A stretch of DNA of 64,000 nt, from NCBI GenBank assembly GCA_022826865.1, contig JAJDUC010000037.1:62001-126000 (forward strand). Reading direction: 5' to 3'. The notes beneath the pieces were generated by a model. It worked only from the letters and a program-made list of their open reading frames with translations, searched no databases and was not told where the DNA came from. The position numbers and the translations under genes were made by a program. Source of the DNA: Anaerolineae bacterium (lineage in GTDB: Bacteria; Chloroflexota; Anaerolineae; Aggregatilineales; Phototrophicaceae). Shown in pieces: positions 1 through 64,000 of the stretch (position 1 is the stretch's first letter; each line of letters opens with the position of its first letter).

Positions 1-377
1 GATGTGCGCCCGTTGTCACGATGCCAGCCCGGCCGCCTGAAGGTATCGGGCGTCCCCGGCGGATCCGGATGCCGGTGTATCAGGTGGCTGGTGGAAAGCT
101 GGACGTTGGATCCCAGCAACTGAATCACCAGCGGCAGCGTGACTTCGTTAGTCACCAGCGGTATGTAGGCATCGTCCATGGTGATGCAATTGCGGTAGCC
201 ATCATAAAATTCGCTGGTCTTTTGTCGATTGAGGCTTTCCTCCGAAGCGATTAATCGGTCGCCCGCCGCGATCAAATTGCTGATCGTCGCCTCATCGAGC
301 ACATTGCGTACGATTAGATAGCCCTCGTTGTGAAACTGCGCGCGCTGATCTTCTGTCAGTTTCGTAAAGCCAAGCAT
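1..377 (-). CDS. Phytanoyl-CoA dioxygenase (PhyH) family protein, C-terminus cut by window edge
   Basis: The visible 125 residues are the N-terminal part of a PhyH-type Fe(II)/2-oxoglutarate-dependent oxygenase. They open with MLGFTKLTEDQ, followed by the typical FHNEGYLIVRNVLD segment. Near the edge lies PGWHRDNGR, whose H-x-D (about residues 119-121) matches the first two iron ligands of the family; the distal His would lie outside the window. The ATG at 377 is preceded by a GGGAGAGAG ribosome site. It is the last visible gene of a minus-strand run that begins with a sugar ABC importer, so an oxidative step on an imported organic compound is plausible, but the substrate cannot be read from sequence. 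Confidence 0.82.
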   Translation of the reverse strand, partial: MLGFTKLTEDQRAQFHNEGYLIVRNVLDEATISNLIAAGDRLIASEESLNRQKTSEFYDGYRNCITMDDAYIPLVTNEVTLPLVIQLLGSNVQLSTSHLIHRHPDPPGTPDTFRRPGWHRDNGRT

Positions 378-410
378 ATGGTCTCTCTCCCGGAATCAAT
401 TATGCCGTCT

Positions 411-1796
411 CTAAGTATAGCTGAAGTAGGCGGTGACCACACCTGCGTCCCGGCAGCGAATGCGCGCCCAGTGGGCGCTGTAGCCGCTTGGAAACTCGTA
501 ATGCCGGTAGCCCTCGGCGTCTACACAGAATCTGTCGTAATGCTTCCACTTGCCGTTGCCAAGGAAATCGACCTCAAGGTCGAAAGCGACGGCGCTGCCG
601 CCCTCATTGCAGAGGTGCAGGACTTTTTTGTCGAAGCCGGTCATCAGGTAAGGATCGGACAAGGCGTCCGCCGCGACTTCATCCTCCCACCAGACGCCGC
701 CCCAGCCGGATGGCTTTCCGAACTGCCACAGATCGTCGGTCTTCCCGAAATAGAGACCGGATTGCGGCTCGCCCGCCAGCTGATTGGCGCCGCCATGCGG
801 GCTCGCGTTGTCCGCGCCGAGCACCAGCATGCCGCGATACGCGCAGAAATCGCCATGCGCCCAGAGATGCGTCGAGATCGGTCGGATACCCCAGACCCGG
901 TTTTCGTAAGCCCAGGGCGAAAGCTCGTAAAACATGCCATGACAATCCATCAGGAAGCGTTCATGGTCAACTTCGCGGATGCGCGGCCATTCCGTTTGCC
1001 ACATGTGGTCGAAACAGTGGCTGGCTTTGGGCAGGCGGTAGCGCGTCCAGGCATCGTTTGCCAATGTATAAACTTGCAAAATCGCCGAGCGCTTGTCCCA
1101 GCCGGCCGCGAATATCGTGCCGGCAAAGTCGCCGCGCCCGTTGACCTCAATGAAGGGGTTGCGCTCGATGATTGTCCAGCGGTCGCCATCCCATTCAGCC
1201 AAGCGGCCGGCCGCCTCTGCTCCCGTAAAATCTCTTTCGTCATAGCTGTTGTTGGCCACGACCACCCGGCCGAAGTTGCTGTATCCCGCTTTGAAGTGAC
1301 AATATTCATGGTCGGGTATGCCCAGTTCAGCGACCAGGTCGGCCAGAAACGTAGTCCGAAGGCTGCGCAGATCCAGCTCGTAGAATTCGCCTTCCATACC
1401 AAGCATATACACCTTGTTGTCCGGGTCATGCAGGTGGCGCATGGTCGCGCAAATGCGGACTTCAAGCAAATCTTCAATTGTGCGGACCTGTCCCTGCGCA
1501 TCGATGACATGCGGGCCGATGATCAACTGATTCGATTGCCAATGGACCATGCGGTTGGTGTAGGTGCCTACCGCGCTGGCCGGATGTTTGGTGATCTCCA
1601 GCCGCTCGTCGATCATGTAGAGACCGGTGCCGACGCCGCTGCCGGACTTGTGCGAAACATAGGTGACGAGCCAGAGCTTGCCCGCCCAGGCCATCATCGC
1701 GCCGACGCCGCATTCCGTGCGCGGCGGCCCCAAACCCGCCGTCAAGGCAAGGTGCGGGTATACACCGCTTGCATTCAGGTATTGATTTGAGGCCAT
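411..1796 (-). CDS. Hypothetical protein, probable beta-propeller fold
   Basis: 461 residues with no signal peptide or membrane segment. The sequence is rich in Trp, Tyr and Gly, with repeated short strands of the type GKLWLVTYV, NQLIIGPHVID and NKVYMLGMEGEFYELDL. These recur at roughly 45-60 residue spacing and suggest a propeller-like repeat protein. I do not recognise a named family. It lies 24 bp downstream of the sulfatase on the same strand and about 33 bp upstream of the PhyH-like gene, so it belongs to the sugar/sulfatase cluster. It could bind or process the same substrate, but no catalytic motif is evident. The ATG at 1796 has a GAGAAGG site just upstream. Confidence 0.6.
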   Translation of the reverse strand: MASNQYLNASGVYPHLALTAGLGPPRTECGVGAMMAWAGKLWLVTYVSHKSGSGVGTGLYMIDERLEITKHPASAVGTYTNRMVHWQSNQLIIGPHVIDAQGQVRTIEDLLEVRICATMRHLHDPDNKVYMLGMEGEFYELDLRSLRTTFLADLVAELGIPDHEYCHFKAGYSNFGRVVVANNSYDERDFTGAEAAGRLAEWDGDRWTIIERNPFIEVNGRGDFAGTIFAAGWDKRSAILQVYTLANDAWTRYRLPKASHCFDHMWQTEWPRIREVDHERFLMDCHGMFYELSPWAYENRVWGIRPISTHLWAHGDFCAYRGMLVLGADNASPHGGANQLAGEPQSGLYFGKTDDLWQFGKPSGWGGVWWEDEVAADALSDPYLMTGFDKKVLHLCNEGGSAVAFDLEVDFLGNGKWKHYDRFCVDAEGYRHYEFPSGYSAHWARIRCRDAGVVTAYFSYT

Positions 1797-1820
1797 GCCT
1801 TCTCGCTTTCTCGCGCGCCT

Positions 1821-3119
1821 TCAGACGCTTTCGGGGCGCATATCGGCGCTTGTGACGCGCTCCCGCCAGTGGACAAGCTCCTCAGTGAGCAGCGACTGGA
1901 TCTCCGCGCAGGCCGGGTCATTCAGGCGGTTCCGCAATTCATAAGCGTCATCAGCGATGTTATACAGCCCGGCAAGCTCCAGGTTTCGCCCTCGCGTGAT
2001 CAGCTTCCACTGCGCCGATGTCGCGCAGAAGTTTCGATACTCGCTGAAGACGATTTTCCCGGAATCGATCGTTTCGCCTTCGACTTGCGCCCGCAAGGAC
2101 ATACCATCTGCGGCTTCATTGCTTTCGCCTCCGGCATAATCCAGCAAGGTCGGCGCGAGGTCGATCGTCGCGGCCGGGCAATTGGTCCGGCGTCCGCTCG
2201 ATTGCCCCGGCCCGCGAATGATCAGCGGCACATGCAGCGCTTCTTCCTGCATGACGCCTTTGCCAAAGCGTCCATGCGCCCCCGCCATCTCACCGTGATC
2301 GGAAGTGAAGACCACGACGGCGCTGTCGCGCAGGCCCAGCGCCTCCAGTTCGGCCAGCAGGCGGCCAAAGGCGGCGTCGAGCTGGCTGATTTCGCCGAAG
2401 TAGAGTTGCCGGAAGCGATGGACATCGTAATCGGCCTTCCAGGCGTCATGCCTGAACCAGGCCGATACGTCCGCATTGGGCTCAAGCAGCAGATCCTGGT
2501 CCTCGTATGGCGCCAAGTATTCCGGCGGCGGGGAACAAGGCGGATGCGGCGCTTGATACGAGATCATCAAAAAGAAGGGATCGTCCTGTCTTGCGCAGTC
2601 CCGCAATTGCTCAAGGGCGATGTCGGTCAGGGATTCAGTCTCGTGTCCCGCCATGACAATTGCGCAATCCCGATCGTCGCGCCAGATCAAACCGGCATGA
2701 TGATCCACATGGTGGCTCTCCCAGCCGATGAAATTTTGGAATCCCGCGCGCCGAGCGGGGGGTACCCAGCGATTCGCCTGGGGCGCGCCGCTCAAGTGCC
2801 ACTTTCCGACATAATGAGTCGCGTAACCCAAATCGTTGAGACGCTCGGCGATGCTGGGCAATCCGGCGGGATAGGCTTGACCGTTCTCCAGAACGCCGGT
2901 CTGGCTAGGATAATACCCGCTCAAAAGACAGCCGCGGTAGGGCGTGCAGACGGGCGATGTTGTGATTGCGCGGTCGAAAATGGCGCTTTCGCGAGAGAAG
3001 GCTTCCAGGCAGGGCGCCGATACCAGAGGGTTGCCATAAAGCGGCAGCCACCTGGCGCCCAGCTGATCGGCCAATACAAAGACGATGTTGGATTTCGACG
3101 ACATCGGCGCCGGCCTCAT
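1821..3119 (-). CDS. Type I sulfatase (formylglycine-dependent), arylsulfatase family
   Basis: 432 residues. The sulfatase signature is CTPYR (Cys about residue 58), the C-x-P-x-R form whose Cys is oxidised to formylglycine. Other family landmarks are the metal-binding stretch IVFVLADQLG at the N-terminus, YVGKWHLSG, and FTSDHGEMAGAHG with the second metal site. No signal peptide is visible, so a cytoplasmic location is likely, in keeping with desulfation after import. The start codon overlaps the permease stop as ATGA (3116-3119), implying translational coupling; an in-frame ATG at 3104 (MSSKSN) is an alternative. Substrate is probably a sulfated sugar given the importer genes. A dedicated formylglycine-generating enzyme is not in the window. 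Confidence 0.93.
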   Translation of the reverse strand: MRPAPMSSKSNIVFVLADQLGARWLPLYGNPLVSAPCLEAFSRESAIFDRAITTSPVCTPYRGCLLSGYYPSQTGVLENGQAYPAGLPSIAERLNDLGYATHYVGKWHLSGAPQANRWVPPARRAGFQNFIGWESHHVDHHAGLIWRDDRDCAIVMAGHETESLTDIALEQLRDCARQDDPFFLMISYQAPHPPCSPPPEYLAPYEDQDLLLEPNADVSAWFRHDAWKADYDVHRFRQLYFGEISQLDAAFGRLLAELEALGLRDSAVVVFTSDHGEMAGAHGRFGKGVMQEEALHVPLIIRGPGQSSGRRTNCPAATIDLAPTLLDYAGGESNEAADGMSLRAQVEGETIDSGKIVFSEYRNFCATSAQWKLITRGRNLELAGLYNIADDAYELRNRLNDPACAEIQSLLTEELVHWRERVTSADMRPESV

Positions 3120-4018
3120 CCCTTCATGCCGGAGAGGTTGGCGCCCTGTATGAACTGCTTCTGGAACATGAAGAAGACGATCAAAACCGGCAAGACCATC
3201 ATGACCGACGCCGCCATCTGCAAGTGATACTGCCCGCCTTGACCGGGCAGGCTCTGGAATTTGTAGAGGCCGATGGCAAGGGTATGCAGCTTGGCGTCCT
3301 GCAGATAAATCAGGGGGCCGAGGAAATCATTCCAGCTATTCTGGAAGCTTAGAATGGCGATCACGACAATTGCAGGTTTCGCCAGCGGCGCTATGACTTG
3401 CATAAAGATGCGGAATTCGCTGGCGCCGTCAATTTTGGCGGCGTCAAGCAAATCCTGGGGAATGCCGAGGAAAAACTGCCGGCAGATGAAAATGTAAAAG
3501 GCGCTGCCGAAATAATTTGGCGCGATCAGCGGCCAGAAGGTATTCACCCAGCCGATCTCGTTATAAGCGATATAGACGGGAATCAAACGGACGGCGAAAG
3601 GCAGCATCAGCGTCGCCAGCAAAATGAGGAAAAGCGCATCGCGGAAGGGGAAACGAAAACGCGCGAAGCCGTATGCCACGATGGTCGATGAGGCGATATC
3701 GCCGATAAGCGACAGAATCGTGATAAACAGGGTGTTTTTGAGACTGTTGCCGAAGTCCCAGAAGTCCAGCGCGTCCGTATAATTGTGAAATTGCCAGCGC
3801 CGAGGAATCCACTCCGGCGGAAAAATGCCGACTTGTTCCAGCGGCATGAAGGAACTCATGAACATCCAGAAAAGCGGCGCCATATACCAAAGCGATACGG
3901 CGATCAGCAGTCCATAGAGCGCCACGCGGCTCAACAGCTTGACCAGACGCTGCTCACGCTCGCTGCGGCGCGCTGCAGCAACGATATAGCGTTGGCGATC
4001 CATATCGACTGTCGTCAT
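3116..4018 (-). CDS. Carbohydrate ABC transporter permease, MalG/UgpE type
   Basis: 300 residues with six predicted membrane helices and the C-terminal cytoplasmic EAA loop, read here as DLLDAAKIDGASEFRIFMQV, which docks the ATPase subunit. Length and topology match the MalG half of CUT1 sugar importers. It lies 7 bp downstream of the other permease and overlaps the sulfatase start by 4 bp. No ATP-binding subunit is encoded in the cluster, so a shared MsmX/UgpC-like ATPase encoded elsewhere is inferred. Confidence 0.94.
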   Translation of the reverse strand: MTTVDMDRQRYIVAAARRSEREQRLVKLLSRVALYGLLIAVSLWYMAPLFWMFMSSFMPLEQVGIFPPEWIPRRWQFHNYTDALDFWDFGNSLKNTLFITILSLIGDIASSTIVAYGFARFRFPFRDALFLILLATLMLPFAVRLIPVYIAYNEIGWVNTFWPLIAPNYFGSAFYIFICRQFFLGIPQDLLDAAKIDGASEFRIFMQVIAPLAKPAIVVIAILSFQNSWNDFLGPLIYLQDAKLHTLAIGLYKFQSLPGQGGQYHLQMAASVMMVLPVLIVFFMFQKQFIQGANLSGMKG

Positions 4019-4025
4019 TAGCCGC

Positions 4026-4985
4026 TCACTCCTGACCCTGATAGAAGACCCAGCGCCGCGATGTGGCGACGATGACCGCGGTAAAGGCGAAGATGATCAT
4101 GAACAGAATCCAGGCCAGCGCCGAGGAATAACCCATTTCCGGCGGCAGGAATTGAAAGGCATGGTCAAAAAGATGCAGCACATAAGTTCGGGTGGCATCG
4201 CGCGGACCGCCCCCGGTCATGATGAATATCTGCGTGAAGACCTGGAAGGCGGCGATGATGTTTATGAGCACATTCAGGTAAATCGTCGGCGTCATTAAAG
4301 GAATAGTGACGCGCCGCAAGCGCTGGCCCCAACCGGCGCCGTCAATCTTGGCGGCGTCATAATACTCTTCCGGGATGCCCTGCAAACCTGCCAGAAAGAT
4401 CACCATCGTCACGCCAACCCAGGTCGTGCTCATGATGAGGAAGGCGAGCATGGCGTAATCTGGATCGGCGAACCAGCGCACGCGCGGCAGACCGAACAAG
4501 GTCAAGAACCAGTTGAGCAAGCCGGCACGGGCGTTCAGCACGTAGAGCCAAACAATGGACAGGGCGACGATTGGCACGACCGAAGGCACATAGAAAAGCG
4601 TACGCCACAGTCCGAGCAAGCGCACCCGGGCATTAAGCAGGAGCGCCAGGGCAAAACCTAATATGATGCGAATCGCGACTGAGCCGAAGACATATACCGA
4701 GGTATTGCCCAGCGATTTCCAAAACAGAGGGTCGTCGGTCAGGATATTGTTGTAGTTCCGCAGGCCGACCCATATCGGCGCTTCCACAACGTTGTAGCGG
4801 GTGAAGCTGAGCGCAAATGATGCGACAAAAGGAAAGAGGTTGAACAGCAGCACGCCGATGATCCAGGGCGTGATGAAGAGCAAGCCAAAGCGAGCTTCGC
4901 GTTTCCTCATCGGAGAAAGATCGCGCCAGCGCTCCCGCCTTGTGCCTCGCAGGGCGCGCAGTTGCGAACCGAATGCCGTTGCCAT
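4026..4985 (-). CDS. Carbohydrate ABC transporter permease, MalF/UgpA type
   Basis: 319 residues. After a basic N-terminus there are about six membrane helices, the first around FGLLFITPWIIGVLLFNLF. The EAA loop is EEYYDAAKIDGAGWGQRLRR. It pairs with the following MalG-type permease to form the membrane channel of a CUT1 importer. Between this gene and the upstream binding-protein gene lies a strong 35-nt palindrome (5016-5050), which probably lets the binding protein be expressed at higher level than the permeases. Confidence 0.94.
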   Translation of the reverse strand: MATAFGSQLRALRGTRRERWRDLSPMRKREARFGLLFITPWIIGVLLFNLFPFVASFALSFTRYNVVEAPIWVGLRNYNNILTDDPLFWKSLGNTSVYVFGSVAIRIILGFALALLLNARVRLLGLWRTLFYVPSVVPIVALSIVWLYVLNARAGLLNWFLTLFGLPRVRWFADPDYAMLAFLIMSTTWVGVTMVIFLAGLQGIPEEYYDAAKIDGAGWGQRLRRVTIPLMTPTIYLNVLINIIAAFQVFTQIFIMTGGGPRDATRTYVLHLFDHAFQFLPPEMGYSSALAWILFMIIFAFTAVIVATSRRWVFYQGQE

Positions 4986-5015
4986 GCCAGCAAACCTCGC
5001 GCTGTAGCGCGCTAG

Positions 5016-5050
5016 CTGTCATGGGACATCTTCAAGATGCCCCATGACAG
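5016..5050 (-). promoter_or_regulatory. Intercistronic RNA hairpin between binding-protein and permease genes
   Basis: A near-perfect palindrome: CTGTCATGGG pairs with CCCATGACAG (10 bp), and after one A/C mismatch CATCTT pairs with AAGATG. Neither strand has a U-tract after it, so it is unlikely to be a simple terminator. Its place directly after the binding-protein stop (5068) resembles the stabilising or processing hairpins found between malE-like and malF-like genes. A shorter GCGCT/AGCGC palindrome follows at about 5000-5012. Confidence 0.7.
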
Positions 5051-5067
5051 TTTCGCGTCGAGTCGCT

Positions 5068-6396
5068 TTAGCTGTATTCTTCCCAGAATCCGTCCAGGAG
5101 AGCCTGAATTTCGGCTTCGGTGTCCGCAAGCGCCTGCTCAACGGTCTTGTCGCCGAAGAGCACATCGTCCACCATGCGGCCAATCATTTGATTGGCTTCC
5201 GGCTGCACCGGCGAGATGGGCGCCACAGCGTCGAGCGCCGCCACCCCAAGAATCGCCTCGGCCCGCGGATGGCTGACGCCATCTTTCAAGTAGCCGTCGC
5301 AAGCGGCAATCGGGGAGGGACGCTGCTGCTGCTGCAAGAACCAGCAGCCGCCAACACCCTCAACCTCGGTGGTCAACCAACTGACCAGTTGCCAGGCTTC
5401 ATCCGGATGCGCGGCGTTCTTCGGCACCATAAAGCCCCAGCCGCCCCAGGTCGCGCCGCGGCGGTCCGGGCTGCCATTCGGTCCGTACGGGACGGCGGCC
5501 ACTTCGTAATTCAGTTCTTCGGCATGCGATTCCAGTTGGAAGAGCGCCCAGGAGCCAGTTGACTGAATCGATACCAGATCCAGGATGATCGCCATCTGGT
5601 CGAATTCGCCAGCGGATTCCCAGAAGGCGTTCTGTTCTTCGATGCCGTAGTTGATTTCCGTCATCGCCTGCATGAACTCAAGCGTCTGCGCGCCGGCTTC
5701 GTTGTTGATCGTGACCGTGCGCAGGTCTTCGCTGATCCAATCCTGGCCGTTGGCGTTGAGCCAGGTGATGAACGCGGGCGCGCCCGACATCGCATTGGCG
5801 TTGAATCCGATCCGGTCGAGGAAATCGCCATCACCCTGCGTCAGCGCCTCGGCCGCTTCCAGCATCTCGTCCCAGGTCTCCGGGAAACTTTCAATGCCGG
5901 CCTCGGCGAAGTGATCGACGTTGTAAAACATGAGGTTCAGCGCGCCGCCGCTCGGATTCGGCAGCATCCAGGTCTGTCCGTTGTAGACATTGCCCACGAA
6001 CTCGGCCGGGATGAAGATGTCCGACGAGACGCCGTCGGCCGCCATGTAATCATCCAGCGGGATGATCTGCTCGGTCACGGCGAAGAAAGGCAGGTCCTGA
6101 CGTCCAAACATGGTGACATCGGGCGGGTTGCCGGCTGCGATCGCCGTCAGCAGGTTCTGCAAGCGATTATCCCAGGGCAGGAACAGGTTGTTAACGCAGA
6201 CACCGGGATGAGCGTCTTCAAAGGCTGCGACTACCGCTTCCATCAGCGGAATGCGATTGCCGCCCCAGTGATGCCAATAGGTCAGCGTCACATCGCCTTC
6301 GCAATCGGGGTTTTGCGCGGTCACTGTCGCCGACAGCGACACCAGCGACAATACGATGATAAAGATGGTCAAGAGAAGTTTCCGTCTCCCAAACAC
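5068..6396 (-). CDS. Extracellular solute-binding protein of sugar ABC importer
   Basis: 442 residues. It has a classical Sec signal peptide (RRKLLLTIFIIVLSLVSLSA, cleaved near TVTA-QN) without a lipobox Cys at the cleavage site, so it is either retained at the membrane by an unusual route or released. The mature part starts with VTLTYWHHWGG, the typical opening of MalE/UgpB-like family 1 binding proteins, and includes PFFAVTEQIIPLDDYM and WGGWGFMVPKNAAHPDEAW. The start is GTG at 6396 with an AAAGGAGA ribosome site. It is first in the operon and captures the substrate for the two permeases downstream. The substrate is a carbohydrate, likely sulfated, judging by the sulfatase neighbour. Confidence 0.93.
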   Translation of the reverse strand: MFGRRKLLLTIFIIVLSLVSLSATVTAQNPDCEGDVTLTYWHHWGGNRIPLMEAVVAAFEDAHPGVCVNNLFLPWDNRLQNLLTAIAAGNPPDVTMFGRQDLPFFAVTEQIIPLDDYMAADGVSSDIFIPAEFVGNVYNGQTWMLPNPSGGALNLMFYNVDHFAEAGIESFPETWDEMLEAAEALTQGDGDFLDRIGFNANAMSGAPAFITWLNANGQDWISEDLRTVTINNEAGAQTLEFMQAMTEINYGIEEQNAFWESAGEFDQMAIILDLVSIQSTGSWALFQLESHAEELNYEVAAVPYGPNGSPDRRGATWGGWGFMVPKNAAHPDEAWQLVSWLTTEVEGVGGCWFLQQQQRPSPIAACDGYLKDGVSHPRAEAILGVAALDAVAPISPVQPEANQMIGRMVDDVLFGDKTVEQALADTEAEIQALLDGFWEEYS

Positions 6397-6631
6397 GTGA
6401 ATCTCCTTTCAATAAGAGGCTGTGGACGAATCAAACGAAATCGATAGGGAAAATTACCCGGCGCCATCAGGCTGGTGAGACCGATGCTTGCGCCTTTGGC
6501 GACACCTTTTGCCTCCTTGCGCCCAGCTTATTTCAAGCCGGCTTCTGTTGCGGCCTTGCGCTCGCGGTTACTTGCGTCGCGGAAAAATTTTGCACATTTT
6601 AGACCGAAATTTTCAAAAATCAGCGCTTAAT

Positions 6632-6660
6632 ATAGTAAATTTTGTCAGGAGGCGCAACAA
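6632..6660 (-). promoter_or_regulatory. Candidate sigma-70 promoter for the binding-protein operon
   Basis: On the minus strand, TTGTTG (6660-6655) and TACTAT (6637-6632) are 17 bp apart. They sit inside an AT-rich island (about 6590-6660) that stands out from the GC-rich surroundings and holds short palindromic AAATTT tracts which could be operator sites. The leader to the GTG start is about 230 nt. The rest of the 6397-6735 gap shows no gene. Confidence 0.5.
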
Positions 6661-6735
6661 AGAATTGAGATTGACAGGCCCGCCGCCGGCGATCGTAGAA
6701 GCCGGGCCAAGCCGACCGCCCGCTATTTTTCGCCG

Positions 6736-7530
6736 TCAACGCCGCCACAAGCGATGCATCGCGCGGGACAAGATATCGCGGCTCTCGCTTAGCGCCACGG
6801 CCGGGTTGGGCAAGGCGGGGCTTAACTCCAGGCTCAGCGCGCCGGCATAATTGATCGACCGCAAAGCCCCCAGGCTGGCCAGCAGCGATTCTTCCGTCAT
6901 CACGCCATCAAGAAGCGACCAGTGCAAGTCGCCGATGCCGTCGTTGTCGTCGAAGTGCACATAGGCCAGCCTGTCCTTGGCGCTGCTGATAACCGAAGCA
7001 GGATCTTCGCCCGAGATCTGGATATGTCCGCTGTCGTAGAGCAGGTAAAGGTTCGAATGGCCAATGTCTTCGATGAAGTCCAGGGTTTGGCCGGCGCTGG
7101 GCAGCGCCATGCCCGGAAAATGCTCGATTGCCAGCTTGATATCCCTATCTTGCGCCGCTTCAGCCAAGCCGGCGACCGACTCGGCATAGCGCTCCAAGGC
7201 CGCTGGGTCCGGCAACTGGCCCGGGATGACGTAGACGGTATCCGTATGTACAGCGGCTGCCGAATCGATTGCGCGAAGCGCGTGGGCTATGGCGGCTTGG
7301 CGCGCATCCGATTCGCCCGCGTCAAGCGCGGCGCCCGCTGGCATGCCGAATGACGCGCCAAGGCAAGACACGCGCAAGCCGAGTTCCTGGGCGAGAAGCC
7401 GACTCTCCAGCGTCTGCAACTGTGACGGCTGGATATCGATCCAGTCGAATCCCAGGTCGTGAATCTGGCGGAGCATTTCGATCTCAGGTCCGCCTAATGC
7501 CCATACGCAGCAGGCAATTTTCATCTTCAT
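6736..7530 (-). CDS. Sugar phosphate isomerase/epimerase-like TIM-barrel protein
   Basis: 264 residues of the xylose-isomerase-like/AP endonuclease 2 fold. Probable metal ligands are in KLAIEHFPG (Glu), LLYDSGHIQISGEDP (Asp/His) and YVHFDDNDG (His/Asp). The N-terminus MKMKIACCVWALGG is the first barrel strand, with GGGAGAG as ribosome site. Members isomerise or epimerise sugars or related polyols. It lies upstream of the sugar importer on the same strand but is separated by a 339-bp gap with its own promoter, so it may be a separate unit. Confidence 0.8.
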   Translation of the reverse strand: MKMKIACCVWALGGPEIEMLRQIHDLGFDWIDIQPSQLQTLESRLLAQELGLRVSCLGASFGMPAGAALDAGESDARQAAIAHALRAIDSAAAVHTDTVYVIPGQLPDPAALERYAESVAGLAEAAQDRDIKLAIEHFPGMALPSAGQTLDFIEDIGHSNLYLLYDSGHIQISGEDPASVISSAKDRLAYVHFDDNDGIGDLHWSLLDGVMTEESLLASLGALRSINYAGALSLELSPALPNPAVALSESRDILSRAMHRLWRR

Positions 7531-7593
7531 GCTCTCCCTAGCGCACGTGGCCGCCGGCGGAATATTAACGCATCGCAGTAAAATTGTCAGCGT

Positions 7594-7622
7594 TTGACAA
7601 GGGCCTGGACGGGTCGTAAACT
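7594..7622 (+). promoter_or_regulatory. Sigma-70 promoter for the SDR-amidase operon
   Basis: TTGACA (7594-7599) and TAAACT (7617-7622) separated by exactly 17 bp, 30 bp upstream of the SDR start. The -35 box is a perfect consensus. Confidence 0.7.
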
Positions 7623-7652
7623 GGGCGCAGTGCCTACTGGCGAGGAGAAAAT

Positions 7653-8405
7653 ATGGAAGGGCGAATCGGACTGATCACGGGCGCTGGCTCGGGCATCGGA
7701 CGGGTCTCGGCGCTTGCTCTCTTTGAAGCGGGTTATTCGCTGGCGCTGGCGGGCCGGCGCGCTGCAAAGCTGCATGAAACGTTTGAAATGGCGGGAGTCG
7801 CCGCCGATCGCGCTCTTGTCTTGCCGACCGACGTCAGCGATCGTCAGGCGGTGGTCCGGCTCTTCTCAAGTCTCAAAGAGCGCTTCGGGCGGCTGGACCT
7901 GCTCTTCAACAATGCCGGCCAAGGTACGCCGGCGACGAAGTTGGAAGACCTAACAGAAGAGCAATGGCTGCGCGTTGTCGCCGTAAATTTGACCGGGGCC
8001 TTTTGGTGCTTGCAAGAAGCCTATAAGCTGATGAAAGCGCAGCATCCGCAAGGCGGGCGCATCATAAATAATGGTTCAATATCGGCGCATGTGCCGCGAG
8101 CGGATTCCGCCGTTTACACCGCCACCAAGCATGCCCTGACCGGCTTAACCAAATCGACGGCGCTTGATGGCCGCGCTTTCAACATCGCTTGCGGGCAGAT
8201 CGATATCGGCAACGCCCGCAGCGATATGTCGGATCGCATGCAGAATCTGATAGAAGAAGCCGATGGCGCCGGGGCGGTCGAACCGCAGATGGATGCGCGC
8301 CACGTGGCGGACGCGGTCGTATACATGGCGAATTTGCCGTTGTCCGTCAATGTGCCCTTCATTACGGTGATGGCAAACGGTATGCCCTACATGGGCCGAG
8401 GTTGA
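7653..8405 (+). CDS. Short-chain dehydrogenase/reductase (SDR)
   Basis: 250 residues, classical SDR length. The nucleotide-binding motif TGAGSGIG is near residue 9 and NNAG is near residue 87. The catalytic Ser is in NNGSISAH and the Tyr-Lys pair is YTATK. It oxidises or reduces an alcohol/ketone with NAD(P). The ATG at 7653 has a GAGGAGA ribosome site. It is followed after 6 bp by the amidase, so the two are co-transcribed from the promoter at 7594. Substrate specificity is not evident; the closest functional reading is a sugar or hydroxy-acid dehydrogenase. Confidence 0.93.
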
Positions 8406-8411
8406 TAATCT

Positions 8412-9836
8412 ATGAGCGAACTTGTTTGGATGACGGCGGTAGAACTGGCGGCATTGATTCGCAAGCGAGCAGTTTCCGCTGTTGAAGTATTGACGGCCCA
8501 TCTTGAACAAATCGATGCCATCAATCCCAAGGTGAACGCCATCGTCACCTACCTGCCGGAGATGGCGCTGGAGCGGGCCAGGCGCGCCGATGAGCAGCAG
8601 GCGCGGGGTGAAGCCCTGGGCCCGCTGCATGGCCTGCCGATCGCGCACAAAGACAGCTTTGAAACCAAGGGCATCCGCAGTACAAGCGGGTCGATAGTCT
8701 TCAAGGACTATGTTCCGGAGTCGGATGATCTGATTATCGCCCGTTTGAAAGCCGCGGGCTGCATCACCGTCGGCAAGACAAACTTGCCCGAGTTTGGCGC
8801 CGGCTCGCATACCTTCAATCGCGTATTTGGCGCCACGCTCAATCCCTACGATCCAACCCGGACCTGCGGCGGCAGCAGCGGGGGGGCCGCGGTAGCCCTG
8901 GCCACCGGCATGATCCCGATCGCAGACGGCGGCGATTTGGGCGGGTCGCTGCGCAATCCCGCGAGCTTCTGCAATGTGGTCGGCCTGCGGCCGTCGCCGG
9001 GCCGCGTGCCGAACTATCCCAGCTCGAATGCCTGGTCGACTCTATCGGTCTCCGGTCCGATGGGGCGGACGGTGCAGGATATCGCGCTGATGATGCAGGC
9101 GATCGCCGGTTATGACCCGCGCGCGCCGCTCTCGCTTCACCAACCGGCCTCGCTGTTTGCCGAAGACCTGGACCGCGATTTTGACGGCGTGCGGCTCGCT
9201 TACAGCGCCGATCTTGGTTCTTATCCGGTTGATCCGGCTATTGTCGCCGCCGTAGAAAAGCGGTTGCCCGTGTTTGCGGATCTGGGCTGCGCCGTGGACG
9301 AGGCGCATCCGGATTTCCGGGATGCCTACGATATATTCCAGACCTTGCGCGCCTGGTCCTTCGAGTTGAGCTTCGCCGATTATTTCACCGAGTTTGGGGA
9401 AGAGAGCTTCAAGGAGACGATCCGTTGGAATGCAGCGCAGGGGCGCGCTCTCAGCGCCGGGCAGATCAGCCGTACCGAGGCCAAACGGACAGAATTGTTT
9501 CACCGCGTCCGCGAGTTTCTTGAGACTTATGAATTCTTGCTCTTGCCGACCACTCAGGTGCCGCCTTTTCCAATCGAGTGGGAATATCCGCTCGAAGTCA
9601 ACGGCGTCCCCATGCAAACCTACATCGACTGGATGATGAGCTGCGCCTTCATCACCGTCACCGGCCTGCCGGCAATTTCTGTCCCTTGCGGTTTCACTGA
9701 CGACGGCTTGCCGGTGGGCTTGCAGATCGTCGGGCGCCCGCACGCCGAATTCTCGGTCCTGCAATTGGCATACGCCTTCCAGCAAGCCACGCGCTTTTAT
9801 GAGCGCAAGCCGGCTGTCTGCGCTGACCTGGACTGA
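8412..9836 (+). CDS. Amidase signature family hydrolase (GatA-like fold)
   Basis: 474 residues. The Ser-Ser-Lys triad is visible: Lys in PIAHKDSF, the cis-Ser in TCGGSSGGAA, and the nucleophile Ser in DLGGSLRNPASF. The C-terminal GLPAISVPCGFTDDGLPVGLQIVG is also characteristic. It hydrolyses an amide bond, cytoplasmic. There is no gatC or gatB beside it, and its context is catabolic (SDR, permease), so a degradative amidase is more likely than the Glu-tRNA(Gln) amidotransferase subunit, though the latter cannot be formally excluded. Confidence 0.92.
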   Translation: MSELVWMTAVELAALIRKRAVSAVEVLTAHLEQIDAINPKVNAIVTYLPEMALERARRADEQQARGEALGPLHGLPIAHKDSFETKGIRSTSGSIVFKDYVPESDDLIIARLKAAGCITVGKTNLPEFGAGSHTFNRVFGATLNPYDPTRTCGGSSGGAAVALATGMIPIADGGDLGGSLRNPASFCNVVGLRPSPGRVPNYPSSNAWSTLSVSGPMGRTVQDIALMMQAIAGYDPRAPLSLHQPASLFAEDLDRDFDGVRLAYSADLGSYPVDPAIVAAVEKRLPVFADLGCAVDEAHPDFRDAYDIFQTLRAWSFELSFADYFTEFGEESFKETIRWNAAQGRALSAGQISRTEAKRTELFHRVREFLETYEFLLLPTTQVPPFPIEWEYPLEVNGVPMQTYIDWMMSCAFITVTGLPAISVPCGFTDDGLPVGLQIVGRPHAEFSVLQLAYAFQQATRFYERKPAVCADLD

Positions 9837-9917
9837 TGCGCCGGGAGGACGCGGGACCAGGCAATCCGGCGGGGCCTCTCTTCAAACGGAACCGTGTTCA
9901 GCGGCGGGAGCGTTAAT

Positions 9918-11480
9918 GTGGAACTCAGCCTGATCAATTGGCTGCTGGCGCTGTTGCCGGTTTTGACCGTGCTCCTGCTGATGGTCGGCGCCGGCTGGGG
10001 GGGCGGCCGCGCCGGCTCCGCCGCTTTCGCCGTCGCCCTGGCGCTGTCGCTGACAGTCTTCGGCGGCGATGCCCTGCTGGCGCTGGTGGCGCTTGGCAAA
10101 TCGCTGTTTCTGGCTGCCGATGTGCTTTACATCGTTTGGATGGCGCTCTTCTTCTACAACGTGACCAATGAAGCGGGCGCAGTCGCGCTCATCGGCCGCA
10201 GTTTGCCGCGCTTGACTTCGGACCGCGCCGCGCAGAGCCTCCTCATCAGTTGGGTCTTTGTATCTCTTCTGCAAGGCGTCGGCGGTTTCGGCGTGCCGGT
10301 GGCGGTGGTCGCGCCGCTGCTGGTCGGTTTGGGATACAGCGCCAGGCAATCCGTCATCATGGCGTCGCTCGGTCATGGCTGGGCGGTGACATTCGGCTCG
10401 CTGGGCACATCCTTCGTCGCCTTGACCGCCGTCACCGGTTTGACGGGCGCGGCGCTGGCGCATGACGCGGCGCTGATCCTGGGGATGGCCTGCCTGATCA
10501 GCGGCGCGCTGGTCGCTTATGTCAGCGCCGGCATTGATGGGCTTATGCGCTCGATTCCGATGCTGCTGATCGTCGGCGCGGCGATGGGATTGACTCAATG
10601 GTGGTTCGCAACAAACGGCATGTGGACGCTCGGCTCCACATCTGGCGCGCTGGCGGGCGCAGTCGTCGGCGTCATCTATGTGCTTGGACCCGGGCGCCGC
10701 GGCAAAGCCCGGCTTGCGGACAAAAGCGCGGACGATAGCCGCCGCAGTCTTGTTCTGGCGCTGGCCGCCTATGTCATTCTGCTAGCCTTTGCATTCTCTG
10801 CCAATTTGATTGAGCCCTTGGAGCGCTTCCTGGACAGCCTTCGATTGCAGATCATGTTTCCGGCGGTGGAGACCGCCTATGGCTGGCGCGTTCCCGCCGA
10901 AAGCGGACGCGCGATCAGCATTTTCGGCCATGCCGGCGCGCTTCTGTTCTTTGCCGGTTTGGTCAGTTATGCGCTCTATCGGCGCGCGGGCTATTATGAG
11001 AGCGCGTCCGTTTGGAAGGAGATTTGGGGCAAGGTGGGAAAGTCGGCGCTCAAATCGACAATTTCCATTTTGGCTCTGGTTGGAATGGCCTCTTTGATGT
11101 CGCACTCTGGCATGACGCAGATTATCGCGACTGGGATCAGCGAAGCTTTCAGCGCCGTAATTTATCCGCTCGTCGCGCCATTCGTCGGCGCCTTGGGCGC
11201 TTTCATGACCGGCAGCAACACCAATTCCAACGTCGTATTCGGCGCGCTCCAGCAGGAGACGGCGACGCTGCTCGCCTTGAGCGTGCCAATTCTCCTGGCG
11301 GGACAGACGGCGGGCGCCTCGCTCGGGAGTGTACTCGCGCCGGCGAAGATCGTCGTCGGCTGCAGCACAGTTGGCCTGGGCGGCCAGGAAGGTCCCGTTA
11401 TCCGGCGCATGCTGCTCCTGGGGCTGATCCCGGTGGCCTTTGTCGCTCTGGCCACATTCATTCGCATTGGCGGCGCGTGA
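9918..11480 (+). CDS. L-lactate permease family transporter
   Basis: About 520 residues and 12 or more membrane helices, starting at NWLLALLPVLTVLLLMVG. Family landmarks are LLQGVGGFGVPVAVVAPLL, LGHGWAVTFGSLGTSF and GAFMTGSNTNSNVVFG. It is a proton-coupled importer of lactate, glycolate or related 2-hydroxy acids in the inner membrane. I chose the GTG at 9918 because a GGGAG site lies 7 nt upstream; an earlier in-frame GTG at 9894 lacks one. It lies 81 bp after the amidase in the same operon. Confidence 0.92.
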   Translation: MELSLINWLLALLPVLTVLLLMVGAGWGGGRAGSAAFAVALALSLTVFGGDALLALVALGKSLFLAADVLYIVWMALFFYNVTNEAGAVALIGRSLPRLTSDRAAQSLLISWVFVSLLQGVGGFGVPVAVVAPLLVGLGYSARQSVIMASLGHGWAVTFGSLGTSFVALTAVTGLTGAALAHDAALILGMACLISGALVAYVSAGIDGLMRSIPMLLIVGAAMGLTQWWFATNGMWTLGSTSGALAGAVVGVIYVLGPGRRGKARLADKSADDSRRSLVLALAAYVILLAFAFSANLIEPLERFLDSLRLQIMFPAVETAYGWRVPAESGRAISIFGHAGALLFFAGLVSYALYRRAGYYESASVWKEIWGKVGKSALKSTISILALVGMASLMSHSGMTQIIATGISEAFSAVIYPLVAPFVGALGAFMTGSNTNSNVVFGALQQETATLLALSVPILLAGQTAGASLGSVLAPAKIVVGCSTVGLGGQEGPVIRRMLLLGLIPVAFVALATFIRIGGA

Positions 11481-11547
11481 TGGGCTTGGAAATCTGCCGA
11501 ACGGTTGCTGTCCTGCGTGTACAAGTGGTCCAACTGGAGTGGTGACG

Positions 11548-12801
11548 ATGGCTGAACTGGCGCTTTTCGGGGGAGAAGCCACGCGCTCAAAGCCTTGGCC
11601 GGCTTGGCCTGTGCATGATGAGCGCGATATCGCCGCGCTGACCGAAGTGATACGCAGCGGCAACTGGGGCGGTTTTCCTTATCCCGGTCCACAGACGCGG
11701 CGCTTTCTGGATGCCTTCATCGAAATGCAGCGCGGACGCTACGCTGTCGCCGTAATGAATGGCACGCTTACGCTGGAAGTGGCCCTGCGCGCCGCCGGGA
11801 TTGGCTGGGGCGACGAAGTAATTGTGCCGGCTTATTCTTTTCAGGCGACCGCGGCCGCGCCCATCATGGCCGGGGCGATACCGGTTATCGTCGATATTGA
11901 GGCGGATACCTTCTGCATTGATCCCAAAGCGATTGAAGCGGCAATCACAGAGCGCACGCGCGCGATCATTCCCGTGCACGTCGCCTCGCAAATGGCGGAT
12001 ATGTCCGCCATCATGGCGATTGCCGAGGCGCATAACCTGGTTGTAATTGAAGACGCGGCCCATGCGCATGGCGCATTCTGGGATGGCCATGGCGCCGGCG
12101 CGCTCGGGCAATTCGGATCTTTCAGCATGCAGTCGACCAAGATCATGACCGCGGGCGAGGGCGGTGTGCTTCTCTGCCAGACAGAAGAACAAGCCTGGCG
12201 CGCCGCGAGCATTGTCGATTGCGGACGTCCCCATGACCCGTCCGGCGCCTTGAAGATACAGGGCGGCAATTATCGCATGACAGAGCTGCAGGCTGCGCTG
12301 CTCAACATCGCCATTGAACGCTTCCCGTCGCAATTCCAGCAGCGCGAAGAGATGGCCGACTATATGGACGAAGCCTTGAGCGAAGTCGATGGTGTCCGTC
12401 TTTTGCGGCGGGACCCGCGGCATCAGAAGCGGGCCGTCTATTGCTACAGCTTCGCCATTGATCCGCAGATTTTTGGCGCGACCAACGCAGTGGTCGCCCG
12501 CGCTCTGTTAGCCGAAGGCATTCCTTGTGATCGTGGCTACGATCCCATGTATCGCTATGAACTGTTCCAACCGATGGCATCGCGCCTGGCTGTGCCATCC
12601 GCCTTTCCGCAGTATTTTGACTATGAGGCGATGCGCCTGCCCGTTGTGGAGCGCGTCAGCGGCGCCGAGGCGATGTGGCTTGGCGAAGAGATCTTCAGAG
12701 CCGGCGCTTCCGGCGTGGACGATGTCATCTCTGCGCTGCGCAAGGTGCAGGCGGCGCTGACGCGCGAGCCCTCGCTTGCTGAACGCATAAGCGCCAGCTA
12801 A
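11548..12801 (+). CDS. DegT/DnrJ/EryC1/StrS family PLP-dependent aminotransferase
   Basis: 417 residues. MAELALFGGEATRS is the usual start of this family, and an ATG at 11548 with GGAG 8 nt upstream beats the longer ORF start. PLP-site features: NGTLTLEVALRA, the phosphate/ring contact EDAAHAHGA, and the Schiff-base Lys in FSMQSTKIMTAGEGG. The family aminates keto-sugars or acts on cyclitols, as in nucleotide-sugar or aminocyclitol pathways. It is last in the SDR-amidase-permease set and converges on the ThDP-enzyme gene with a 3-bp gap. Confidence 0.92.
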   Translation: MAELALFGGEATRSKPWPAWPVHDERDIAALTEVIRSGNWGGFPYPGPQTRRFLDAFIEMQRGRYAVAVMNGTLTLEVALRAAGIGWGDEVIVPAYSFQATAAAPIMAGAIPVIVDIEADTFCIDPKAIEAAITERTRAIIPVHVASQMADMSAIMAIAEAHNLVVIEDAAHAHGAFWDGHGAGALGQFGSFSMQSTKIMTAGEGGVLLCQTEEQAWRAASIVDCGRPHDPSGALKIQGGNYRMTELQAALLNIAIERFPSQFQQREEMADYMDEALSEVDGVRLLRRDPRHQKRAVYCYSFAIDPQIFGATNAVVARALLAEGIPCDRGYDPMYRYELFQPMASRLAVPSAFPQYFDYEAMRLPVVERVSGAEAMWLGEEIFRAGASGVDDVISALRKVQAALTREPSLAERISAS

Positions 12802-12804
12802 GGC

Positions 12805-14436
12805 TCAGGGATTTCTTACGGTGGTGGGATAGCCGACCGGGTCGATCATGACATCAATTAGCATGGGCGCTCGCGCTGCGATGCCGTCGCGAATGGCGGC
12901 GTCGCATGCCGCTTTTGATTCTACGCGTCTGTATGCCAGGCCGAATGCGCTGGCAATATCGGCGAAGTCCGGGTTAAGAAACTCCGTGCCGTAGGCGGGC
13001 CGCCGTCGCCGCAGTTGCGCCGACCTGATCAGATCGAGCGCGGCATCATTCATCACCATCACCAGAACCGGCAGCTCGCGCTCCGCCAACAAGCTCAGTT
13101 CGCCCATCGCCATCATCAGGCCGGCGTCGCCGGTGATGCAGACAGTCGGCTTCCCGCTGAGCTCGGCCGCGGCGATTGCGCTGCACAATCCATAACCCAT
13201 GGCCGAAAGACCGTTGGAGACGAAATAGCGATTGGGCTGCCGCGCCGGCCAATTCAGCGCGGTGAAGATTTTGTGCGAGCCCACATCGGTCGTCAGGATG
13301 ATGTCGTCAGGACTGTTCTCCCGCAGCGAAGCTAGAAAAATCTGCGGCAGAATGCGATTGCTTTGCGGCGCTGGCAATGCAATTGCCGTTTGCGCGGCGC
13401 GGAATGCGCTCACGCGCTTTTCCCCCCAATCGGCGGCTGTCGCCCCCTTAACCTCCGCAAGCCTATTCAGGGTTCTGTCTACCGGGCCGACAAGCTCAAG
13501 GGCGCTGGGAATGCGGGGATCCTGGTTTTCCCAATTGGCGATCCAAATCAGTGGCGAGGCCATTTCCCAAGGCTTAACGAGTTCCACCACGTCAAAGCCA
13601 ATCGCGATGATGCAATCGGCCTCAGCGAGGAGTTCATAGACTGGATCGTCGCGTGTCAGCCCGATAGTGCCGGCGAAGAGCGGATGAGTGGACGAAAGCG
13701 CGCCCTTGCTCTTGGCGGTATCTATAACCGGCGCCCGCAGCGATTCCGCCAGTTTCCGCACCTGGGAATAGGGTCGCGCCGGTTCGAGACCCAAGCCGAG
13801 GACGATGAGCGGCTTCCGCTTCTTGGCCAGCAAGTCCTGGAAGGCGCCCAATCGCATAGGGCGGCGCGGTGAGTCAGCGACTGCGCCCGCGCTTGTGGCA
13901 TCTTCCGGAATGTTTTGCCCGGCGACATTGTTGTGAATGCTGAGGTGTACCGGACCCGGCCGATTGGATTGCGCCGCGTATATCGAGTCGTGAATGGACC
14001 TGGCGGCGTTTTGGGGCGTCAACTCCAGCGTCGACTTGCAGATCGGCCGGAACATGGCCGCCAGATCGATAACTTGATGGCTGTGTCGGCCACGGAGCTG
14101 CGGATCGTCCGCCGCTGTGATCAACAGCGCCGGCGCGCGATCGAGATAGGCATGGGCGAGGCCGGCGGCGGCGTTGGCCGCGCCCGGCCCCAATGTCGTC
14201 AAGGCGACGCTGATGTTGCCGGTTATGCGCGCCTCGGCCGCCGCCATGAAACAAGCGCTGCTTTCACTTTTGACCAGCACGAATTCGATGCCTCGCTTGC
14301 GTATCGCCTCCAGGATTTCCACGTTTTCGCCGCCGGGCAAACCATAAACGCGCTCGACACCGGCCGCGCTTAGCTCTTCGGCGAAATACTCGGCGACAGT
14401 CACCATGTTCCGATTCCCATTGCGCAGTTGATCCAT
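12805..14436 (-). CDS. Thiamine diphosphate-dependent enzyme, acetolactate synthase-like
   Basis: About 543 residues with the three-domain ThDP enzyme plan. The N-terminal Pyr domain has the activating Glu region GLPGGENVEIL and TTLGPGAANAAAGLAHAY. The middle domain follows NRPGPVHLSIHNNV, and the C-terminal domain holds the cofactor motif GDAGLMMAMGELSLL ending in MNDAALDLI. Members condense or decarboxylate 2-oxo acids. Without a small regulatory subunit or other ilv genes, a catabolic role (oxo-acid decarboxylase or a carboligase) is likelier than branched amino acid synthesis. The start is uncertain: ATG 14436 or ATG 14406 (MVTVAEYF); the longer ORF to 14520 runs into the divergent promoter region. 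Confidence 0.88.
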   Translation of the reverse strand: MDQLRNGNRNMVTVAEYFAEELSAAGVERVYGLPGGENVEILEAIRKRGIEFVLVKSESSACFMAAAEARITGNISVALTTLGPGAANAAAGLAHAYLDRAPALLITAADDPQLRGRHSHQVIDLAAMFRPICKSTLELTPQNAARSIHDSIYAAQSNRPGPVHLSIHNNVAGQNIPEDATSAGAVADSPRRPMRLGAFQDLLAKKRKPLIVLGLGLEPARPYSQVRKLAESLRAPVIDTAKSKGALSSTHPLFAGTIGLTRDDPVYELLAEADCIIAIGFDVVELVKPWEMASPLIWIANWENQDPRIPSALELVGPVDRTLNRLAEVKGATAADWGEKRVSAFRAAQTAIALPAPQSNRILPQIFLASLRENSPDDIILTTDVGSHKIFTALNWPARQPNRYFVSNGLSAMGYGLCSAIAAAELSGKPTVCITGDAGLMMAMGELSLLAERELPVLVMVMNDAALDLIRSAQLRRRRPAYGTEFLNPDFADIASAFGLAYRRVESKAACDAAIRDGIAARAPMLIDVMIDPVGYPTTVRNP

Positions 14437-14545
14437 TGTGATTATGCAGGCGCTAGACGCGATGTCAATTGATGGCGCTGCTTTGCGGAAAGTGTACAAT
14501 CTACGACTGTGAATTATCAATCAGCCCCCAAGCCCTGGATCAGAT

Positions 14546-15790
14546 ATGGAATTCTTGCGCCTTGCCAAATCGCAAACCTTGTCCTTGAACGAAAGGTCGC
14601 AGGCGCTGGCGGCGGCGGGGCGCGCTGTGTACCGGTTTGGCTTTGGCGAATCGCCGTTTCCGCCGCCGGCGCGCGTTCAAGAGGCATTGAGACGGGCGAC
14701 AAATCGGACGGAATACACGGCGGTGGCCGGCTTACCTGAATTGCGCGAGAAGATCGCCGCCTTTCATGAGGAAGCGGATGGCTATGCTGTCTCGGCCGAT
14801 CAGGTCTTGGTGGCGCCTGGCACGAAGCCGCTTCTCCACAATGTCATGCGCGCCTTTCGCAATTTGGAGGTTTACCTGCCGGGACCATCCTGGGTCTCCT
14901 ACGGGCCGCAAGCGGGCATAGCAGGCCACGATGTTATCCGCATACCCACGTCCTTTGATTTGCGCTGGCGCGTCACGCCGGAGAATCTGGACGGAGCGAT
15001 CACATCGCAGGGTCAGGACGGCAGGCAGAAACTGCTCGTATTGAATTATCCGGGCAACCCCGATGGCTTGACCTATAGCCGCGAAGAATTGGAAGCTCTG
15101 GCGGAGGTTCTGCGAAAGCGCGCCGTGTGGGTCATTTCGGACGAGATCTATGGGCTGCTGGATCATCGCGGGGCGCAGGTCTCGCTGGCGCGCATCTACC
15201 CCGAGCGGACGCTGGTCAGCACTGGATTGTCAAAATGGTGCGGCGCCGGCGGTTGGCGTTTGGGCGCGCTGATTTTGCCGGCCGCCGCGCCGGGGGCCTT
15301 GCGCGACGCGCTTGTCGGGCTGGGTTCCGAGACCTATTCCTGCGCCCCGGCCCCCATACAGGTCGCCGCATTGACTGCATACGAACTGGACGCGGAGCTG
15401 CAGGACTACCTTGTCGCGCAGCGCCGGATTCTGCGCGCCGTCGGCAGGTTGGCGCAGGGCGCCTTGGCTGCGGCCGGCTTGCGCGTGCATCCGCCCGAAG
15501 GCGGATTTTATCTTTTGGTCGATTTCAGCCCCTTTGCCCAGAAGCTCAGCGCGCGTGGCATATGCAACGACAAGCAGCTCTGCGAGCGGATGCTGGACGA
15601 GATCGGCGTTGCGCTGCTTCCCGGGAGCGCCTTCGGCATGCCCGAGGCAGCCTGCGCGGCGCGTCTGGCTTATGTGGACTTTGATGGCGCGGCCGCCCTG
15701 CAAGGCGCCAGGGAGATTGACTCAAGCGCGGACGATTTGGCCGGCAAGATGCTGGAAGGCATCGGCGCAATGCGCGCCTGGCTGCGCTAG
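14546..15790 (+). CDS. Class I/II PLP-dependent aminotransferase
   Basis: 414 residues, fold type I aminotransferase of the aspartate aminotransferase superfamily. Substrate/PLP contacts: VLNYPGNPDGLTY (Asn), VISDEIYGLL (Asp/Tyr), and the Schiff-base Lys in STGLSKWCGAGGWRLG. It transaminates an amino acid with a 2-oxo acid. It is divergent from the ThDP enzyme (110 bp apart), an arrangement that invites shared control, and its stop overlaps the stop of the TauE gene (CTAG, 15787-15790). Confidence 0.92.
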   Translation: MEFLRLAKSQTLSLNERSQALAAAGRAVYRFGFGESPFPPPARVQEALRRATNRTEYTAVAGLPELREKIAAFHEEADGYAVSADQVLVAPGTKPLLHNVMRAFRNLEVYLPGPSWVSYGPQAGIAGHDVIRIPTSFDLRWRVTPENLDGAITSQGQDGRQKLLVLNYPGNPDGLTYSREELEALAEVLRKRAVWVISDEIYGLLDHRGAQVSLARIYPERTLVSTGLSKWCGAGGWRLGALILPAAAPGALRDALVGLGSETYSCAPAPIQVAALTAYELDAELQDYLVAQRRILRAVGRLAQGALAAAGLRVHPPEGGFYLLVDFSPFAQKLSARGICNDKQLCERMLDEIGVALLPGSAFGMPEAACAARLAYVDFDGAAALQGAREIDSSADDLAGKMLEGIGAMRAWLR

Positions 15791-16521
15791 CTGAAGATCA
15801 GCAAATAAAGGCTGAGGACGCAAAGCGGGATCATCATCAGCCACTCAAATGCCTGCTTGTTGATGTGGTCAATGAGGTAGCGCGCGATCAATACAGCCGG
15901 CGGAATCAACACAAATACCCAGGCGATGCTGAGCAAGCGCTCAAGCTCAAAAATACCAATGTAGATATAACCCGGCAGCTTGGTCGCATTCATCACCGCA
16001 AAGAACAATGTCGTCGTGCCGACGAAGCGACGCGGTGTCATCTTCGGCTGGAGCAGCAAATAAGCGGTGAAGGGCGGCGCGCCGACATTCGCCAGCGTGG
16101 AGCCGAAACCGGAAGCCCAACCGGCAAAGTATCCGTGCCACTTCTGCGGATGGTAATTCAGCATGGCGAGGTGGTCGCTGGCGATCTTGAAGGCTAGGGC
16201 GATTAGCGTCAGACCGCCGATGGCGCGCTTGAGCGTGATCGCGTCGATGGCATTTAAGACGACAGCGCCCAGCACGACGCCGACCAGGCCGGGCAGAAGC
16301 ATGAGCCCTATGTAGCGGCGGTCCCACTGTTGCCAATAAAAATAAAGCGCAAACAAATCGGCAAAGAGCAGCAAAGGCAGGACAAGCGCGACAGCCACTT
16401 GCGGGTCGATGATCAACGTCATCAATGGCACGGTCAGCGCGACAGGCACCGGCCCGCCTAGGCCGCCTTTGGAGAATCCAACCAAAATCCCGACAAGCGC
16501 AAAAATAAGGATCTCATTCAT
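15787..16521 (-). CDS. TauE/SafE family anion exporter (membrane)
   Basis: 244 residues and seven to eight helices, starting MNEILIFALVGILVGFSKGGLGGPV, the family's typical first repeat with the FSKGGLGG turn. The second repeat carries AGWASGFGSTLANVGAPPF. The family exports sulfite, sulfoacetate or other organic anions. I place the start at ATG 16521. The 75-residue upstream extension overlaps the divergent methyltransferase region and has no membrane-protein character. Confidence 0.9.
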   Translation of the reverse strand: MNEILIFALVGILVGFSKGGLGGPVPVALTVPLMTLIIDPQVAVALVLPLLLFADLFALYFYWQQWDRRYIGLMLLPGLVGVVLGAVVLNAIDAITLKRAIGGLTLIALAFKIASDHLAMLNYHPQKWHGYFAGWASGFGSTLANVGAPPFTAYLLLQPKMTPRRFVGTTTLFFAVMNATKLPGYIYIGIFELERLLSIAWVFVLIPPAVLIARYLIDHINKQAFEWLMMIPLCVLSLYLLIFS

Positions 16522-16657
16522 ATCGCTATTATACGTCAGCGCCGGCGTCGCATCGAGAATGTCCGCGTCTGCCGCTGCATTTATGCCTTCGTCGCTGTGC
16601 GCTGCCATCGCGTCGATGTACAATCGCCGATCGGCGCAGGGAAGCGAGGAGGGCATC

Positions 16658-17449
16658 TTGGACAGCAAGCGCTTGAATGAAGAAGGCCGCTTGCTCTGGA
16701 ACCGCAAGGCCGAGTTCTGGGATGACTTGTTTGGCGACTGGGGCAACCAATTTCATCGGCGTCTGGTCGAGCCGTCGCTTCTGCAGCTGCTGCAACTGAA
16801 AGCGGGCGAAACGGTTCTTGATGTCGGCTGCGGCAATGGCGTATTGGCCCGGCGGCTGGCGCTGTTGGGGGCGCGGGTGACAGCATGTGACTTCAGCGAA
16901 GAGATGCTTCGGCTGGCGCGGGCGCGCGGCGGACGGGAAATCGACTACCGGCAGATTGACGCCACTGATGAAGAAGCGCTGGCGCAATTGGGCGAAGGCC
17001 AGTTCGACGCCATCACCTGCTCGATGGCGCTGATGGACATACCGGAAATCGAACCGCTATTCTGCGCGGGGAGACGTTTGCTGCGGCCGGATGGTCGTTT
17101 CATTTTCGCGACCATGCACCCGGCGTTCAACTCGAATAACCCGATCTTCATCCATGAAAAAGAAGACCGCGACGGTATCGTCAGTGAATCTTTCGCGGTC
17201 AAGTTACACGCCTATCTTGACATGCCGCCCGTACTGGGAGCAGGCGCGCCGGGGGAACCGTCGCCGCACTATTATTATCATCGTCCGCTCGGCGAGTTGC
17301 TGCGCCCGGCCTTCCGCGCTGGCTTCCTGCTCGACGGCTTGCTCGAGCCGGCCTTCGCGGCGGAAGACGCCAGCGACGGCGGGCGCTTGAGTTGGACCGA
17401 ATTTGCGCAAATACCGCCCGTGCTCACATGCCGCTTGCGACCGGGTTAA
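16658..17449 (+). CDS. Class I SAM-dependent methyltransferase
   Basis: 263 residues from a TTG start at 16658, chosen because AGGAGG (16647-16652) lies 5 nt upstream; an ATG at 16616 has no such site. Motif I is VLDVGCGNGVLARRL, motif II region DFSEEMLRLAR, and motif IV is DAITCSMALMDIPE. The C-terminal half, with ATMHPAFNSNN and HYYYHRPLGELLRPAFRAGF, resembles UbiE/Coq5-like small-molecule methyltransferases. Substrate unknown. Its stop overlaps the stop of the opposing B3/4 gene. Confidence 0.9.
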   Translation: MDSKRLNEEGRLLWNRKAEFWDDLFGDWGNQFHRRLVEPSLLQLLQLKAGETVLDVGCGNGVLARRLALLGARVTACDFSEEMLRLARARGGREIDYRQIDATDEEALAQLGEGQFDAITCSMALMDIPEIEPLFCAGRRLLRPDGRFIFATMHPAFNSNNPIFIHEKEDRDGIVSESFAVKLHAYLDMPPVLGAGAPGEPSPHYYYHRPLGELLRPAFRAGFLLDGLLEPAFAAEDASDGGRLSWTEFAQIPPVLTCRLRPG

Positions 17450-18147
17450 TACGCCCGCCTTGTGGCATCCAGGAACGCCCCGTTGCATGCGCCGCCGGCA
17501 TGTTCCGCTAACAGGGCCAGCAGGTCGTCCAGCGCACTGCGGATATCCGCCGCTCCGCCTTCATGCTGCGCTTCCACCGTGACTACGGCCGCGGTCGTCA
17601 ACTCGTTCGCGGCGCTGGTCGCGCTTTGCCGCCAACACCAGCGCCGCGCGACAACCATCTTGTTTTCATCCGAGAAGACGACTTCACCGGTTTCCGGTCG
17701 CATTGCCTCGCCGGTGGCCAGGTCGGTGTAGATTTCGCTGCCATCGGCATAATGCACAGTGATCGGCATCGCGAGCGATTTCGTATCAAATATGGCGACC
17801 GGAACGCCATAGCGTATGCTGACGAGATTGCCGATATCAACCAGTGTATTGATGCTCGGGATATCGCCTTTCTTGGTCAATCGACGCAGCAGCGATTCAG
17901 CCGCGCTGCGATACTTCGTCGGGGAGACGCCGAAGGCGCTGAAGGCGCGGCGCCAGGCATTCAGCGACGGCAGTTGGCTCAAAGGCGTGTCGCCAATGTT
18001 CTCTTTCACAGCCGCCTGCTCCTTCATATAGGCGGCGCGAAGCGCTTCTGACGCCGGTCCATTCCGCAGGTCTTGTGCGACTATCACCCCGGCGACCAGA
18101 TTCGAATAGTTGTCGATGATCTGCGAATCGTATTGGAAACTTGTCAT
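17446..18147 (-). CDS. B3/B4 tRNA-binding-domain protein (PheT B3/4-like)
   Basis: 233 residues matching the stand-alone version of the B3/B4 domain found in the phenylalanyl-tRNA synthetase beta chain. Landmarks: AWRRAFSAFGVSPTKYRSA, SLLRRLTKKGDIPSINTLVD, GNLVSIRYGVPVAIFD and GEVVFSDENKMVVARRWCWRQ. In PheT this domain edits mischarged Tyr-tRNA(Phe); free-standing copies are widespread and are often taken to be editing or amino-acid-binding proteins, but their role here is not shown. It lies 1 bp downstream of the MFS gene on the same strand. Confidence 0.88.
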   Translation of the reverse strand: MTSFQYDSQIIDNYSNLVAGVIVAQDLRNGPASEALRAAYMKEQAAVKENIGDTPLSQLPSLNAWRRAFSAFGVSPTKYRSAAESLLRRLTKKGDIPSINTLVDIGNLVSIRYGVPVAIFDTKSLAMPITVHYADGSEIYTDLATGEAMRPETGEVVFSDENKMVVARRWCWRQSATSAANELTTAAVVTVEAQHEGGAADIRSALDDLLALLAEHAGGACNGAFLDATRRAY

Positions 18148-18148
18148 G

Positions 18149-19447
18149 TCATCCTCCCGCGGCTAACTCAGGCGCGCTGGAGACGGACGGCCGCTCCCGT
18201 TTTTCCAGCCAGAATACAAGCCGGGTCCAAATGAGCAGCGGCGCAATTGAGGCCAGCGCCGCGCCATAAACAATCGTCTGGATGCTATCCTGCCCGGCTG
18301 CGTCTATCAGCAAGCCTATAACAACGATGCCGATGCTCTGCACCATCTCAAAGACGGCGAAATCGAGCGAGAACATGCGTCCCAGATAAGCGTCGGGAAC
18401 AATCTGCTGAATAATCACGGAGCTGTAGGTCCAGTTCACAGAGCCGCCCATTGCCCGCACGACGACCGCAAGCGACAGCAATGCGAGGGATGGCGCCCAG
18501 CCCCAAAACAGCCAGCCCACTGTCATCATAACGAAGCCCGCTCCAATCAGGCGCCTCAATATGCGCACGCTGCCGTCGCTGAACCGGTTCGTGATCAAAG
18601 GTCCCAGGATGGCGCCGAAACCGAATGCCGCCCAAAGAATCGCCATAGACGTCACGCCATCATTGCCGAGGACGAATACCTGGGTGCCATAAATGATAAG
18701 AAGGGCATCGCTGGGTGTGATGCTTTGGCCGCCCTTGACGAAAAGCGCGGCGGCGGTTTCCGGGTGTCTGCGCAAATAACGCAGCCCGTCCAGAAAAGTG
18801 CGTTCCGATGTATCCCGCTCCTCGCGCGCCTCCGCCTCCAGGTCGGATCGTGGCGTTTCCGGAACCGTTATGGTTATTACCAGCGCGGCGGAGAGGACGA
18901 AGGTCAAGGAGTCGATCAGCAGGGCGATCTGCGTGCCGAAGGCTTCGGCGACCAATCCGCCGCAGATCGCGCCGATGGCCAACATGGCTGACCAGGATAT
19001 GCTGCTCAAGGTGTTGCCCGCCACAAGCTGATGACGATACAGCAAGCTGGGCATGATCGCATTGCGCGCCGGCTCGAAGATTGAAGAGATCAGAAACTGA
19101 ATGACGACGAAGACATAGATGAGCGGCAGGTATTCGGGACCTTGAGTCGTGAAGAGCAGGCCGAGCACCGCCAGCGCGCGCAGGAGATCGCTCGCGATGA
19201 GCAGCCGCTTGCGGTCGAACCTGTCCGCCAGCACGCCGGCCAGCGGCCGCATCAGAAGCGGCGGAATCAAGCGGGCGATGAGGAAGCCGCTGACAGCGAC
19301 GCCCTGGTAGCCGGTGTCTTCGGTGTAGGATACAATCAGCGCCGCGATTACAATCGTGCTGAACCAATCGCCGAGCAGGCTCACAATTTGAGCCGCCCAA
19401 AGTTTGGCGAAATCGCGATTGCTTCCGATGAGTCGCAGATAATCCAT
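18149..19447 (-). CDS. MFS transporter (MFS_3/macrolide-efflux type)
   Basis: 432 residues and about 12 membrane helices. The N-terminus RDFAKLWAAQIVSLLGDWFSTIVIAAL and the loop 2-3 motif GVLADRFDRKRLLI are typical of the MFS_3 group (enterobactin exporter or macrolide efflux). SIFEPARNAIMPSL is also typical of that group. It probably exports small molecules from the cytoplasm, substrate unknown. It is co-transcribed with the downstream B3/4 gene. Confidence 0.9.
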   Translation of the reverse strand: MDYLRLIGSNRDFAKLWAAQIVSLLGDWFSTIVIAALIVSYTEDTGYQGVAVSGFLIARLIPPLLMRPLAGVLADRFDRKRLLIASDLLRALAVLGLLFTTQGPEYLPLIYVFVVIQFLISSIFEPARNAIMPSLLYRHQLVAGNTLSSISWSAMLAIGAICGGLVAEAFGTQIALLIDSLTFVLSAALVITITVPETPRSDLEAEAREERDTSERTFLDGLRYLRRHPETAAALFVKGGQSITPSDALLIIYGTQVFVLGNDGVTSMAILWAAFGFGAILGPLITNRFSDGSVRILRRLIGAGFVMMTVGWLFWGWAPSLALLSLAVVVRAMGGSVNWTYSSVIIQQIVPDAYLGRMFSLDFAVFEMVQSIGIVVIGLLIDAAGQDSIQTIVYGAALASIAPLLIWTRLVFWLEKRERPSVSSAPELAAGG

Positions 19448-19613
19448 AGGCGCGCCTCGGCTTGGTCAGCCAGTGTACTGCACAAAAGCAGGCGGCGCAC
19501 GGCGGAATCCGGCCCCCGGGCGCGATGCGGCCGGACGCGTTCGAGTTCGCGCCGCCGCAAAAGTGGTGATACACTGATTTAGGTATGGCGTGTCAGCCTA
19601 TCGGAGCCAGCGA

Positions 19614-20009
19614 TTGGACAAACTGCTTTACATTGGTGTTGGAGGGTTCTTCGGCGCTAACGCGCGTTACTTGCTTTCGGTATGGGCAAACGGCCTGCTG
19701 GCTCCGCGCTGGGGCAATTTTCCATATGGAACCCTGATCGTAAACGTCGCCGGCTCATTCGGCTTGGCTCTGTTTGGCGCATGGCTCGGCGCTCGCGCCG
19801 GCATGTCCCCGGAACTGCGCCTGTTCCTTGGCGCCGGATTCTTCGGCGCATTCACGACATTTTCTACCTTTGCCAACGAGAGCCTGACCTTGAACAGCGA
19901 GGGTGGAACGGCGCTGCTGCTGCTGAATGTGCTTTTGAATAATGGCCTGTGCCTCCTGGCTGTCGGCTTGGGTCTGTTCCTGGGTCATCGCCTAATGGGC
20001 GCGGCATGA
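19614..20009 (+). CDS. crcB: CrcB/Fluc fluoride channel
   Basis: 131 residues and four membrane helices, the size of a Fluc monomer, which works as an antiparallel dimer expelling fluoride. Landmarks: GVGGFFGANARYLLS, GTLIVNVAGSFGLALF (pore Asn) and GFFGAFTTFSTFANES (Phe box and Thr track). The TTG at 19614 has GGAG 8 nt upstream and is preferred over the GTG at 19590. A candidate extended -10 (TGATACACT) lies at about 19567-19575. I looked for a fluoride riboswitch upstream and could not recognise one. The uppP gene follows 25 bp downstream. Confidence 0.92.
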   Translation: MDKLLYIGVGGFFGANARYLLSVWANGLLAPRWGNFPYGTLIVNVAGSFGLALFGAWLGARAGMSPELRLFLGAGFFGAFTTFSTFANESLTLNSEGGTALLLLNVLLNNGLCLLAVGLGLFLGHRLMGAA

Positions 20010-20034
20010 AATCCGGCCCGGCTTCAAAGGCGCC

Positions 20035-20871
20035 GTGGAAACGCAAATGCTAGACGACATACTCAAAGTCCTGATTCTTTCCCTCATTGAAGGTGTGACG
20101 GAGTTCCTGCCGGTTTCATCCACCGGGCACCTGATAGTCGGTTCGGCGCTGCTCAATTTCGACTCGATGGCTCCGCCGCTCTTCGAAATCTTCATTCAAA
20201 TTGGCGCCGTCGCCGCCGTGATCGTCTATTATCGGCGGACACTGCTGCGGCATATTAAGGAGGCGAAATCGAAGGCGGCGGTTCGACGCTTCTGGCTAAT
20301 GGTTGCCTTGGCTTGCCTGCCCGTACTCGTTCTTGCCCTGCTGTTCGGCGACGAAATTGAAGCGCATCTGTTTACGCCGCCGGTGATTGCCTGGGCGCTA
20401 ATCGCGGGCGGCATCGCCTTTTTGATTGTGGAGCGCCTGCCACGATTTCGCCTGGACCGGGATGAGCCCGCCATGTCCCTCACCGATATCACCTGGTCGC
20501 AGGCGCTTGCTGTCGGCTTGGCGCAAGCCCTGTCGCTGATCCCGGGCGTTTCGCGCTCGGGCAGTTCAATCATCGGGGGCATGCTGTCGGGCATGCGCCG
20601 GCGTCAGTCCACCGAATTCTCCTTCTTTCTGGCCATTCCGCTCCTGGGCGGCGCAACACTCTATAAATTCCTGACCACCGTCAACGGTCTGGACGCCGGT
20701 CAGGTGCAGCTTCTGCTGTTGGGGGCGGTATTGTCCGCGCTGTTCGCCTGGCTGGCGATAGACTGGCTCTTGAAGTTTGTCTCACGCAACAGTTTTGCCG
20801 CCTTCGGGTATTATCGCATCGGCGCTGGAGCGCTCATTCTTTTGGGGACGGCGTCGGGCTGGTTCGCCTAA
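20035..20871 (+). CDS. uppP: Undecaprenyl-diphosphatase
   Basis: 278 residues and about eight helices. Both active-site signatures are present: EGVTEFLPVSSTGHLI near residue 15, and PGVSRSGSSIIGGML near residue 170 followed by RRRQSTEFSFFLAIP. The integral membrane enzyme recycles undecaprenyl diphosphate to the monophosphate carrier lipid for peptidoglycan and other envelope polymers, and also gives bacitracin tolerance. It starts at GTG 20035 or ATG 20047 and is probably co-transcribed with crcB. Confidence 0.95.
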   Translation: METQMLDDILKVLILSLIEGVTEFLPVSSTGHLIVGSALLNFDSMAPPLFEIFIQIGAVAAVIVYYRRTLLRHIKEAKSKAAVRRFWLMVALACLPVLVLALLFGDEIEAHLFTPPVIAWALIAGGIAFLIVERLPRFRLDRDEPAMSLTDITWSQALAVGLAQALSLIPGVSRSGSSIIGGMLSGMRRRQSTEFSFFLAIPLLGGATLYKFLTTVNGLDAGQVQLLLLGAVLSALFAWLAIDWLLKFVSRNSFAAFGYYRIGAGALILLGTASGWFA

Positions 20872-20926
20872 GCTGTTCAGGGACGCGCCCGGCCGTAATT
20901 CCCGCGCAAGACGCCCGCAATCTCGT

Positions 20927-20955
20927 TTGTCCATATCCAGGTCTCTACCTATAAT
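20927..20955 (+). promoter_or_regulatory. Sigma-70 promoter for the LysM lipoprotein gene
   Basis: TTGTCC (20927-20932) and a perfect TATAAT (20950-20955) are separated by 17 bp. Transcription would start near 20962, leaving a leader of about 125 nt before the LysM gene. Confidence 0.72.
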
Positions 20956-20961
20956 GAAACT

Positions 20962-21085
20962 GAATGATCGACCGAGCGCCGTTTTGCAGGCAGTCTAAGG
21001 CTGGCGGCTGTACGAGGCTCAACCCCAAACTTGTTCGCGGGAAGGCCGGGGCAGGGGTGGTCGGTCAGTGAGGAGATGCCCACAA
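20962..21085 (+). promoter_or_regulatory. Structured 5' leader RNA of the LysM lipoprotein gene
   Basis: TGATCGACC (20965-20973) can pair over 9 bp (one G-U) with GGTCGGTCA (21059-21067), closing a leader of about 100 nt. The ribosome site AGGAGA (21071-21076) begins 4 nt after this helix. Internal segments CAACCCC (21020-21026) and GGGG/GGGTGG (21049-21060) and several GCC/GGC runs allow further pairing. A closing helix touching the Shine-Dalgarno site is typical of translational riboswitches. I cannot match it to a known class; the c-di-AMP, TPP, cobalamin and c-di-GMP cores I remember are not apparent. Confidence 0.4.
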
Positions 21086-22006
21086 ATGATGAAAAGCTGT
21101 CTAGGTTTACGGCTAGCTGCCTTTGCCCTTGCGCTGCCCCTCTCGCTGACGGCCTGTTTTCGCGACACGTCGGAAGTGATGGAGCAGCAGGCGGTCGCCC
21201 GTGAGTATGCCTCGCCCACTGCGATTCAAGAGCTTGAACCCATTGTCCTAGTACCATCAGCGACTGAAGAGCCGACGGCCACGGCCATGCCCGCTACGGC
21301 TTTGCCTGCCACAGCCTTGCCCGCCACGGCCGAGGAGACAGTGGACGCGTTTGCCCTTTCCGCAACTGCCTTGATCGCGCAGATGACGCAACCGGTGGCG
21401 ACTGGTCCGGCGGCCTTGACCGGCGATGCGACGCAACCGGCCGTTGGGGCGACGCAAATACCGCTTATCCGCGCCACCATTCCGCCGGGCCAAGATTGTG
21501 TGCACGAGATTCGCGCCGGCGATACGCTATACCAGCTGTCCCTTGCCTACGGTGTAACCGTAGATGCCATTGCTGTGGCCAGCGCCATACAGAACCCTGA
21601 CCGAATTGCGGTCGGGCAGCGCATCATCATACCCAAATGCGGCACGACCGGCTTCATCCCGCCGCCAACGTCCATCCCGCCGCCAACGGCTGATCTGGCC
21701 TTGATCCCGCCCACGGCTGTAGCGGCCGAGCTTGAAGTCGCCGCGGCCGAGGATGACACAATAGACACCTTGGTGGAGCAGGCGCAGGCGTCGCTTTTGG
21801 GCAATGCGCAAGCGAATGAGCCGGCCGTGGTCAGCGCTCAACTGGCGGCGGCCGACCCGCCAACGACGACTTATACCGTGCAGCAGAACGATACCCTGTT
21901 CGAGATCGCCAACCGCTTCGGCACGACCGTCGAAGTGCTGGCTGCCCTGAACAATATCGCCGATGTCGACAGTGTAGGCGCGGGAGAAGTGCTCGATATC
22001 CCTTGA
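21086..22006 (+). CDS. LysM-domain lipoprotein
   Basis: 306 residues. The signal peptide LAAFALALPLSLTAC ends in a lipobox (LTAC) with Cys as the probable lipidated residue. A Thr/Ala/Pro linker with short tandem ATALP repeats follows. Then comes one LysM domain (IRAGDTLYQLSLAYGVTVDA to GQRIIIP), a second Pro-rich linker (IPPPTSIPPPTADLALIPP) and a terminal LysM (YTVQQNDTLFEIANRFGTT to GEVLDIP). LysM domains bind the glycan strands of peptidoglycan, so this is an anchored wall-binding protein; no hydrolase domain is present. I chose ATG 21086 because AGGAGA lies 9 nt upstream. Confidence 0.88.
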   Translation: MMKSCLGLRLAAFALALPLSLTACFRDTSEVMEQQAVAREYASPTAIQELEPIVLVPSATEEPTATAMPATALPATALPATAEETVDAFALSATALIAQMTQPVATGPAALTGDATQPAVGATQIPLIRATIPPGQDCVHEIRAGDTLYQLSLAYGVTVDAIAVASAIQNPDRIAVGQRIIIPKCGTTGFIPPPTSIPPPTADLALIPPTAVAAELEVAAAEDDTIDTLVEQAQASLLGNAQANEPAVVSAQLAAADPPTTTYTVQQNDTLFEIANRFGTTVEVLAALNNIADVDSVGAGEVLDIP

Positions 22007-22084
22007 TGCCGGCGGAATATCAGTCTGGGGTTCGCAGAAAGGCGCGACAGCGCGATCAAGACAGATCCAGGCGCCGGGCCACCC

Positions 22085-22114
22085 TTGAAACAGCAGCGGC
22101 AAGTGTGATAGAAT
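22085..22114 (+). promoter_or_regulatory. Candidate promoter of rplS
   Basis: TTGAAA (22085-22090) and TAGAAT (22109-22114) with an 18-bp spacer. A start near 22121 gives a leader of about 56 nt that contains the hairpin at 22140-22159. Confidence 0.55.
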
Positions 22115-22139
22115 CCCCACCATTCTGAAAGACAACATA

Positions 22140-22159
22140 GCGCCCTCGGGCGCGTTTTT
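22140..22159 (+). terminator. Intrinsic-terminator-like hairpin in the rplS leader (possible attenuator)
   Basis: GCGCC-CTCG-GGCGC forms a compact tetraloop stem followed by G and five T residues (22155-22159). It ends only 2 nt before the GGAAGGA ribosome site of rplS. Placed between the candidate promoter and the gene, it could act as an attenuator. If the promoter call is wrong, it could instead end transcription from the LysM gene. Confidence 0.6.
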
Positions 22160-22176
22160 GTGGAAGGATCATCGTC

Positions 22177-22521
22177 ATGAGCCAGGATCTGATTCAAGCC
22201 TTGGTTGCTGAGAATCACAAGCATCCGGAAATCGAATCGGGCGACACGGTCAAGGTTCATGTCCGTATCGTGGAGGGCGCGCGCGAGCGTGTGCAGGTTT
22301 TCCAAGGTGTGGTGATACGCGTGCGCAAGGGCGGCAACGAGGCCAACTTCACCGTCCGCAGAATTGCCAGCCACGGCGTTGGCGTCGAGCGGACCTTTCT
22401 GCTTCGCAGCCCTCGCGTGGAACGGGTTGAAATTCTGCGTCGGGCCAAAGTGCGCCGCGCGCAACTTTATTACCTGCGCGACCGGCGCGGCAAATCCGCC
22501 CGTCTCAAAGAACGCCGCTAA
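22177..22521 (+). CDS. rplS: 50S ribosomal protein L19
   Basis: 114 residues, full family length. Landmarks: [44 protein letters not shown] and [26 protein letters not shown]19 lies at the 30S-50S interface. Here it stands alone rather than in the usual rpsP-rimM-trmD-rplS operon. GGAAGGA lies 8 nt before the ATG. A terminator follows at once, so it is probably monocistronic. Confidence 0.98.
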
Positions 22522-22545
22522 TTTGAATCAAGTGTTGTAAGCTGG

Positions 22546-22580
22546 AAAATGGGCGCTTACTTTGGCGCCTTTTTCATTTT
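22546..22580 (+). terminator. Terminator after rplS
   Basis: GGCGC (22552-22556) pairs with GCGCC (22565-22569) around an 8-nt loop, followed by T5C and then ATTTT, with an A-rich stretch before the stem. It may also serve the converging regulator gene ending at 22591. Confidence 0.75.
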
Positions 22581-22590
22581 CCGTTCGCGC

Positions 22591-24042
22591 TCAATCTTTC
22601 AAGACGTAGTAAGTGCCTTTTTTGGCGCCGACGCGGTTGAGCATTCCCTTGCTCACCAGGTCGGCCAAATCCAGGCGCAAAGTCTCAGCCGATACGTTCT
22701 GGATCAAAGCGCGAAATTCTCGATTTGTGATGGATCCATTTTCACGGATGTATTGCAGGGCGCGCGCCTGCCGGTGGTTGGTATCGCGCGACCATTCCGG
22801 CAGTTTGGGTTTGCTGCGTTCATTGTGCAGCGCCACGGCGAAGCTGTAAGGACGGGCATCGAATTTCGGCGGTGAATGCCCGGCTTGCTCCATCACCTCA
22901 AGCATGCGGTCGATTCCAAGCCCCAACTCTTCAATATATCCCCAGTGAAAGAGGCCGGCAACCAGACGCGGATTCCTTGAGAAGTGTTCCTCTTTGATAT
23001 TTTCTACTGTGATAAAGCCCGGCAACCCGCCGGGAGAGATGACTTCCAGGCGATCGGCATACATCCGCACTTCAATGCGGCGTCCGCGCAAACGATAATC
23101 CCGATGACAGATGGCGTTGACGAGCGCTTCACGCACGGCGAATTGCGGGTACTCAAAAGACTCTTCCCGTTCCAGGCTCTTGACAACCGCGCTAATCGCC
23201 ATCTCGCCCCAAATGAGATTCCAGGTGGATTCGACCAGCCGGGGCAAGGGCCCGGTCAACTCCTCGCGCCGTGAATAGCCGGCTTGTCCGCTCTCCGCGC
23301 GCGGCGTCGTGCCGGCGAACTTGACAAAAACGACACCACTCTGTGGAAGCCAACGCTGCGGATGCTCGCTGAACAGGAGCAACCCGCAGACCGTCGGTTT
23401 GCCCTCGGCGTTCAACGCGCCGATCTCCATGAGGAGCCGGCGAATCTCCCCATCATATTGGCGTTTGCTGCGCTCCGCGCGCTTTTCCAGGAATTCGTCA
23501 ATCATCTTTCGGCTGAAATCGTCAATGGTCGCGCCCGGGACCGGTTCCGATTCAAAATCGCCAGTGTTTTTGGCGCTGGCCAGACGCAGTATCTCCTGTC
23601 CGCCGAGCGGCCTGTTGTTCTTGCCGCTGCGGATCAAGACGCGGCCATCGGCCAGCGCATGCAGCTCCGTGCTGCGCGGAACGGTAATCGCATAAGCTGA
23701 ATGATCCCTCGGCGCCGGCGGCGTCTCTTCAGTGTCGCCGTTGTTGCCATTCGCCTGGACCGCTGGCTCGGCGCCGACAGCATTAGGCTGAAGCCGATCC
23801 CAGGATTCAATGACCACGGGCGGGCTGTATAATTCATCCGCCATTTTCAGCACGCGGTCAATGTCCGCGCCGGCAATGCCATTGCGCGCGGGCCTGCCAT
23901 CGGGCTGCAAACCGACGACAATGATGCCGCCCTCAGTATTGGCAAAGGCGACGAGGTTCTCGGCGATCGCATTTTCATCGGCCGCTTGAACGTAGGCGAG
24001 GCGCGGGCCTTCGCCGGATTCTAAGGGGACAGGGCTAGTCAT
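22591..24042 (-). CDS. AlbA_2 (Schlafen-type) ATP-binding transcriptional regulator
   Basis: 483 residues. The N-terminal AlbA_2/Schlafen AAA_4 domain (about 15-200) carries ENLVAFANTEGGIIVVGLQPDG, though the usual LEFK motif before it is degenerate (GPRLAYVQ). The central HATPase_c_4-like domain has VREALVNAICHRDYRLRGRRIEV and ELGLGIDRMLEVMEQAG. The C-terminus is a winged helix (ARALQYIRENGSITNREFRALI). COG2865-type proteins with this plan are treated as DNA-binding regulators. The gene faces a palindrome-rich divergent region (24095-24130) that may be its own operator. Confidence 0.86.
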   Translation of the reverse strand: MTSPVPLESGEGPRLAYVQAADENAIAENLVAFANTEGGIIVVGLQPDGRPARNGIAGADIDRVLKMADELYSPPVVIESWDRLQPNAVGAEPAVQANGNNGDTEETPPAPRDHSAYAITVPRSTELHALADGRVLIRSGKNNRPLGGQEILRLASAKNTGDFESEPVPGATIDDFSRKMIDEFLEKRAERSKRQYDGEIRRLLMEIGALNAEGKPTVCGLLLFSEHPQRWLPQSGVVFVKFAGTTPRAESGQAGYSRREELTGPLPRLVESTWNLIWGEMAISAVVKSLEREESFEYPQFAVREALVNAICHRDYRLRGRRIEVRMYADRLEVISPGGLPGFITVENIKEEHFSRNPRLVAGLFHWGYIEELGLGIDRMLEVMEQAGHSPPKFDARPYSFAVALHNERSKPKLPEWSRDTNHRQARALQYIRENGSITNREFRALIQNVSAETLRLDLADLVSKGMLNRVGAKKGTYYVLKD

Positions 24043-24094
24043 ATGCTCGGATGGTCGCGTCCGCTTCAGACCACTCGCAGGCTAAGACAGTATC

Positions 24095-24130
24095 GTCATC
24101 ATCGCATGATGACATATCTGTCATTATAAT
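24095..24130. promoter_or_regulatory. Overlapping palindromic operator-like sites with -10 box
   Basis: GTCATCAT-CGC-ATGATGAC (24095-24113) is a perfect 8-bp inverted repeat. It overlaps ATGACA-TATC-TGTCAT (24109-24124), a perfect 6-bp inverted repeat, which abuts TATAAT (24125-24130). Three GTCAT/ATGAC half-sites therefore sit directly upstream of the plus-strand -10 box in the gap shared by the regulator and the membrane-protein gene. Confidence 0.6.
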
Positions 24131-24186
24131 GGAGTTTCACTGGCCCGATGCTTGGATGCGGCGCCAGTTCGGGAGGTTCGAGGGGA

Positions 24187-25965
24187 ATGCTGGATCTCGC
24201 TATTCCGATGGGCGCAGCGCTGCTGAGCTGGCTCTTGTTTTTCCTGCTCTTCAGCGGTCTTGGCGTCGTCATTCTCCACTTGTTGGGGCGCCGGCTTGAG
24301 AGCGGGACGCTGCTGCTGGACGCTTTCTGGCTGGGCTGGTGTTTGGCGCTGGCTTTGTTGCAGGTTTGGCATCTTGCCTTTCCCGTAAACGACATCGCGC
24401 TGGCGATACTGGCCGTCCCGTCTGCGCTGCTCCTGCTTTCTCAGCGGCGCGCGCTCGGCCAAATCTTCCTGCGCTTGAAGGCCAACCGAAGCTTTCTTCT
24501 GGCCTACGGCCTGCTCGCCCTGTGGATGTCCAATCGATCGCTTGGCATGCCGGTCGCCTACGACACCGGCTTCCGAGACTTGCAGGCGGTAATGTGGATA
24601 GATGCCTATCCAATCATCCCCGGGCTGGGGAATCTATTTGCGTCGCTCGCCTACAATCAATCGGCCTATCTGTACGACGCCTTGCTGGATACATCGATCT
24701 GGTCCGGCCGCGCCCATCACATCGCCACCGGCCTGCTGTTGATGGCCTACCTCGCTTATGCTTTGCATGCCGCCCTGAAGATGATTCGACATCGCTCCGG
24801 GGCGGGTTTGCGCTGGTCCTGGATCTTTGCAACGTTTACGATTCCCTACGTGATGTATTACACCGTGGGCTGGGGCGGCATCACCCATTTTCTAACGGAC
24901 ACGGTGGTTGATCTGCTCGGTTTCCTGACCATGATCTACTTGCTGGACTTCTTGCAGGATCGCGCTGCGCCCGGGAACCTGCGTGAATATGGATTCTTGC
25001 GCCTCGCCATCCTCATCGGGGCCGGCATGACAGTGAAGCAGACTTACATCGTCTTTGGCTTGACATCCGGTTTTTTGGCAGCGGGATTATGGCTGTGGCC
25101 CGCTGGACCAGACCGAGATCGCATGCGGAAAGGCCTGATGACCTTGTTCGCGGTCGTTTGGGCGCTGGCGTTTATCCTGCCTTGGCTGCTGCGCGGCGTC
25201 GCCACAAGCGGCTACCCGGCTTATCCGCATGGGATTGGACGAATTGAAGTCGACTGGGCGATCCCTTCTGAGCATATCGAAATTCGCCAAAGGAACCTGG
25301 CGGCCAATACGCGCTTGCGCGGCGCAAAAAAAGACGAGGTGCTGTCATCCTGGAATTGGCTGACGCCCTGGTTCGAGCGCTTGTCCCAAAATGTGATGAC
25401 GACCGTGCTGCCGCTGGCGGTCACGGCCGGATCGCTCGGCTTTTATTGCGCCGGCGCCTGGCGAAACCAGCGCAAAGGCCGCCGCCATGCGCTGGGCGCG
25501 ATTGTCTTGTTGCCCGTGATTCTGTCGCTGACGATCTGGTTCTTCAGCTATCCCAACGACAAATACATCAGATATGTATTATGGACTTGCGCGGCGCTGA
25601 CGCTTATCCTGGCGCTTTGCTCCTGGAATCAGGCGCCCTGGCCAACCAGGATCCTAATCCTGATTGCCGCTACAACACTCGCAATGGGATTGGTGCTATA
25701 TTCGATCGTACGGCACGAGACATGGCCCCTGAGCGCGGGGCAGGATCAGGGATTCTATGCTCGCCCGATGCCGCCGATCAGAGAGTTTGAGACGGATAGC
25801 GGGCTGAAGGTCAACGTGCCGGGCAGTTCAGTCGCGCAGTGCTGGCAGATCCCTCTGCCTTGTACGCCTTATCCGGTAGCCAGTCTCGCGCTGCGCGTTT
25901 CGGGTGATATTGCGTCCGGCTTCAGATTGGAATCGGAAGCGAGAGGGGAGCGCTCCGATGCCTGA
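24187..25965 (+). CDS. Polytopic membrane protein, GT-C glycosyltransferase-like
   Basis: 592 residues and about 12 or more helices, beginning MLDLAIPMGAALLSWLLFFLL. Between helices there are polar stretches such as YDTGFRDLQAVMWIDAYP and GLGNLFASLAYNQSAYLYDA, and a C-terminal soluble tail. The size, topology and acidic first loop resemble GT-C-type lipid-linked sugar transferases or the LIC_10190-type membrane family, but I see no decisive catalytic motif. The ATG at 24187 has GGGAGG 10 nt upstream; the earlier in-frame start at 24148 lacks one. Expression is probably tied to the palindromes at 24095. Confidence 0.7.
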   Translation: MLDLAIPMGAALLSWLLFFLLFSGLGVVILHLLGRRLESGTLLLDAFWLGWCLALALLQVWHLAFPVNDIALAILAVPSALLLLSQRRALGQIFLRLKANRSFLLAYGLLALWMSNRSLGMPVAYDTGFRDLQAVMWIDAYPIIPGLGNLFASLAYNQSAYLYDALLDTSIWSGRAHHIATGLLLMAYLAYALHAALKMIRHRSGAGLRWSWIFATFTIPYVMYYTVGWGGITHFLTDTVVDLLGFLTMIYLLDFLQDRAAPGNLREYGFLRLAILIGAGMTVKQTYIVFGLTSGFLAAGLWLWPAGPDRDRMRKGLMTLFAVVWALAFILPWLLRGVATSGYPAYPHGIGRIEVDWAIPSEHIEIRQRNLAANTRLRGAKKDEVLSSWNWLTPWFERLSQNVMTTVLPLAVTAGSLGFYCAGAWRNQRKGRRHALGAIVLLPVILSLTIWFFSYPNDKYIRYVLWTCAALTLILALCSWNQAPWPTRILILIAATTLAMGLVLYSIVRHETWPLSAGQDQGFYARPMPPIREFETDSGLKVNVPGSSVAQCWQIPLPCTPYPVASLALRVSGDIASGFRLESEARGERSDA

Positions 25966-26018
25966 AACATTCGCCAAATGCGCAGGCGAAAGCTAGCTTG
26001 GCGCGCTGAGGTAATGCC

Positions 26019-26489
26019 ATGTCATCCATTCTTACACTGATCGTGGTCATCGTCTCGCTTTTCTTCGCGCGCGCCTGTTTGGTGACGCTGGGCTATTATA
26101 AGGAGCCTGTACTTTCGGCATTTCAGCGATATGGCGACGAGGTGGGTTTCAGCCCGCTCTTTGAGACCTTTGCCTGGGGCCTGGTACTGGCCTATTTGAT
26201 GTTTGTCGTGCTGGTGCCGTCCTCGTTTTTGATCCTGATCGGCATCTTTGCCTTCGTATTTTTTGTGATGATTTACGCGCGACTCAGAGATAGCGTCATG
26301 GAACACCCGGGGATATTTCTACGATTTCCGCATTGGTATCGCGAAATCGTGGATCATACATCGCGTGAAGAGCGGCGCAAGCTGTCCTACATGTGGCTGG
26401 GTTTGCCATTGCGTACGCGGCTGCTTTACAATGCCGATCACGCGGAATTCCGAAAATGGGTCGAGCTGGTGGTGCTGTCAGTTGCTTGA
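26019..26489 (+). CDS. Small hypothetical membrane protein
   Basis: 156 residues. There is an N-terminal helix (ILTLIVVIVSLFFARACLV), then a soluble loop, then a long hydrophobic hairpin (WGLVLAYLMFVVLVPSSFLILIGIFAFVFFVMI), and a basic cytoplasmic tail with HWYREIVDHTSREERRKLSYMWLGLP. No family recognised. It follows the polytopic protein by 53 bp on the same strand and may be co-transcribed. Confidence 0.62.
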   Translation: MSSILTLIVVIVSLFFARACLVTLGYYKEPVLSAFQRYGDEVGFSPLFETFAWGLVLAYLMFVVLVPSSFLILIGIFAFVFFVMIYARLRDSVMEHPGIFLRFPHWYREIVDHTSREERRKLSYMWLGLPLRTRLLYNADHAEFRKWVELVVLSVA

Positions 26490-26530
26490 CAGCCGCTGCC
26501 GCATCCAGGCATTAACGCGCTGCTTTGCGC

Positions 26531-26560
26531 ATAAAACGACCCGCCGAATGAGCGGGCCGT
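26531..26560 (-). terminator. Terminator of tRNA-Gln
   Basis: Read on the minus strand, CCCGC pairs with GCGGG around a 7-nt loop, extended by ACG/CGT past one mismatch and followed by GTTTTAT. It lies about 10 nt beyond the tRNA 3' end. Confidence 0.75.
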
Positions 26561-26570
26561 CCTCTCTTAA

Positions 26571-26642
26571 CTGGGAGACCTGGACTCGAACCAGGAATGG
26601 CGGATCCAGAGTCCGCTGTTTTGCCAATTAAACTATCTCCCA
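26571..26642 (-). tRNA. tRNA-Gln (anticodon CUG)
   Basis: Read on the minus strand, the 7-bp acceptor stem is TGGGAGA/TCTCCCA with G as discriminator. The D arm contains TTTAATTGGCAAAA, the anticodon stem is GCGGA/TCCGC with loop CTCTGGA (anticodon CTG at 26609-26607), and the T arm is CCTGG-TTCGAGT-CCAGG. CCA is not encoded. It has its own promoter and terminator and lies 85 bp downstream of gltX on the same strand. Confidence 0.96.
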
Positions 26643-26655
26643 ATACTGAGTCATC

Positions 26656-26684
26656 ATCGTAGCATGAGCGGCCTTGGCTGGCAA
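26656..26684 (-). promoter_or_regulatory. Promoter of tRNA-Gln
   Basis: On the minus strand, TTGCCA (26684-26679) and TACGAT (26661-26656) are 17 bp apart, with TGC directly before the -10 (extended -10). The start would fall a few nt before the tRNA 5' end. A GGCGCA-TAAT-TGCGCC hairpin (26711-26726) separates it from the gltX stop. Confidence 0.65.
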
Positions 26685-26726
26685 GACTTGCGCTGCAAGG
26701 CGCGGCGGCCGGCGCATAATTGCGCC

Positions 26727-28226
26727 TCAGGCCAACTCTCGACTCAAGGCGTCTATGGCGAGCTTGATCCGCCTGGTTGATTCCGCCTTGCCAAGTATCG
26801 CCATGGTGTCGAATGTAGGCGGCGAGACCTTCTGGCCCGATACCGCGGCGCGCAGCGAACCAAATACTTGCCCGTTCTTATAGCCGCAATTCCTGGCGTA
26901 GGCCGCCATAGCCGCATGCTGCTCATCCGGCTTGAAATCGCCATCCAGTTGCTCCAGCGCGGGAAGCGCGCCACGCAAAATTTCGACCGTTCCGGCTCGA
27001 TCCATCTTTCTCTGAACCAGGATGTCCGCCACTGGCGCTTCAAATGAAGCCCAGTCCGCGAAGAAAAACCCGGCCATTGGCAAAACATCATTCAGCGTTT
27101 TTAGACGAACGCGCAGGCTTGGCACGAGTTGACGCAGGCGATCATCGTCGACGTTAAAGCCGGCTTCTTCCAGGATTGGCTTGAGCGCCCGCGCCAGATA
27201 GTCGGCCTCCGCTGTCTGGATGTATTGGTTGTTGAGCCACTCCAGTTTGGCGATGGGGTAGGCGCTGTTGGCCGGGTTGACATCCTTTAGGTCAAAGCGC
27301 TTGGCGGCTTGCGCTGTCGAAAAAATCTCCTGATTGTCGCCGTAATTCCAGCCGATGTTGGTCAAGAAGTTCATGACCGCGGCGGGCAAAAAACCGGCGT
27401 CCATAAATTCATGCGCAAGAACGGGTACCGCTTTGCCGCCGCCATCGACAAAGCGCTCCTTGCGCTTGCTGAGTTTGCCCTTGCCATTTGGATTCAGCAG
27501 CACGGGCAAATGGGCGAATTGAGGTTTCCGCCAGGCGAATGCATCCCAGATTTGCAGATGCAGCGGAAAAGAGGGCAGCCATTCTACCGCTCGGGAAACA
27601 TGCGAGATTTGCATGTGGTAGTCGTCGACGATGTGGGCCAAATGATAGGTGGGGAAGCCATCCGACTTCAGCAGCACGGCATCTTGCAGGGCGCTGTTGT
27701 CGAATGACATTGAGCCGCGAATCATGTCTTGGCCGCTGGTCTTTCCGGTGAGGGGCATCTTGAAACGGATAACAAAGAGCCGGCCTTGCGCCTCCAAATC
27801 AGCCACTTGCGCCGCGGGCAAGCCGCGGTAACGGCGATCGTATCCCGCGCCGGCCCCCCGCATCGCCGCCAACTCCTCGGCCGTGGCAAAGCATTTGTAT
27901 GCATATCCCCGTTCGACCAGCCAGTCGGCCCACTTCCGGTAAAGCGGCAGGCGCTCGGACTGAATATAGGGCCCAAAGTCCCCGCCCTGCGCTGGCCCCT
28001 CATCGATATCCATGCCGAGCCAGTCAAAAGCCTCCAGAATCTGCTCAAGCGAACCGGGTACGCTGCGCTTTTGGTCGGTGTCTTCAATGCGCAGGATAAA
28101 CTGGCCGCCATGGCGGCGCGCATAAAGCCAGCCGAATAACGCCGAACGGATGCCGCCGATATGCTGCGGGCCGGTCGGGCTGGGCGCATAACGCGTGCGC
28201 ACCGGTCGGTCTGTAGAGTCGTTCAA
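26727..28226 (-). CDS. gltX: Glutamyl-tRNA synthetase
   Basis: 499 residues. The class I HIGH motif appears as APSPTGPQHIGGIRSALF (HIGG) and KMSKS as GKGKLSKRKERF; FILRIEDTDQKRS is the typical amino-acid site. The C-terminal anticodon-binding half is present. It charges tRNA-Glu. With tRNA-Gln(CUG) next door and no glnS in view, it may be a non-discriminating enzyme that also makes Glu-tRNA(Gln) for GatCAB; this is inference. The start is TTG at 28226 with a strong AAGGAGAT site. Confidence 0.97.
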   Translation of the reverse strand: MNDSTDRPVRTRYAPSPTGPQHIGGIRSALFGWLYARRHGGQFILRIEDTDQKRSVPGSLEQILEAFDWLGMDIDEGPAQGGDFGPYIQSERLPLYRKWADWLVERGYAYKCFATAEELAAMRGAGAGYDRRYRGLPAAQVADLEAQGRLFVIRFKMPLTGKTSGQDMIRGSMSFDNSALQDAVLLKSDGFPTYHLAHIVDDYHMQISHVSRAVEWLPSFPLHLQIWDAFAWRKPQFAHLPVLLNPNGKGKLSKRKERFVDGGGKAVPVLAHEFMDAGFLPAAVMNFLTNIGWNYGDNQEIFSTAQAAKRFDLKDVNPANSAYPIAKLEWLNNQYIQTAEADYLARALKPILEEAGFNVDDDRLRQLVPSLRVRLKTLNDVLPMAGFFFADWASFEAPVADILVQRKMDRAGTVEILRGALPALEQLDGDFKPDEQHAAMAAYARNCGYKNGQVFGSLRAAVSGQKVSPPTFDTMAILGKAESTRRIKLAIDALSRELA

Positions 28227-28277
28227 GTTGCTATCTCCTTAAGCTGCTGCAGGTTTGAGGCGGTGGATTCGCCCACG

Positions 28278-29381
28278 TCAGATGTTCAGGCGCCGGCGCC
28301 GCACGATGACGCTTTGGACCAGGCCGATGCCGACCATCGTGAAAAGCAGCGATGTACCGCCGGAGCTGACGAAGGGCAGGGTCAAACCGGTCACTGGCAT
28401 CAGGTTAAGATTCATGCCGATCGATACGGTCGTCTGAAAAAAGATCATGGCGGCAACGCCGTAGCAGATCATGCTCCCCAGCGGGTCGCTCGCTTCGCGC
28501 GCGCCCTTTAGAATGCGCGATAGCACGAGCGCGAACATCGCCAGCACCGCCACGCCGCCCATCATGCCGAACTCGTGCGCGATTACGCTGAATATGAAAT
28601 CGGTGTGGCGCACCCGGAGAAAGCGACCGGTATTCTGTGAGCCAACGTAGTAGCCTTTGCCGATGAGGCCGCCAGAGCCAATGCTGATCAAGGCTTGATT
28701 GATGTTGTAGTATTCGTCGGAATCAACATCCGGATTGATAAAGGTCTGAACCCGCGCCTGCTGATAAGGTCTCAGAAGCGGGAAGACGATGATAAGCGTG
28801 ATGAGACCGACCGACAGGAAAAGCGCAATATGGCGCAGCCGGAGGCCGGCCGACCAGACGATCACCGCCCAAATGACAAGGAAGACGATTGTCGTGCCCA
28901 GATCCGGCTGACGGAATATCAAGGCCGCCGGAATCGCCATGTGCAGCATCGTGCCGAATACGGTCGACAGCTTGTCAAGATTGAGGTAGCGCTCGGCAAC
29001 ATATTTGGAGAGCGTGATAATCATGACGATTTTTCCGATCTCGGACGGTTGGATGCGGATGCCGATATTCAGCCAACGCTTGGCGCCGCCCGCGCCGATG
29101 ACGCCGAAGGATTCAACCATGATCAGCATGATGATCATGCCCACATAGAGCCAGGGGCTCATGCCCCCGAGCAGCCGATAATCAATCAAAGTCATCACAA
29201 TGACAACGGCGAAGCCGACGATGGCAAATCTGATCTGATTGGGCACGCGGCTAATGATGTCGTCGTCGATGGCGTCTTGAGTGGCGCTGTCGATCATGAG
29301 AATGCCAAAAACGACCAGCATCATGGTGCTGGCCAAGAGGACGAAGTCAAATCGACGCCAGGAACCGGATCCGTTTTGCAT
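28278..29381 (-). CDS. rodA: RodA: SEDS-family peptidoglycan glycosyltransferase
   Basis: 367 residues and ten helices. SEDS signatures: GAKRWLNIGIRIQPSEIGKIVMI, RQPDLGTTIVFL, the catalytic-loop region with GSQNTGRFLRVRHTDFIFSVIAHEFG, and the C-terminal PVTGLTLPFVSSGGTSLL. With its partner PBP2 (33192-35501) it polymerises glycan strands for cell elongation under MreB control. It is separated from minE by a 527-bp gap holding the MITE, unlike the tight spacing in the rest of the cluster. Confidence 0.95.
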   Translation of the reverse strand: MQNGSGSWRRFDFVLLASTMMLVVFGILMIDSATQDAIDDDIISRVPNQIRFAIVGFAVVIVMTLIDYRLLGGMSPWLYVGMIIMLIMVESFGVIGAGGAKRWLNIGIRIQPSEIGKIVMIITLSKYVAERYLNLDKLSTVFGTMLHMAIPAALIFRQPDLGTTIVFLVIWAVIVWSAGLRLRHIALFLSVGLITLIIVFPLLRPYQQARVQTFINPDVDSDEYYNINQALISIGSGGLIGKGYYVGSQNTGRFLRVRHTDFIFSVIAHEFGMMGGVAVLAMFALVLSRILKGAREASDPLGSMICYGVAAMIFFQTTVSIGMNLNLMPVTGLTLPFVSSGGTSLLFTMVGIGLVQSVIVRRRRLNI

Positions 29382-29456
29382 GGGCGCAACAACACCAGAG
29401 CTATTTGGATTTGTATTATATCGAATGAATTTCGACCAGGCAGGGCGGCTTGCTTA

Positions 29457-29649
29457 CAGGGCAATCGCATCAAATTTAAATTGCACCGATAAATGACATT
29501 TTCCCCTCAAATTATGTAATACGTAGGGGCGTTTCGCTGAAACGCCCGCAATTTGCAGGCCATTTTCAACGGGCGTCTCACGAGACGCCCCTACATTTCC
29601 GCAATTTTCGTAGCGAACCGCTCATTATGATTTTGATGCGATTGCCCTG
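29457..29649. mobile_element. MITE (193 bp) with 18-bp terminal inverted repeats and 10-bp target duplication
   Basis: The ends are CAGGGCAATCGCATCAAA (29457-29474) and its exact reverse complement (29632-29649). The direct repeat GGCTTGCTTA occurs immediately outside both ends (29447-29456 and 29650-29659), a perfect 10-bp target-site duplication. No ORF lies inside, so it is non-autonomous. Its core (29523-29594) is a second, nested inverted repeat, GTAGGGGCGT ... ACGCCCCTAC. Confidence 0.9.
29523..29594. repeat. Nested palindromic repeat inside the MITE
   Basis: GTAGGGGCGT (29523-29532) is inverted at 29585-29594. Within it are two hairpins, GGGCGTTTC-GCT-GAAACGCCC and GGGCGTCTC-AC-GAGACGCCC. 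This looks like a separate small palindromic repeat family captured by, or inserted in, the MITE. A related end, CGCCCCTAC, recurs at 29751-29759. Confidence 0.75.
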
Positions 29650-29659
29650 GGCTTGCTTA

Positions 29660-29908
29660 GTGTATCCATCTCGGTTGAAAAAGACTGGTAGCGATCCGGT
29701 GGATCGCCCGATGGTTACGACCAGTATCTAATTTGGGCTCCTCGCCGAGTCGCCCCTACCGATTCGTCGTTATTTGAATAAATTCAACCGACTCTGATAC
29801 AGAACCGCGGCTTAGGCCGGCGCTGCATGCGGCGCTGGTATTCAAAGTCGCAAATGCGCGCGGTCTCATTTCAGCGCTTTCGCGCGCTTCCAATAAGATT
29901 GCTGAAGC
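29660..29908. repeat. Gene-free tract with remnant palindromes between the MITE and minE
   Basis: It contains GCGATCC-GGT-GGATCGC (29691-29707), a perfect 7-bp palindrome, and the fragment CGAGTCGCCCCTACC (29746-29760), similar to the MITE core end. I see no gene, tRNA or strong terminator. It reads as decayed repeat material. Confidence 0.5.
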
Positions 29909-30352
29909 TTAAGCCTTCTCCTTTTTTTCTTCCGCCACATCGTCAGCATGATCCGCTTTGACTTCCGGCTTGGCGTCTTCAGTATCATGTTCGCTTTCCT
30001 TTTGCCTGGCTTTTGCGCTGTCGTTGGCGCCGTTTTCAGCGGCGCTATCCGAGTTCTGCGCGGCAGGGACGGCCGCGCTTTTGGCGGGACCGTGCTGTTC
30101 TTTGGCGACCGGGATTTCGGCGACCAGTTTGCTGTGCATGCGGTCGCGCTGCTCAAGCGCCATTTCAACCCGTTCCTGGTCAACCACAAGATACTTGGCG
30201 ATAACGGCGAGTATCTCCGCCTTCATCTGTTCCATTCGTTCCGGCGGCAGGTTGATGCGATCATGCTGCAAGACAAAACGCAGCCTGTCTTTGGCGGTTG
30301 TGCCGCTGCCCTTGCGCGACCTTCCAAATAATCGGCTTAGCAGGCTGGTCAT
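29909..30352 (-). CDS. minE: MinE with extended low-complexity C-terminal tail
   Basis: 147 residues against about 85-90 for typical MinE. The first 80 contain the family core: an N-terminal amphipathic start (MTSLLSRLFGR), KDRLRFVLQHDRINLPPERM (MinD-contact helix) and the dimer domain EILAVIAKYLVVDQERVEMAL. The remaining 65 residues are Ala/Glu/Lys/Asp-rich and presumably disordered. MinE displaces MinC from MinD and drives pole-to-pole oscillation. It lies 55 bp after minD in the same operon. Confidence 0.93.
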   Translation of the reverse strand: MTSLLSRLFGRSRKGSGTTAKDRLRFVLQHDRINLPPERMEQMKAEILAVIAKYLVVDQERVEMALEQRDRMHSKLVAEIPVAKEQHGPAKSAAVPAAQNSDSAAENGANDSAKARQKESEHDTEDAKPEVKADHADDVAEEKKEKA

Positions 30353-30407
30353 GGGAACTTCCTTTTCTGGTTCTGGTTGCCGTTACTCATTCGCCGGCTG
30401 CGATTTC

Positions 30408-31205
30408 CTACTTGCCGTTAAACAGACCGACGAGGCGTCGGAAGAAGCCCGGATTGTCATTGAGATTCATGAAGGGAACATCTTCCCCCGCAATCCGGCG
30501 CGCGACATTGTTAAAGGCCTGGCCGGCTTTTGATTCCTCATTGAGCGTGACCGGCACGCCGCTATTGGAAGCGGACAAGACTAATTCATCTTCGGGTATT
30601 ATCCCAACTATCGTCAGGCCAAGTATGTCAAAGACATCATCTGAGGAAAGCATTTCGCCTCTTTCGACCAGGTCGGTCTTGAGACGATTGATGATGAGCT
30701 TGCCGGGCCCTTTTTCCGCGGCCTCGATCAAACCGATAATGCGGTCCGCATCGCGAACGGCGGAGACTTCCGGGTTTGTCACAATCAAGACTTCATCCGC
30801 CGGTTCCAGCGCATTGCGGAAGCCGCGTTCGATGCCGGCGGGGGAATCGATCAGAATGTAATCGAATTCTTCGCGCAGTTCGTCCGTTAGTTTGACCATG
30901 TCTTCCGGGCTGACGGACATTTTGTCGCGGGTTTGAGCGGCCGGGATCAGATAGAGATGCTCGAACTTCTTGTGCTTGATCATGCTTTGCCGCAGTTTGC
31001 TGCGGCCTTCAACGATATCGACAAGGTCGTAGACGATGCGGTTTTCCAGGCCCATAATGACATCAAGATTGCGCAAGCCGATATCAGCGTCAATAACCAC
31101 AACTTTTTTGCCCAGGCTCGCCAAGGATGTCCCGAGGTTGGCGGTGGCGGTTGTCTTGCCGACGCCACCTTTTCCTGATGATACGGTTACGACTTTCCCA
31201 GCCAT
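30408..31205 (-). CDS. minD: Septum-site-determining ATPase MinD
   Basis: 265 residues. The deviant Walker A SSGKGGVGKTTATANLG is near residue 8, with switch regions VVVIDADIGLRNLDVIMGLE and YILIDSPAGIERG. The C-terminal amphipathic membrane-targeting helix is NPGFFRRLVGLFNGK. ATP-bound MinD dimers bind the membrane and recruit MinC to block FtsZ ring assembly away from midcell. It lies between minC and minE. Confidence 0.98.
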   Translation of the reverse strand: MAGKVVTVSSGKGGVGKTTATANLGTSLASLGKKVVVIDADIGLRNLDVIMGLENRIVYDLVDIVEGRSKLRQSMIKHKKFEHLYLIPAAQTRDKMSVSPEDMVKLTDELREEFDYILIDSPAGIERGFRNALEPADEVLIVTNPEVSAVRDADRIIGLIEAAEKGPGKLIINRLKTDLVERGEMLSSDDVFDILGLTIVGIIPEDELVLSASNSGVPVTLNEESKAGQAFNNVARRIAGEDVPFMNLNDNPGFFRRLVGLFNGK

Positions 31206-31223
31206 ACGGCGTCCTTTCTCGGC

Positions 31224-31916
31224 CTATTCTCTGGTTTCAACAATTATCTGGTTGTCACGGATCAGCGCGACCGCTGGCGCTGAAATCGAGCGCTTTCGCG
31301 GCGGCGAAGTCACCATATGCCCGGCGATTCTCAGCTGGCTCGGGTTCATCTCCAGGGCGCAGACCCGGGCCGATTCATTGCCTTTGGCGCCGGCGTGCGC
31401 ATAACCGCGCAATTTGCCCCATACAACGATATCGCCCGCGGCAATCACCTTGGCGCCTGGGTTGACATCGCCGAAGACCAGCACATGGCCGTCGCTGTGA
31501 ATCGTGCGTCCGGATCGCAGTGTGCGGCGAAACAAGATGCCATGCGTTCCGCTTTCTTCCGGATTGGTCGTCGCTGTTTCTTGCGCCGGTAGCGCCGCCC
31601 GGTAGTTATGGCCAACGTTATTTTCCGTCGAAACTTGCAGGGCCATGGCTGATCGTCGAGTCGTGTCGCTTTCGCTGCGCACACGCGACAGTTTCAAGCC
31701 GCGGCGCTCCAGCAGCGCCTTCAGTGAACTGAGCTCATATTTAGGTACTGGCCGCGCGCCGAGCTCAACCGTGATATGGGCGCCGGCGTAGAATTCGATC
31801 TGTTCGTCGATGCGCGAAGCCAGATGATCGGTAACCGATTGCCAATTCTCGGTCGTGCTGAGGCTGATCAGCAGACCGTTGGCCATACCCTTGATCGCAA
31901 TGAGCTCTTCTTGCAT
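31224..31916 (-). CDS. minC: Septum-site-determining protein MinC
   Basis: 230 residues. The N-terminal FtsZ-interacting domain (about 1-105) begins at IAIKGMANGLLISLS, and the C-terminal beta-helix MinD-binding domain begins at GILFRRTLRSGRTIHSDGHVLVFGDVNPGAKVIA and has GKLRGYAHAGAKGNESARV. It inhibits FtsZ polymerisation when recruited by MinD. It is the first gene of minCDE. An AT-rich 167-bp gap upstream contains TATATT (about 31965-31975 on the minus strand), a possible operon promoter. Confidence 0.95.
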   Translation of the reverse strand: MQEELIAIKGMANGLLISLSTTENWQSVTDHLASRIDEQIEFYAGAHITVELGARPVPKYELSSLKALLERRGLKLSRVRSESDTTRRSAMALQVSTENNVGHNYRAALPAQETATTNPEESGTHGILFRRTLRSGRTIHSDGHVLVFGDVNPGAKVIAAGDIVVWGKLRGYAHAGAKGNESARVCALEMNPSQLRIAGHMVTSPPRKRSISAPAVALIRDNQIIVETRE

Positions 31917-32083
31917 GTCGTTACTATTCCGAATTCATTGAAAACGAGGCACTTCACATATCGTTCAATATACTTGTATTTGAAAAACTCGCTTGACCAC
32001 ATGACAGGGAAACGCGAATCACAGAATAATTTACGACAGGAAGCTTGTTGAATTTGAGAATCGGGAGGGAAGAAGCTGCGCGC

Positions 32084-33175
32084 TCAAGCTTGGATAATGT
32101 TCAGGAACAGCGCAGCGGGCACTAGAAAGTAAAACGCGGAAACGATATGAATCCAAAGGCCGGCTTCGTTCGCAAGTGACTTGTTGACCCATTGACCGAA
32201 GGTATTCACGGCATAGGTCATCCACATGACTTGTATGATGATCAATGGCAGCAGGAGGATTTCCCGATTTTTGCCCACATAGACCAATCCGAACAAGACA
32301 TAGACCGCGTAGGCGATCATCGTGACGATGCCGAGCGGCGGATACCAGCGCGAGAGCCTCGCCAAGCCGACCACGCCGAGAATGATGCCGAAAACGCTGA
32401 ATTGCGCGATGACCAGCTGCCCGAGTTCAATCCAGTTCAGCGCCTGCCGCCAGCGCCAAAGATCCAGTTGGGGCTGGGCCGGTAAATACATGACGCCGAG
32501 CAGGTAGACGCCAATTCCGCTTACGACGAATAGAGACAGCCAGTACCAGGCGGGCAGCCGAGCATAGGAGAGAAAGAGGGCCAACAGTATTGCCGGCGCC
32601 AGAAGAGTCACCAGTGGATCGTTGATGGTTCCAATTACAAATACAAAGAGCAGACCCAGCGTATGCCACTGTTTTGGTTCTTGCGCCGGCTTGATCCCGG
32701 GACGGGGATTGGTCAGCAGAATCATATCCGTCAGCAGATAGAGCAGCCAGGCCGTGACCAGGCCGGTGAGCCTGAGGCTTTGCGCGACGCCGATCTGGCT
32801 CCAGAATACGCCGACGAATACGGCGCTGCCGACGCCGATCGCAAGATCGTTGCGCTTGAGCAGAATCGATGCCAGCAGCATCACGGCCCAGGCGAGGCCG
32901 GCCGCCATCGCGATTGTCGCCTCCTGTGAGAAGCCGCCGCCGGCCTGTGACCAGAAAACGGGACATAGCGCTAAGGTCAATCCACCGGCGATGGAGGCGA
33001 CGAAGCCCATTGGCCGCATGCTTGCCGTAACGCCCAGGATCGCCAGCGCGAGACCCGATGCCCGCGCAAGCGGCGTCTCCCCGACGAACATCAGCAAGAG
33101 CCAGGCAACGCCGGCCGCGATGACAGCCGGGCTCCATTTCCGCAAAATCCGTCTATATGCCGGGTTTAGGGGCAC
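32084..33175 (-). CDS. Uncharacterised polytopic membrane protein in the shape/division cluster
   Basis: 363 residues and about 11-12 hydrophobic helices, from AVIAAGVAWLLLMFVGE to HIVSAFYFLVPAALFLNII. Short loops carry LTNPRPGIKPAQEPKQ and LPAQPQLDLWRWRQALNWIE. No transporter or SEDS motif is recognisable. It lies 16 bp downstream of mrdA, the slot often taken by rodA in other genomes, and upstream of minC. A role in wall elongation or envelope assembly is inferred only from position. Confidence 0.75.
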   Translation of the reverse strand: MPLNPAYRRILRKWSPAVIAAGVAWLLLMFVGETPLARASGLALAILGVTASMRPMGFVASIAGGLTLALCPVFWSQAGGGFSQEATIAMAAGLAWAVMLLASILLKRNDLAIGVGSAVFVGVFWSQIGVAQSLRLTGLVTAWLLYLLTDMILLTNPRPGIKPAQEPKQWHTLGLLFVFVIGTINDPLVTLLAPAILLALFLSYARLPAWYWLSLFVVSGIGVYLLGVMYLPAQPQLDLWRWRQALNWIELGQLVIAQFSVFGIILGVVGLARLSRWYPPLGIVTMIAYAVYVLFGLVYVGKNREILLLPLIIIQVMWMTYAVNTFGQWVNKSLANEAGLWIHIVSAFYFLVPAALFLNIIQA

Positions 33176-33191
33176 GCCGCTCCTCGCGTGA

Positions 33192-35501
33192 TCATGCGCC
33201 GAGCGGCGTGCCGGCGCGCGCGGCTTTCAGTTGAAAATATTCTTCCATGGTCTTGCGCACGACCGGCAGGGCCACTTGCGAGCCTTCGCCACCGTTGTAG
33301 ACAAAAACAATGATGATGATTTCGGGATCGTCGTATGGGGCGTAACCGGTGTACCAGGCATGGGCCGGCCATTGGCCGGGCACACAGAGATTCAGCGGCC
33401 GCGCAATATCGTCGCAATATTCGGCCGTTCCGGTCTTTCCCGCGACTTCGATAAAAGGCAGCTCCGCCGGTTGCGCCGTACCGCCTTCTCCAATTACTGC
33501 CTGTCGCATGCCCTCGCGCACAAGCGTCAGAGTCTCTTCGGATACGAAGGCAGGTATGTAAGGCTCGCTGGCTACGCGAAAACGCACCGGCTGGCAGACC
33601 GAACCGTTGAAACTGTAATTCAACGGAATGTGGATGCGATAATTGTGTAAATCCTCGATACCGGGATCTGGATTCAAATCGACCGTGTTCCGATAGCCAA
33701 TTGGATCGCAGCGATTTGGATCGTACCATCGGGAGTTGGGTTCGCAGATGCAGGCGAGGCTGGTCTCCCTTTTCATCAGCATGTCTTCCAAAAGCAGCAG
33801 GGTAAGATCTTCACCGGGCGCCAGCAGATCACGGTTTATCGTGCGCAGCGCCTGCGGCTCAAATGGTGAAATAACCTGCCGTTCTTCATCGAGAAACTCG
33901 CGGATGATCGTCGGTTGGTAAAGTACTCCGTCGTTGATCGTCGCGGCGACCGCCGAAACCAGCTGCAGTGGCGTAACATTGACATAACCTTGGCCGAATG
34001 CCGCGTTGTAGGTGTCCCCGGTTGACCAGCTTTCGCCTTCGTTGCGCCGCTTCCAATCCGGATCCGGCATACGGTTGGGATTCTCAAAGGGAAGCTCAAT
34101 GCCGAGCTGGCTGCCGATGCCGAAGGCAGTGCCATAACGGAAGAGATCATCGATGCCCAAGCCGCCGGGCCGGATCGTCTGCGCCGAAAGGTCAGGGTTG
34201 CCGCCTCCGATCTGATAGAAATAAACATCGCAGCTCCAGGCGATGCCGCGGATCATATCCACACGGCCGTGGCCGGTTCGCAGCCAGCAGACAAAACGCT
34301 GTGAGGCGGCGCGATCCAGCGGAGCATAACGATTCTCCACCAGAATTTGTCCCTGATCCAAAAGCCAGGTGTTTGGATCGACTACATTCTCTTCCAGGAC
34401 GCCGGCGGCGGTAATGACCTTCCAGACCGAGCCAGGCGGATACTTGCTCTTGATCGTATTGTTGACCAGCGGCCGCAGCGGGTCGTTTACGACCTCAAGG
34501 TAGTATTCGCCATCGATCGCGCGGGCGAAGCGCGAATTGTCATAGCTCGGGTAGCTGACCAGCGCGAGCACTTCACCGGTGCGGGGGTCCATGGCGATGA
34601 GATTGCCTTGTTGCGAAACAGCGCGCCCGGCCGCTGCGTTCAGCTCCTCGATCTGGTCTATGAGCGCTTGCTGCGCGAAGGCCTGCAATTCCGCGTCAAT
34701 GGTCAGGCGCACATTCTCGCCCGGAATCGGCTCGACCTGGTCGATAATACGCACAACTTCGCCGGCCACGTCCACTTCACGCAGGATGGCGCCGCGAACA
34801 CCCGCCAGACGGGTTTCCAGGTAGCGCTCCACTCCTTCATAACCGATGCGGTCAAAAGCCGGGTTGTAGCCCAGAGCGAGAAGCTCCTGCGCTTCCTCGG
34901 CGGGTATCGGTCCCATATAACCGATGATGTGTGTGGTTAGCGCGCCGGTCGGGTATTCTCGCACGGCGACCGGGTCCACGCCGACGCCGGGCATGTAGAT
35001 GCGTTCTTCCAGGATCTGCATGGCGACCAATTGCGGCACATCCTGGGCGACGATGACCGGGCTGAAAGGCTCAATGCCTTCGCCTTCATCGACCAGGTCT
35101 TCAATGCTACGGACGAAACCCCCTGCTTGCGCCGCGATTTCCCGCGTCGGCGGCACACCGACCAGAGCCGAGAGCCGATTGTAAACATCGAATTCAGCTT
35201 CCTGGTCGCTGGGCAACTGGGCCGGGATGATGCTGACGTTGAATGCGGGCACGTTGAAGGCAAGCCGCCGGTCGTTGCGGTCAAAAATGACGCCTCGCCT
35301 CGCCGGAATCGGGAATTCCTTCAAGCGATTCTCATCGGCATCTTCCTGGAATTCGCTTTGCCGGATGACCTGCAGCTCGTACATCCTGAGGCCAAAGATG
35401 AGAAAAACGGCGAAGATGACCGCCTGAAAAAAGGTGAGTCGCCAAGTCTGAAAAGGGATTAAGCGGTTGGATTTCACTCGCCGTACCTGGCTTCGATCCA
35501 T
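33192..35501 (-). CDS. mrdA: Penicillin-binding protein 2 (transpeptidase)
   Basis: 769 residues, a class B PBP. A single N-terminal anchor (FFQAVIFAVFLIFGLRMYEL) is followed by the pedestal domain (ENRLKEFPIPARRGVIFDRN). In the transpeptidase domain the SxxK motif is PPGSVWKVITA, the SxD motif is WSCDVYFYQIGG, and the KTG motif is VAGKTGTAEYC. It cross-links peptidoglycan in elongation, working with RodA. It is larger than E. coli PBP2 (about 633); a Cys-containing insertion between the second and third motifs (about 33580-33770, with CICEPNSRWYDPNRCDP) accounts for part of this. It overlaps mreD by 28 bp. Confidence 0.96.
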   Translation of the reverse strand: MDRSQVRRVKSNRLIPFQTWRLTFFQAVIFAVFLIFGLRMYELQVIRQSEFQEDADENRLKEFPIPARRGVIFDRNDRRLAFNVPAFNVSIIPAQLPSDQEAEFDVYNRLSALVGVPPTREIAAQAGGFVRSIEDLVDEGEGIEPFSPVIVAQDVPQLVAMQILEERIYMPGVGVDPVAVREYPTGALTTHIIGYMGPIPAEEAQELLALGYNPAFDRIGYEGVERYLETRLAGVRGAILREVDVAGEVVRIIDQVEPIPGENVRLTIDAELQAFAQQALIDQIEELNAAAGRAVSQQGNLIAMDPRTGEVLALVSYPSYDNSRFARAIDGEYYLEVVNDPLRPLVNNTIKSKYPPGSVWKVITAAGVLEENVVDPNTWLLDQGQILVENRYAPLDRAASQRFVCWLRTGHGRVDMIRGIAWSCDVYFYQIGGGNPDLSAQTIRPGGLGIDDLFRYGTAFGIGSQLGIELPFENPNRMPDPDWKRRNEGESWSTGDTYNAAFGQGYVNVTPLQLVSAVAATINDGVLYQPTIIREFLDEERQVISPFEPQALRTINRDLLAPGEDLTLLLLEDMLMKRETSLACICEPNSRWYDPNRCDPIGYRNTVDLNPDPGIEDLHNYRIHIPLNYSFNGSVCQPVRFRVASEPYIPAFVSEETLTLVREGMRQAVIGEGGTAQPAELPFIEVAGKTGTAEYCDDIARPLNLCVPGQWPAHAWYTGYAPYDDPEIIIIVFVYNGGEGSQVALPVVRKTMEEYFQLKAARAGTPLGA

Positions 35502-36061
35502 TGTGTCAGACGCTGTGGCGCGATCTGCAGACCGCCTTCGAGGCGACGCTGAATCATGCGGACAATCGCATACACAGGTAATACAGCGAGGAGATTGTAA
35601 ATCATCGATGGAATGAGAATGAGTCGCAATACCGACGGAATATCGTAAGTGTTGCCGAGGAGCGCGAGCGCCGCAAGATTATATGTCGTGAGGAAAAGGG
35701 TGACGATTGGCGCGGCGACCACGAGGAAGAGCAGGCGCACGCGAAAGAGCTGCCGGGCGATTCCGTTGACGGCGAAGACGATAAGTATAAACGCGGCCGA
35801 GGTCGCGCCCAGCGGCAAGATGGAAAGCATATCGACCATGAGGCCGCCGACAAAGGCCCAAATCAATGCGTCCGCCAGGTCCGCGCGTATTGACCAGCAG
35901 AGCGCGACCAGCATGACCAGGCTGAGTTGACCGCGCGTGTTATCCAAAACCGGCGTTATATTGCCAAGCAGCGAGACTGCGAATTCCAGAAACTGCGGCG
36001 CGATGCTGGCGGAGAGGGCTGCGGCCAGACCAAGGATCGCGATAGAAAGATAACGCGCCAT
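35474..36061 (-). CDS. mreD: Rod shape-determining protein MreD
   Basis: 195 residues and five to six helices (YLSIAILGLAAALSASIA onward), with VGGLMVDMLSILPLGATSAAFIL, the conserved polar turn of the MreD family. It is an inner-membrane partner of MreC. It sits between mreC (17 bp upstream) and mrdA (28-bp overlap), which supports the call more than sequence alone, since MreD is poorly conserved. Confidence 0.9.
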   Translation of the reverse strand: MARYLSIAILGLAAALSASIAPQFLEFAVSLLGNITPVLDNTRGQLSLVMLVALCWSIRADLADALIWAFVGGLMVDMLSILPLGATSAAFILIVFAVNGIARQLFRVRLLFLVVAAPIVTLFLTTYNLAALALLGNTYDIPSVLRLILIPSMIYNLLAVLPVYAIVRMIQRRLEGGLQIAPQRLTQWIEARYGE

Positions 36062-36078
36062 ATCGGTTGTCCAGCCCC

Positions 36079-36912
36079 TTAGAACACGCCCAGGTCGATC
36101 GGCTCAAAACTGGTGATGACGAGCACAAATTCGAGCGTGTCGAAGTCAATCAAGCTCCGAACTTCCGCTTCCTGAAACAATTCAAATTCGAATTGCCGGA
36201 TGCTTGTCACCTGGCCGACGACAATGTCTGACGGGAAGTTGCCGCCCAGGCCGGATGTGATCACCAGGTCGCCTTGAATGATCTCTTCATCCAGGTCAAT
36301 CATGGTCAAGCGAAGCACGCCTGAAGCCTGCCCAATGATGCTGCCGTGCCCGCGCGTCGTCTGCAAACGGGAACTAACCGCGCTGTTCTCGTCATTGATC
36401 AGCTGCACTTGCGACGCGTTGGCGCTCACGCTCCGAATGCGACCGACAAGGCCCAGGTCGCTGGTCACCGGCATGCCAACGGCGATGCCGTCGCGGGTGC
36501 CGCGGTTGATGATAATGCTGCGAGAGATGCCGGTCTGCTCGACGGCGATCACGTCTGCGGTGAGAAACTCTTGGTTCTCCAAGGCTGAAGTGTAGGAGAG
36601 CAAGCTCACCAGCCGGTCATAATCTCTCGCCGCTTCGCGCAATTGGATCAACTCGACCTGGCGCCGCGCGAGTTGCTCTTCGAGCTCGGCAATGCGGTCC
36701 CGCAGCCGGCCCAGGTTATTGAGTTCTTCGAATGCCGCATTGAAGGAAAGCGAGATGCGCGTGAACAAGCCCGAAAGCCCGTGCAGCGGCGCGGCGGCGA
36801 CGCCTTCTACCGATGTGAGAGCGCCGGATAGACTTAATGCCATCAATCCGCCGCAGAGGCTCAGCATCAGAATAAGCAACAGAAAGCGGCCCGGGCGCCC
36901 GAGCAGTCGCAA
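36079..36912 (-). CDS. mreC: Rod shape-determining protein MreC
   Basis: 277 residues. One N-terminal membrane anchor (FLLLILMLSLCGGLMALSLS) is followed by a coiled coil (about 55-95, LNNLGRLRDRIAELEEQLAR) and the beta-barrel domain with GMPVTSDLGLVGRIRSVSANASQVQLI. It links the cytoplasmic MreB filaments to PBP2. The start is TTG at 36912 with GGAG 8-10 nt upstream. Confidence 0.95.
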   Translation of the reverse strand: MRLLGRPGRFLLLILMLSLCGGLMALSLSGALTSVEGVAAAPLHGLSGLFTRISLSFNAAFEELNNLGRLRDRIAELEEQLARRQVELIQLREAARDYDRLVSLLSYTSALENQEFLTADVIAVEQTGISRSIIINRGTRDGIAVGMPVTSDLGLVGRIRSVSANASQVQLINDENSAVSSRLQTTRGHGSIIGQASGVLRLTMIDLDEEIIQGDLVITSGLGGNFPSDIVVGQVTSIRQFEFELFQEAEVRSLIDFDTLEFVLVITSFEPIDLGVF

Positions 36913-37023
36913 GCCTGTGTCTCCGTTTCAACTTCGTTTGCCTAATCTTATCACAGATTGCGCGGTCGCCCGGGCAAGCCGCGTCAGCTTAGCGGGCAAT
37001 GGATGGATTTCGTTTACGCAGGC

Positions 37024-38085
37024 TCAGTGACGGGTGCTGCCTCTTTCCGGTCCTGTCAGCAGCCGACGCAGGTTATTGTAGTCTTCCAGAACACGGCCGG
37101 CGCCGCGCGCCACACAGGTCATGGCATCGTCCGCCAACCAGGAACGAATATTGACTTCTTCGCGCAAGCGGTCCCCCAGGCCGCGCAATTGACCGGCGCC
37201 ACCCGCGATGGTAATCCCGCTCTCCATCAAGTCGGCGACCAATTCCGGCGGCGTATCGTCCAGCGCGTCTTTGACCGTATCGATGATGATATTCACGGAA
37301 CCCCCGATGGCTTCGCGAATCTCGATGGAGCTGACTTCGACCGAATCCGGCAAGCCGGTTGTCAAGTTCCTGCCTTTGACCATGTAGGTCCGCTCTTGCG
37401 GCAGCGGGTAAGCCGATCCGATATCAATTTTTGCCTTTTCCGCCGTTGGTTCGCCAATCAGCAAATTGTGTTTGTTGCGCAAGTGCTGCACGATATCTTC
37501 ATCCATTTCGTCGCCAGCCACGCGAATCGAACGACTGATGACGATGCCGCCGAGTGAAAAGAGCGCCACCTCCGTCGTGCCGCCGCCAATATCCACGACC
37601 ATGCTGCCGCGTGTTTCCAAGACGGGCAGGTTGGCGCCGATGGCAGCCGCCACCGGCTCTTCTATCAAGTGCGCTTCGCGCGCCCCCGCATCCAGCGTCG
37701 CCTCAATCACGGCGCGCTTTTCCACTTCCGTCACACCGCTTGGGATGCCAACGACAACGCGTGGGCGCGGAACCGGCACCCAACTTTGCTCATGCGCTTT
37801 CTTGATCAAGTAGTCGAGCATGCGGGCGGTGATTTCGTATTCGCTGATAACGCCGTCGCGCAATGGGCGGACGATTAGAATATCTTTGGGATTCTTGCTC
37901 CACATCTCTTTGGCGCGCGCGCCAACTTCAATCGGGGCGCGCGTCTTGCGGTCGATGGCGACAAACGAAGGTTCATTGATAACTATGCCCTTGCCGCGCA
38001 CGTAAACTAAGGTATATGCCGTACCAAGGTCGACACCGATGTCAAGCGAAAAAAGCCCGAACAGGAAATCCAGAGGGCTTAGCAC
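37024..38085 (-). CDS. mreB: Rod shape-determining actin homologue MreB
   Basis: 353 residues from the GTG at 38085, selected because GAGGAG lies 6 nt upstream and the length then matches the family (about 345). A longer ORF to 38220 would add 45 unrelated residues across the promoter. Actin-fold motifs: phosphate 1 IGVDLGTAYTLVYV, phosphate 2 MVVDIGGGTTEVALFS, adenosine ITIAGGAGQLRGLGDRL. It forms membrane filaments that guide the elongation machinery and heads the mreBCD-mrdA operon. Confidence 0.98.
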   Translation of the reverse strand: MLSPLDFLFGLFSLDIGVDLGTAYTLVYVRGKGIVINEPSFVAIDRKTRAPIEVGARAKEMWSKNPKDILIVRPLRDGVISEYEITARMLDYLIKKAHEQSWVPVPRPRVVVGIPSGVTEVEKRAVIEATLDAGAREAHLIEEPVAAAIGANLPVLETRGSMVVDIGGGTTEVALFSLGGIVISRSIRVAGDEMDEDIVQHLRNKHNLLIGEPTAEKAKIDIGSAYPLPQERTYMVKGRNLTTGLPDSVEVSSIEIREAIGGSVNIIIDTVKDALDDTPPELVADLMESGITIAGGAGQLRGLGDRLREEVNIRSWLADDAMTCVARGAGRVLEDYNNLRRLLTGPERGSTRH

Positions 38086-38118
38086 TGATGGCTCCTCGAC
38101 CTCATGCGTTCGCAGCGC

Positions 38119-38127
38119 ATTATAGCA
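38119..38127 (-). promoter_or_regulatory. Extended -10 promoter of mreB
   Basis: The minus strand reads TGC-TATAAT (38127-38119), an extended -10 with a perfect hexamer, 34 bp upstream of the GTG start. No strong -35 box is visible at the usual distance, as is common for extended -10 promoters. Confidence 0.65.
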
Positions 38128-38201
38128 TAGTTCGACATACTCGAATGCGAAGTAAGGCAAACGAATCACAAACTTCATTAACGTGCGTTTACACTCTGTT
38201 A

Positions 38202-39692
38202 ATGCATAGCGGCGATTCACGCGCGAGCCGCGCCGGGTTAAGATTAGGTCAGATTGATTGGCGTAGGGCAGACGGTGGTGTAACGTTGGGTGTACAGGAC
38301 GCGATTGCCGCGGCGCTCCGGAAGGAAGGCGCTCTGGGCGCCGGGCGCAAATTGATTGTGGCCGTCTCCGGCGGCTGCGATTCGGTGGTCTTGTTGCACG
38401 CCCTGATTCAATTGCGGGAGGGCCTTGGGCGCGCGCTGCATGTCGCGTCGCTTGATCATGGCCTTCGCGGCGAGGCCGGGCGGCGCGATGTCGAATTTGT
38501 TGGCGAGCTTGCCGAGCGCTGGTCCCTGCCTTGTACGCTGGGCGCCGCTGATGTACCCAGGTTCTCGCATGAGAGCAAAATTGGCATAGAGGAGGCGGCC
38601 CGCGGCGCCCGCTATGCTTTCCTGGCGGGGGTTGCGAACGAGCAGGGCAGCGATCGCGTCCTTGTCGGGCACCATGCCGACGACCAGGCGGAGACTATAG
38701 TCATGCGTATGACGCGCGGCACGGGCATTCGCGGCTTGGGCGGCATGCAAATTGTCTCGGCAATGCCCGATCATTCGCGTATCTTCTTGATTCGCCCGTT
38801 GCTGCAAGTGCAACGCGCCGAAATTGAGCGGTATTGCCGTCTTCATGATTTGCCATTTCGTCACGACGAGAGCAATGATGACAGATCTATCGCGCGCAAT
38901 TTTTTACGGCACGAGGTTATGGGCCGGCTGCGGCGCTCGAATCCGCAGATCGCGAAGGCGTTGATGCGCCTGGGCGATGCGGCGCGGGTGGACGATGACT
39001 TCATTGCTCGGCAGTTTGACGCGATTGTTATGCCCCATGCGCGCATCTCCTCCGCATGTTGGCGAATTTCAAAGGCGGACTTCCTGGCGCTGCATCCGGC
39101 GCTGCAGCGGCGCTTCCTGCATCGGGCGTTCCAAGCGCTGGCGGACCAACCGGCATTCTTGTCTCAGGCATTGACGCTGGAGCTGGTCGCCTGGCTGCAC
39201 GACGCCGCCAGCGGCAAGCGAATGGATATGGGCGCGGCGCTCCAACTCCAAATTTGCTACGGCGCCCTTTGCGTTTCGCGCAAAGATCAGCGCCCGGCGG
39301 CAGCCGCTTACCGCCTGATTCCCGCAGGCGCCGATATCGAGATCGACCGTGAGACGCCCCTGATTTTGAACGACATTTCCATCCAGATGGCGTCGGACGC
39401 GCAGGCGGGGCAGGCCGGCGCAGCGCTGCGTCTGCCGGAGGCGGTAGTCTTGCGCTTGCGCACGCGCCGCCAAGGCGACCGATTTAAGCCGAAGGGCATG
39501 GCCGGCCATTCGCGCAAACTCAAAGACTGGATGATCGACCGCAAGATTCCGCGAGACATTCGCGACGGGATACCCTTGCTCTGCGCCAACGGCGCGATTG
39601 TAGCGATCTGCCTCGGCGACGTTTGGCACCGCGCGGACATCAGCCAGTTTGATGCTCAACAGGGCGCATGTTTGTCGTGGATCCTGCAGTAA
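38202..39692 (+). CDS. tilS: tRNA(Ile)-lysidine synthetase
   Basis: About 496 residues. The PP-loop ATPase motif SGGCDSVVLLHAL is followed by HVASLDHGLRGEAGRRD, GHHADDQAETIVMRMTRGTG and FLRHEVMGRLRRSNP. The C-terminal TilS domain has RTRRQGDRFKPKGMAGHSRKLKDWM. The enzyme attaches lysine to C34 of the CAU anticodon to make tRNA-Ile2 read AUA. The ATG at 38202 is a best guess without a clear ribosome site; a TTG at 38294 is an alternative. It is divergent from mreB. Confidence 0.95.
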   Translation: MHSGDSRASRAGLRLGQIDWRRADGGVTLGVQDAIAAALRKEGALGAGRKLIVAVSGGCDSVVLLHALIQLREGLGRALHVASLDHGLRGEAGRRDVEFVGELAERWSLPCTLGAADVPRFSHESKIGIEEAARGARYAFLAGVANEQGSDRVLVGHHADDQAETIVMRMTRGTGIRGLGGMQIVSAMPDHSRIFLIRPLLQVQRAEIERYCRLHDLPFRHDESNDDRSIARNFLRHEVMGRLRRSNPQIAKALMRLGDAARVDDDFIARQFDAIVMPHARISSACWRISKADFLALHPALQRRFLHRAFQALADQPAFLSQALTLELVAWLHDAASGKRMDMGAALQLQICYGALCVSRKDQRPAAAAYRLIPAGADIEIDRETPLILNDISIQMASDAQAGQAGAALRLPEAVVLRLRTRRQGDRFKPKGMAGHSRKLKDWMIDRKIPRDIRDGIPLLCANGAIVAICLGDVWHRADISQFDAQQGACLSWILQ

Positions 39693-39791
39693 TCGGCCAG
39701 TTCCAGGCAAATTCAAGCGCCGCCTGTAAATGCGATCGTCCAGCTTGCGCTATAATTATTTTGAATACCTTTCTCCGTCCTGGTGGCGAAG

Positions 39792-40634
39792 ATGGCAGAG
39801 ACTCAGTTGATGCGGCTCCTCCTTGTCGACGATGATGGCGTCAATCGATATACCGTAAGCAAAGCCTTGCAGCGCGCCGGATATGTGGTGACGGAGGCGG
39901 GAAACGGTGAATCGGCGCTGGAGCGCTACGCCGCGGGCGACTTCGACCTGGTCTTAAGCGAAATTGAATTGCCGGACATAGGCGGGATCGAGTTGCTGCA
40001 AGGGATTAAGAGCCAGTATTCCGATGCCATTGTGGTTTTGATGACGGAAGAGGCGAGCGTTGAAACGGCTGTTCAAGCTCTACGTTTCGGCGCCAATGAC
40101 TACCTCGTCAAGCCTTGTACCAGCGAAGACATCCGCGAAAGCGTTGAGCGTGGCATCGAGAGCGCGCGCAGCCTGCGCCGCCGCCGCCGTCTTCTGGACA
40201 CTATTGAGCGAACCGTCACCGACTTAACCCGCGAGGTCGCCGAAGCCGACGGCGGACGCGCCGCGGACGGAAGCGATCCTGTGCCGACGCCGCGCGAACG
40301 CCTGAGCCCGCGTGGAAATGCGATTAGTTTGGGCCCGCTGGCAGTCTTGCCCGGCAAGTACCAGATCGTCGCCGGCGAGAAATCGGTGAGCCTGACGCCG
40401 ACGGAATTTGATCTGCTGCTTTACCTGGCCGCCCATCGCGGACGCGTCGTTTCCTGCCATGAGCTTGTGCGCGAAGTGCGCGGATATATCACGGACGAAA
40501 CCGAAGCCCGTGAGGTCATACGCCCGCATGTGAGCAATTTACGGCGCAAACTAAAAGGTTTGGGCGATATCGAATTGATCGTCAACGTACGCGGAATCGG
40601 CTATCGGCTCGGCGAAATATCGGCGCCGGACTAG
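39792..40634 (+). CDS. Response regulator (REC plus OmpR-type winged helix) with Glu at the phospho-acceptor site
   Basis: 280 residues. The receiver domain (about 5-125) keeps the acidic pocket (LLLVDDDGVNRYTV), the switch Thr (VVLMTEEAS) and the Lys (YLVKPCTSED). The phosphorylation site reads DLVLSEIELPDIGG, so Glu (GAA codon) stands where Asp is expected. A basic linker (RRRRRLLD) leads to an OmpR/PhoB winged helix with SLTPTEFDLLLYLAAHRGRVVS and HVSNLRRKLKG...VRGIGYRL. It is a DNA-binding transcription regulator, perhaps constitutively active. A GTG at 39783 is an alternative start. TATAAT at 39751-39756 may be its -10. Confidence 0.93.
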   Translation: MAETQLMRLLLVDDDGVNRYTVSKALQRAGYVVTEAGNGESALERYAAGDFDLVLSEIELPDIGGIELLQGIKSQYSDAIVVLMTEEASVETAVQALRFGANDYLVKPCTSEDIRESVERGIESARSLRRRRRLLDTIERTVTDLTREVAEADGGRAADGSDPVPTPRERLSPRGNAISLGPLAVLPGKYQIVAGEKSVSLTPTEFDLLLYLAAHRGRVVSCHELVREVRGYITDETEAREVIRPHVSNLRRKLKGLGDIELIVNVRGIGYRLGEISAPD

Positions 40635-41092
40635 CGCGCCGCTTTCATTTCCGACTGTAATCGCACAGCGTTCGCGCGCCGCAATGCCTTGGCGCCTGAT
40701 TCCCGAGCGGGTTCGTTACCTGGCATTTTTGAGGATGGTTCTCGTCCGGGACCGCAAGCGGACGAAGATTTAGCGAAACTTTTACATTTTCACTCGTGGA
40801 CAAAAATGTTTGTCGTCGCTTTTCCGCCCGGATTCCCGCGCTGTGGCCGAGCTCCGCCGAGAATGCGGCTTGCGAGACAAGAGCCCGGACGCGCTATTTG
40901 ACAGTCCCGCCAACTCTAATGAAATTCATATACGGAGTGAACAACAATAAGTTGGATTTGCCGCCCAATCCTGCTTGCGCGCGGCGCTTTCCTGGCATTG
41001 CGCGCTATGCGAGGGGCCCGGTCCTAAGTTATAATGACCTTGCTCCGTATGCCGCTGAAACGAAGGCTTAAAACCGAGGACAGGTTCACTTG
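40635..41092. other. 458-bp gene-free region upstream of the Clp-like ATPase
   Basis: No convincing gene: the short reading frames lack codon bias and ribosome sites. A perfect TTGACA (40898-40903) has no good -10 partner at 16-18 bp. A perfect TATAAT (41030-41035), with start near 41042, is the best promoter candidate for the ATPase gene. Confidence 0.45.
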
Positions 41093-43342
41093 ATGTCTAC
41101 CCTGAATCCTGATCTGATCTCCAAAGATATGGATGCCATTTTGAACGATACGGCGCCGATGCTTAGCGAGTATCGCAAGTCATCGGTCATGCCGGAGATG
41201 GTATTGCTCGCCCTGCTGCGCCGTCAAAACACGGCCGCCTGGCGCATGCTGAAAATGTTTGAGTCGTCGCGCGGTGTCGACCTGGAGCGGCTGGAACGGC
41301 AAGTGCGGGTGGCGATTCAGTCGCGGCGCGATCCCGATGGCAGCCTGGATTTCGTGGCGATCGGCAACCGGAAGATTTCCTTGAGCCGGCAATCGATCAT
41401 CCTGCTGGATGACGGGCTGACGATTGCCAACTCCATGAACGAGCAAAAAATCGACACTGATCACGCTCTGGCCGTGCTGGCGGAGACGTCGGTCAGCACG
41501 GGCGGCATCCTGCGCCAATTCAGCATCACCCCGAAATCCATCCAGGATGCCTACAGCGACGCCAGCAAGATAATCCCGGCGCGCGAAGACAGCACAACCG
41601 TCGATTATGTCAAGCGCGCTAAACGTGGCTTGCTGCGCGCGGTGCATTTCCGCGAAGAGCTGCTGCGCAGCATGATCAACGTCCTGACGCAATCGGTCAA
41701 TCGCCATATCGTCCTGGTGGGACCCGACGGCGTGGGCAAGCGTACGCTGGCTTACAGTCTGGCGCTGCTGATGGCCGAGGAAAAGGGACCGGCCGGCCTT
41801 TCCAATTTGGTCCAGATCAGCGAAACGGCCTTGCTCGACGGCGACCAGGAAGCTTTTCGCGCCGGCATGAGCGCGGCCCGGCGCGGCGTGCTCTTCTTGC
41901 CGCTGATTCACCGCTTCTTCGGCGGGCCGATCAAAGCCGATTTCAACAAAGCGACTTCGCTGGTGCAAAAGGCATTCTTGAGCGACGACCCCGTGATCAT
42001 TTGCACCACCAGCTTGCAAGAATTCGAAGCGCGCATTCAAGGCGTCAGCGCCATTATGGAGAACAGCCAGGTCATCAAGGTCGATGAGCCGACACTCGAC
42101 GAAACGGTGCAGATTTTGGAAACCATCTCGCCGCATATTGAATCGGATTATGAGATTGCGGTCGATCATGACGCCTTGAAGATGGCGGCGCGCATGTCCC
42201 ATCGCTTTCTCAAGACCCATCCGCTCCCGCAAAGCGCCGAGCAATTGCTGCATCGCACCGCGGCGATGGTCAATATGGGCAAGCAGGCGCATCTCGCCTT
42301 TCGGCCGGAGAATAATGACGCCACGCTCGATGTCGAAGATGTGACCCTGGTCACCAGCCAAATGACGGGCATCCCGGTGGCGAAGCTCGGCGCCGATGAG
42401 CGTCTGCGTTACGCCAATATGGTCGAGCATCTGCGCGAGAGGCTGATCGGGCAGGAAGAGGCTGTGCAATTGGTGAGCCGCGCCATTAAGACCGCCCGCG
42501 TCGGCTTGAAAGATCCCCGGCGTCCCATCGGCACCTTTCTTTTCCTGGGCCCGACCGGCATCGGCAAAACCGAGCTAGCCAAAGTGCTGGCTGATTTTAT
42601 GTTCGGCAGCGAAGAGAATCTCTTCGTCCTGGACATGAGCGAATACAAAGACGAAAGCAGCATCAATCGCCTGATCGGTTCGGCAGTGGGATATGTCGGC
42701 AGCGACGAAGGCGGCCAACTGACCGAACGACTGATTCAAAAGCCCTATACCATTGTGCTCCTGGACGAGATTGAAAAAGCGCATCCGCGCATCATGGATG
42801 TCTTGCTGCAGGTGATGGAGGAGGGGCGGCTGACTGACGGACGCGGCAATGTCGCCGGCTTTAGCGAAGCCGTGGTCATCTTGACCAGCAATATCGGCTC
42901 GGAGCACCTCATGGTGCGTCAAATCACTGATGATCTGCGCGAGATGATTATGGACCAGGTGCTGGAATTCTTGCGCCCCGAATTCATCAATCGTCTTGAT
43001 GAGGTCATCTTGTTTAATGCCCTGGGCGATGATGATTTTGTGCTGATTCTCGATTTGCTGATCGAAAAAGAAAACAAGCTGGCGCGGGAACGCGGTTTAA
43101 CCTTGACCTTCACCGATGGCGCCAAGAAGTGGCTCCTCGAGCAAAATGACGAGCCGGAGTTTGGCGCGCGTCCGCTGCGGCGGATTTTGCGGCGCAACTT
43201 GCGTGAGCCGCTGGCCGATTTTCTGCTTCGCTCGAACCCGCCCGAAGGCACTGAAGTTCGCGTCAGCTCCAGCCGCAGGCGCGGCGGCGGGCTCAAATTC
43301 TCCGCGCAGGTCGAAGGCGAAGAATTTGTGGTCGAGGCTTGA
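41093..43342 (+). CDS. ClpA/ClpB-type double AAA+ ATPase with degenerate first ATPase domain
   Basis: 749 residues. It has an N-terminal Clp_N-like repeat domain (1-150) and two AAA+ domains. D1 (about 190-420) is decayed: Walker A is GPDGVGKRT, with Arg where Ser/Thr should follow Lys; the Walker B site is VLFLPLIHRFFGG, lacking Asp-Glu; and the arginine-finger region reads IMENSQVIKVDEPT. D2 is intact: GPTGIGKTE, IVLLDEIEKAH, ILTSNIGS and RPEFINRLDE. There is no coiled-coil M domain, and the loop between sensor 1 and RPEF is short without an IGF/LGF tripeptide, so ClpP docking is unlikely. It probably acts as an unfoldase or disaggregase using D2 only. The start is ATG 41093; a TTG lies directly before it. 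Confidence 0.9.
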   Translation: MSTLNPDLISKDMDAILNDTAPMLSEYRKSSVMPEMVLLALLRRQNTAAWRMLKMFESSRGVDLERLERQVRVAIQSRRDPDGSLDFVAIGNRKISLSRQSIILLDDGLTIANSMNEQKIDTDHALAVLAETSVSTGGILRQFSITPKSIQDAYSDASKIIPAREDSTTVDYVKRAKRGLLRAVHFREELLRSMINVLTQSVNRHIVLVGPDGVGKRTLAYSLALLMAEEKGPAGLSNLVQISETALLDGDQEAFRAGMSAARRGVLFLPLIHRFFGGPIKADFNKATSLVQKAFLSDDPVIICTTSLQEFEARIQGVSAIMENSQVIKVDEPTLDETVQILETISPHIESDYEIAVDHDALKMAARMSHRFLKTHPLPQSAEQLLHRTAAMVNMGKQAHLAFRPENNDATLDVEDVTLVTSQMTGIPVAKLGADERLRYANMVEHLRERLIGQEEAVQLVSRAIKTARVGLKDPRRPIGTFLFLGPTGIGKTELAKVLADFMFGSEENLFVLDMSEYKDESSINRLIGSAVGYVGSDEGGQLTERLIQKPYTIVLLDEIEKAHPRIMDVLLQVMEEGRLTDGRGNVAGFSEAVVILTSNIGSEHLMVRQITDDLREMIMDQVLEFLRPEFINRLDEVILFNALGDDDFVLILDLLIEKENKLARERGLTLTFTDGAKKWLLEQNDEPEFGARPLRRILRRNLREPLADFLLRSNPPEGTEVRVSSSRRRGGGLKFSAQVEGEEFVVEA

Positions 43343-43499
43343 CCGCCGGTGTGCGGCGGCCCCCAGCGCCTGCGCAGCGCCGCAGCTCGATTTGTCTTGT
43401 CTATTGGCCGGAATGAACTAAAGCGAAGGAATAGAGCGAAGAAATAGAATGATGTCCGCAAGGCCATTAGCCATGCGGCTGTGAATCTGCGAGGGTGAA

Positions 43500-44918
43500 A
43501 TGAGCGCATTGGATACTTCAATCTTCCGGAAATACGATATCCGCGGGACGGCGGCCGGCGCTGCGCCTCAACTGACTCCCGAGGTCGCGCTTTTGATCGG
43601 CAAGGCGCTCGGCGCTTATCTGCCGGCGCAATTCGGTTCGCAGCGGATATTCGTCGGCGCCGACAATCGCCTGACCTCCGGCCCGCTCAAGGCGGCCGTG
43701 ATCGACGGCCTGGCGTCAACCGGCTTGCCGGTTACGGACATCGGCGAAGTGCTGACGCCCACCGTTTATTTCGCTTCCGCCTCCTTTGCCGGCAGCGGCG
43801 CCGGCGTGATGGTCACGGGCAGTCACCTCGATACGCGCTACAACGGCATCAAAATGGCTTATGGCAAGCTGGCGCTGGCGGGCCAGCAGATTCAAGACCT
43901 GCTGCAGATCATTCATGGCGAGGCCTTTATCACTGGTTCAAGGCAAATCGACCAGGACTTCGACATGATTCACAGGCACATGGCGGCCATTCAAAGCAAG
44001 GTCAGCATGGCGAAGCCGCTCAAAGTCGTGCTTGATGCCGGCAACGGTCTGTCTGGCAGCTACATTCCACCGGTCCTCGCCGCCTTGGGCCTGGACGTGG
44101 AATGCCTGTATTGCGAACCGGATGGGACTTTCCCCAACCACTTGCCCAACCCGGAAGACCCGGAAATGACCCGCGATCTCGAAGCCCGGGTCCTGGAATT
44201 GGGCGCCGATCTCGGCCTGGCCTTTGACGGGGACAGCGATCGCTGCGGCTTCATTGACAATCGCGGCCATCATATTGCCGCTGACCGGCTGCTGGCACTG
44301 CTCGCCCGCGATCTGCTCAGTCGGCATCCCAATACACCGATTGTATTTGACGTCAAGGCGTCGCAGGCCCTGCCCGACGCGATCAAGAAGTACGGCGGCG
44401 AACCCGTCATGTGGAAGTCCGGCCACAGCCTCATGAAACAGAAGATGAATGAAATCGGATCTCTGCTCGGCGGCGAGGTCAGCGGACACCTGTTCATTGG
44501 CGAAGATTATTACGGATTTGATGATGCGCCCCTGGTCGCTTTGAAAACACTCGAGATCATCAGCAAGTCCGAGCGAACGATTGCGGAGATATTCGACGAT
44601 ATTCCCAAACTGGTCGCCACGCCGGAGATCGTCTTGTCGGCGCCGGATGCGCTGAAATTCAAAATGATCGACGAGATGACCGACAGCCTGCACAATGACT
44701 ACGAGGTCGTCACAGTCGACGGCGCGCGTGTGATCTTTGATCAGGGCTGGGGCTTGGTGCGCGCCAGCAATACGCAGCCGGCGGTGACCTTGCGCTTCGA
44801 GGCTTACAGCCGCGCCCAGGTTTCCCAATACATGCAGGTCTTTAGAGCGCTGCTGGACAAATACCCCCAAATTGACCAGAGCGCGTTTCTAGCCCAGGTC
44901 GAAGCCTTCGGCGTATAG
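43500..44918 (+). CDS. Phosphomannomutase/phosphoglucomutase family
   Basis: 472 residues, alpha-D-phosphohexomutase. Domain 1 starts with IFRKYDIRGTA. The phospho-Ser loop is GVMVTGSHLDTRYNGIKMA, with Ser in the TGSH context instead of the usual TASHNP. The metal loop is AFDGDSDRCGFID, the sugar-specificity loop is GGEVSGHLFIGEDYYGFDDA, and domain 4 has RASNTQPAVTLRFEA. It interconverts hexose 1- and 6-phosphates to supply nucleotide sugars. The specificity loop GEVSGH fits PMM/PGM enzymes rather than GlmM. It lies 157 bp after the ATPase gene; that gap holds no gene. Confidence 0.93.
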   Translation: MSALDTSIFRKYDIRGTAAGAAPQLTPEVALLIGKALGAYLPAQFGSQRIFVGADNRLTSGPLKAAVIDGLASTGLPVTDIGEVLTPTVYFASASFAGSGAGVMVTGSHLDTRYNGIKMAYGKLALAGQQIQDLLQIIHGEAFITGSRQIDQDFDMIHRHMAAIQSKVSMAKPLKVVLDAGNGLSGSYIPPVLAALGLDVECLYCEPDGTFPNHLPNPEDPEMTRDLEARVLELGADLGLAFDGDSDRCGFIDNRGHHIAADRLLALLARDLLSRHPNTPIVFDVKASQALPDAIKKYGGEPVMWKSGHSLMKQKMNEIGSLLGGEVSGHLFIGEDYYGFDDAPLVALKTLEIISKSERTIAEIFDDIPKLVATPEIVLSAPDALKFKMIDEMTDSLHNDYEVVTVDGARVIFDQGWGLVRASNTQPAVTLRFEAYSRAQVSQYMQVFRALLDKYPQIDQSAFLAQVEAFGV

Positions 44919-44963
44919 ACAGATTGCTCAAACTCTAATGGTTTCGGCGTCGCATTTGCAGCG

Positions 44964-45668
44964 ATGATTGACCGCTCCAAGCATATCTATCGACATCGGG
45001 CCGCGGACTACGAGCGCCTGGTGGCGCGCGAGGATTACCAAGGCAATCTCTTCGCGGCGCTGAACGACATTCGGCCGCTCGACGGCTTGGATGTCGTTGA
45101 GTTTGGCGCCGGGACCGGGCGGCTGACCCGCATGCTGTCGGTCCAGGCCAGGCGCGTCCAGGCCTTTGATATAGAGCCGGCGATGCTGGCGCAGGCGCGG
45201 ATCAATATGCTGGAGACCGGCATGAGTAATTGGTCGCTGGCGCTTGCCGACAATGCGCGGATGGCCCTTGCGCCCGGCTGCGCGGACCTGGTCATTGAAG
45301 GCTGGAGTTTCGGCCATACAGTCCATTGGCATAAATCTGACGGGCTGCGTCAAGTGGATGCCATGCTCGCCGAAATGCGCCGCGTTTTGCGACCGGGCGG
45401 CGCCGCCGTCTTGGTAGAAACCATGGGAGCTGGCCAGCGCCGGCCGGCTGCGCCAAGCCGGGAGCTTGCCAAGCTATACGCATATTGGCGCGAGGAGCAC
45501 GGCTTTCAATATCGCTGGATTCGCACGGACTTTCACTTCGCCTCGCCCGAGGAAGCCGATGAGTTGATCCGCTTTTTCTTTGGCGACCATGACGCGGCCG
45601 CCTGGCTTTCGCCGGACCAGGTCATCGTGCCCGAATGCACCGGCATTTGGTGGAGGCAATACGATTGA
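44964..45668 (+). CDS. Class I SAM-dependent methyltransferase
   Basis: 234 residues. Motif I is DVVEFGAGTGRLTRML and the acidic residue after strand 2 is in FDIEPAMLAQAR. The fold is completed by LADNARMALAPGCADLVIEGW (motif II/III) and MRRVLRPGGAAVLVETMG (post-motif). It is of the Methyltransf_11 type with unknown small-molecule substrate. It follows the phosphohexomutase by 45 bp and could be in its operon. Confidence 0.9.
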   Translation: MIDRSKHIYRHRAADYERLVAREDYQGNLFAALNDIRPLDGLDVVEFGAGTGRLTRMLSVQARRVQAFDIEPAMLAQARINMLETGMSNWSLALADNARMALAPGCADLVIEGWSFGHTVHWHKSDGLRQVDAMLAEMRRVLRPGGAAVLVETMGAGQRRPAAPSRELAKLYAYWREEHGFQYRWIRTDFHFASPEEADELIRFFFGDHDAAAWLSPDQVIVPECTGIWWRQYD

Positions 45669-45687
45669 GGGCGCGCTGATGGACCAA

Positions 45688-45951
45688 TCAGAATGGGGCC
45701 GGCGGCGACAGCGCCTGCGCCAGATAATTGAAGGCGCTCAAGAGCGCCAGCACGGCAATGCCAAACAGTATCAGGAGGCTGCCATAGATGATCTGCCGGC
45801 GATCCCAGCTTTTACTGCGCTGTGGCGGGGATGCTTCCCGGCTGCGCTCCAGTTTTTTGCGCCAGGTTCGGTCGCGATCCAATATCAGGATGATGCCCCA
45901 AGCGATGAAGGGGCAGCCAAACAAACAGCCGAAACACAAGGCCGCGATCAT
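45688..45951 (-). CDS. Small two-helix membrane protein, hypothetical
   Basis: 87 residues with two hydrophobic helices (IAALCFGCLFGCPFIAWGIILIL and IIYGSLLILFGIAVLALLSAF) separated by a basic loop (RTWRKKLERSREASPPQRSK). The helix-loop-helix pattern argues for a real gene, but it has only a weak ribosome site and no recognised family. Confidence 0.5.
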   Translation of the reverse strand: MIAALCFGCLFGCPFIAWGIILILDRDRTWRKKLERSREASPPQRSKSWDRRQIIYGSLLILFGIAVLALLSAFNYLAQALSPPAPF

Positions 45952-46145
45952 GTGTCATGCCGTCCCGGAATCTTCCAACGGGCGCTGGAGCGTCGTTCGC
46001 GATTGTCGAATTTTCCCGCTTGTCGCCGGTCCGCGCCAGGCGCAGTTTTCACGGGGCGGCACTATTGCAAGATAAGCGATTTGGGTTATGATGATTTTTC
46101 AACGTCCTCCTGCTAAGTTGAAACGCCACCGCAACAGGTCGAATT

Positions 46146-46820
46146 ATGCGTAAGCTGAATGCCCCTGATTTGGCGCCAAACCTGGAATTTGAAGTCGACC
46201 GGGAGCACTCGGGTGTTCGCATCCTGGGCTGCCTGACATTCTTTTTCAGTTCCGTGATCGGATACCTGATTCTGAACTCCTTCGTTCCCAACGGCGGCTT
46301 GATCGTCGTTGGCGCGGCCATAGCGATCGCCGTCGCCCTGACTTATGCCGCAGATTATTTGAGCAAGATTTACTGGCCGAGCAATCGCGCTATTCAATTC
46401 GTCGACGATGTCATCCGTTTGATGAAAGGCGCCGCTGTTCAAGGGGAGATTGACGCGCGCGAGCATGTCAACCTCTTGATGTGGCATTTTGAAGCTAAAC
46501 GCCACCCGCGCGTGCCCAAGGGCTGGTATGTCGTGGCCAGCGCCTTGGAGCAAGATGGCGAATATATTGTTAGTTATAGCATCGCCTCCCCGCAGGATTT
46601 CGAAGCTTTGCCGCTTTCGCGCCTCTCGTTGAAATACCAGCGCAAAAAAGAAAAGAAGGGTGAAAGCCGCGATCTGCGCGAGGCCGGCAGCCACCGGCGC
46701 ATCGCCATGGCCGAGTTTCATCGAGGCGAGTTTGGCGCGGAGATGGCTCTAGAAGATTACCACGCCTACCTGGATTATCTGGCGGATACTTATACTTCCT
46801 GGATGCCGAAGGACAAATGA
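46146..46820 (+). CDS. Hypothetical membrane protein
   Basis: 224 residues. Two adjoining helices (about 28-70, ILGCLTFFFSSVIGYLILN and GGLIVVGAAIAIAVALTYAA) are followed by a cytoplasmic domain with KGAAVQGEIDAREHVNLLMWHFEAKRH-type charged helices and a Lys-rich stretch (KYQRKKEKKGES). No family recognised. Its stop overlaps the start of the next gene (ATGA, 46817-46820), so the two products are made together. Confidence 0.65.
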   Translation: MRKLNAPDLAPNLEFEVDREHSGVRILGCLTFFFSSVIGYLILNSFVPNGGLIVVGAAIAIAVALTYAADYLSKIYWPSNRAIQFVDDVIRLMKGAAVQGEIDAREHVNLLMWHFEAKRHPRVPKGWYVVASALEQDGEYIVSYSIASPQDFEALPLSRLSLKYQRKKEKKGESRDLREAGSHRRIAMAEFHRGEFGAEMALEDYHAYLDYLADTYTSWMPKDK

Positions 46821-48340
46821 CCGCTTCGCCCAGATTCGCCCTCTGCATCGCGTTTCTTCTAATCAGCATGGCTACGCCGCAGGCGCAGTATAGGCTCCTG
46901 CAAGTTGGGGACTTCGTCGATGGCGAGCTCGCCAATGGCGAAACCCAGCGTTTCGCCATCAACCTCCTGGAATTGACATTGCTGTCCTTTCGAGTCGAAG
47001 CCCAAAGCGACGCGCTTGACCCCTTGCTGGAAATCTTTGATCTTAACGGCACGCTTGTGGCCGCCAATGACGATTACAGTTATCCTGATTCGCGCGATTC
47101 CATCATCCAGGCATTTGTGGCGCCCGTGACCGGCGCCTATACCATTGCCGTCAGCGCGGTGGGCGAAAGCAACGGTTCCTACCGCTTGCATATCTTGCCC
47201 GGTTATGATGTGCTGGCCCTGCGCGATCTGGAGGTGGAGCAGACAAACTGGGAGGTCGCGCATAGCGACGCCCTGGTTGGCCTGTCCGAAGCCAGCCATT
47301 TCGCCTTGGATATTCAGGGTGTTGGGCGATCCGCCATTCTGATCGGCTTGCACCTTCCCGTCGAGCGCGACATCTATTTTGAAGCCGCATTCCAGTCTGT
47401 GCAATCAAGCAATGAATGGCAAGTTGGTCTGGCCTTCCGCTATCTGGCGCCCGATCGCTACCATCGTGTGCTGTTGAACAAGAACGGATTCTGGCAAGTG
47501 GAACGTGTGGAAGCCGAAGATGTGATGGTCTTGCGCAAGTGGACGACGCACCCGGCCATCGCCGCCGGCAGCCGGAGTTTCCGCTTGGGTGTTCTTGTGA
47601 GCGGGCGCCATTTCGACATTGTATATAATGGACAGGTCGTTGGTTCGGCCGCCAGCGACGCGCCCGCGGAGCCGGGCGGCGTCGGCATCGCTATGCGTAC
47701 CGACCGCGTTAATGGCGGCGCCGTTTCGCTTTCGGTCGCGCAAACGGTCGTGACTCTGCCAACGCGCGTAGACGGCATGGTCCTGCTGCCGCAGCGCCTT
47801 CTAGCGCGCGGATATTATGCGATGACGATTGATCTGGCGCGCCAGCAGTTAGCGCCGGTCGGCGGCGAAATCCGATTGTATCTGCCGGAGAGCTTTGTGC
47901 ACCGCCGGAATCCGGGCGTATCTCGTTTGCCGGTGGCCTCCAACTTCGTCTTTGAGCAGTTTGCCATCGGCGGTTGGCTGACAAGCAGCGGGCGCGAAAA
48001 CTCCAACGGCGGCTGCGGCATTTATTTCCATTTCAACAACGAAGAAAATTACACACTGGCTTACGTCACCCGGTCGGGCGATGCCGGCGTATCGCGGCGC
48101 AGCGCCGCCGGCTTCGACCCCGGCATCTACAGCCAGGGGCCGCCGCCTGATGGCGAGGCGCAATATCTGCTGGCGATCGTTACCGATGAAGTGATCCGCC
48201 TCTACGCCGATCAAGAATACATCGGCAGCATGGATCATCAGCCGCGGACCGGCGGCATCGGCATCGCCGCCGTGAATTTCGAAGAGGTGGATACCGGCTG
48301 CAGCTTCAAGGACCTATGGCTGTTGAGTTTTGATGATTGA
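46817..48340 (+). CDS. Secreted protein with PPC-type beta domain and LamG-like domains
   Basis: 507 residues. A Sec signal peptide (FALCIAFLLISMATPQAQ) precedes a bacterial pre-peptidase C-terminal (PPC)-like domain at about 27-130 (VGDFVDGELANGETQRFAINL, DPLLEIFDLNGTLVAANDDY, TGAYTIAVSAVG). Two concanavalin-like/DUF1080-type beta domains follow, marked by VGLAFRYLAPDRYHRVLL and GGCGIYFHFNNEENYTLAYV, each ending in GGVGIA/GGIGIA. There are no catalytic residues I can name; it is likely a surface carbohydrate- or protein-binding protein. It is translationally coupled to the membrane protein before it. Confidence 0.78.
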   Translation: MTASPRFALCIAFLLISMATPQAQYRLLQVGDFVDGELANGETQRFAINLLELTLLSFRVEAQSDALDPLLEIFDLNGTLVAANDDYSYPDSRDSIIQAFVAPVTGAYTIAVSAVGESNGSYRLHILPGYDVLALRDLEVEQTNWEVAHSDALVGLSEASHFALDIQGVGRSAILIGLHLPVERDIYFEAAFQSVQSSNEWQVGLAFRYLAPDRYHRVLLNKNGFWQVERVEAEDVMVLRKWTTHPAIAAGSRSFRLGVLVSGRHFDIVYNGQVVGSAASDAPAEPGGVGIAMRTDRVNGGAVSLSVAQTVVTLPTRVDGMVLLPQRLLARGYYAMTIDLARQQLAPVGGEIRLYLPESFVHRRNPGVSRLPVASNFVFEQFAIGGWLTSSGRENSNGGCGIYFHFNNEENYTLAYVTRSGDAGVSRRSAAGFDPGIYSQGPPPDGEAQYLLAIVTDEVIRLYADQEYIGSMDHQPRTGGIGIAAVNFEEVDTGCSFKDLWLLSFDD

Positions 48341-48372
48341 TGGCGCTTGCGGCGCGAGACAAGACAATGCGC

Positions 48373-48404
48373 AAAAAAGCCCCACGTCATGGTGGGGCTT
48401 TGCA
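48373..48404. terminator. Bidirectional intrinsic terminator
   Basis: AAAGCCCCAC pairs perfectly with GTGGGGCTTT around a 6-nt loop, flanked by A-rich sequence on the left and T-containing sequence on the right. It serves the plus-strand gene ending at 48340 and the minus-strand gene ending at 48425. Confidence 0.9.
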
Positions 48405-48424
48405 TTTGACTTATGCCGCCGGAA

Positions 48425-49918
48425 TCAGCCCAGCGCGCCGCGCAGCGCGCCGCAAGCCGGGCAGCCGCCGCCGGGCCTGACGATTGCGTAGCCGTATTGT
48501 GGATCGGCTCCCCAATGGGTGAAGTTCAGGTTCCACACGATCATAAGCCGAACGCGCCCCGAATCGCGCGAGAGGCGCGCCGCTTCGGCCAGCCATTGCG
48601 CTTGTTCGGCTAGGGTAATCGGATCATTGGGCGTCCAGTTGAAGCCCTGTGGAATCCCTGATGGCATGCCTTCGCCGCTCAGGTAACCCAATTCCGTCCA
48701 GCAGACTTTGCTGCTGGGGAAGAATTGCGCGCCGCGGTTCAGCATCTGGCTGAAGTAATATGTGGGGTAGTTTCCGCGCGGGTCGCCACTGTTGCGGGTT
48801 GGGCTGAGCACGCCTTCGTTATAGTGCAAGCCGAGGCAATCCATGAATTGGGCGGCGCCGGCTTGGGCCATCTGCTGCATAAAGACATCGTCATTGCAAA
48901 CGCCGACGCGGTCCGCGTCTCTCGCCAGACATCCGGCTGCGCCCGCGTATCCAGTCGGCGCCGGCGCTCCGCTGATGACCAGGACGTTGGGATTGGCCGA
49001 CTTGATCGCTGTGTACGCCGCTCTTAGGAGTTTGGTGTATTCGGCGCCATTGATCCGATTGTAGGGCCATTCGCGGTCGATATTCGGTTCATTCCAGACT
49101 TCTATGGCATCAGCGCCGTTCTGCGCCAGGAAGGCGACGTACTGGGCAAACTCGTTGACATAGCCGTCGAAGTCTTGCGCCAGGCGGTCCCGGCTGCCGA
49201 GCGCGCCAAGCAAGACTTTGAAGCCGTTGGCATGGGCCTGCGCAATGAGATCGCGACCGTCAGATATGCCGTGCCGCACCTGCTTTTTCACCCAGACCAT
49301 GCCTGCGCTGCGCAATTGCCCGGCAGTTGACCCGTCGAATCCCGCGATGTGGCCGCCCAACTCGAAACCACTGACATTTGCCGTGCTGGCTACGGCCGGC
49401 GCCGCTGCGGGCGCGGCTTCGCCTTGGTCCGCCGTATCCGCTTGCGCCGTTTCCGGCGGCGGCGCTGGCGGCGGCGCATACTGCGGCGGCACGATAGCTT
49501 CGTCGCAGATTACCAGCACTTGATGGTCATAACTGATCCGCGCCTGATATTCATGGCCGGAGGAATCGAGGATCGAAATCGTCCAGCCAAAAAGAATGTC
49601 GGTGCGCTTTTGCGGGTGCGGCACCGCGTCTGTGCAACTGTCGATGCCAAAGGCGCCATAGACGTTCAAACTGTCAACCGAACTCCAGTTGTCTTCGTAA
49701 AAGCGCCATCTCAGAATGCGCAGCGAGTGGCCGATATCCTTTTCGATGGCGTCGCGCGCCATCTGGAAACTGACCATCACCGGGTCGCCCGTGTAGGTTG
49801 TTTCTGTCGTCGCATCGTCTTGCGCGAATGAGATTGTGACAGAGCCCAACGCAAGCAGAGCCGCGACGAGTAAGAGCAGCGAGCGCAATCCGGACGATTT
49901 AGCTGTTTGCGAATTCAT
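48425..49918 (-). CDS. Secreted glycoside hydrolase-like protein, clan GH-A
   Basis: 497 residues from ATG 49918 (GAGGGGA upstream). The signal peptide is SLLLLVAALLALGSVTISFAQ. An N-terminal domain of about 120 residues, then an Ala/Pro linker, precede a TIM-barrel domain. The acid/base candidate is Glu in IEVWNEPNID (strand 4) and the nucleophile candidate is Glu in VCWTELGYLSGEG (strand 7), the clan GH-A pattern. GLHYNEGVLSPTRNSGD is another conserved loop. It probably cleaves a polysaccharide outside the membrane; the GH family (GH5, GH39 or neighbour) is unresolved. The C-terminus holds a CPAC pair. Confidence 0.83.
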   Translation of the reverse strand: MNSQTAKSSGLRSLLLLVAALLALGSVTISFAQDDATTETTYTGDPVMVSFQMARDAIEKDIGHSLRILRWRFYEDNWSSVDSLNVYGAFGIDSCTDAVPHPQKRTDILFGWTISILDSSGHEYQARISYDHQVLVICDEAIVPPQYAPPPAPPPETAQADTADQGEAAPAAAPAVASTANVSGFELGGHIAGFDGSTAGQLRSAGMVWVKKQVRHGISDGRDLIAQAHANGFKVLLGALGSRDRLAQDFDGYVNEFAQYVAFLAQNGADAIEVWNEPNIDREWPYNRINGAEYTKLLRAAYTAIKSANPNVLVISGAPAPTGYAGAAGCLARDADRVGVCNDDVFMQQMAQAGAAQFMDCLGLHYNEGVLSPTRNSGDPRGNYPTYYFSQMLNRGAQFFPSSKVCWTELGYLSGEGMPSGIPQGFNWTPNDPITLAEQAQWLAEAARLSRDSGRVRLMIVWNLNFTHWGADPQYGYAIVRPGGGCPACGALRGALG

Positions 49919-50106
49919 GTTAGTCCCCTCAAAGCCGGCATTGAATGAATCATCGAAAGCATAACCAAATTGCCTGAATTTGCTATAGTTCATTTGCGTC
50001 GCAGGTTAAGCGTTGGCTGTGCGTATTGCCCTTGATTGCGTATCACAGGCGCGTTTGGCCTCCCGAAGGGCAGGGGGCCGTCAGTCCGGACGCGGCCGGG
50101 CATGTT

Positions 50107-51684
50107 TCAATCGCGGGGGATCGTGAAAAAAAAGGTCGAGCCGGCGCCGGGTTGGCTCTTGACGGAGATTTCCCCCCCATGTTCTTCAACGATTGCTTTA
50201 GCCAGAAATAAGCCGAGTCCGGTTCCCTGGGCCCGCTGCGTGAGCTTGTCGTCGATGCGGTAAAAGCGCTCGAAAATCTTGTCGATCTGATCTTTGGCGA
50301 TGCCCGCGCCTTCGTCGCGCACAAAAACCGTCACGTGTTTTTCGCTGAAGCGCCCGCCGACCGTGATAGTTTTCTCGTCCGGCGAATATTTGATGGCGTT
50401 CGTGAGCAGGTTGTCGATCACCTGGCGCAGGCGCGCCGCATCTCCCTGGATCACCGGGAAGTTCTCGGGGAAACTCAACTCAATGCGATGGACCGATTGG
50501 CTCCGCAGTCGGGCGACTGAACGCGCCGCCACCGCGCTCAAGTCCGTATCGGCCGGGTTTAGCCGCAATTCCCGCGCCGCCTGGATTTTGCTGGCGGTTA
50601 ACAGGTCCTCCACCAAAGCAGTCAAGCGATCGGCCTCGTCTTCGATGATCGTCATCTTCTCCCGCACAACATCGCTCTCCCATTCGACATCGTCGCGGCC
50701 CAAGGTGCTTGCATAGCCTTTGATGATGGCGATAGGCGTGCGCAATTCATGATGAACCGAGGAGATGAAAACCGACTGCATCTCTTGGGCTTTGCGGAAA
50801 TTCGTGATGTCGCGGACGTTGGCGATGATGCTCTCCAGCTGGTCATCTTCCGCGAAAAGCGGGGCGTAGGTTATGCCGATGCTCAGGGTCATGCCGTCGC
50901 GCCGAACGAGATCGCCCTCGACATAATGCGTCGTTGCGCCCGGTTCCGTCTCATTTGCCCCGGCCCAGCCCGCTTCCAGCGCCGCTTCTATATCCTGGCC
51001 CGGCGCATGATCCCAGACGATGACATCGGCCACTGGCATATCGACAACGTCGTACTTGCTCCAACCGGTCATGCGTTCAAATGCGAGATTGGCTTGCTGA
51101 AACCTGAGATTCGGATTGAGGATGAAGACGCCGTCGCCGCTGCTGTTGACGATGGCTTCCAGGCGCTGATGTTCCTTATTGAGTTCGCCATAAAGCTGCG
51201 CATTGTTGACCGCTATCGCGGCTTGATCGGCAAAGCTTTGCAGAGTGTTCAGGTCTTCCGATGTGATAGCGGTTTGATAAGAGCGAAACACAATCAATAA
51301 GCCGAGCGGATTGCGCGCGAAGACCAGCGGCATGGCGATCGATTGGACCAGGCGCGGGTCGACGGCGTCGGCCATCTCCCGCAGCTTTTGGTTGAGAAAT
51401 TCGCGACTGATACCGCCTTCGTCGGCCGGGGCCATCAACTCCTGCAGTTTGATGTTCAGTTGCGGCACATCTTCCTGGCTGAGGCCGCTGTAGGCCCGCA
51501 CGTTGTATTTGCCATCGCGCTTGTCATTGAGCGCGACTATCCCAACGCGCCCGGCCAGCATCACCAGCGAGGCATGCAATACACGGCGCAAGACTTCGCC
51601 AAGATCGAGCTGGGCCGTGATCGCACGGGTGATTTCCAGCATGAAGTCGCGCTGTTGCGTGCGCAGATCTGGCCGCATTAACAT
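50107..51684 (-). CDS. Sensor histidine kinase (GAF-PAS-HisKA-HATPase)
   Basis: 525 residues with no membrane segment, so cytoplasmic. A GAF domain (about 20-165, LRRVLHASLVMLAGRVGIVAL) is followed by a PAS domain (about 180-290, IVNSSGDGVFILNPNLRFQQAN). The H-box is VHHELRTPIAIIKGYAS with the phospho-His. In the ATPase domain the N-box is NLLTNAIKYSPDEK, G1 is DEGAGIAKDQI, F is FERFYRID and G2 is GTGLGLFLAKAIVEEHGG. It autophosphorylates and signals to a response regulator; none is adjacent. It follows the ROK gene by 67 bp on the same strand. Confidence 0.95.
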   Translation of the reverse strand: MLMRPDLRTQQRDFMLEITRAITAQLDLGEVLRRVLHASLVMLAGRVGIVALNDKRDGKYNVRAYSGLSQEDVPQLNIKLQELMAPADEGGISREFLNQKLREMADAVDPRLVQSIAMPLVFARNPLGLLIVFRSYQTAITSEDLNTLQSFADQAAIAVNNAQLYGELNKEHQRLEAIVNSSGDGVFILNPNLRFQQANLAFERMTGWSKYDVVDMPVADVIVWDHAPGQDIEAALEAGWAGANETEPGATTHYVEGDLVRRDGMTLSIGITYAPLFAEDDQLESIIANVRDITNFRKAQEMQSVFISSVHHELRTPIAIIKGYASTLGRDDVEWESDVVREKMTIIEDEADRLTALVEDLLTASKIQAARELRLNPADTDLSAVAARSVARLRSQSVHRIELSFPENFPVIQGDAARLRQVIDNLLTNAIKYSPDEKTITVGGRFSEKHVTVFVRDEGAGIAKDQIDKIFERFYRIDDKLTQRAQGTGLGLFLAKAIVEEHGGEISVKSQPGAGSTFFFTIPRD

Positions 51685-51751
51685 GAGTCTATTCTAGCAC
51701 GACCTCTTGCGAGCGCAGGCTGACGCTGCTGCGCGCTTGAACGCGCGGCGC

Positions 51752-52729
51752 TTAGAAACGCCGGTCCAGCTCGCTGATATCGACATTGCCGCCGTCGGTG
51801 GCGGCGAGGGCGGCCGCGCCCACCAGCGCCACATCATCGCCGAGCGCGGCCAGTTCAATCCGCAAGTCGGCGGTGAAGGAGTCATTCAAGATATGCCGGT
51901 GGATGGCTTCTTTCATCGGCCTCAGGAGCAGATCGCCCGTTTTGGTCACGCCGCCGCCCAGCACAATGATCTCCGGATTGAAGGCGAGCAGGGCGCAGAC
52001 TATGCCCAGACCCAGAATCCGCCCGGCGTAGGCCAGGCATTCGATCGCGAGCTCGTCGCCGGCTGCGGCCGCCAGGCCGACTGTCTTGGCGTCAATCCGA
52101 TTTAAGTCGCCGCGGACCAGGTCGAGCGCGCTGGATTTTGCCCCGGCTTGAATGGCTGCCTTGAGCCGGCCGGCGATGGCGGGGCCGGCCGCCTCCGGCT
52201 CGACCGTAGACACCTGGCCCGACTCCATGACGATTGGGATGTGACCCAATTCAGCCGCGAGACCGGCATGGCCGAGCAGCAGCTTGCCATCGCTAATCAC
52301 GCCAGAACCAATGCCGGTGCTGACTGTGAAGTAAACGACATGGCGGCAACCCTGGGCCGCCCCCTTGCAGGCTTCGGCCAAAGCTGCCACATTGGCGTCG
52401 TTGCCAAGGTAAACGGGCAGTCCAAACTCGGCCGCGATCATATCTCGCAGGGGAATATCCAGCCATCCGGGAAGATTGGGCGGCGCGATCATGACTCCTG
52501 ACAAGGGGTTCAGCGGGCCGGGCGCGGATATGCCAATGCCCAGAATATCCGCTTGGCGCTTCGGCATGACCTTTCGGATATAAGTCTTGATGCGGTTGAT
52601 TACGAATTCCGGTCCCTGTTCAGCCCGCGTCAGCGTGTTCTCCCGCTGCAGCAGAGTGAGAGCCTGGTCGAGGCGGGCGGCGCGGATCTGTGTCCCGCCC
52701 AAATCCACGGCGATGATCTCTTTTGCCAC
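51752..52729 (-). CDS. ROK-family protein (sugar kinase-like) lacking the Cys zinc motif
   Basis: 325 residues. The ATP phosphate motif is AVDLGGTQIRAARLD, and ISAPGPLNPLSGVMIAPPNL, VYLGNDANVAALAE and TVSTGIGSGVI follow in ROK order. The zinc-binding C-x-C-G-x-x-G-C-x-E of ROK kinases is absent: after AAELGHIPI comes VMESGQVSTVEPEAAG, with no Cys. The catalytic Asp in GNDAN is kept. It is probably a glucose or N-acyl-hexosamine kinase with an altered substrate/zinc site, or a non-kinase ROK protein. No DNA-binding extension is present. It is divergent from mutS. Confidence 0.87.
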   Translation of the reverse strand: MAKEIIAVDLGGTQIRAARLDQALTLLQRENTLTRAEQGPEFVINRIKTYIRKVMPKRQADILGIGISAPGPLNPLSGVMIAPPNLPGWLDIPLRDMIAAEFGLPVYLGNDANVAALAEACKGAAQGCRHVVYFTVSTGIGSGVISDGKLLLGHAGLAAELGHIPIVMESGQVSTVEPEAAGPAIAGRLKAAIQAGAKSSALDLVRGDLNRIDAKTVGLAAAAGDELAIECLAYAGRILGLGIVCALLAFNPEIIVLGGGVTKTGDLLLRPMKEAIHRHILNDSFTADLRIELAALGDDVALVGAAALAATDGGNVDISELDRRF

Positions 52730-52789
52730 TTGGCGCGCCTCCCGCGATGATTACAATCCTGACGTAATAGAACATTTCTGCTACTCCGC

Positions 52790-52818
52790 TTGTAGCGGCG
52801 AAATGACGCTGATAGAAT
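52790..52818 (+). promoter_or_regulatory. Promoter of mutS
   Basis: TTGTAG (52790-52795) and TAGAAT (52813-52818) with a 17-bp spacer, about 55 bp upstream of the mutS ATG. Confidence 0.6.
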
Positions 52819-52873
52819 AGCATGGATCGACTCGATATTTTAGTTCAGCGGGCTTCTCTGCCGGGATAACGAT

Positions 52874-55477
52874 ATGGCGCGTGTCACACCGATGCGGCGG
52901 CAATACCTCGAAATCAAGAGCCAGTATCCCGACTGCATCTTGATGTTTCGCATGGGCGATTTTTACGAGATGTTCGACGAAGACGCCGAAATCGCCGCGC
53001 GCGAATTGGACATCACGCTGACATCGCGCGCCCATCGCAAAGGCGGCGAAAAGATTCCAATGGCCGGCGTGCCCTACCATTCGGTGGACGGCTACATCGC
53101 CCGCTTGATCGAAAAGGGTTTTCATGTCGCGGTCTGCGATCAGATCACTGAGCCGACCGGGCGCGGCATCGTTGAGCGCGAAGTGACGCGTGTCATGACG
53201 CCCGGAACAGTCGTTGAGCCGGCGCTGCTTGAAGAAGGCAAAGCCAATTATCTGATGGGCATCCTGCCCGTCGGCGATGTGGCAAGCGGCAAATGGGCGC
53301 GCGCCGGGGTCGCCTATGCCGAGATCTCCACAGGCGAGTTCAGCGCGACCCAGTTCTCCGGCGATGATGTGGGGATGCGCGTCTTTGAAGAGCTGGCGCG
53401 CATTGCGCCGCGTGAAGTGATTCTGCCGGAGGCTTGGGCGGCGCGCGGCGTGACCTTGCCCGATGGCATTCATTTGAGCGCCGTGCAGGATTGGACATTT
53501 GAATATGCGGGCGCCGAGCAATTGCTGCGGGATCATTTCCGAGTTGGCACGCTGGATGGATTCGGCTTAAAGGAACGGCCCGACGCTGTGGCGGCGGCCG
53601 GCGGGGTTCTGCAATATTTGCGCTCAACGCAGAAAGCGGCGCTCGATCAACTCATGACGATCCGGTCCTATTCGACCGATTCCTTCATGACCCTGGATCA
53701 GTTCACGCGGCGCAATCTTGAATTGGCGGAGACCATTCGCGACGGCAAGACGCAAGGCAGCCTGCTGGGAATCCTTGATCGTACGCTGACGGCGATGGGC
53801 AAGCGGCTGCTGCGCGCCTGGCTCAATCAGCCTCTATTGGAGATCAACCGTCTCAATGCGCGCCTGGATGCGGTGGAAGCGCTGGTGAGCAGCGACATCC
53901 TGCGCGACGACATCGCGGCGGCCCTGAAGCGAGTTGCCGATGTTGAACGACTGACGCAGCGGGTTGTCATCGGCAAAGCCGGTCCGCGTGATCTCATTGC
54001 GCTGAATGAGGCGCTTGCTGTCATGCCGCAATTGCGGGAGCTGCTTGCGGATCTGGGCAGCTTGGCCGCCGTTGTCGAACGGCTTGACCCCTGTGAGCCG
54101 GTCTCTTCGCTGATTGGCGCCGCCATCAATGACGAGCCGCCGGCAGTTTTGAATGCGATCGGCGTTATCCGAGCCGGTTTCTTGGCCGAACTCGACGAGA
54201 TTCTCCAGGCGTCGCAGGATGCGCGCGACTGGATCGCCAATCTGGAGTCGCATGAGCGGCGCCGGACCGGGATCGCCAGCGTCAAAGTCGGTTACAACAA
54301 AGTCTTCGGCTACTACATTGAAGTGACAAATGCGCACACCGACCGCGTGCCGGGAGACTATGTGCGTAAACAGACCCTGGTCAACGCCGAGCGCTACATC
54401 ACGCCCGAGCTCAAGGACTACGAGTCGCGCGTATTGAACGCCGAAGAAGAAATCCTGGCCGCCGAGCGCGCTATTTTCAGCGATGTCTGCCGAATGGTCG
54501 CTTCTCATCGCGATGCCTTGCTGAAGACCGCCCGAGCAATCGCGCATCTGGATGCCTTCTTGTCGCTGGCGGCGGTCGCCGCGCGCGAGGGTTACTCTAG
54601 ACCGACGCTGACTGAAGACAATATTCTGGAGATTGAAGCCGGCCGACACCCGGTGGTCGAGAAGCTGCTGGAAAGCTCCACGCGCTATGTCGCCAATGAC
54701 AGCCGATTTGATCTCGGCTCGCGCATTCATATCATCACCGGGCCGAACATGTCCGGCAAGTCGACCTACGTCCGCCAGGTGGCGATTTTGACGTTGATGG
54801 CGCAGATCGGCAGCTTTGTGCCGGCGGATTCCGCTACGATAGGGCTTGTCGACCGCATCTTCGCGCGCATCGGGGCGCAAGACGAAATCCACGCCGGCCA
54901 GAGCACCTTCATGGTGGAAATGGTGGAGACGGCGCGCCTGCTTTCGGGCAGCACATCGCGCAGCCTGCTCATTCTGGATGAGATCGGCCGCGGCACCTCG
55001 ACTTACGATGGCATGGCGATCGCGCGCGCGGTAATTGAGTTCATCCACAACAATCCGCGTTTGAACTGTCGTACGCTCTTCGCCACCCACTATCATGAAC
55101 TGACAGAACTTCCAAACATCCTGCCCCGTACGGCGAACTTCAATGTTGCGGTCGCGGAACAGGGTGAGGAAATCGTATTCCTGCACCGCGTCTTGCCGGG
55201 CGGCGCCGACCAGAGTTATGGCGTTCACGTCGCGCAACTGGCGGGCATGCCGCGCTCGGTTGTCGAACGCGCGCGGGAGCTGCTGATGCAGTTGGAAGAG
55301 GGCGGCAGCGATTTTTCGCTGTCCAAGCCGAAGCCGCAGCATCAGCAGTTGAGTTTCTTTGAGGCGCCGGAGAACCCGGCGGTCGGGGCCTTGCGCGCCT
55401 TGGAGGTCGATGGTCTCAGCCCGTTGGAAGCCTTGACCACCTTGTACGAGCTCAAGCGTATGGTCGCGGAGGCCTAG
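52874..55477 (+). CDS. mutS: DNA mismatch repair ATPase MutS
   Basis: 867 residues, full length. The mismatch-contact motif is GDFYEMF in the N-terminal domain. The core and clamp follow, with KVGYNKVFGYYIEVTNAH. In the ATPase domain Walker A is TGPNMSGKSTYVRQ, Walker B is LLILDEIGRGTSTYDG, and THYHELTELP follows. The C-terminal helix-turn-helix is LSPLEALTTLYELKRMV. It binds mismatches and recruits MutL; mutL is not in the window. The sulfotransferase gene starts at the base after its stop codon. Confidence 0.98.
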   Translation: MARVTPMRRQYLEIKSQYPDCILMFRMGDFYEMFDEDAEIAARELDITLTSRAHRKGGEKIPMAGVPYHSVDGYIARLIEKGFHVAVCDQITEPTGRGIVEREVTRVMTPGTVVEPALLEEGKANYLMGILPVGDVASGKWARAGVAYAEISTGEFSATQFSGDDVGMRVFEELARIAPREVILPEAWAARGVTLPDGIHLSAVQDWTFEYAGAEQLLRDHFRVGTLDGFGLKERPDAVAAAGGVLQYLRSTQKAALDQLMTIRSYSTDSFMTLDQFTRRNLELAETIRDGKTQGSLLGILDRTLTAMGKRLLRAWLNQPLLEINRLNARLDAVEALVSSDILRDDIAAALKRVADVERLTQRVVIGKAGPRDLIALNEALAVMPQLRELLADLGSLAAVVERLDPCEPVSSLIGAAINDEPPAVLNAIGVIRAGFLAELDEILQASQDARDWIANLESHERRRTGIASVKVGYNKVFGYYIEVTNAHTDRVPGDYVRKQTLVNAERYITPELKDYESRVLNAEEEILAAERAIFSDVCRMVASHRDALLKTARAIAHLDAFLSLAAVAAREGYSRPTLTEDNILEIEAGRHPVVEKLLESSTRYVANDSRFDLGSRIHIITGPNMSGKSTYVRQVAILTLMAQIGSFVPADSATIGLVDRIFARIGAQDEIHAGQSTFMVEMVETARLLSGSTSRSLLILDEIGRGTSTYDGMAIARAVIEFIHNNPRLNCRTLFATHYHELTELPNILPRTANFNVAVAEQGEEIVFLHRVLPGGADQSYGVHVAQLAGMPRSVVERARELLMQLEEGGSDFSLSKPKPQHQQLSFFEAPENPAVGALRALEVDGLSPLEALTTLYELKRMVAEA

Positions 55478-56266
55478 ATGTTTGTCTTTAACACCGTAGT
55501 CATCGCGACGCACCGTCGATCGGGCAATCAATGGGCAATCGACGCTTTGCGCCGAAATAGTCCCGACATCAACGATTCTTATATGGGGTTGGAACAGATC
55601 GAAGCCGGGCATGACGCTGCTATGCCATTGGGAAGTTTCCGCCGTCAACTGCTGAATCTTGAAGGCAAAGTGCTGATTAATGTTCACGACTTGCCGGCTG
55701 CCGACTCCTGGACCGGGTTGGACGAGCGTCTCTTCGCCCGCACCATATTGCGCAATTCACCGACAATCTACGTGCATCGCGACGGCCGCGATGTGATGGT
55801 TTCGCTCTATTACTACATGCGCTCGATCAGCGAGACAGTGCGCAATCAGCCCTTTTCGCGCTTTCTGCGCGGGGAATCCTCCTTGGCCGGTTTGAACACC
55901 GGCATGAGTCGGCCAGGTTATTGGGCGCATCATGTCCAGACCTGGCTTAAAGAGGACGCGCTTTTGGCGATATCATACGACGATTTGGAAGCCAACTACG
56001 AAGCCACCTTGCGCAAGATGGCGGACTTTCTGAATGTTCAGCTCAACCCGGCCTTGCAGCCGCTCACGCGGGCCGGCCCGCAAGACAAAGCTCCCGCGCT
56101 CGAGCGCGTGCGCAACCGCCTGGGCATTCGCCGAAGAGGCGCGCAGACTTCCGGTCCGCGACTCGGCATGAGCGGCGAATGGCGTAATGTCTTTGACAAG
56201 GGCGATTTGGACTTTTTTATGCGGGAAGCCGGCGATACGATGCGGCAAACCGGATACCTGCGCTAG
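55478..56266 (+). CDS. Sulfotransferase-domain protein (PAPS-dependent type)
   Basis: 262 residues. The PAPS 5'-phosphosulfate loop reads VIATHRRSGNQWAIDAL, matching the bacterial P-R-S-G-N-T-W form. The 3'-phosphate site is IYVHRDGRDVMVSLYYYMRSIS, and the C-terminal part has LAISYDDLEANYEATLRKMADFLN. It transfers sulfate from PAPS to an unknown hydroxyl acceptor (glycan, lipid or small molecule). It has no gap to mutS, so it is probably translated by reinitiation from the mutS mRNA although the functions look unrelated. The arrangement converges on the next gene with a 6-bp gap. Confidence 0.85.
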   Translation: MFVFNTVVIATHRRSGNQWAIDALRRNSPDINDSYMGLEQIEAGHDAAMPLGSFRRQLLNLEGKVLINVHDLPAADSWTGLDERLFARTILRNSPTIYVHRDGRDVMVSLYYYMRSISETVRNQPFSRFLRGESSLAGLNTGMSRPGYWAHHVQTWLKEDALLAISYDDLEANYEATLRKMADFLNVQLNPALQPLTRAGPQDKAPALERVRNRLGIRRRGAQTSGPRLGMSGEWRNVFDKGDLDFFMREAGDTMRQTGYLR

Positions 56267-56272
56267 CTGCTG

Positions 56273-57661
56273 CTATGAACCGCCGAACACGGTCGCCGCG
56301 CGACCAGTTGCCGTCACATAGACTTCGAAGAATAACGATAGATACATTATTCCTAACAGCAGCTTAACAATGCTGATTGGCTTGCCAAGAATCGCAAGCC
56401 GGAATTCTCTGACGCGCGGACTGTGCATCAGCAGGCCGACCGTCCACAAAAATGGTATGAATAGAACCAGAATCATGCGCGCGCCGCGAAAACCGGTAAT
56501 CGGTATGTACCAGGCTGCGCCCATAGCATAAACGACAAATATCGTGGCGACGAACCAGATCTCCCGTATATATTTGCTTTGCGCTCTAACTGACGCTGTG
56601 CTTAAGAGCAGGGCGAGGCTGGCCACAATGGCAATCACTCCCAGAATTGTCTGTGAGCAGTGGCCGTAGTTGTAAGTTCTGATTTGGCCGCGATCGAAGC
56701 AGGCTTGCGACAGGATGCGCTTGGATCCATTAAAGAGACGCCAAAACATCGACCCGACGCCATGATCGTCCAGATATTTTTGCAGGCTTGGAATCTCTTC
56801 CGGTGGCATATCCGGCCAGCCTTCCGAATCGCCGTGCGCTCGCGTTCCTACTTTTGCCTGCCCCCAATTGTCATACCACATATAAAAGGTGGTATTCACA
56901 TTGTAGAAAAACGTTCCGTACTTCGCTTTGCTCTCCAATAGATATGGAGACAGCAGAGCCAGAAATACGACAATGGGCAGAAGCGCGCGCAAGATAGATT
57001 CGCGCGCTTGTCGCCATGTAAGCTCTTGGCGGAGGCCGGCAACGAGCAAGCCAACGGCGTAGCTGCTGGCGAAAAGCAGGAGCGCTGGAAGGGCGCTGGC
57101 TTTGGTGAACTGCGCAAGGGCGAACAGCGCGCCGCATAAAATCGACTTGCGCCAGTCCGGCGCGGACAGCGTGTCCATCGACAAAATGAATGCGAAGGCG
57201 AAGAGCCCATAGTAAAGATTCTCGGACAATACGTACGGCGCCTTTATCGCGTAAATCAGCATTGCAAGACAGAGAATCGCCCAAGTTGCGTACAAACGAG
57301 AAAACTTGGCAAAGAAAACGATGCCCAATGCGGCCAGAACCGCCAGCGAAAGGAACTTGTTTACCCGCTTGGACTGTTCAAAGAATTCCTGGGCCGATAG
57401 ATCGGGTGAATAGAATAATGCCTGTATCCATGGATAAAGCGGCATCTGGTTGCGTGTGCCGGTGTAATGCAGATTAGATTCGTAGGACTTTATTGCGAAT
57501 TTTAGAAACGCGCCTTGGTCGCCCGATATGTCGGCTGAATGACGGTTTTTTGTTCTTTCTTGAACTTGCGCGATGTGAAGGAAGAGTAGCAGGCCAGCAA
57601 CCAGTGCTGAAGCGGCCAGGAGGAATTGAGTGACGCGCCCCAAGGTGTGCGTCTTAGCCAT
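56273..57661 (-). CDS. Polytopic membrane protein, GT-C/GT39-like glycosyltransferase
   Basis: 462 residues and about 10-12 helices. After the first helix the extracytoplasmic loop holds GDQGAFLKFAIKSYESNLHYTGTRNQMPLYPWIQALFY. Its acidic pair and the Pro-containing PLYPW stretch resemble the first loop of Pmt-2/GT39 mannosyltransferase-like proteins. AKFSRLYATWAILCLAMLI and ITGFRGARMILVLFIPF are later helices. It probably transfers a sugar from a polyprenyl carrier, acceptor unknown. Its start overlaps the DUF1385 gene by 8 bp. Confidence 0.75.
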   Translation of the reverse strand: MAKTHTLGRVTQFLLAASALVAGLLLFLHIAQVQERTKNRHSADISGDQGAFLKFAIKSYESNLHYTGTRNQMPLYPWIQALFYSPDLSAQEFFEQSKRVNKFLSLAVLAALGIVFFAKFSRLYATWAILCLAMLIYAIKAPYVLSENLYYGLFAFAFILSMDTLSAPDWRKSILCGALFALAQFTKASALPALLLFASSYAVGLLVAGLRQELTWRQARESILRALLPIVVFLALLSPYLLESKAKYGTFFYNVNTTFYMWYDNWGQAKVGTRAHGDSEGWPDMPPEEIPSLQKYLDDHGVGSMFWRLFNGSKRILSQACFDRGQIRTYNYGHCSQTILGVIAIVASLALLLSTASVRAQSKYIREIWFVATIFVVYAMGAAWYIPITGFRGARMILVLFIPFLWTVGLLMHSPRVREFRLAILGKPISIVKLLLGIMYLSLFFEVYVTATGRAATVFGGS

Positions 57662-58748
57662 CGCCGGGCGAATGCGCCGCTTCCGGGCGCGCGTCGGGAA
57701 TGGCCGCCTCTTCTTCGGGGATGATGCCTTCAGAAAGCAGCACGCGCTTGAAAGAGACGATGGCCACTTCGATCATATCCAGGCTGGGCTGATTCGTCGT
57801 CAAATGCTGGAGAGCCAGGTTGGGCTTGATCATGAAGCGGATCCAGGGCTTGTCCAGGTTGGCGGCGGTGTACTTGAGAAACTCGTAGGCGACGCCGGCG
57901 ATGACGGGAATGAAGAGCACACGCGACAGAATCAGCAGGGCAAAGGGCGGACGGCCAATTAATGAAAAGAGCATCACGCTGACGAATACAACAGTGAGCA
58001 AGAATGCGGTGCCGCAACGCGGGTGTTCGATCGGGTATTGACTGACGATCTCTGGATCCAGCGCGTCTCCCGCTTCATAGGCGTTTATTGTCTTATGTTC
58101 TGCGCCATGATAGGCGAATATGCGCCGGCCGTCTTTTGTTTTGCCGACGAACCAGATATAAACCACAAGTATGGAAAGCTGAACGACACCTTCGATCAAA
58201 TTGATCAAAAAAGCGTCCAGGCCGATTGGCAGCGCCTCATACGCCAACAGATTGCTATTCTGACCCGCGACTTCAACTTCGTTGCCCGCCTCGTCGATGA
58301 CGACTTCGCTCGCCGCCGCGCTCAAGCCGACCAGGTTGCCGATACCGGTCGCCGCGGCCGTTGGCAGCAAAAAGAAGATACCAATGCCGATAAGCAAAGA
58401 AAGGGCGATGGTCGCCCAGCCGATCGGGCCGCTGAAGCTCACCTCTTCCTCTTCGTCGAGGGCAATGTCTGCCGACCACATCAATGCGCGGATGCCAAGG
58501 CCAAGGGCATCCCAAAGGCCGACTAAGCCCCGTAAGAATGGCGTACGGGCGATGCGCCCCCGGTACAATGTCGCGCTGATCGGCTGCTCGTGGATGACGA
58601 TTTGGCCCTTTGGGTCGCGCGCCGCCACGGCCATGGAATGGGCGCCGCGCATCATCACGCCTTCAATCACAGCCTGTCCGCCATACGAAAACTTCAGTTC
58701 GCTGGCGCTGCGCTTCTTTGTTTGTGGCAAGCTCACCCCCGTCTCCAT
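57654..58748 (-). CDS. DUF1385 family membrane protein (YqhQ-like)
   Basis: 364 residues. The family signature is at the N-terminus, YGGQAVIEGVMMRGAHSMAVAAR, followed by FLRGLVGLWDALGLGIRALM. The conserved FAYHGAEHKTINAYEAG and HPRCGTAFLL (His/Cys residues) are also present. Three to five membrane helices. Function is not established; DUF1385/YqhQ proteins are widespread in Firmicutes and Chloroflexota. It overlaps the GT-C-like gene downstream by 8 bp and lies 36 bp after recJ. Confidence 0.92.
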   Translation of the reverse strand: METGVSLPQTKKRSASELKFSYGGQAVIEGVMMRGAHSMAVAARDPKGQIVIHEQPISATLYRGRIARTPFLRGLVGLWDALGLGIRALMWSADIALDEEEEVSFSGPIGWATIALSLLIGIGIFFLLPTAAATGIGNLVGLSAAASEVVIDEAGNEVEVAGQNSNLLAYEALPIGLDAFLINLIEGVVQLSILVVYIWFVGKTKDGRRIFAYHGAEHKTINAYEAGDALDPEIVSQYPIEHPRCGTAFLLTVVFVSVMLFSLIGRPPFALLILSRVLFIPVIAGVAYEFLKYTAANLDKPWIRFMIKPNLALQHLTTNQPSLDMIEVAIVSFKRVLLSEGIIPEEEAAIPDARPEAAHSPGDG

Positions 58749-58784
58749 TTAATCTGCCCAATATATGTCGCGGCTGCAAACCGG

Positions 58785-60515
58785 TCAAGCGGAAACAGTT
58801 TTCGACGCCGGTTCAGCCGGCCGAATATCAAGGAGTTGCATCTGCAGATTGCGTCGGCCGTTCCACTCGTTCATTTCCACAGTGTAGGCGGCGTCAATCT
58901 TCTGTGGCATCCGCTTTGCCCAGTCGCCCAAGCCGAAGCCGATGGCGCCCAGGCGCGCGCCATTTTCGCCGGCAAGTCGCAAGCGCAAATGTTTGCCTTC
59001 AGCGCCAACGCGGCGGCATTGCGACACCGTTAAGCTGCGGGACAGAAAAACCGGCGCCGGGTTTTCCTGCCCCGTCGGTTCAAGCCGGTCGATTTCCGCC
59101 AGGAAGCTCTTGTTCAGGGCGTCCAGCGGGATTTCCAGATCGATCGGCAGTTTCGGCGCCAGGTTTCGCCCTTCGATGGCAGCCCGCGCCAATTGCTGTA
59201 GCGCCTGCCTCAGGGCATCCAGGTTGCTGTTGCGCACGGTGAAGCCGGCCGCGGTCGCATGTCCGCCATGGCGCAATAGTAAATCGGCACAGGTATCGAG
59301 CGCGTCGGTAATATTGAATTCCGGAATGCTCCGACAGGAGGCGCGGCTTTCTTCCTCGCCTTTCACCAAGACTACGGCCGGACGATAATACTCCTCGGTC
59401 AGCCGGCCGGCAACCAGCCCGGCAATGCCGGACAGCACATTCTCGTCGCCGGCGAAAATCAGCGAGACATCGCCGGCCTCCACCACTTGCTCGCCGATAG
59501 CCGCCTGAGTCTGTCGCGTTAGCTGTTGACGCCGGGAATTCAACGCTTGCAATTCGGCCGCCCGCGGCATCGCTTCCTCAAGCGTTTCAGCGGCAAGCAG
59601 TTCGTATGCGACCATTGCCGAGCCCAGGCGGCCGGCCGCGTTGATGCGCGGTCCCAAGCCGAAGCCGATATGGCTGGCTTTGATGCCCCCGGGGCGCAGG
59701 CCGGCAACCTGCGTCAGAGCGGCGATACCGGGCCGCCTCATTTCATTGATGGTATCGAGCCCGTGTCGCAGGAAACGGCGATTCAAGCTGACGTTGAGCG
59801 GCATGACATCAGCGACCGTTCCCAGCGCTACCAAGTCAAGCAAGTCGGACAGGCCCAGGCCGGCCGGGTATTTAGCCCGGTCGCTTTCCCAGCGCTGTCG
59901 GAGCAGGGCTTGCGCAAGCATGAAAGCGACGCCGACGCCGGCCATGCGCGCTTCGCCCGCGCAATCTTCTTGTTGCGGATTGATGACCGCCAGCGCTGGC
60001 GGCCGCTCAGGACCGACCGAATGGTGATCGGTCACAATGATGTCAAGCCCGGCGCGTATCCCGTCGGCGATTTCTTGCACCGAGCGGATTCCGCAATCGA
60101 CGGTGATGACGAGTTTGATGCCCTGCTTCGCCAGCGCCCTTAGCGCCGGCGAATTAAGCCCGTATCCCTCGTCCGCGCGGTCGGGGATATATGGACGGGC
60201 ATCCGCGCCCAACAACTTCAACACTTGCATCATTAGCGCGGTCGAGCAGACGCCGTCGGCGTCAAAGTCGCCGTAGACGGCCATAGGCTCGCCCGCCTCA
60301 ATGCCGGCGGAAATCCTCGCCACCGCAAGCTCCATATCTTTCATTTCAAGAGGATCTTCGGGCAGTGACGTGGCGCTGAGGTAGGTCTCCGCCTGCGTGG
60401 GATCTTCCACGCCGCGATTATAGAGCAGTTGCGCCATGATGCGGCTGAAGCCCCGGTAGCGCCGCAAGTGCTCGGCCGGCGCCGCCGGCCTAAGCGCCCA
60501 CTCCTTTTGCATCAT
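58785..60515 (-). CDS. recJ: Single-stranded-DNA-specific exonuclease RecJ
   Basis: 576 residues. DHH-family motifs: AVYGDFDADGVCSTALMM (motif I), TVDCGIRSVQE (II) and IIVTDHHSVGPERPPAL (DHH, motif III), with the DHHA1 domain containing CRSIPEFNITDALDTCADLLLRHGGHATAAGF. The C-terminal OB domain is present. It degrades 5'-ended ssDNA in recombination and mismatch repair. The product starts MMQKEWALRP, and the gene diverges from fmt. Confidence 0.96.
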   Translation of the reverse strand: MMQKEWALRPAAPAEHLRRYRGFSRIMAQLLYNRGVEDPTQAETYLSATSLPEDPLEMKDMELAVARISAGIEAGEPMAVYGDFDADGVCSTALMMQVLKLLGADARPYIPDRADEGYGLNSPALRALAKQGIKLVITVDCGIRSVQEIADGIRAGLDIIVTDHHSVGPERPPALAVINPQQEDCAGEARMAGVGVAFMLAQALLRQRWESDRAKYPAGLGLSDLLDLVALGTVADVMPLNVSLNRRFLRHGLDTINEMRRPGIAALTQVAGLRPGGIKASHIGFGLGPRINAAGRLGSAMVAYELLAAETLEEAMPRAAELQALNSRRQQLTRQTQAAIGEQVVEAGDVSLIFAGDENVLSGIAGLVAGRLTEEYYRPAVVLVKGEEESRASCRSIPEFNITDALDTCADLLLRHGGHATAAGFTVRNSNLDALRQALQQLARAAIEGRNLAPKLPIDLEIPLDALNKSFLAEIDRLEPTGQENPAPVFLSRSLTVSQCRRVGAEGKHLRLRLAGENGARLGAIGFGLGDWAKRMPQKIDAAYTVEMNEWNGRRNLQMQLLDIRPAEPASKTVSA

Positions 60516-60580
60516 AGACTGCGCTCGAATAATTCCCTAGAATGACGCATCGATACTACCAGTTCGCATCAAGGCCTTCT

Positions 60581-61528
60581 ATGGCAAAGATTGTGTTTAT
60601 GGGCACACCGGACTTCGCCGTGCCCAGTTTGACAGCGCTGATGGCGGCGCAGGACCTGGCCGCCGTCGTTACGCAACCCGATCGCCCAGCCGGACGCAAG
60701 CAGCGGCTGCGGCAATCCCCGGTCAAACGCTTGGCGCAGTCGGCCGGCATAACAGTATTGCAGCCGCTTCGAATGCGAGATCCGGCCGCGCTGTCGGCGC
60801 TCGCGGCTTTCCAGGCGGACCTGCATGTCATCGTCGCATACGGGCAGATTCTCCCGCAGGCGATCTTGGATCTGCCAAGATACGGAACCGTCAATGTGCA
60901 TGCTTCACTTCTGCCGCGCTGGCGCGGCGCCGCGCCCATCCAGGCGGCAATTCGCGCGGGCGACCGCCAAAGCGGCGCGACCATCATGCTGCTTGACGCC
61001 GGCTTGGATACGGGACCGATCCTGGAGAAACGCGGCTTGGAGCTATCGCCGGGCGAGACAGGCCAAAGCTTGCACGACAAATTGGCGCTGCTGGGGGCAG
61101 AGCTGCTGGTCGAGACTTTGCCGCGCTACCTCTCCGGCGAGTTGGCGCCGCAGCCGCAAGACGCGTCGCTGGCGACTTATGCGCCGCAGATCCGCAAAGC
61201 GGAAGGCGAAATCGATTGGTCTTTGCCAGCGAATTTGATCGACCGGCAGGTGCGCGCCTTCACGCCTTGGCCAGGATCTTATACGCATTGGCGGGCAGCG
61301 GCGCTGAAGATAATCGCCGGGCGCGCGGGGGAAGGCGAGGCGAAAGCGGGGCAGGTGCTTGAGCGCGATGGCGCAATCGCCATTGGCGCCGGAGACGGGC
61401 TGTATTTTCCGTCCATTCTGCAGCTGGCGGGCCGGAAGCGGCTGTCGGCTGCTGACTTTGTCAATGGCCACGCCGATTTCATTGGAGCGATCCTGGGCGA
61501 TGATCCACCCAAAGACCCAGCGCATTGA
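60581..61528 (+). CDS. fmt: Methionyl-tRNA formyltransferase
   Basis: 315 residues from ATG 60581 (AAGG upstream), matching the family length; the longer ORF adds 13 residues without a ribosome site. Landmarks: IVFMGTPDFAVPSLTAL, the loop region QPDRPAGRKQRLRQSPVK, the catalytic stretch VNVHASLLPRWRGAAPIQAAI, and LDTGPIL. The C-terminal domain (DRQVRAFTPWPGSYTHW) binds tRNA. It formylates initiator Met-tRNA using 10-formyl-THF. Confidence 0.97.
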   Translation: MAKIVFMGTPDFAVPSLTALMAAQDLAAVVTQPDRPAGRKQRLRQSPVKRLAQSAGITVLQPLRMRDPAALSALAAFQADLHVIVAYGQILPQAILDLPRYGTVNVHASLLPRWRGAAPIQAAIRAGDRQSGATIMLLDAGLDTGPILEKRGLELSPGETGQSLHDKLALLGAELLVETLPRYLSGELAPQPQDASLATYAPQIRKAEGEIDWSLPANLIDRQVRAFTPWPGSYTHWRAAALKIIAGRAGEGEAKAGQVLERDGAIAIGAGDGLYFPSILQLAGRKRLSAADFVNGHADFIGAILGDDPPKDPAH

Positions 61529-61596
61529 CCGCGGTCATATCCGAGCGCGGCTTTATCCTGAATTGCTGCTGCCGCGGCTCTAGCTTGGATCCCGCG

Positions 61597-62955
61597 ATGA
61601 AGACGACGCCATTCCAATTGGACAGCCACCCCTTCTTGCATCGTCCCAACAGAACGATTCTTTATCTGTCGCTGCCTATTCTGTTTTCTTTGATCGCGGA
61701 GCCCGTTACCGGGTTGGTCGACACCGGCTTCGTCGCGCGCTTGGGCGCTGTGCCCCTGGCGGCGCTCGGCGTCGGCACGAGCGCCTTAACATCGATTTTC
61801 TGGATATTCGGTTTCCTTGGCATCGCCACGCAAACAGAAGTGGCGCAGATATCCGGTCGCGGCGATGCGAGCGCCTTGAGCAAAACCGTGAGTTTGGCTC
61901 TGGTCCTCGGTGTGATCGCCAGCCTGATTATGAGCGGCTTGCTGCTGCCCGGCGCCGCCCTCGCTTCGGCGGCGCTGGGCGCCGACGGCGAAGTATTGCG
62001 CTTGGCCACGGAGTATATGCGGCTGCGCCTGCTGGGCGCGCCGGCGGTGATAATCGTGGTTGTGGGTTTCGGCGCGCTGCGCGGCCTGCAGGATATGCGC
62101 ACGCCGCTTTGGATCGCGCTGGGAATCAATCTGTCCAACATCATACTCGATTATGCGCTGATCTTCGGTTGGGCGTTCATACCGGCGCTCGGGGTGGCCG
62201 GCGCCGCGCTCGCCAGCACGCTGAGCCAATGGCTGGGCGCTATCTGGATGCTCTGGGAGGTCCATCGGCGGCTGGGTTTAACCGGCGCAATTCATCTGCG
62301 CGAGGGACTTGGATTGCTGCGCGTCGGGCGGGATCTGCTTCTGCGCACCGGTTCTTTGACGCTTTTCACCTTGATGGCCACGCGCGTGGCCACGCAAATG
62401 GGCCCTGAGGCCGGCGCGGCGCACCAGGTCATTCGTCAGGTTTGGTTTTTCTCTGCGCTCTTGCTTGATTCCTTTTCGAATACGGCGCAGAGTCTGGTGG
62501 GCTATTTTTACGGTTCCGGCCGCGTCGCTTACGCCAGGCGCGTAGCGAATTCGACAACAAAATGGAGCCTGGCGACCGGTTTTGTAGTGCTTGCCGCTAT
62601 GCTGCTGTCGGCTAACCTCGTGAAGTCCAGCCTTGTGCCGCCCGAAGCCGCCGGGCTGTTTCTCCACTCCTGGATCATCTTTGCTCTGTCGCAGCCGGTG
62701 AGCGCGCTCGCCTTCATCACCGACGGGATTCATTGGGGCGCGAGCGATTATCGTTACTTGCGCAATGGCATGATCCTGGCAACTGCCGTCGGCGTCGCCG
62801 GCCTGTATGCCGTCGCGCTTGATCGCTCGTCTTTGCTGAGCCATGTCTGGCTGGTGACATTGCTCTGGGTTTCCCTACGCGCCTTATGGGGTGTGTTGCG
62901 CCTGTTTCCGCGGGTCGGCCGCGGCCCGCTCGGCGCCTCGTCCGACTCAAGCTAG
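61597..62955 (+). CDS. MATE family efflux transporter
   Basis: 452 residues and 12 helices in two halves. The first half has SLPILFSLIAEPVTGLVDTGFVARLGAVPLAALGV, the DinF-like MATE opening, and FGALRGLQDMRTPLWIALGIN is the conserved half-repeat element. It exports cationic compounds by Na+ or H+ antiport. The ATG at 61597 gives standard length; a TTG at 61525 overlapping the fmt stop is possible. It is probably in one transcript with fmt. Confidence 0.93.
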   Translation: MKTTPFQLDSHPFLHRPNRTILYLSLPILFSLIAEPVTGLVDTGFVARLGAVPLAALGVGTSALTSIFWIFGFLGIATQTEVAQISGRGDASALSKTVSLALVLGVIASLIMSGLLLPGAALASAALGADGEVLRLATEYMRLRLLGAPAVIIVVVGFGALRGLQDMRTPLWIALGINLSNIILDYALIFGWAFIPALGVAGAALASTLSQWLGAIWMLWEVHRRLGLTGAIHLREGLGLLRVGRDLLLRTGSLTLFTLMATRVATQMGPEAGAAHQVIRQVWFFSALLLDSFSNTAQSLVGYFYGSGRVAYARRVANSTTKWSLATGFVVLAAMLLSANLVKSSLVPPEAAGLFLHSWIIFALSQPVSALAFITDGIHWGASDYRYLRNGMILATAVGVAGLYAVALDRSSLLSHVWLVTLLWVSLRALWGVLRLFPRVGRGPLGASSDSS

Positions 62956-63084
62956 AGGCTTGCCGAGCGCCGCGCCAGCCGCAACTTGAGCGCAGCGCTC
63001 ACGTATAAAGAAATAAATCCAAAGGAAAAGAACCTTGCAGATCTGCGAGAATTCTGCGAATGCGCGAAGGGAGAACCAAGCGTG

Positions 63085-63330
63085 ATGAGTATTAATGTCA
63101 AGAAGCGGCTCTACCGTTCTACCGAGGATCAGACTATCGCAGGTGTCTGTGGCGGCATCGCCGATTACCTTGGCGTTGACCCGACCCTGGTCCGTATATT
63201 GTGGGTCATATTTTCCATGGCGGGCGGACCGGGCGTGATTCTCTATATCATCATGGCGATGATTGTGCCGGAAGAGCCGGAATACGTGCAGGCCACGACC
63301 GAGAAAGCCAAGAACGACGATTCCGAATGA
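63085..63330 (+). CDS. PspC-domain protein
   Basis: 81 residues. RLYRSTEDQTIAGVCGGIADYLGVDPTLVRILWVIFSMAG is the PspC domain, with one long membrane helix following (GVILYIIMAMIVPEEP). Small PspC proteins sit in the inner membrane and are linked with envelope-stress signalling. ATG 63085 or GTG 63082, both after AAGGGAGAA; the longer upstream frame is not PspC-like. Confidence 0.92.
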   Translation: MSINVKKRLYRSTEDQTIAGVCGGIADYLGVDPTLVRILWVIFSMAGGPGVILYIIMAMIVPEEPEYVQATTEKAKNDDSE

Positions 63331-63410
63331 TTCCTGGCGTGTATTGCGAATTGGGGCGCGGATCATTTCAACAGCGCGCCCGATTTGTCCAATCCCTGCC
63401 GGCGGCCGAT

Positions 63411-64000
63411 TCACAGCAAGTCGCTGATCGCCTCGCGTTCTGAAATCAGTTCCGCCTCGGACGCTCGGATCTTCTTCAAGGCATAATCACTCAGTTCCAG
63501 ACCCTCGACAATTTGGATGCAGCCTTGGTCGTCCGCGCGCATGGGGAAAGAAAAGATCAGCCCGTCGGCGACGTCATAGGGGTTGCCGTCGCTTGGAATG
63601 GCGACGCTGAACCAGTCGCCCGCCGCTGTCGGCTTGGTCAGGCTGCGCATGCTGTCGAGCGCGGCATTGGCGGCGCTGGCAGCCGAGCTCTTCCCGCGGG
63701 TATTGATGACGGCGGCCCCTCGCTCCTGCACGATCGACATGTAATCCTGTTCCAGCCAATCGCGGTCGCCGATGACCGCCTCGGCCGCGGCGCCCCCGAT
63801 CGAAGCATGTTCAAAGTTTGGGAATTGGGTGGAGCTGTGGTTGCCCCAAATCGCAAGCCTGCTCACCGCGCTGACCGGCACGCCCGCCTTGAGCGCCAGC
63901 TGTGATTTGGCGCGGTTCTCGTCAAGTCGCGTCATGGCAAACCAGCGCTCAGCCGGGATATCCGGCGCATTCGCTTTGGCGACGAGGCAGTTTGAATTGC
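63411..64000 (-). CDS. mdh: Malate dehydrogenase, C-terminal part (5' end beyond window)
   Basis: The visible 196 codons start with NCLVAKANAPDIPAERWFAMTRLDENRAKSQLA, which contains the substrate-binding Arg and the Asp of the Asp-His relay. The catalytic His lies in LAIWGNHSSTQFPNF. This matches the cytosolic-type NAD-dependent MDH subgroup, with a C-terminus ending AELISEREAISDLL. It interconverts malate and oxaloacetate. It converges on the PspC gene. Confidence 0.93.
   Translation of the reverse strand, partial: NSNCLVAKANAPDIPAERWFAMTRLDENRAKSQLALKAGVPVSAVSRLAIWGNHSSTQFPNFEHASIGGAAAEAVIGDRDWLEQDYMSIVQERGAAVINTRGKSSAASAANAALDSMRSLTKPTAAGDWFSVAIPSDGNPYDVADGLIFSFPMRADDQGCIQIVEGLELSDYALKKIRASEAELISEREAISDLL

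Follow-up and report, generated by a model that had tools for sequence, protein, structure and literature searches.

The window, which is the whole stretch of 64,000 nucleotides that was analysed, contains an open reading frame of 280 amino acids at 39792-40634 on the forward strand. From an alternative GTG start at 39783 the protein has 283 residues. Two Pfam families match it above their curated cut-offs, Response_reg with 94 bits and Trans_reg_C with 67 bits. The gene, the sites within it and its neighbours are as follows.

38016-39692, forward strand: TilS-like gene, the conserved upstream neighbour, named from sequence; the true start is probably later
39792-40634, forward strand: OmpR-type regulator with pseudo-receiver, long alpha5 helix and linker, and winged-helix DNA-binding domain (open reading frame, Pfam, AlphaFold model)
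39819-40145, forward strand: receiver domain PF00072 (Pfam)
39828-39833, forward strand: codons of the acidic pocket, Asp13-Asp14, kept in the window protein (sequence)
39960-39962, forward strand: Glu57 (GAA), the phospho-acceptor position (sequence, alignment)
39966-39968, forward strand: Glu59 at D+2 (alignment)
40044-40052, forward strand: Thr85, then Glu86-Glu87 at T+1 and T+2 (sequence, alignment)
40110-40118, forward strand: Lys107-Pro108-Cys109 (sequence, alignment)
40122-40247, forward strand: single long helix, residues 111-152, made of alpha5 and an extension and possibly a coiled coil (AlphaFold model)
40380-40610, forward strand: Trans_reg_C winged-helix DNA-binding domain PF00486 (Pfam)
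41090-43342, forward strand: Clp/AAA-type ATPase gene, the conserved downstream neighbour (Pfam)
50107-51684, reverse strand: nearest histidine kinase, GAF-PAS-HisKA-HATPase_c, an orphan (Pfam)

The motif DLVLSEIELPDIGG puts Glu57 (numbering of protein P0001) in the column of the phospho-accepting aspartate. An AlphaFold2 model was built from an alignment of 20 sequences and has a mean pLDDT of 82, with the receiver blocks mostly at 87-95. The (beta-alpha)5 receiver fold is fully intact in this model, and residue 57 ends strand beta3 (residues 53-57), matching canonical receivers. The receiver leads into an alpha5 helix of 42 residues (111-152) and then a winged helix; the stretch between these two, at about 156-175, has low confidence. 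Whole-length fold matches are OmpR/PhoB regulators, among them the atypical RitR and HP1043 structures (2hqr, 5u8m, 5u8k, 5vfa). The Pfam matches, the motif column and the modelled position of residue 57 together confirm what the original prediction had proposed, an OmpR-type regulator with glutamate (GAA) at the phospho-aspartate position.

Set beside canonical OmpR/PhoB regulators, the window protein has both domains, PF00072 and PF00486. It also has the acidic pair, the threonine and the lysine (Asp13, Asp14, Thr85 and Lys107, together with Tyr104), a set that is not conserved across its clade. The aspartate at the end of beta3 is replaced by Glu57. A pseudo-receiver is defined as a domain that is recognised as PF00072 and lacks at least one of five active-site residues (PMC12632262). 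The window protein is recognised as PF00072 and lacks the aspartate. By this definition it is therefore a pseudo-receiver, or aspartate-less receiver, of the OmpR type. It also has two changes that typically go with this state, a T+1 residue that is no longer Gly or Ala and an altered D+2 residue; both are glutamate here.

The regulator lies in a conserved neighbourhood. The gene order mreC-mreB / tilS-regulator-(esterase-PGA_cap)-(GH3)-clp-PMM is kept through much of the family and in part of the order; farther away within the order, families have other genes beside the regulator. The names TilS, MreB and MreC were given from sequence. Pfam confirmed the identity of three other neighbours, the ClpC-like ATPase, the glycoside hydrolase and the esterase/PGA_cap protein. 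Downstream of the regulator, the canonical loci examined carry a CapA-like esterase/PGA_cap protein, a glycoside hydrolase family 3 enzyme, or both, and then the Clp-type ATPase. The esterase-PGA_cap gene, which follows the regulator in most members of the clade (for instance at L039:6905-9046), is absent from 40635-41089 in the window, and genome G024 (L040) has only a weak partial match to it. The GH3 gene is limited to deeper branches of the clade and to outgroups.

No kinase gene adjoins the regulator, as the original prediction correctly stated; the nearest one in the window is the soluble kinase at 50107-51684, 9.5 kb away. As an argument this absence carries no weight, because no adjoining kinase was present in the canonical loci examined either. 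Since orthologues with the canonical aspartate are also without one, the orphan status is ancestral and older than the glutamate. Recent loss of a neighbouring kinase is ruled out as a cause on the same ground.

The orphan kinase has a single best match in 60 of the 61 genomes searched, and its HisKA histidine and ATP-binding boxes are intact in all 30 clade copies checked. It is also present in genomes G034, G037 and G060, where no regulator orthologue was found, and it is thus not an obligate partner of the regulator. The proposal of an obligate pair is likewise unsupported by the 30 intact copies, which persist though the regulator has lost its aspartate. In the window's genome no receiver gene lies beside this kinase; in G045 there is a receiver gene about 2 kb from the corresponding copy.

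The regulator is a single-copy orthologue, present in 34/34 genomes examined in the genus and in 97/98 in the family. The clade considered here consists of the 33 species-level genomes of the genus other than G033, and all 33 have the orthologue, which lies in the conserved neighbourhood in every case where the contig is long enough to tell. G033 is the sister genome, kinase-rich and 8.5 Mb in size, and its copy is canonical. The canonical set comprises 79 distinct orthologues from outside the clade that share 50% identity or more with the copy in G033. The complete D-D-D-T-K set is found in 77 of them; L106 has asparagine at the second acidic position, and the lysine column of L218 is missing in the alignment.

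Whether the glutamate is fixed in the clade, a point raised by the original prediction, has a divided answer. It is carried by 26 of the 33 members, while the other seven have aspartate, as do all 79 canonical orthologues. A sequencing error or a recent mutation, which had been named as a possible refutation, is ruled out as its source by the same glutamate in 25 further species.

The remainder of the site has changed as well. The original prediction described a single substitution in a site whose other conserved residues were kept, and this is true of Asp13, Asp14, Thr85 and Lys107 in the window protein, but not of the clade. Among the 26 proteins with glutamate, the second acidic-pocket aspartate (the Asp14 position) is gone in 18 and the switch threonine in four; the first pocket aspartate and the lysine are retained in all 26. 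The second residue of the acidic pair contacts the metal directly. Across the 33 clade members, this second pocket position is histidine in ten.

Three further positions contradict the single-substitution picture. Position D+2 is Arg or Lys in 77/79 canonical orthologues and Asp or Glu in 28/33 clade members (Glu59 in the window protein). T+1 is Gly or Ala in 79/79 canonical orthologues and Glu or Asp in 25/33 clade members (Glu86), and T+2 is Tyr or Phe in 79/79 and polar or acidic in most of the clade (Glu87). A small residue at T+1 generally gives access to the phosphorylation site (PMC12632262). Position K+2, at 40116-40118 in the window, is cysteine in 23/33 clade members against 4/79 canonical orthologues; PMC12632262 singles this position out as important in pseudo-receivers.

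The seven clade members with aspartate fall into two sets. Five of them (L098 in G003, L101 in G007, L108 in G014, L113 in G027 and L243 in G030) have Val-Ala at the acidic pair, serine for the threonine and methionine for the lysine. The other two, G005 and G023, have serine in place of threonine and glutamate at T+1. Only G023 among the seven has a formally complete site, with aspartate, serine at the threonine position and lysine. In one more copy in the clade, that of G020 (L117:452-1326), the coding sequence is divided between two frames, with the break close to where the DNA-binding domain begins, through either an assembly error or a real frameshift.

The order of these changes can be read from a tree that was built on four genes of the neighbourhood, MreC, MreB, TilS and ClpC, and from which the regulator itself was left out. 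The minimum number of changes on this tree is three in the phospho-aspartate column, nine in the acidic pair, five at the threonine and one at the lysine. G005 and G023 are nested among species with glutamate with full support (100/100), so that in these two glutamate went back to aspartate, and a single origin of glutamate without any return is ruled out for them. The return occurred at least once and possibly twice, each time with Thr changed to Ser and the rest of the site unrestored. For the Val-Ala/Met subclade such a return is uncertain, since a tree that unites all other clade members, in which the aspartate was retained and not regained, is not rejected (p-AU 0.12).

Selection on the domains was estimated from close pairs within the clade. 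The ratio dN/dS is 0.08-0.18 for the receiver and 0.04-0.26 for the DNA-binding domain. The receiver is thus maintained under purifying selection, and decay of the gene into a pseudogene is ruled out by these ratios. Mean protein distance in the receiver is 0.34 in the clade against 0.21 in the canonical groups. The DNA-binding domain is faster in the clade too (0.23 against 0.16), so the ratio of receiver to DNA-binding-domain distance is alike, at 1.47 in the clade and 1.36 in the canonical groups. The receiver does not drift freely; it has been retained for some role that is not phosphotransfer.

The clade is poor in two-component systems. Its genomes have 4-12 HisKA kinases and 6-19 receivers, against at least 29 and at least 49 in relatives rich in such systems; the sister genome G033, with its canonical regulator, has 82 HisKA kinases. 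Outside the clade, kinase-poor lineages of the family vary. In the genome G236 (2.6 Mb, 7 HisKA) the copy at this mreB-tilS-clp locus (L187, about 6001-6681) has degenerated independently, with a Glu-Lys pair, Asp, Ala for Thr, and Lys. In G034, also kinase-poor (3.2 Mb, 12 HisKA), no orthologue was found, the only such case among the 98 genomes of the family; as the assembly is fragmented, at about 500 contigs, the gene may have been missed. The kinase-poor genus g28 (G269, G386 and G387; 5-7 HisKA) has fully canonical copies, however. Kinase loss thus accompanies degeneration of the receiver without being enough to force it. Nor is loss of the aspartate general in the window's genome, since seven other receivers read there have all kept it.

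The habitat of the clade is suggested by its matching public contigs, which have names such as RHO1_bin_14, COS4_bin_41 and COS2_bin_22. The codes presumably stand for Rhopaloeides odorabile and Coscinoderma matthewsi, two sponges sampled in PMC8163846; the codes themselves do not appear in the text of that paper. This clade of Chloroflexota is probably sponge-associated.

The reading that best accounts for these observations is that of an aspartate-less OmpR/PhoB-type regulator which probably works without phosphorylation. It would have descended vertically from a canonical regulator that was already without a kinase of its own. The phospho-aspartate would have become glutamate, and the surrounding residues acidic or polar, on the branch to the clade, whose two-component kinases were for the most part lost as well. 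Judging from the residues, phosphotransfer by way of aspartate and Mg2+ would no longer control the protein. The receiver is still under selection, probably because it folds into a dimerisation module that keeps the DNA-binding domains together by way of the long alpha5 helix. In that case the regulator would bind DNA at its target genes without phosphorylation, and its activity might depend not on a kinase but on how strongly it is expressed or on a ligand or partner.

The original prediction had offered a locked-on or a kinase-independent regulator. Kinase-independence is well supported by the missing aspartate, the acidic T+1 residue and the repeated loss of a metal-binding acid in sister species. 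Some residual acid-pocket chemistry may nevertheless persist, as Asp13, Asp14, Thr85 and Lys107 are intact in the window protein and the site of G023 is formally complete. The locked state, the chief competing reading, is less well placed. In such a state Glu57 would mimic phospho-aspartate through Thr85 and Lys107 and hold the receiver active, and constitutive activity would be due to the glutamate. Glutamate does act as a phospho-mimic in NtrC and some other regulators, and it is the commonest substitution in aspartate-less receivers, at 26% (PMC4395418, PMC12632262). Lysine is kept in 26/26 clade proteins with glutamate, which would fit a functional Glu-Lys contact, and threonine in 22/26; the only subclade without the lysine has aspartate, not glutamate. 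Yet the glutamate is dispensable in the clade, having gone back to aspartate at least once (G005/G023) with the rest of the site unrestored. The switch threonine is required to read a phospho-mimic, and four of the 26 species with glutamate are without it. Several pocket positions (T+1, T+2 and D+2) have changed together with the glutamate. In other regulators a change from Asp to Glu by itself often fails to activate. The natural glutamate of ChxR is not the source of its activity: DNA binding was not abolished when this residue was changed to aspartate or alanine (PMC4395418). All this weakens the case for a phospho-mimic, and a receiver locked on by Glu57 is unlikely.

Purifying selection on the receiver would also suit an input other than phosphate, such as binding of a metal or small ligand by the acidic pocket, redox chemistry at Cys109, or contact with the orphan kinase without phosphotransfer. 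The pocket has gained acidic residues, with histidine at its second position in 10/33 members and cysteine at K+2 in most of the clade, and the orphan kinase is intact and present throughout. However, the pocket residues differ between species, which is unlike one conserved binding site, and the kinase also occurs in genomes that yielded no orthologue of the regulator. Such an input is very improbable. The same holds for a more specific form, in which the former phosphorylation pocket would have been rebuilt as an acidic sensor or contact site from Glu57, Glu59, Glu86 and Glu87 with Asp13/Asp14 or His14; if this long shot were true, the regulator would have come to sense a cation or other ligand directly, in place of kinase input, as most two-component kinases were given up. 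It is scarcely credible that the receiver is simply drifting after kinase loss in a protein on its way out. The degenerate pocket residues, the frameshift-split copy of G020 and the orthologue not found in kinase-poor G034 might suggest this, but dN/dS is far below 1 in both domains and the gene is present in 33/33 clade genomes.

Aspartate-less regulators of the OmpR type are a known kind, with 609 in a survey from 2015 (PMC4395418); the novelty lies in this orthologue group and in a sequence of states that is resolved across one clade. The origin of pseudo-receivers and the way they are switched on and off are described as largely unknown by PMC12632262. With single-copy orthologues, a conserved neighbourhood and a collapsed kinase repertoire, the clade provides an unusually complete series of stages in the loss of a phosphorylation site. 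These run from the canonical site, to glutamate with an acidified pocket, to loss of a metal-binding aspartate or the threonine, to aspartate again in a site that is still changed. The glutamate itself may be either a phospho-mimic during escape from kinase control or a neutral by-product.

The regulator shares much with the OmpR/PhoB-type aspartate-less receivers described in PMC4395418 and PMC12632262: a PF00072 domain without the phospho-aspartate, glutamate as the commonest replacement, an OmpR-type output, an orphan gene, frequent loss of the second acidic-pair residue and a T+1 residue that is less often small. None of the characterised members belongs to the Chloroflexota orthologue group, however, and here one Chloroflexota clade shows a passage from the canonical state to glutamate and to aspartate again with loss of lysine. 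A literature search found no paper that describes such a regulator from reduced symbionts.

ChxR of Chlamydia trachomatis is also an OmpR/PhoB-type regulator of a host-associated bacterium with glutamate at this position, and is phosphorylation-independent (PMC4395418, PMC3960148). It is a remote protein, and it shares neither the long linker and alpha5 helix of the Chloroflexota regulator nor its tilS-clp neighbourhood. HP1043/HsrA of Helicobacter and RitR of Streptococcus are orphan OmpR-type regulators with a degenerate receiver as well, and HP1043 and RitR are phosphorylation-independent. Their aspartate is replaced by other residues, for instance asparagine in RitR, which in a further difference is redox-controlled through a cysteine (C128).
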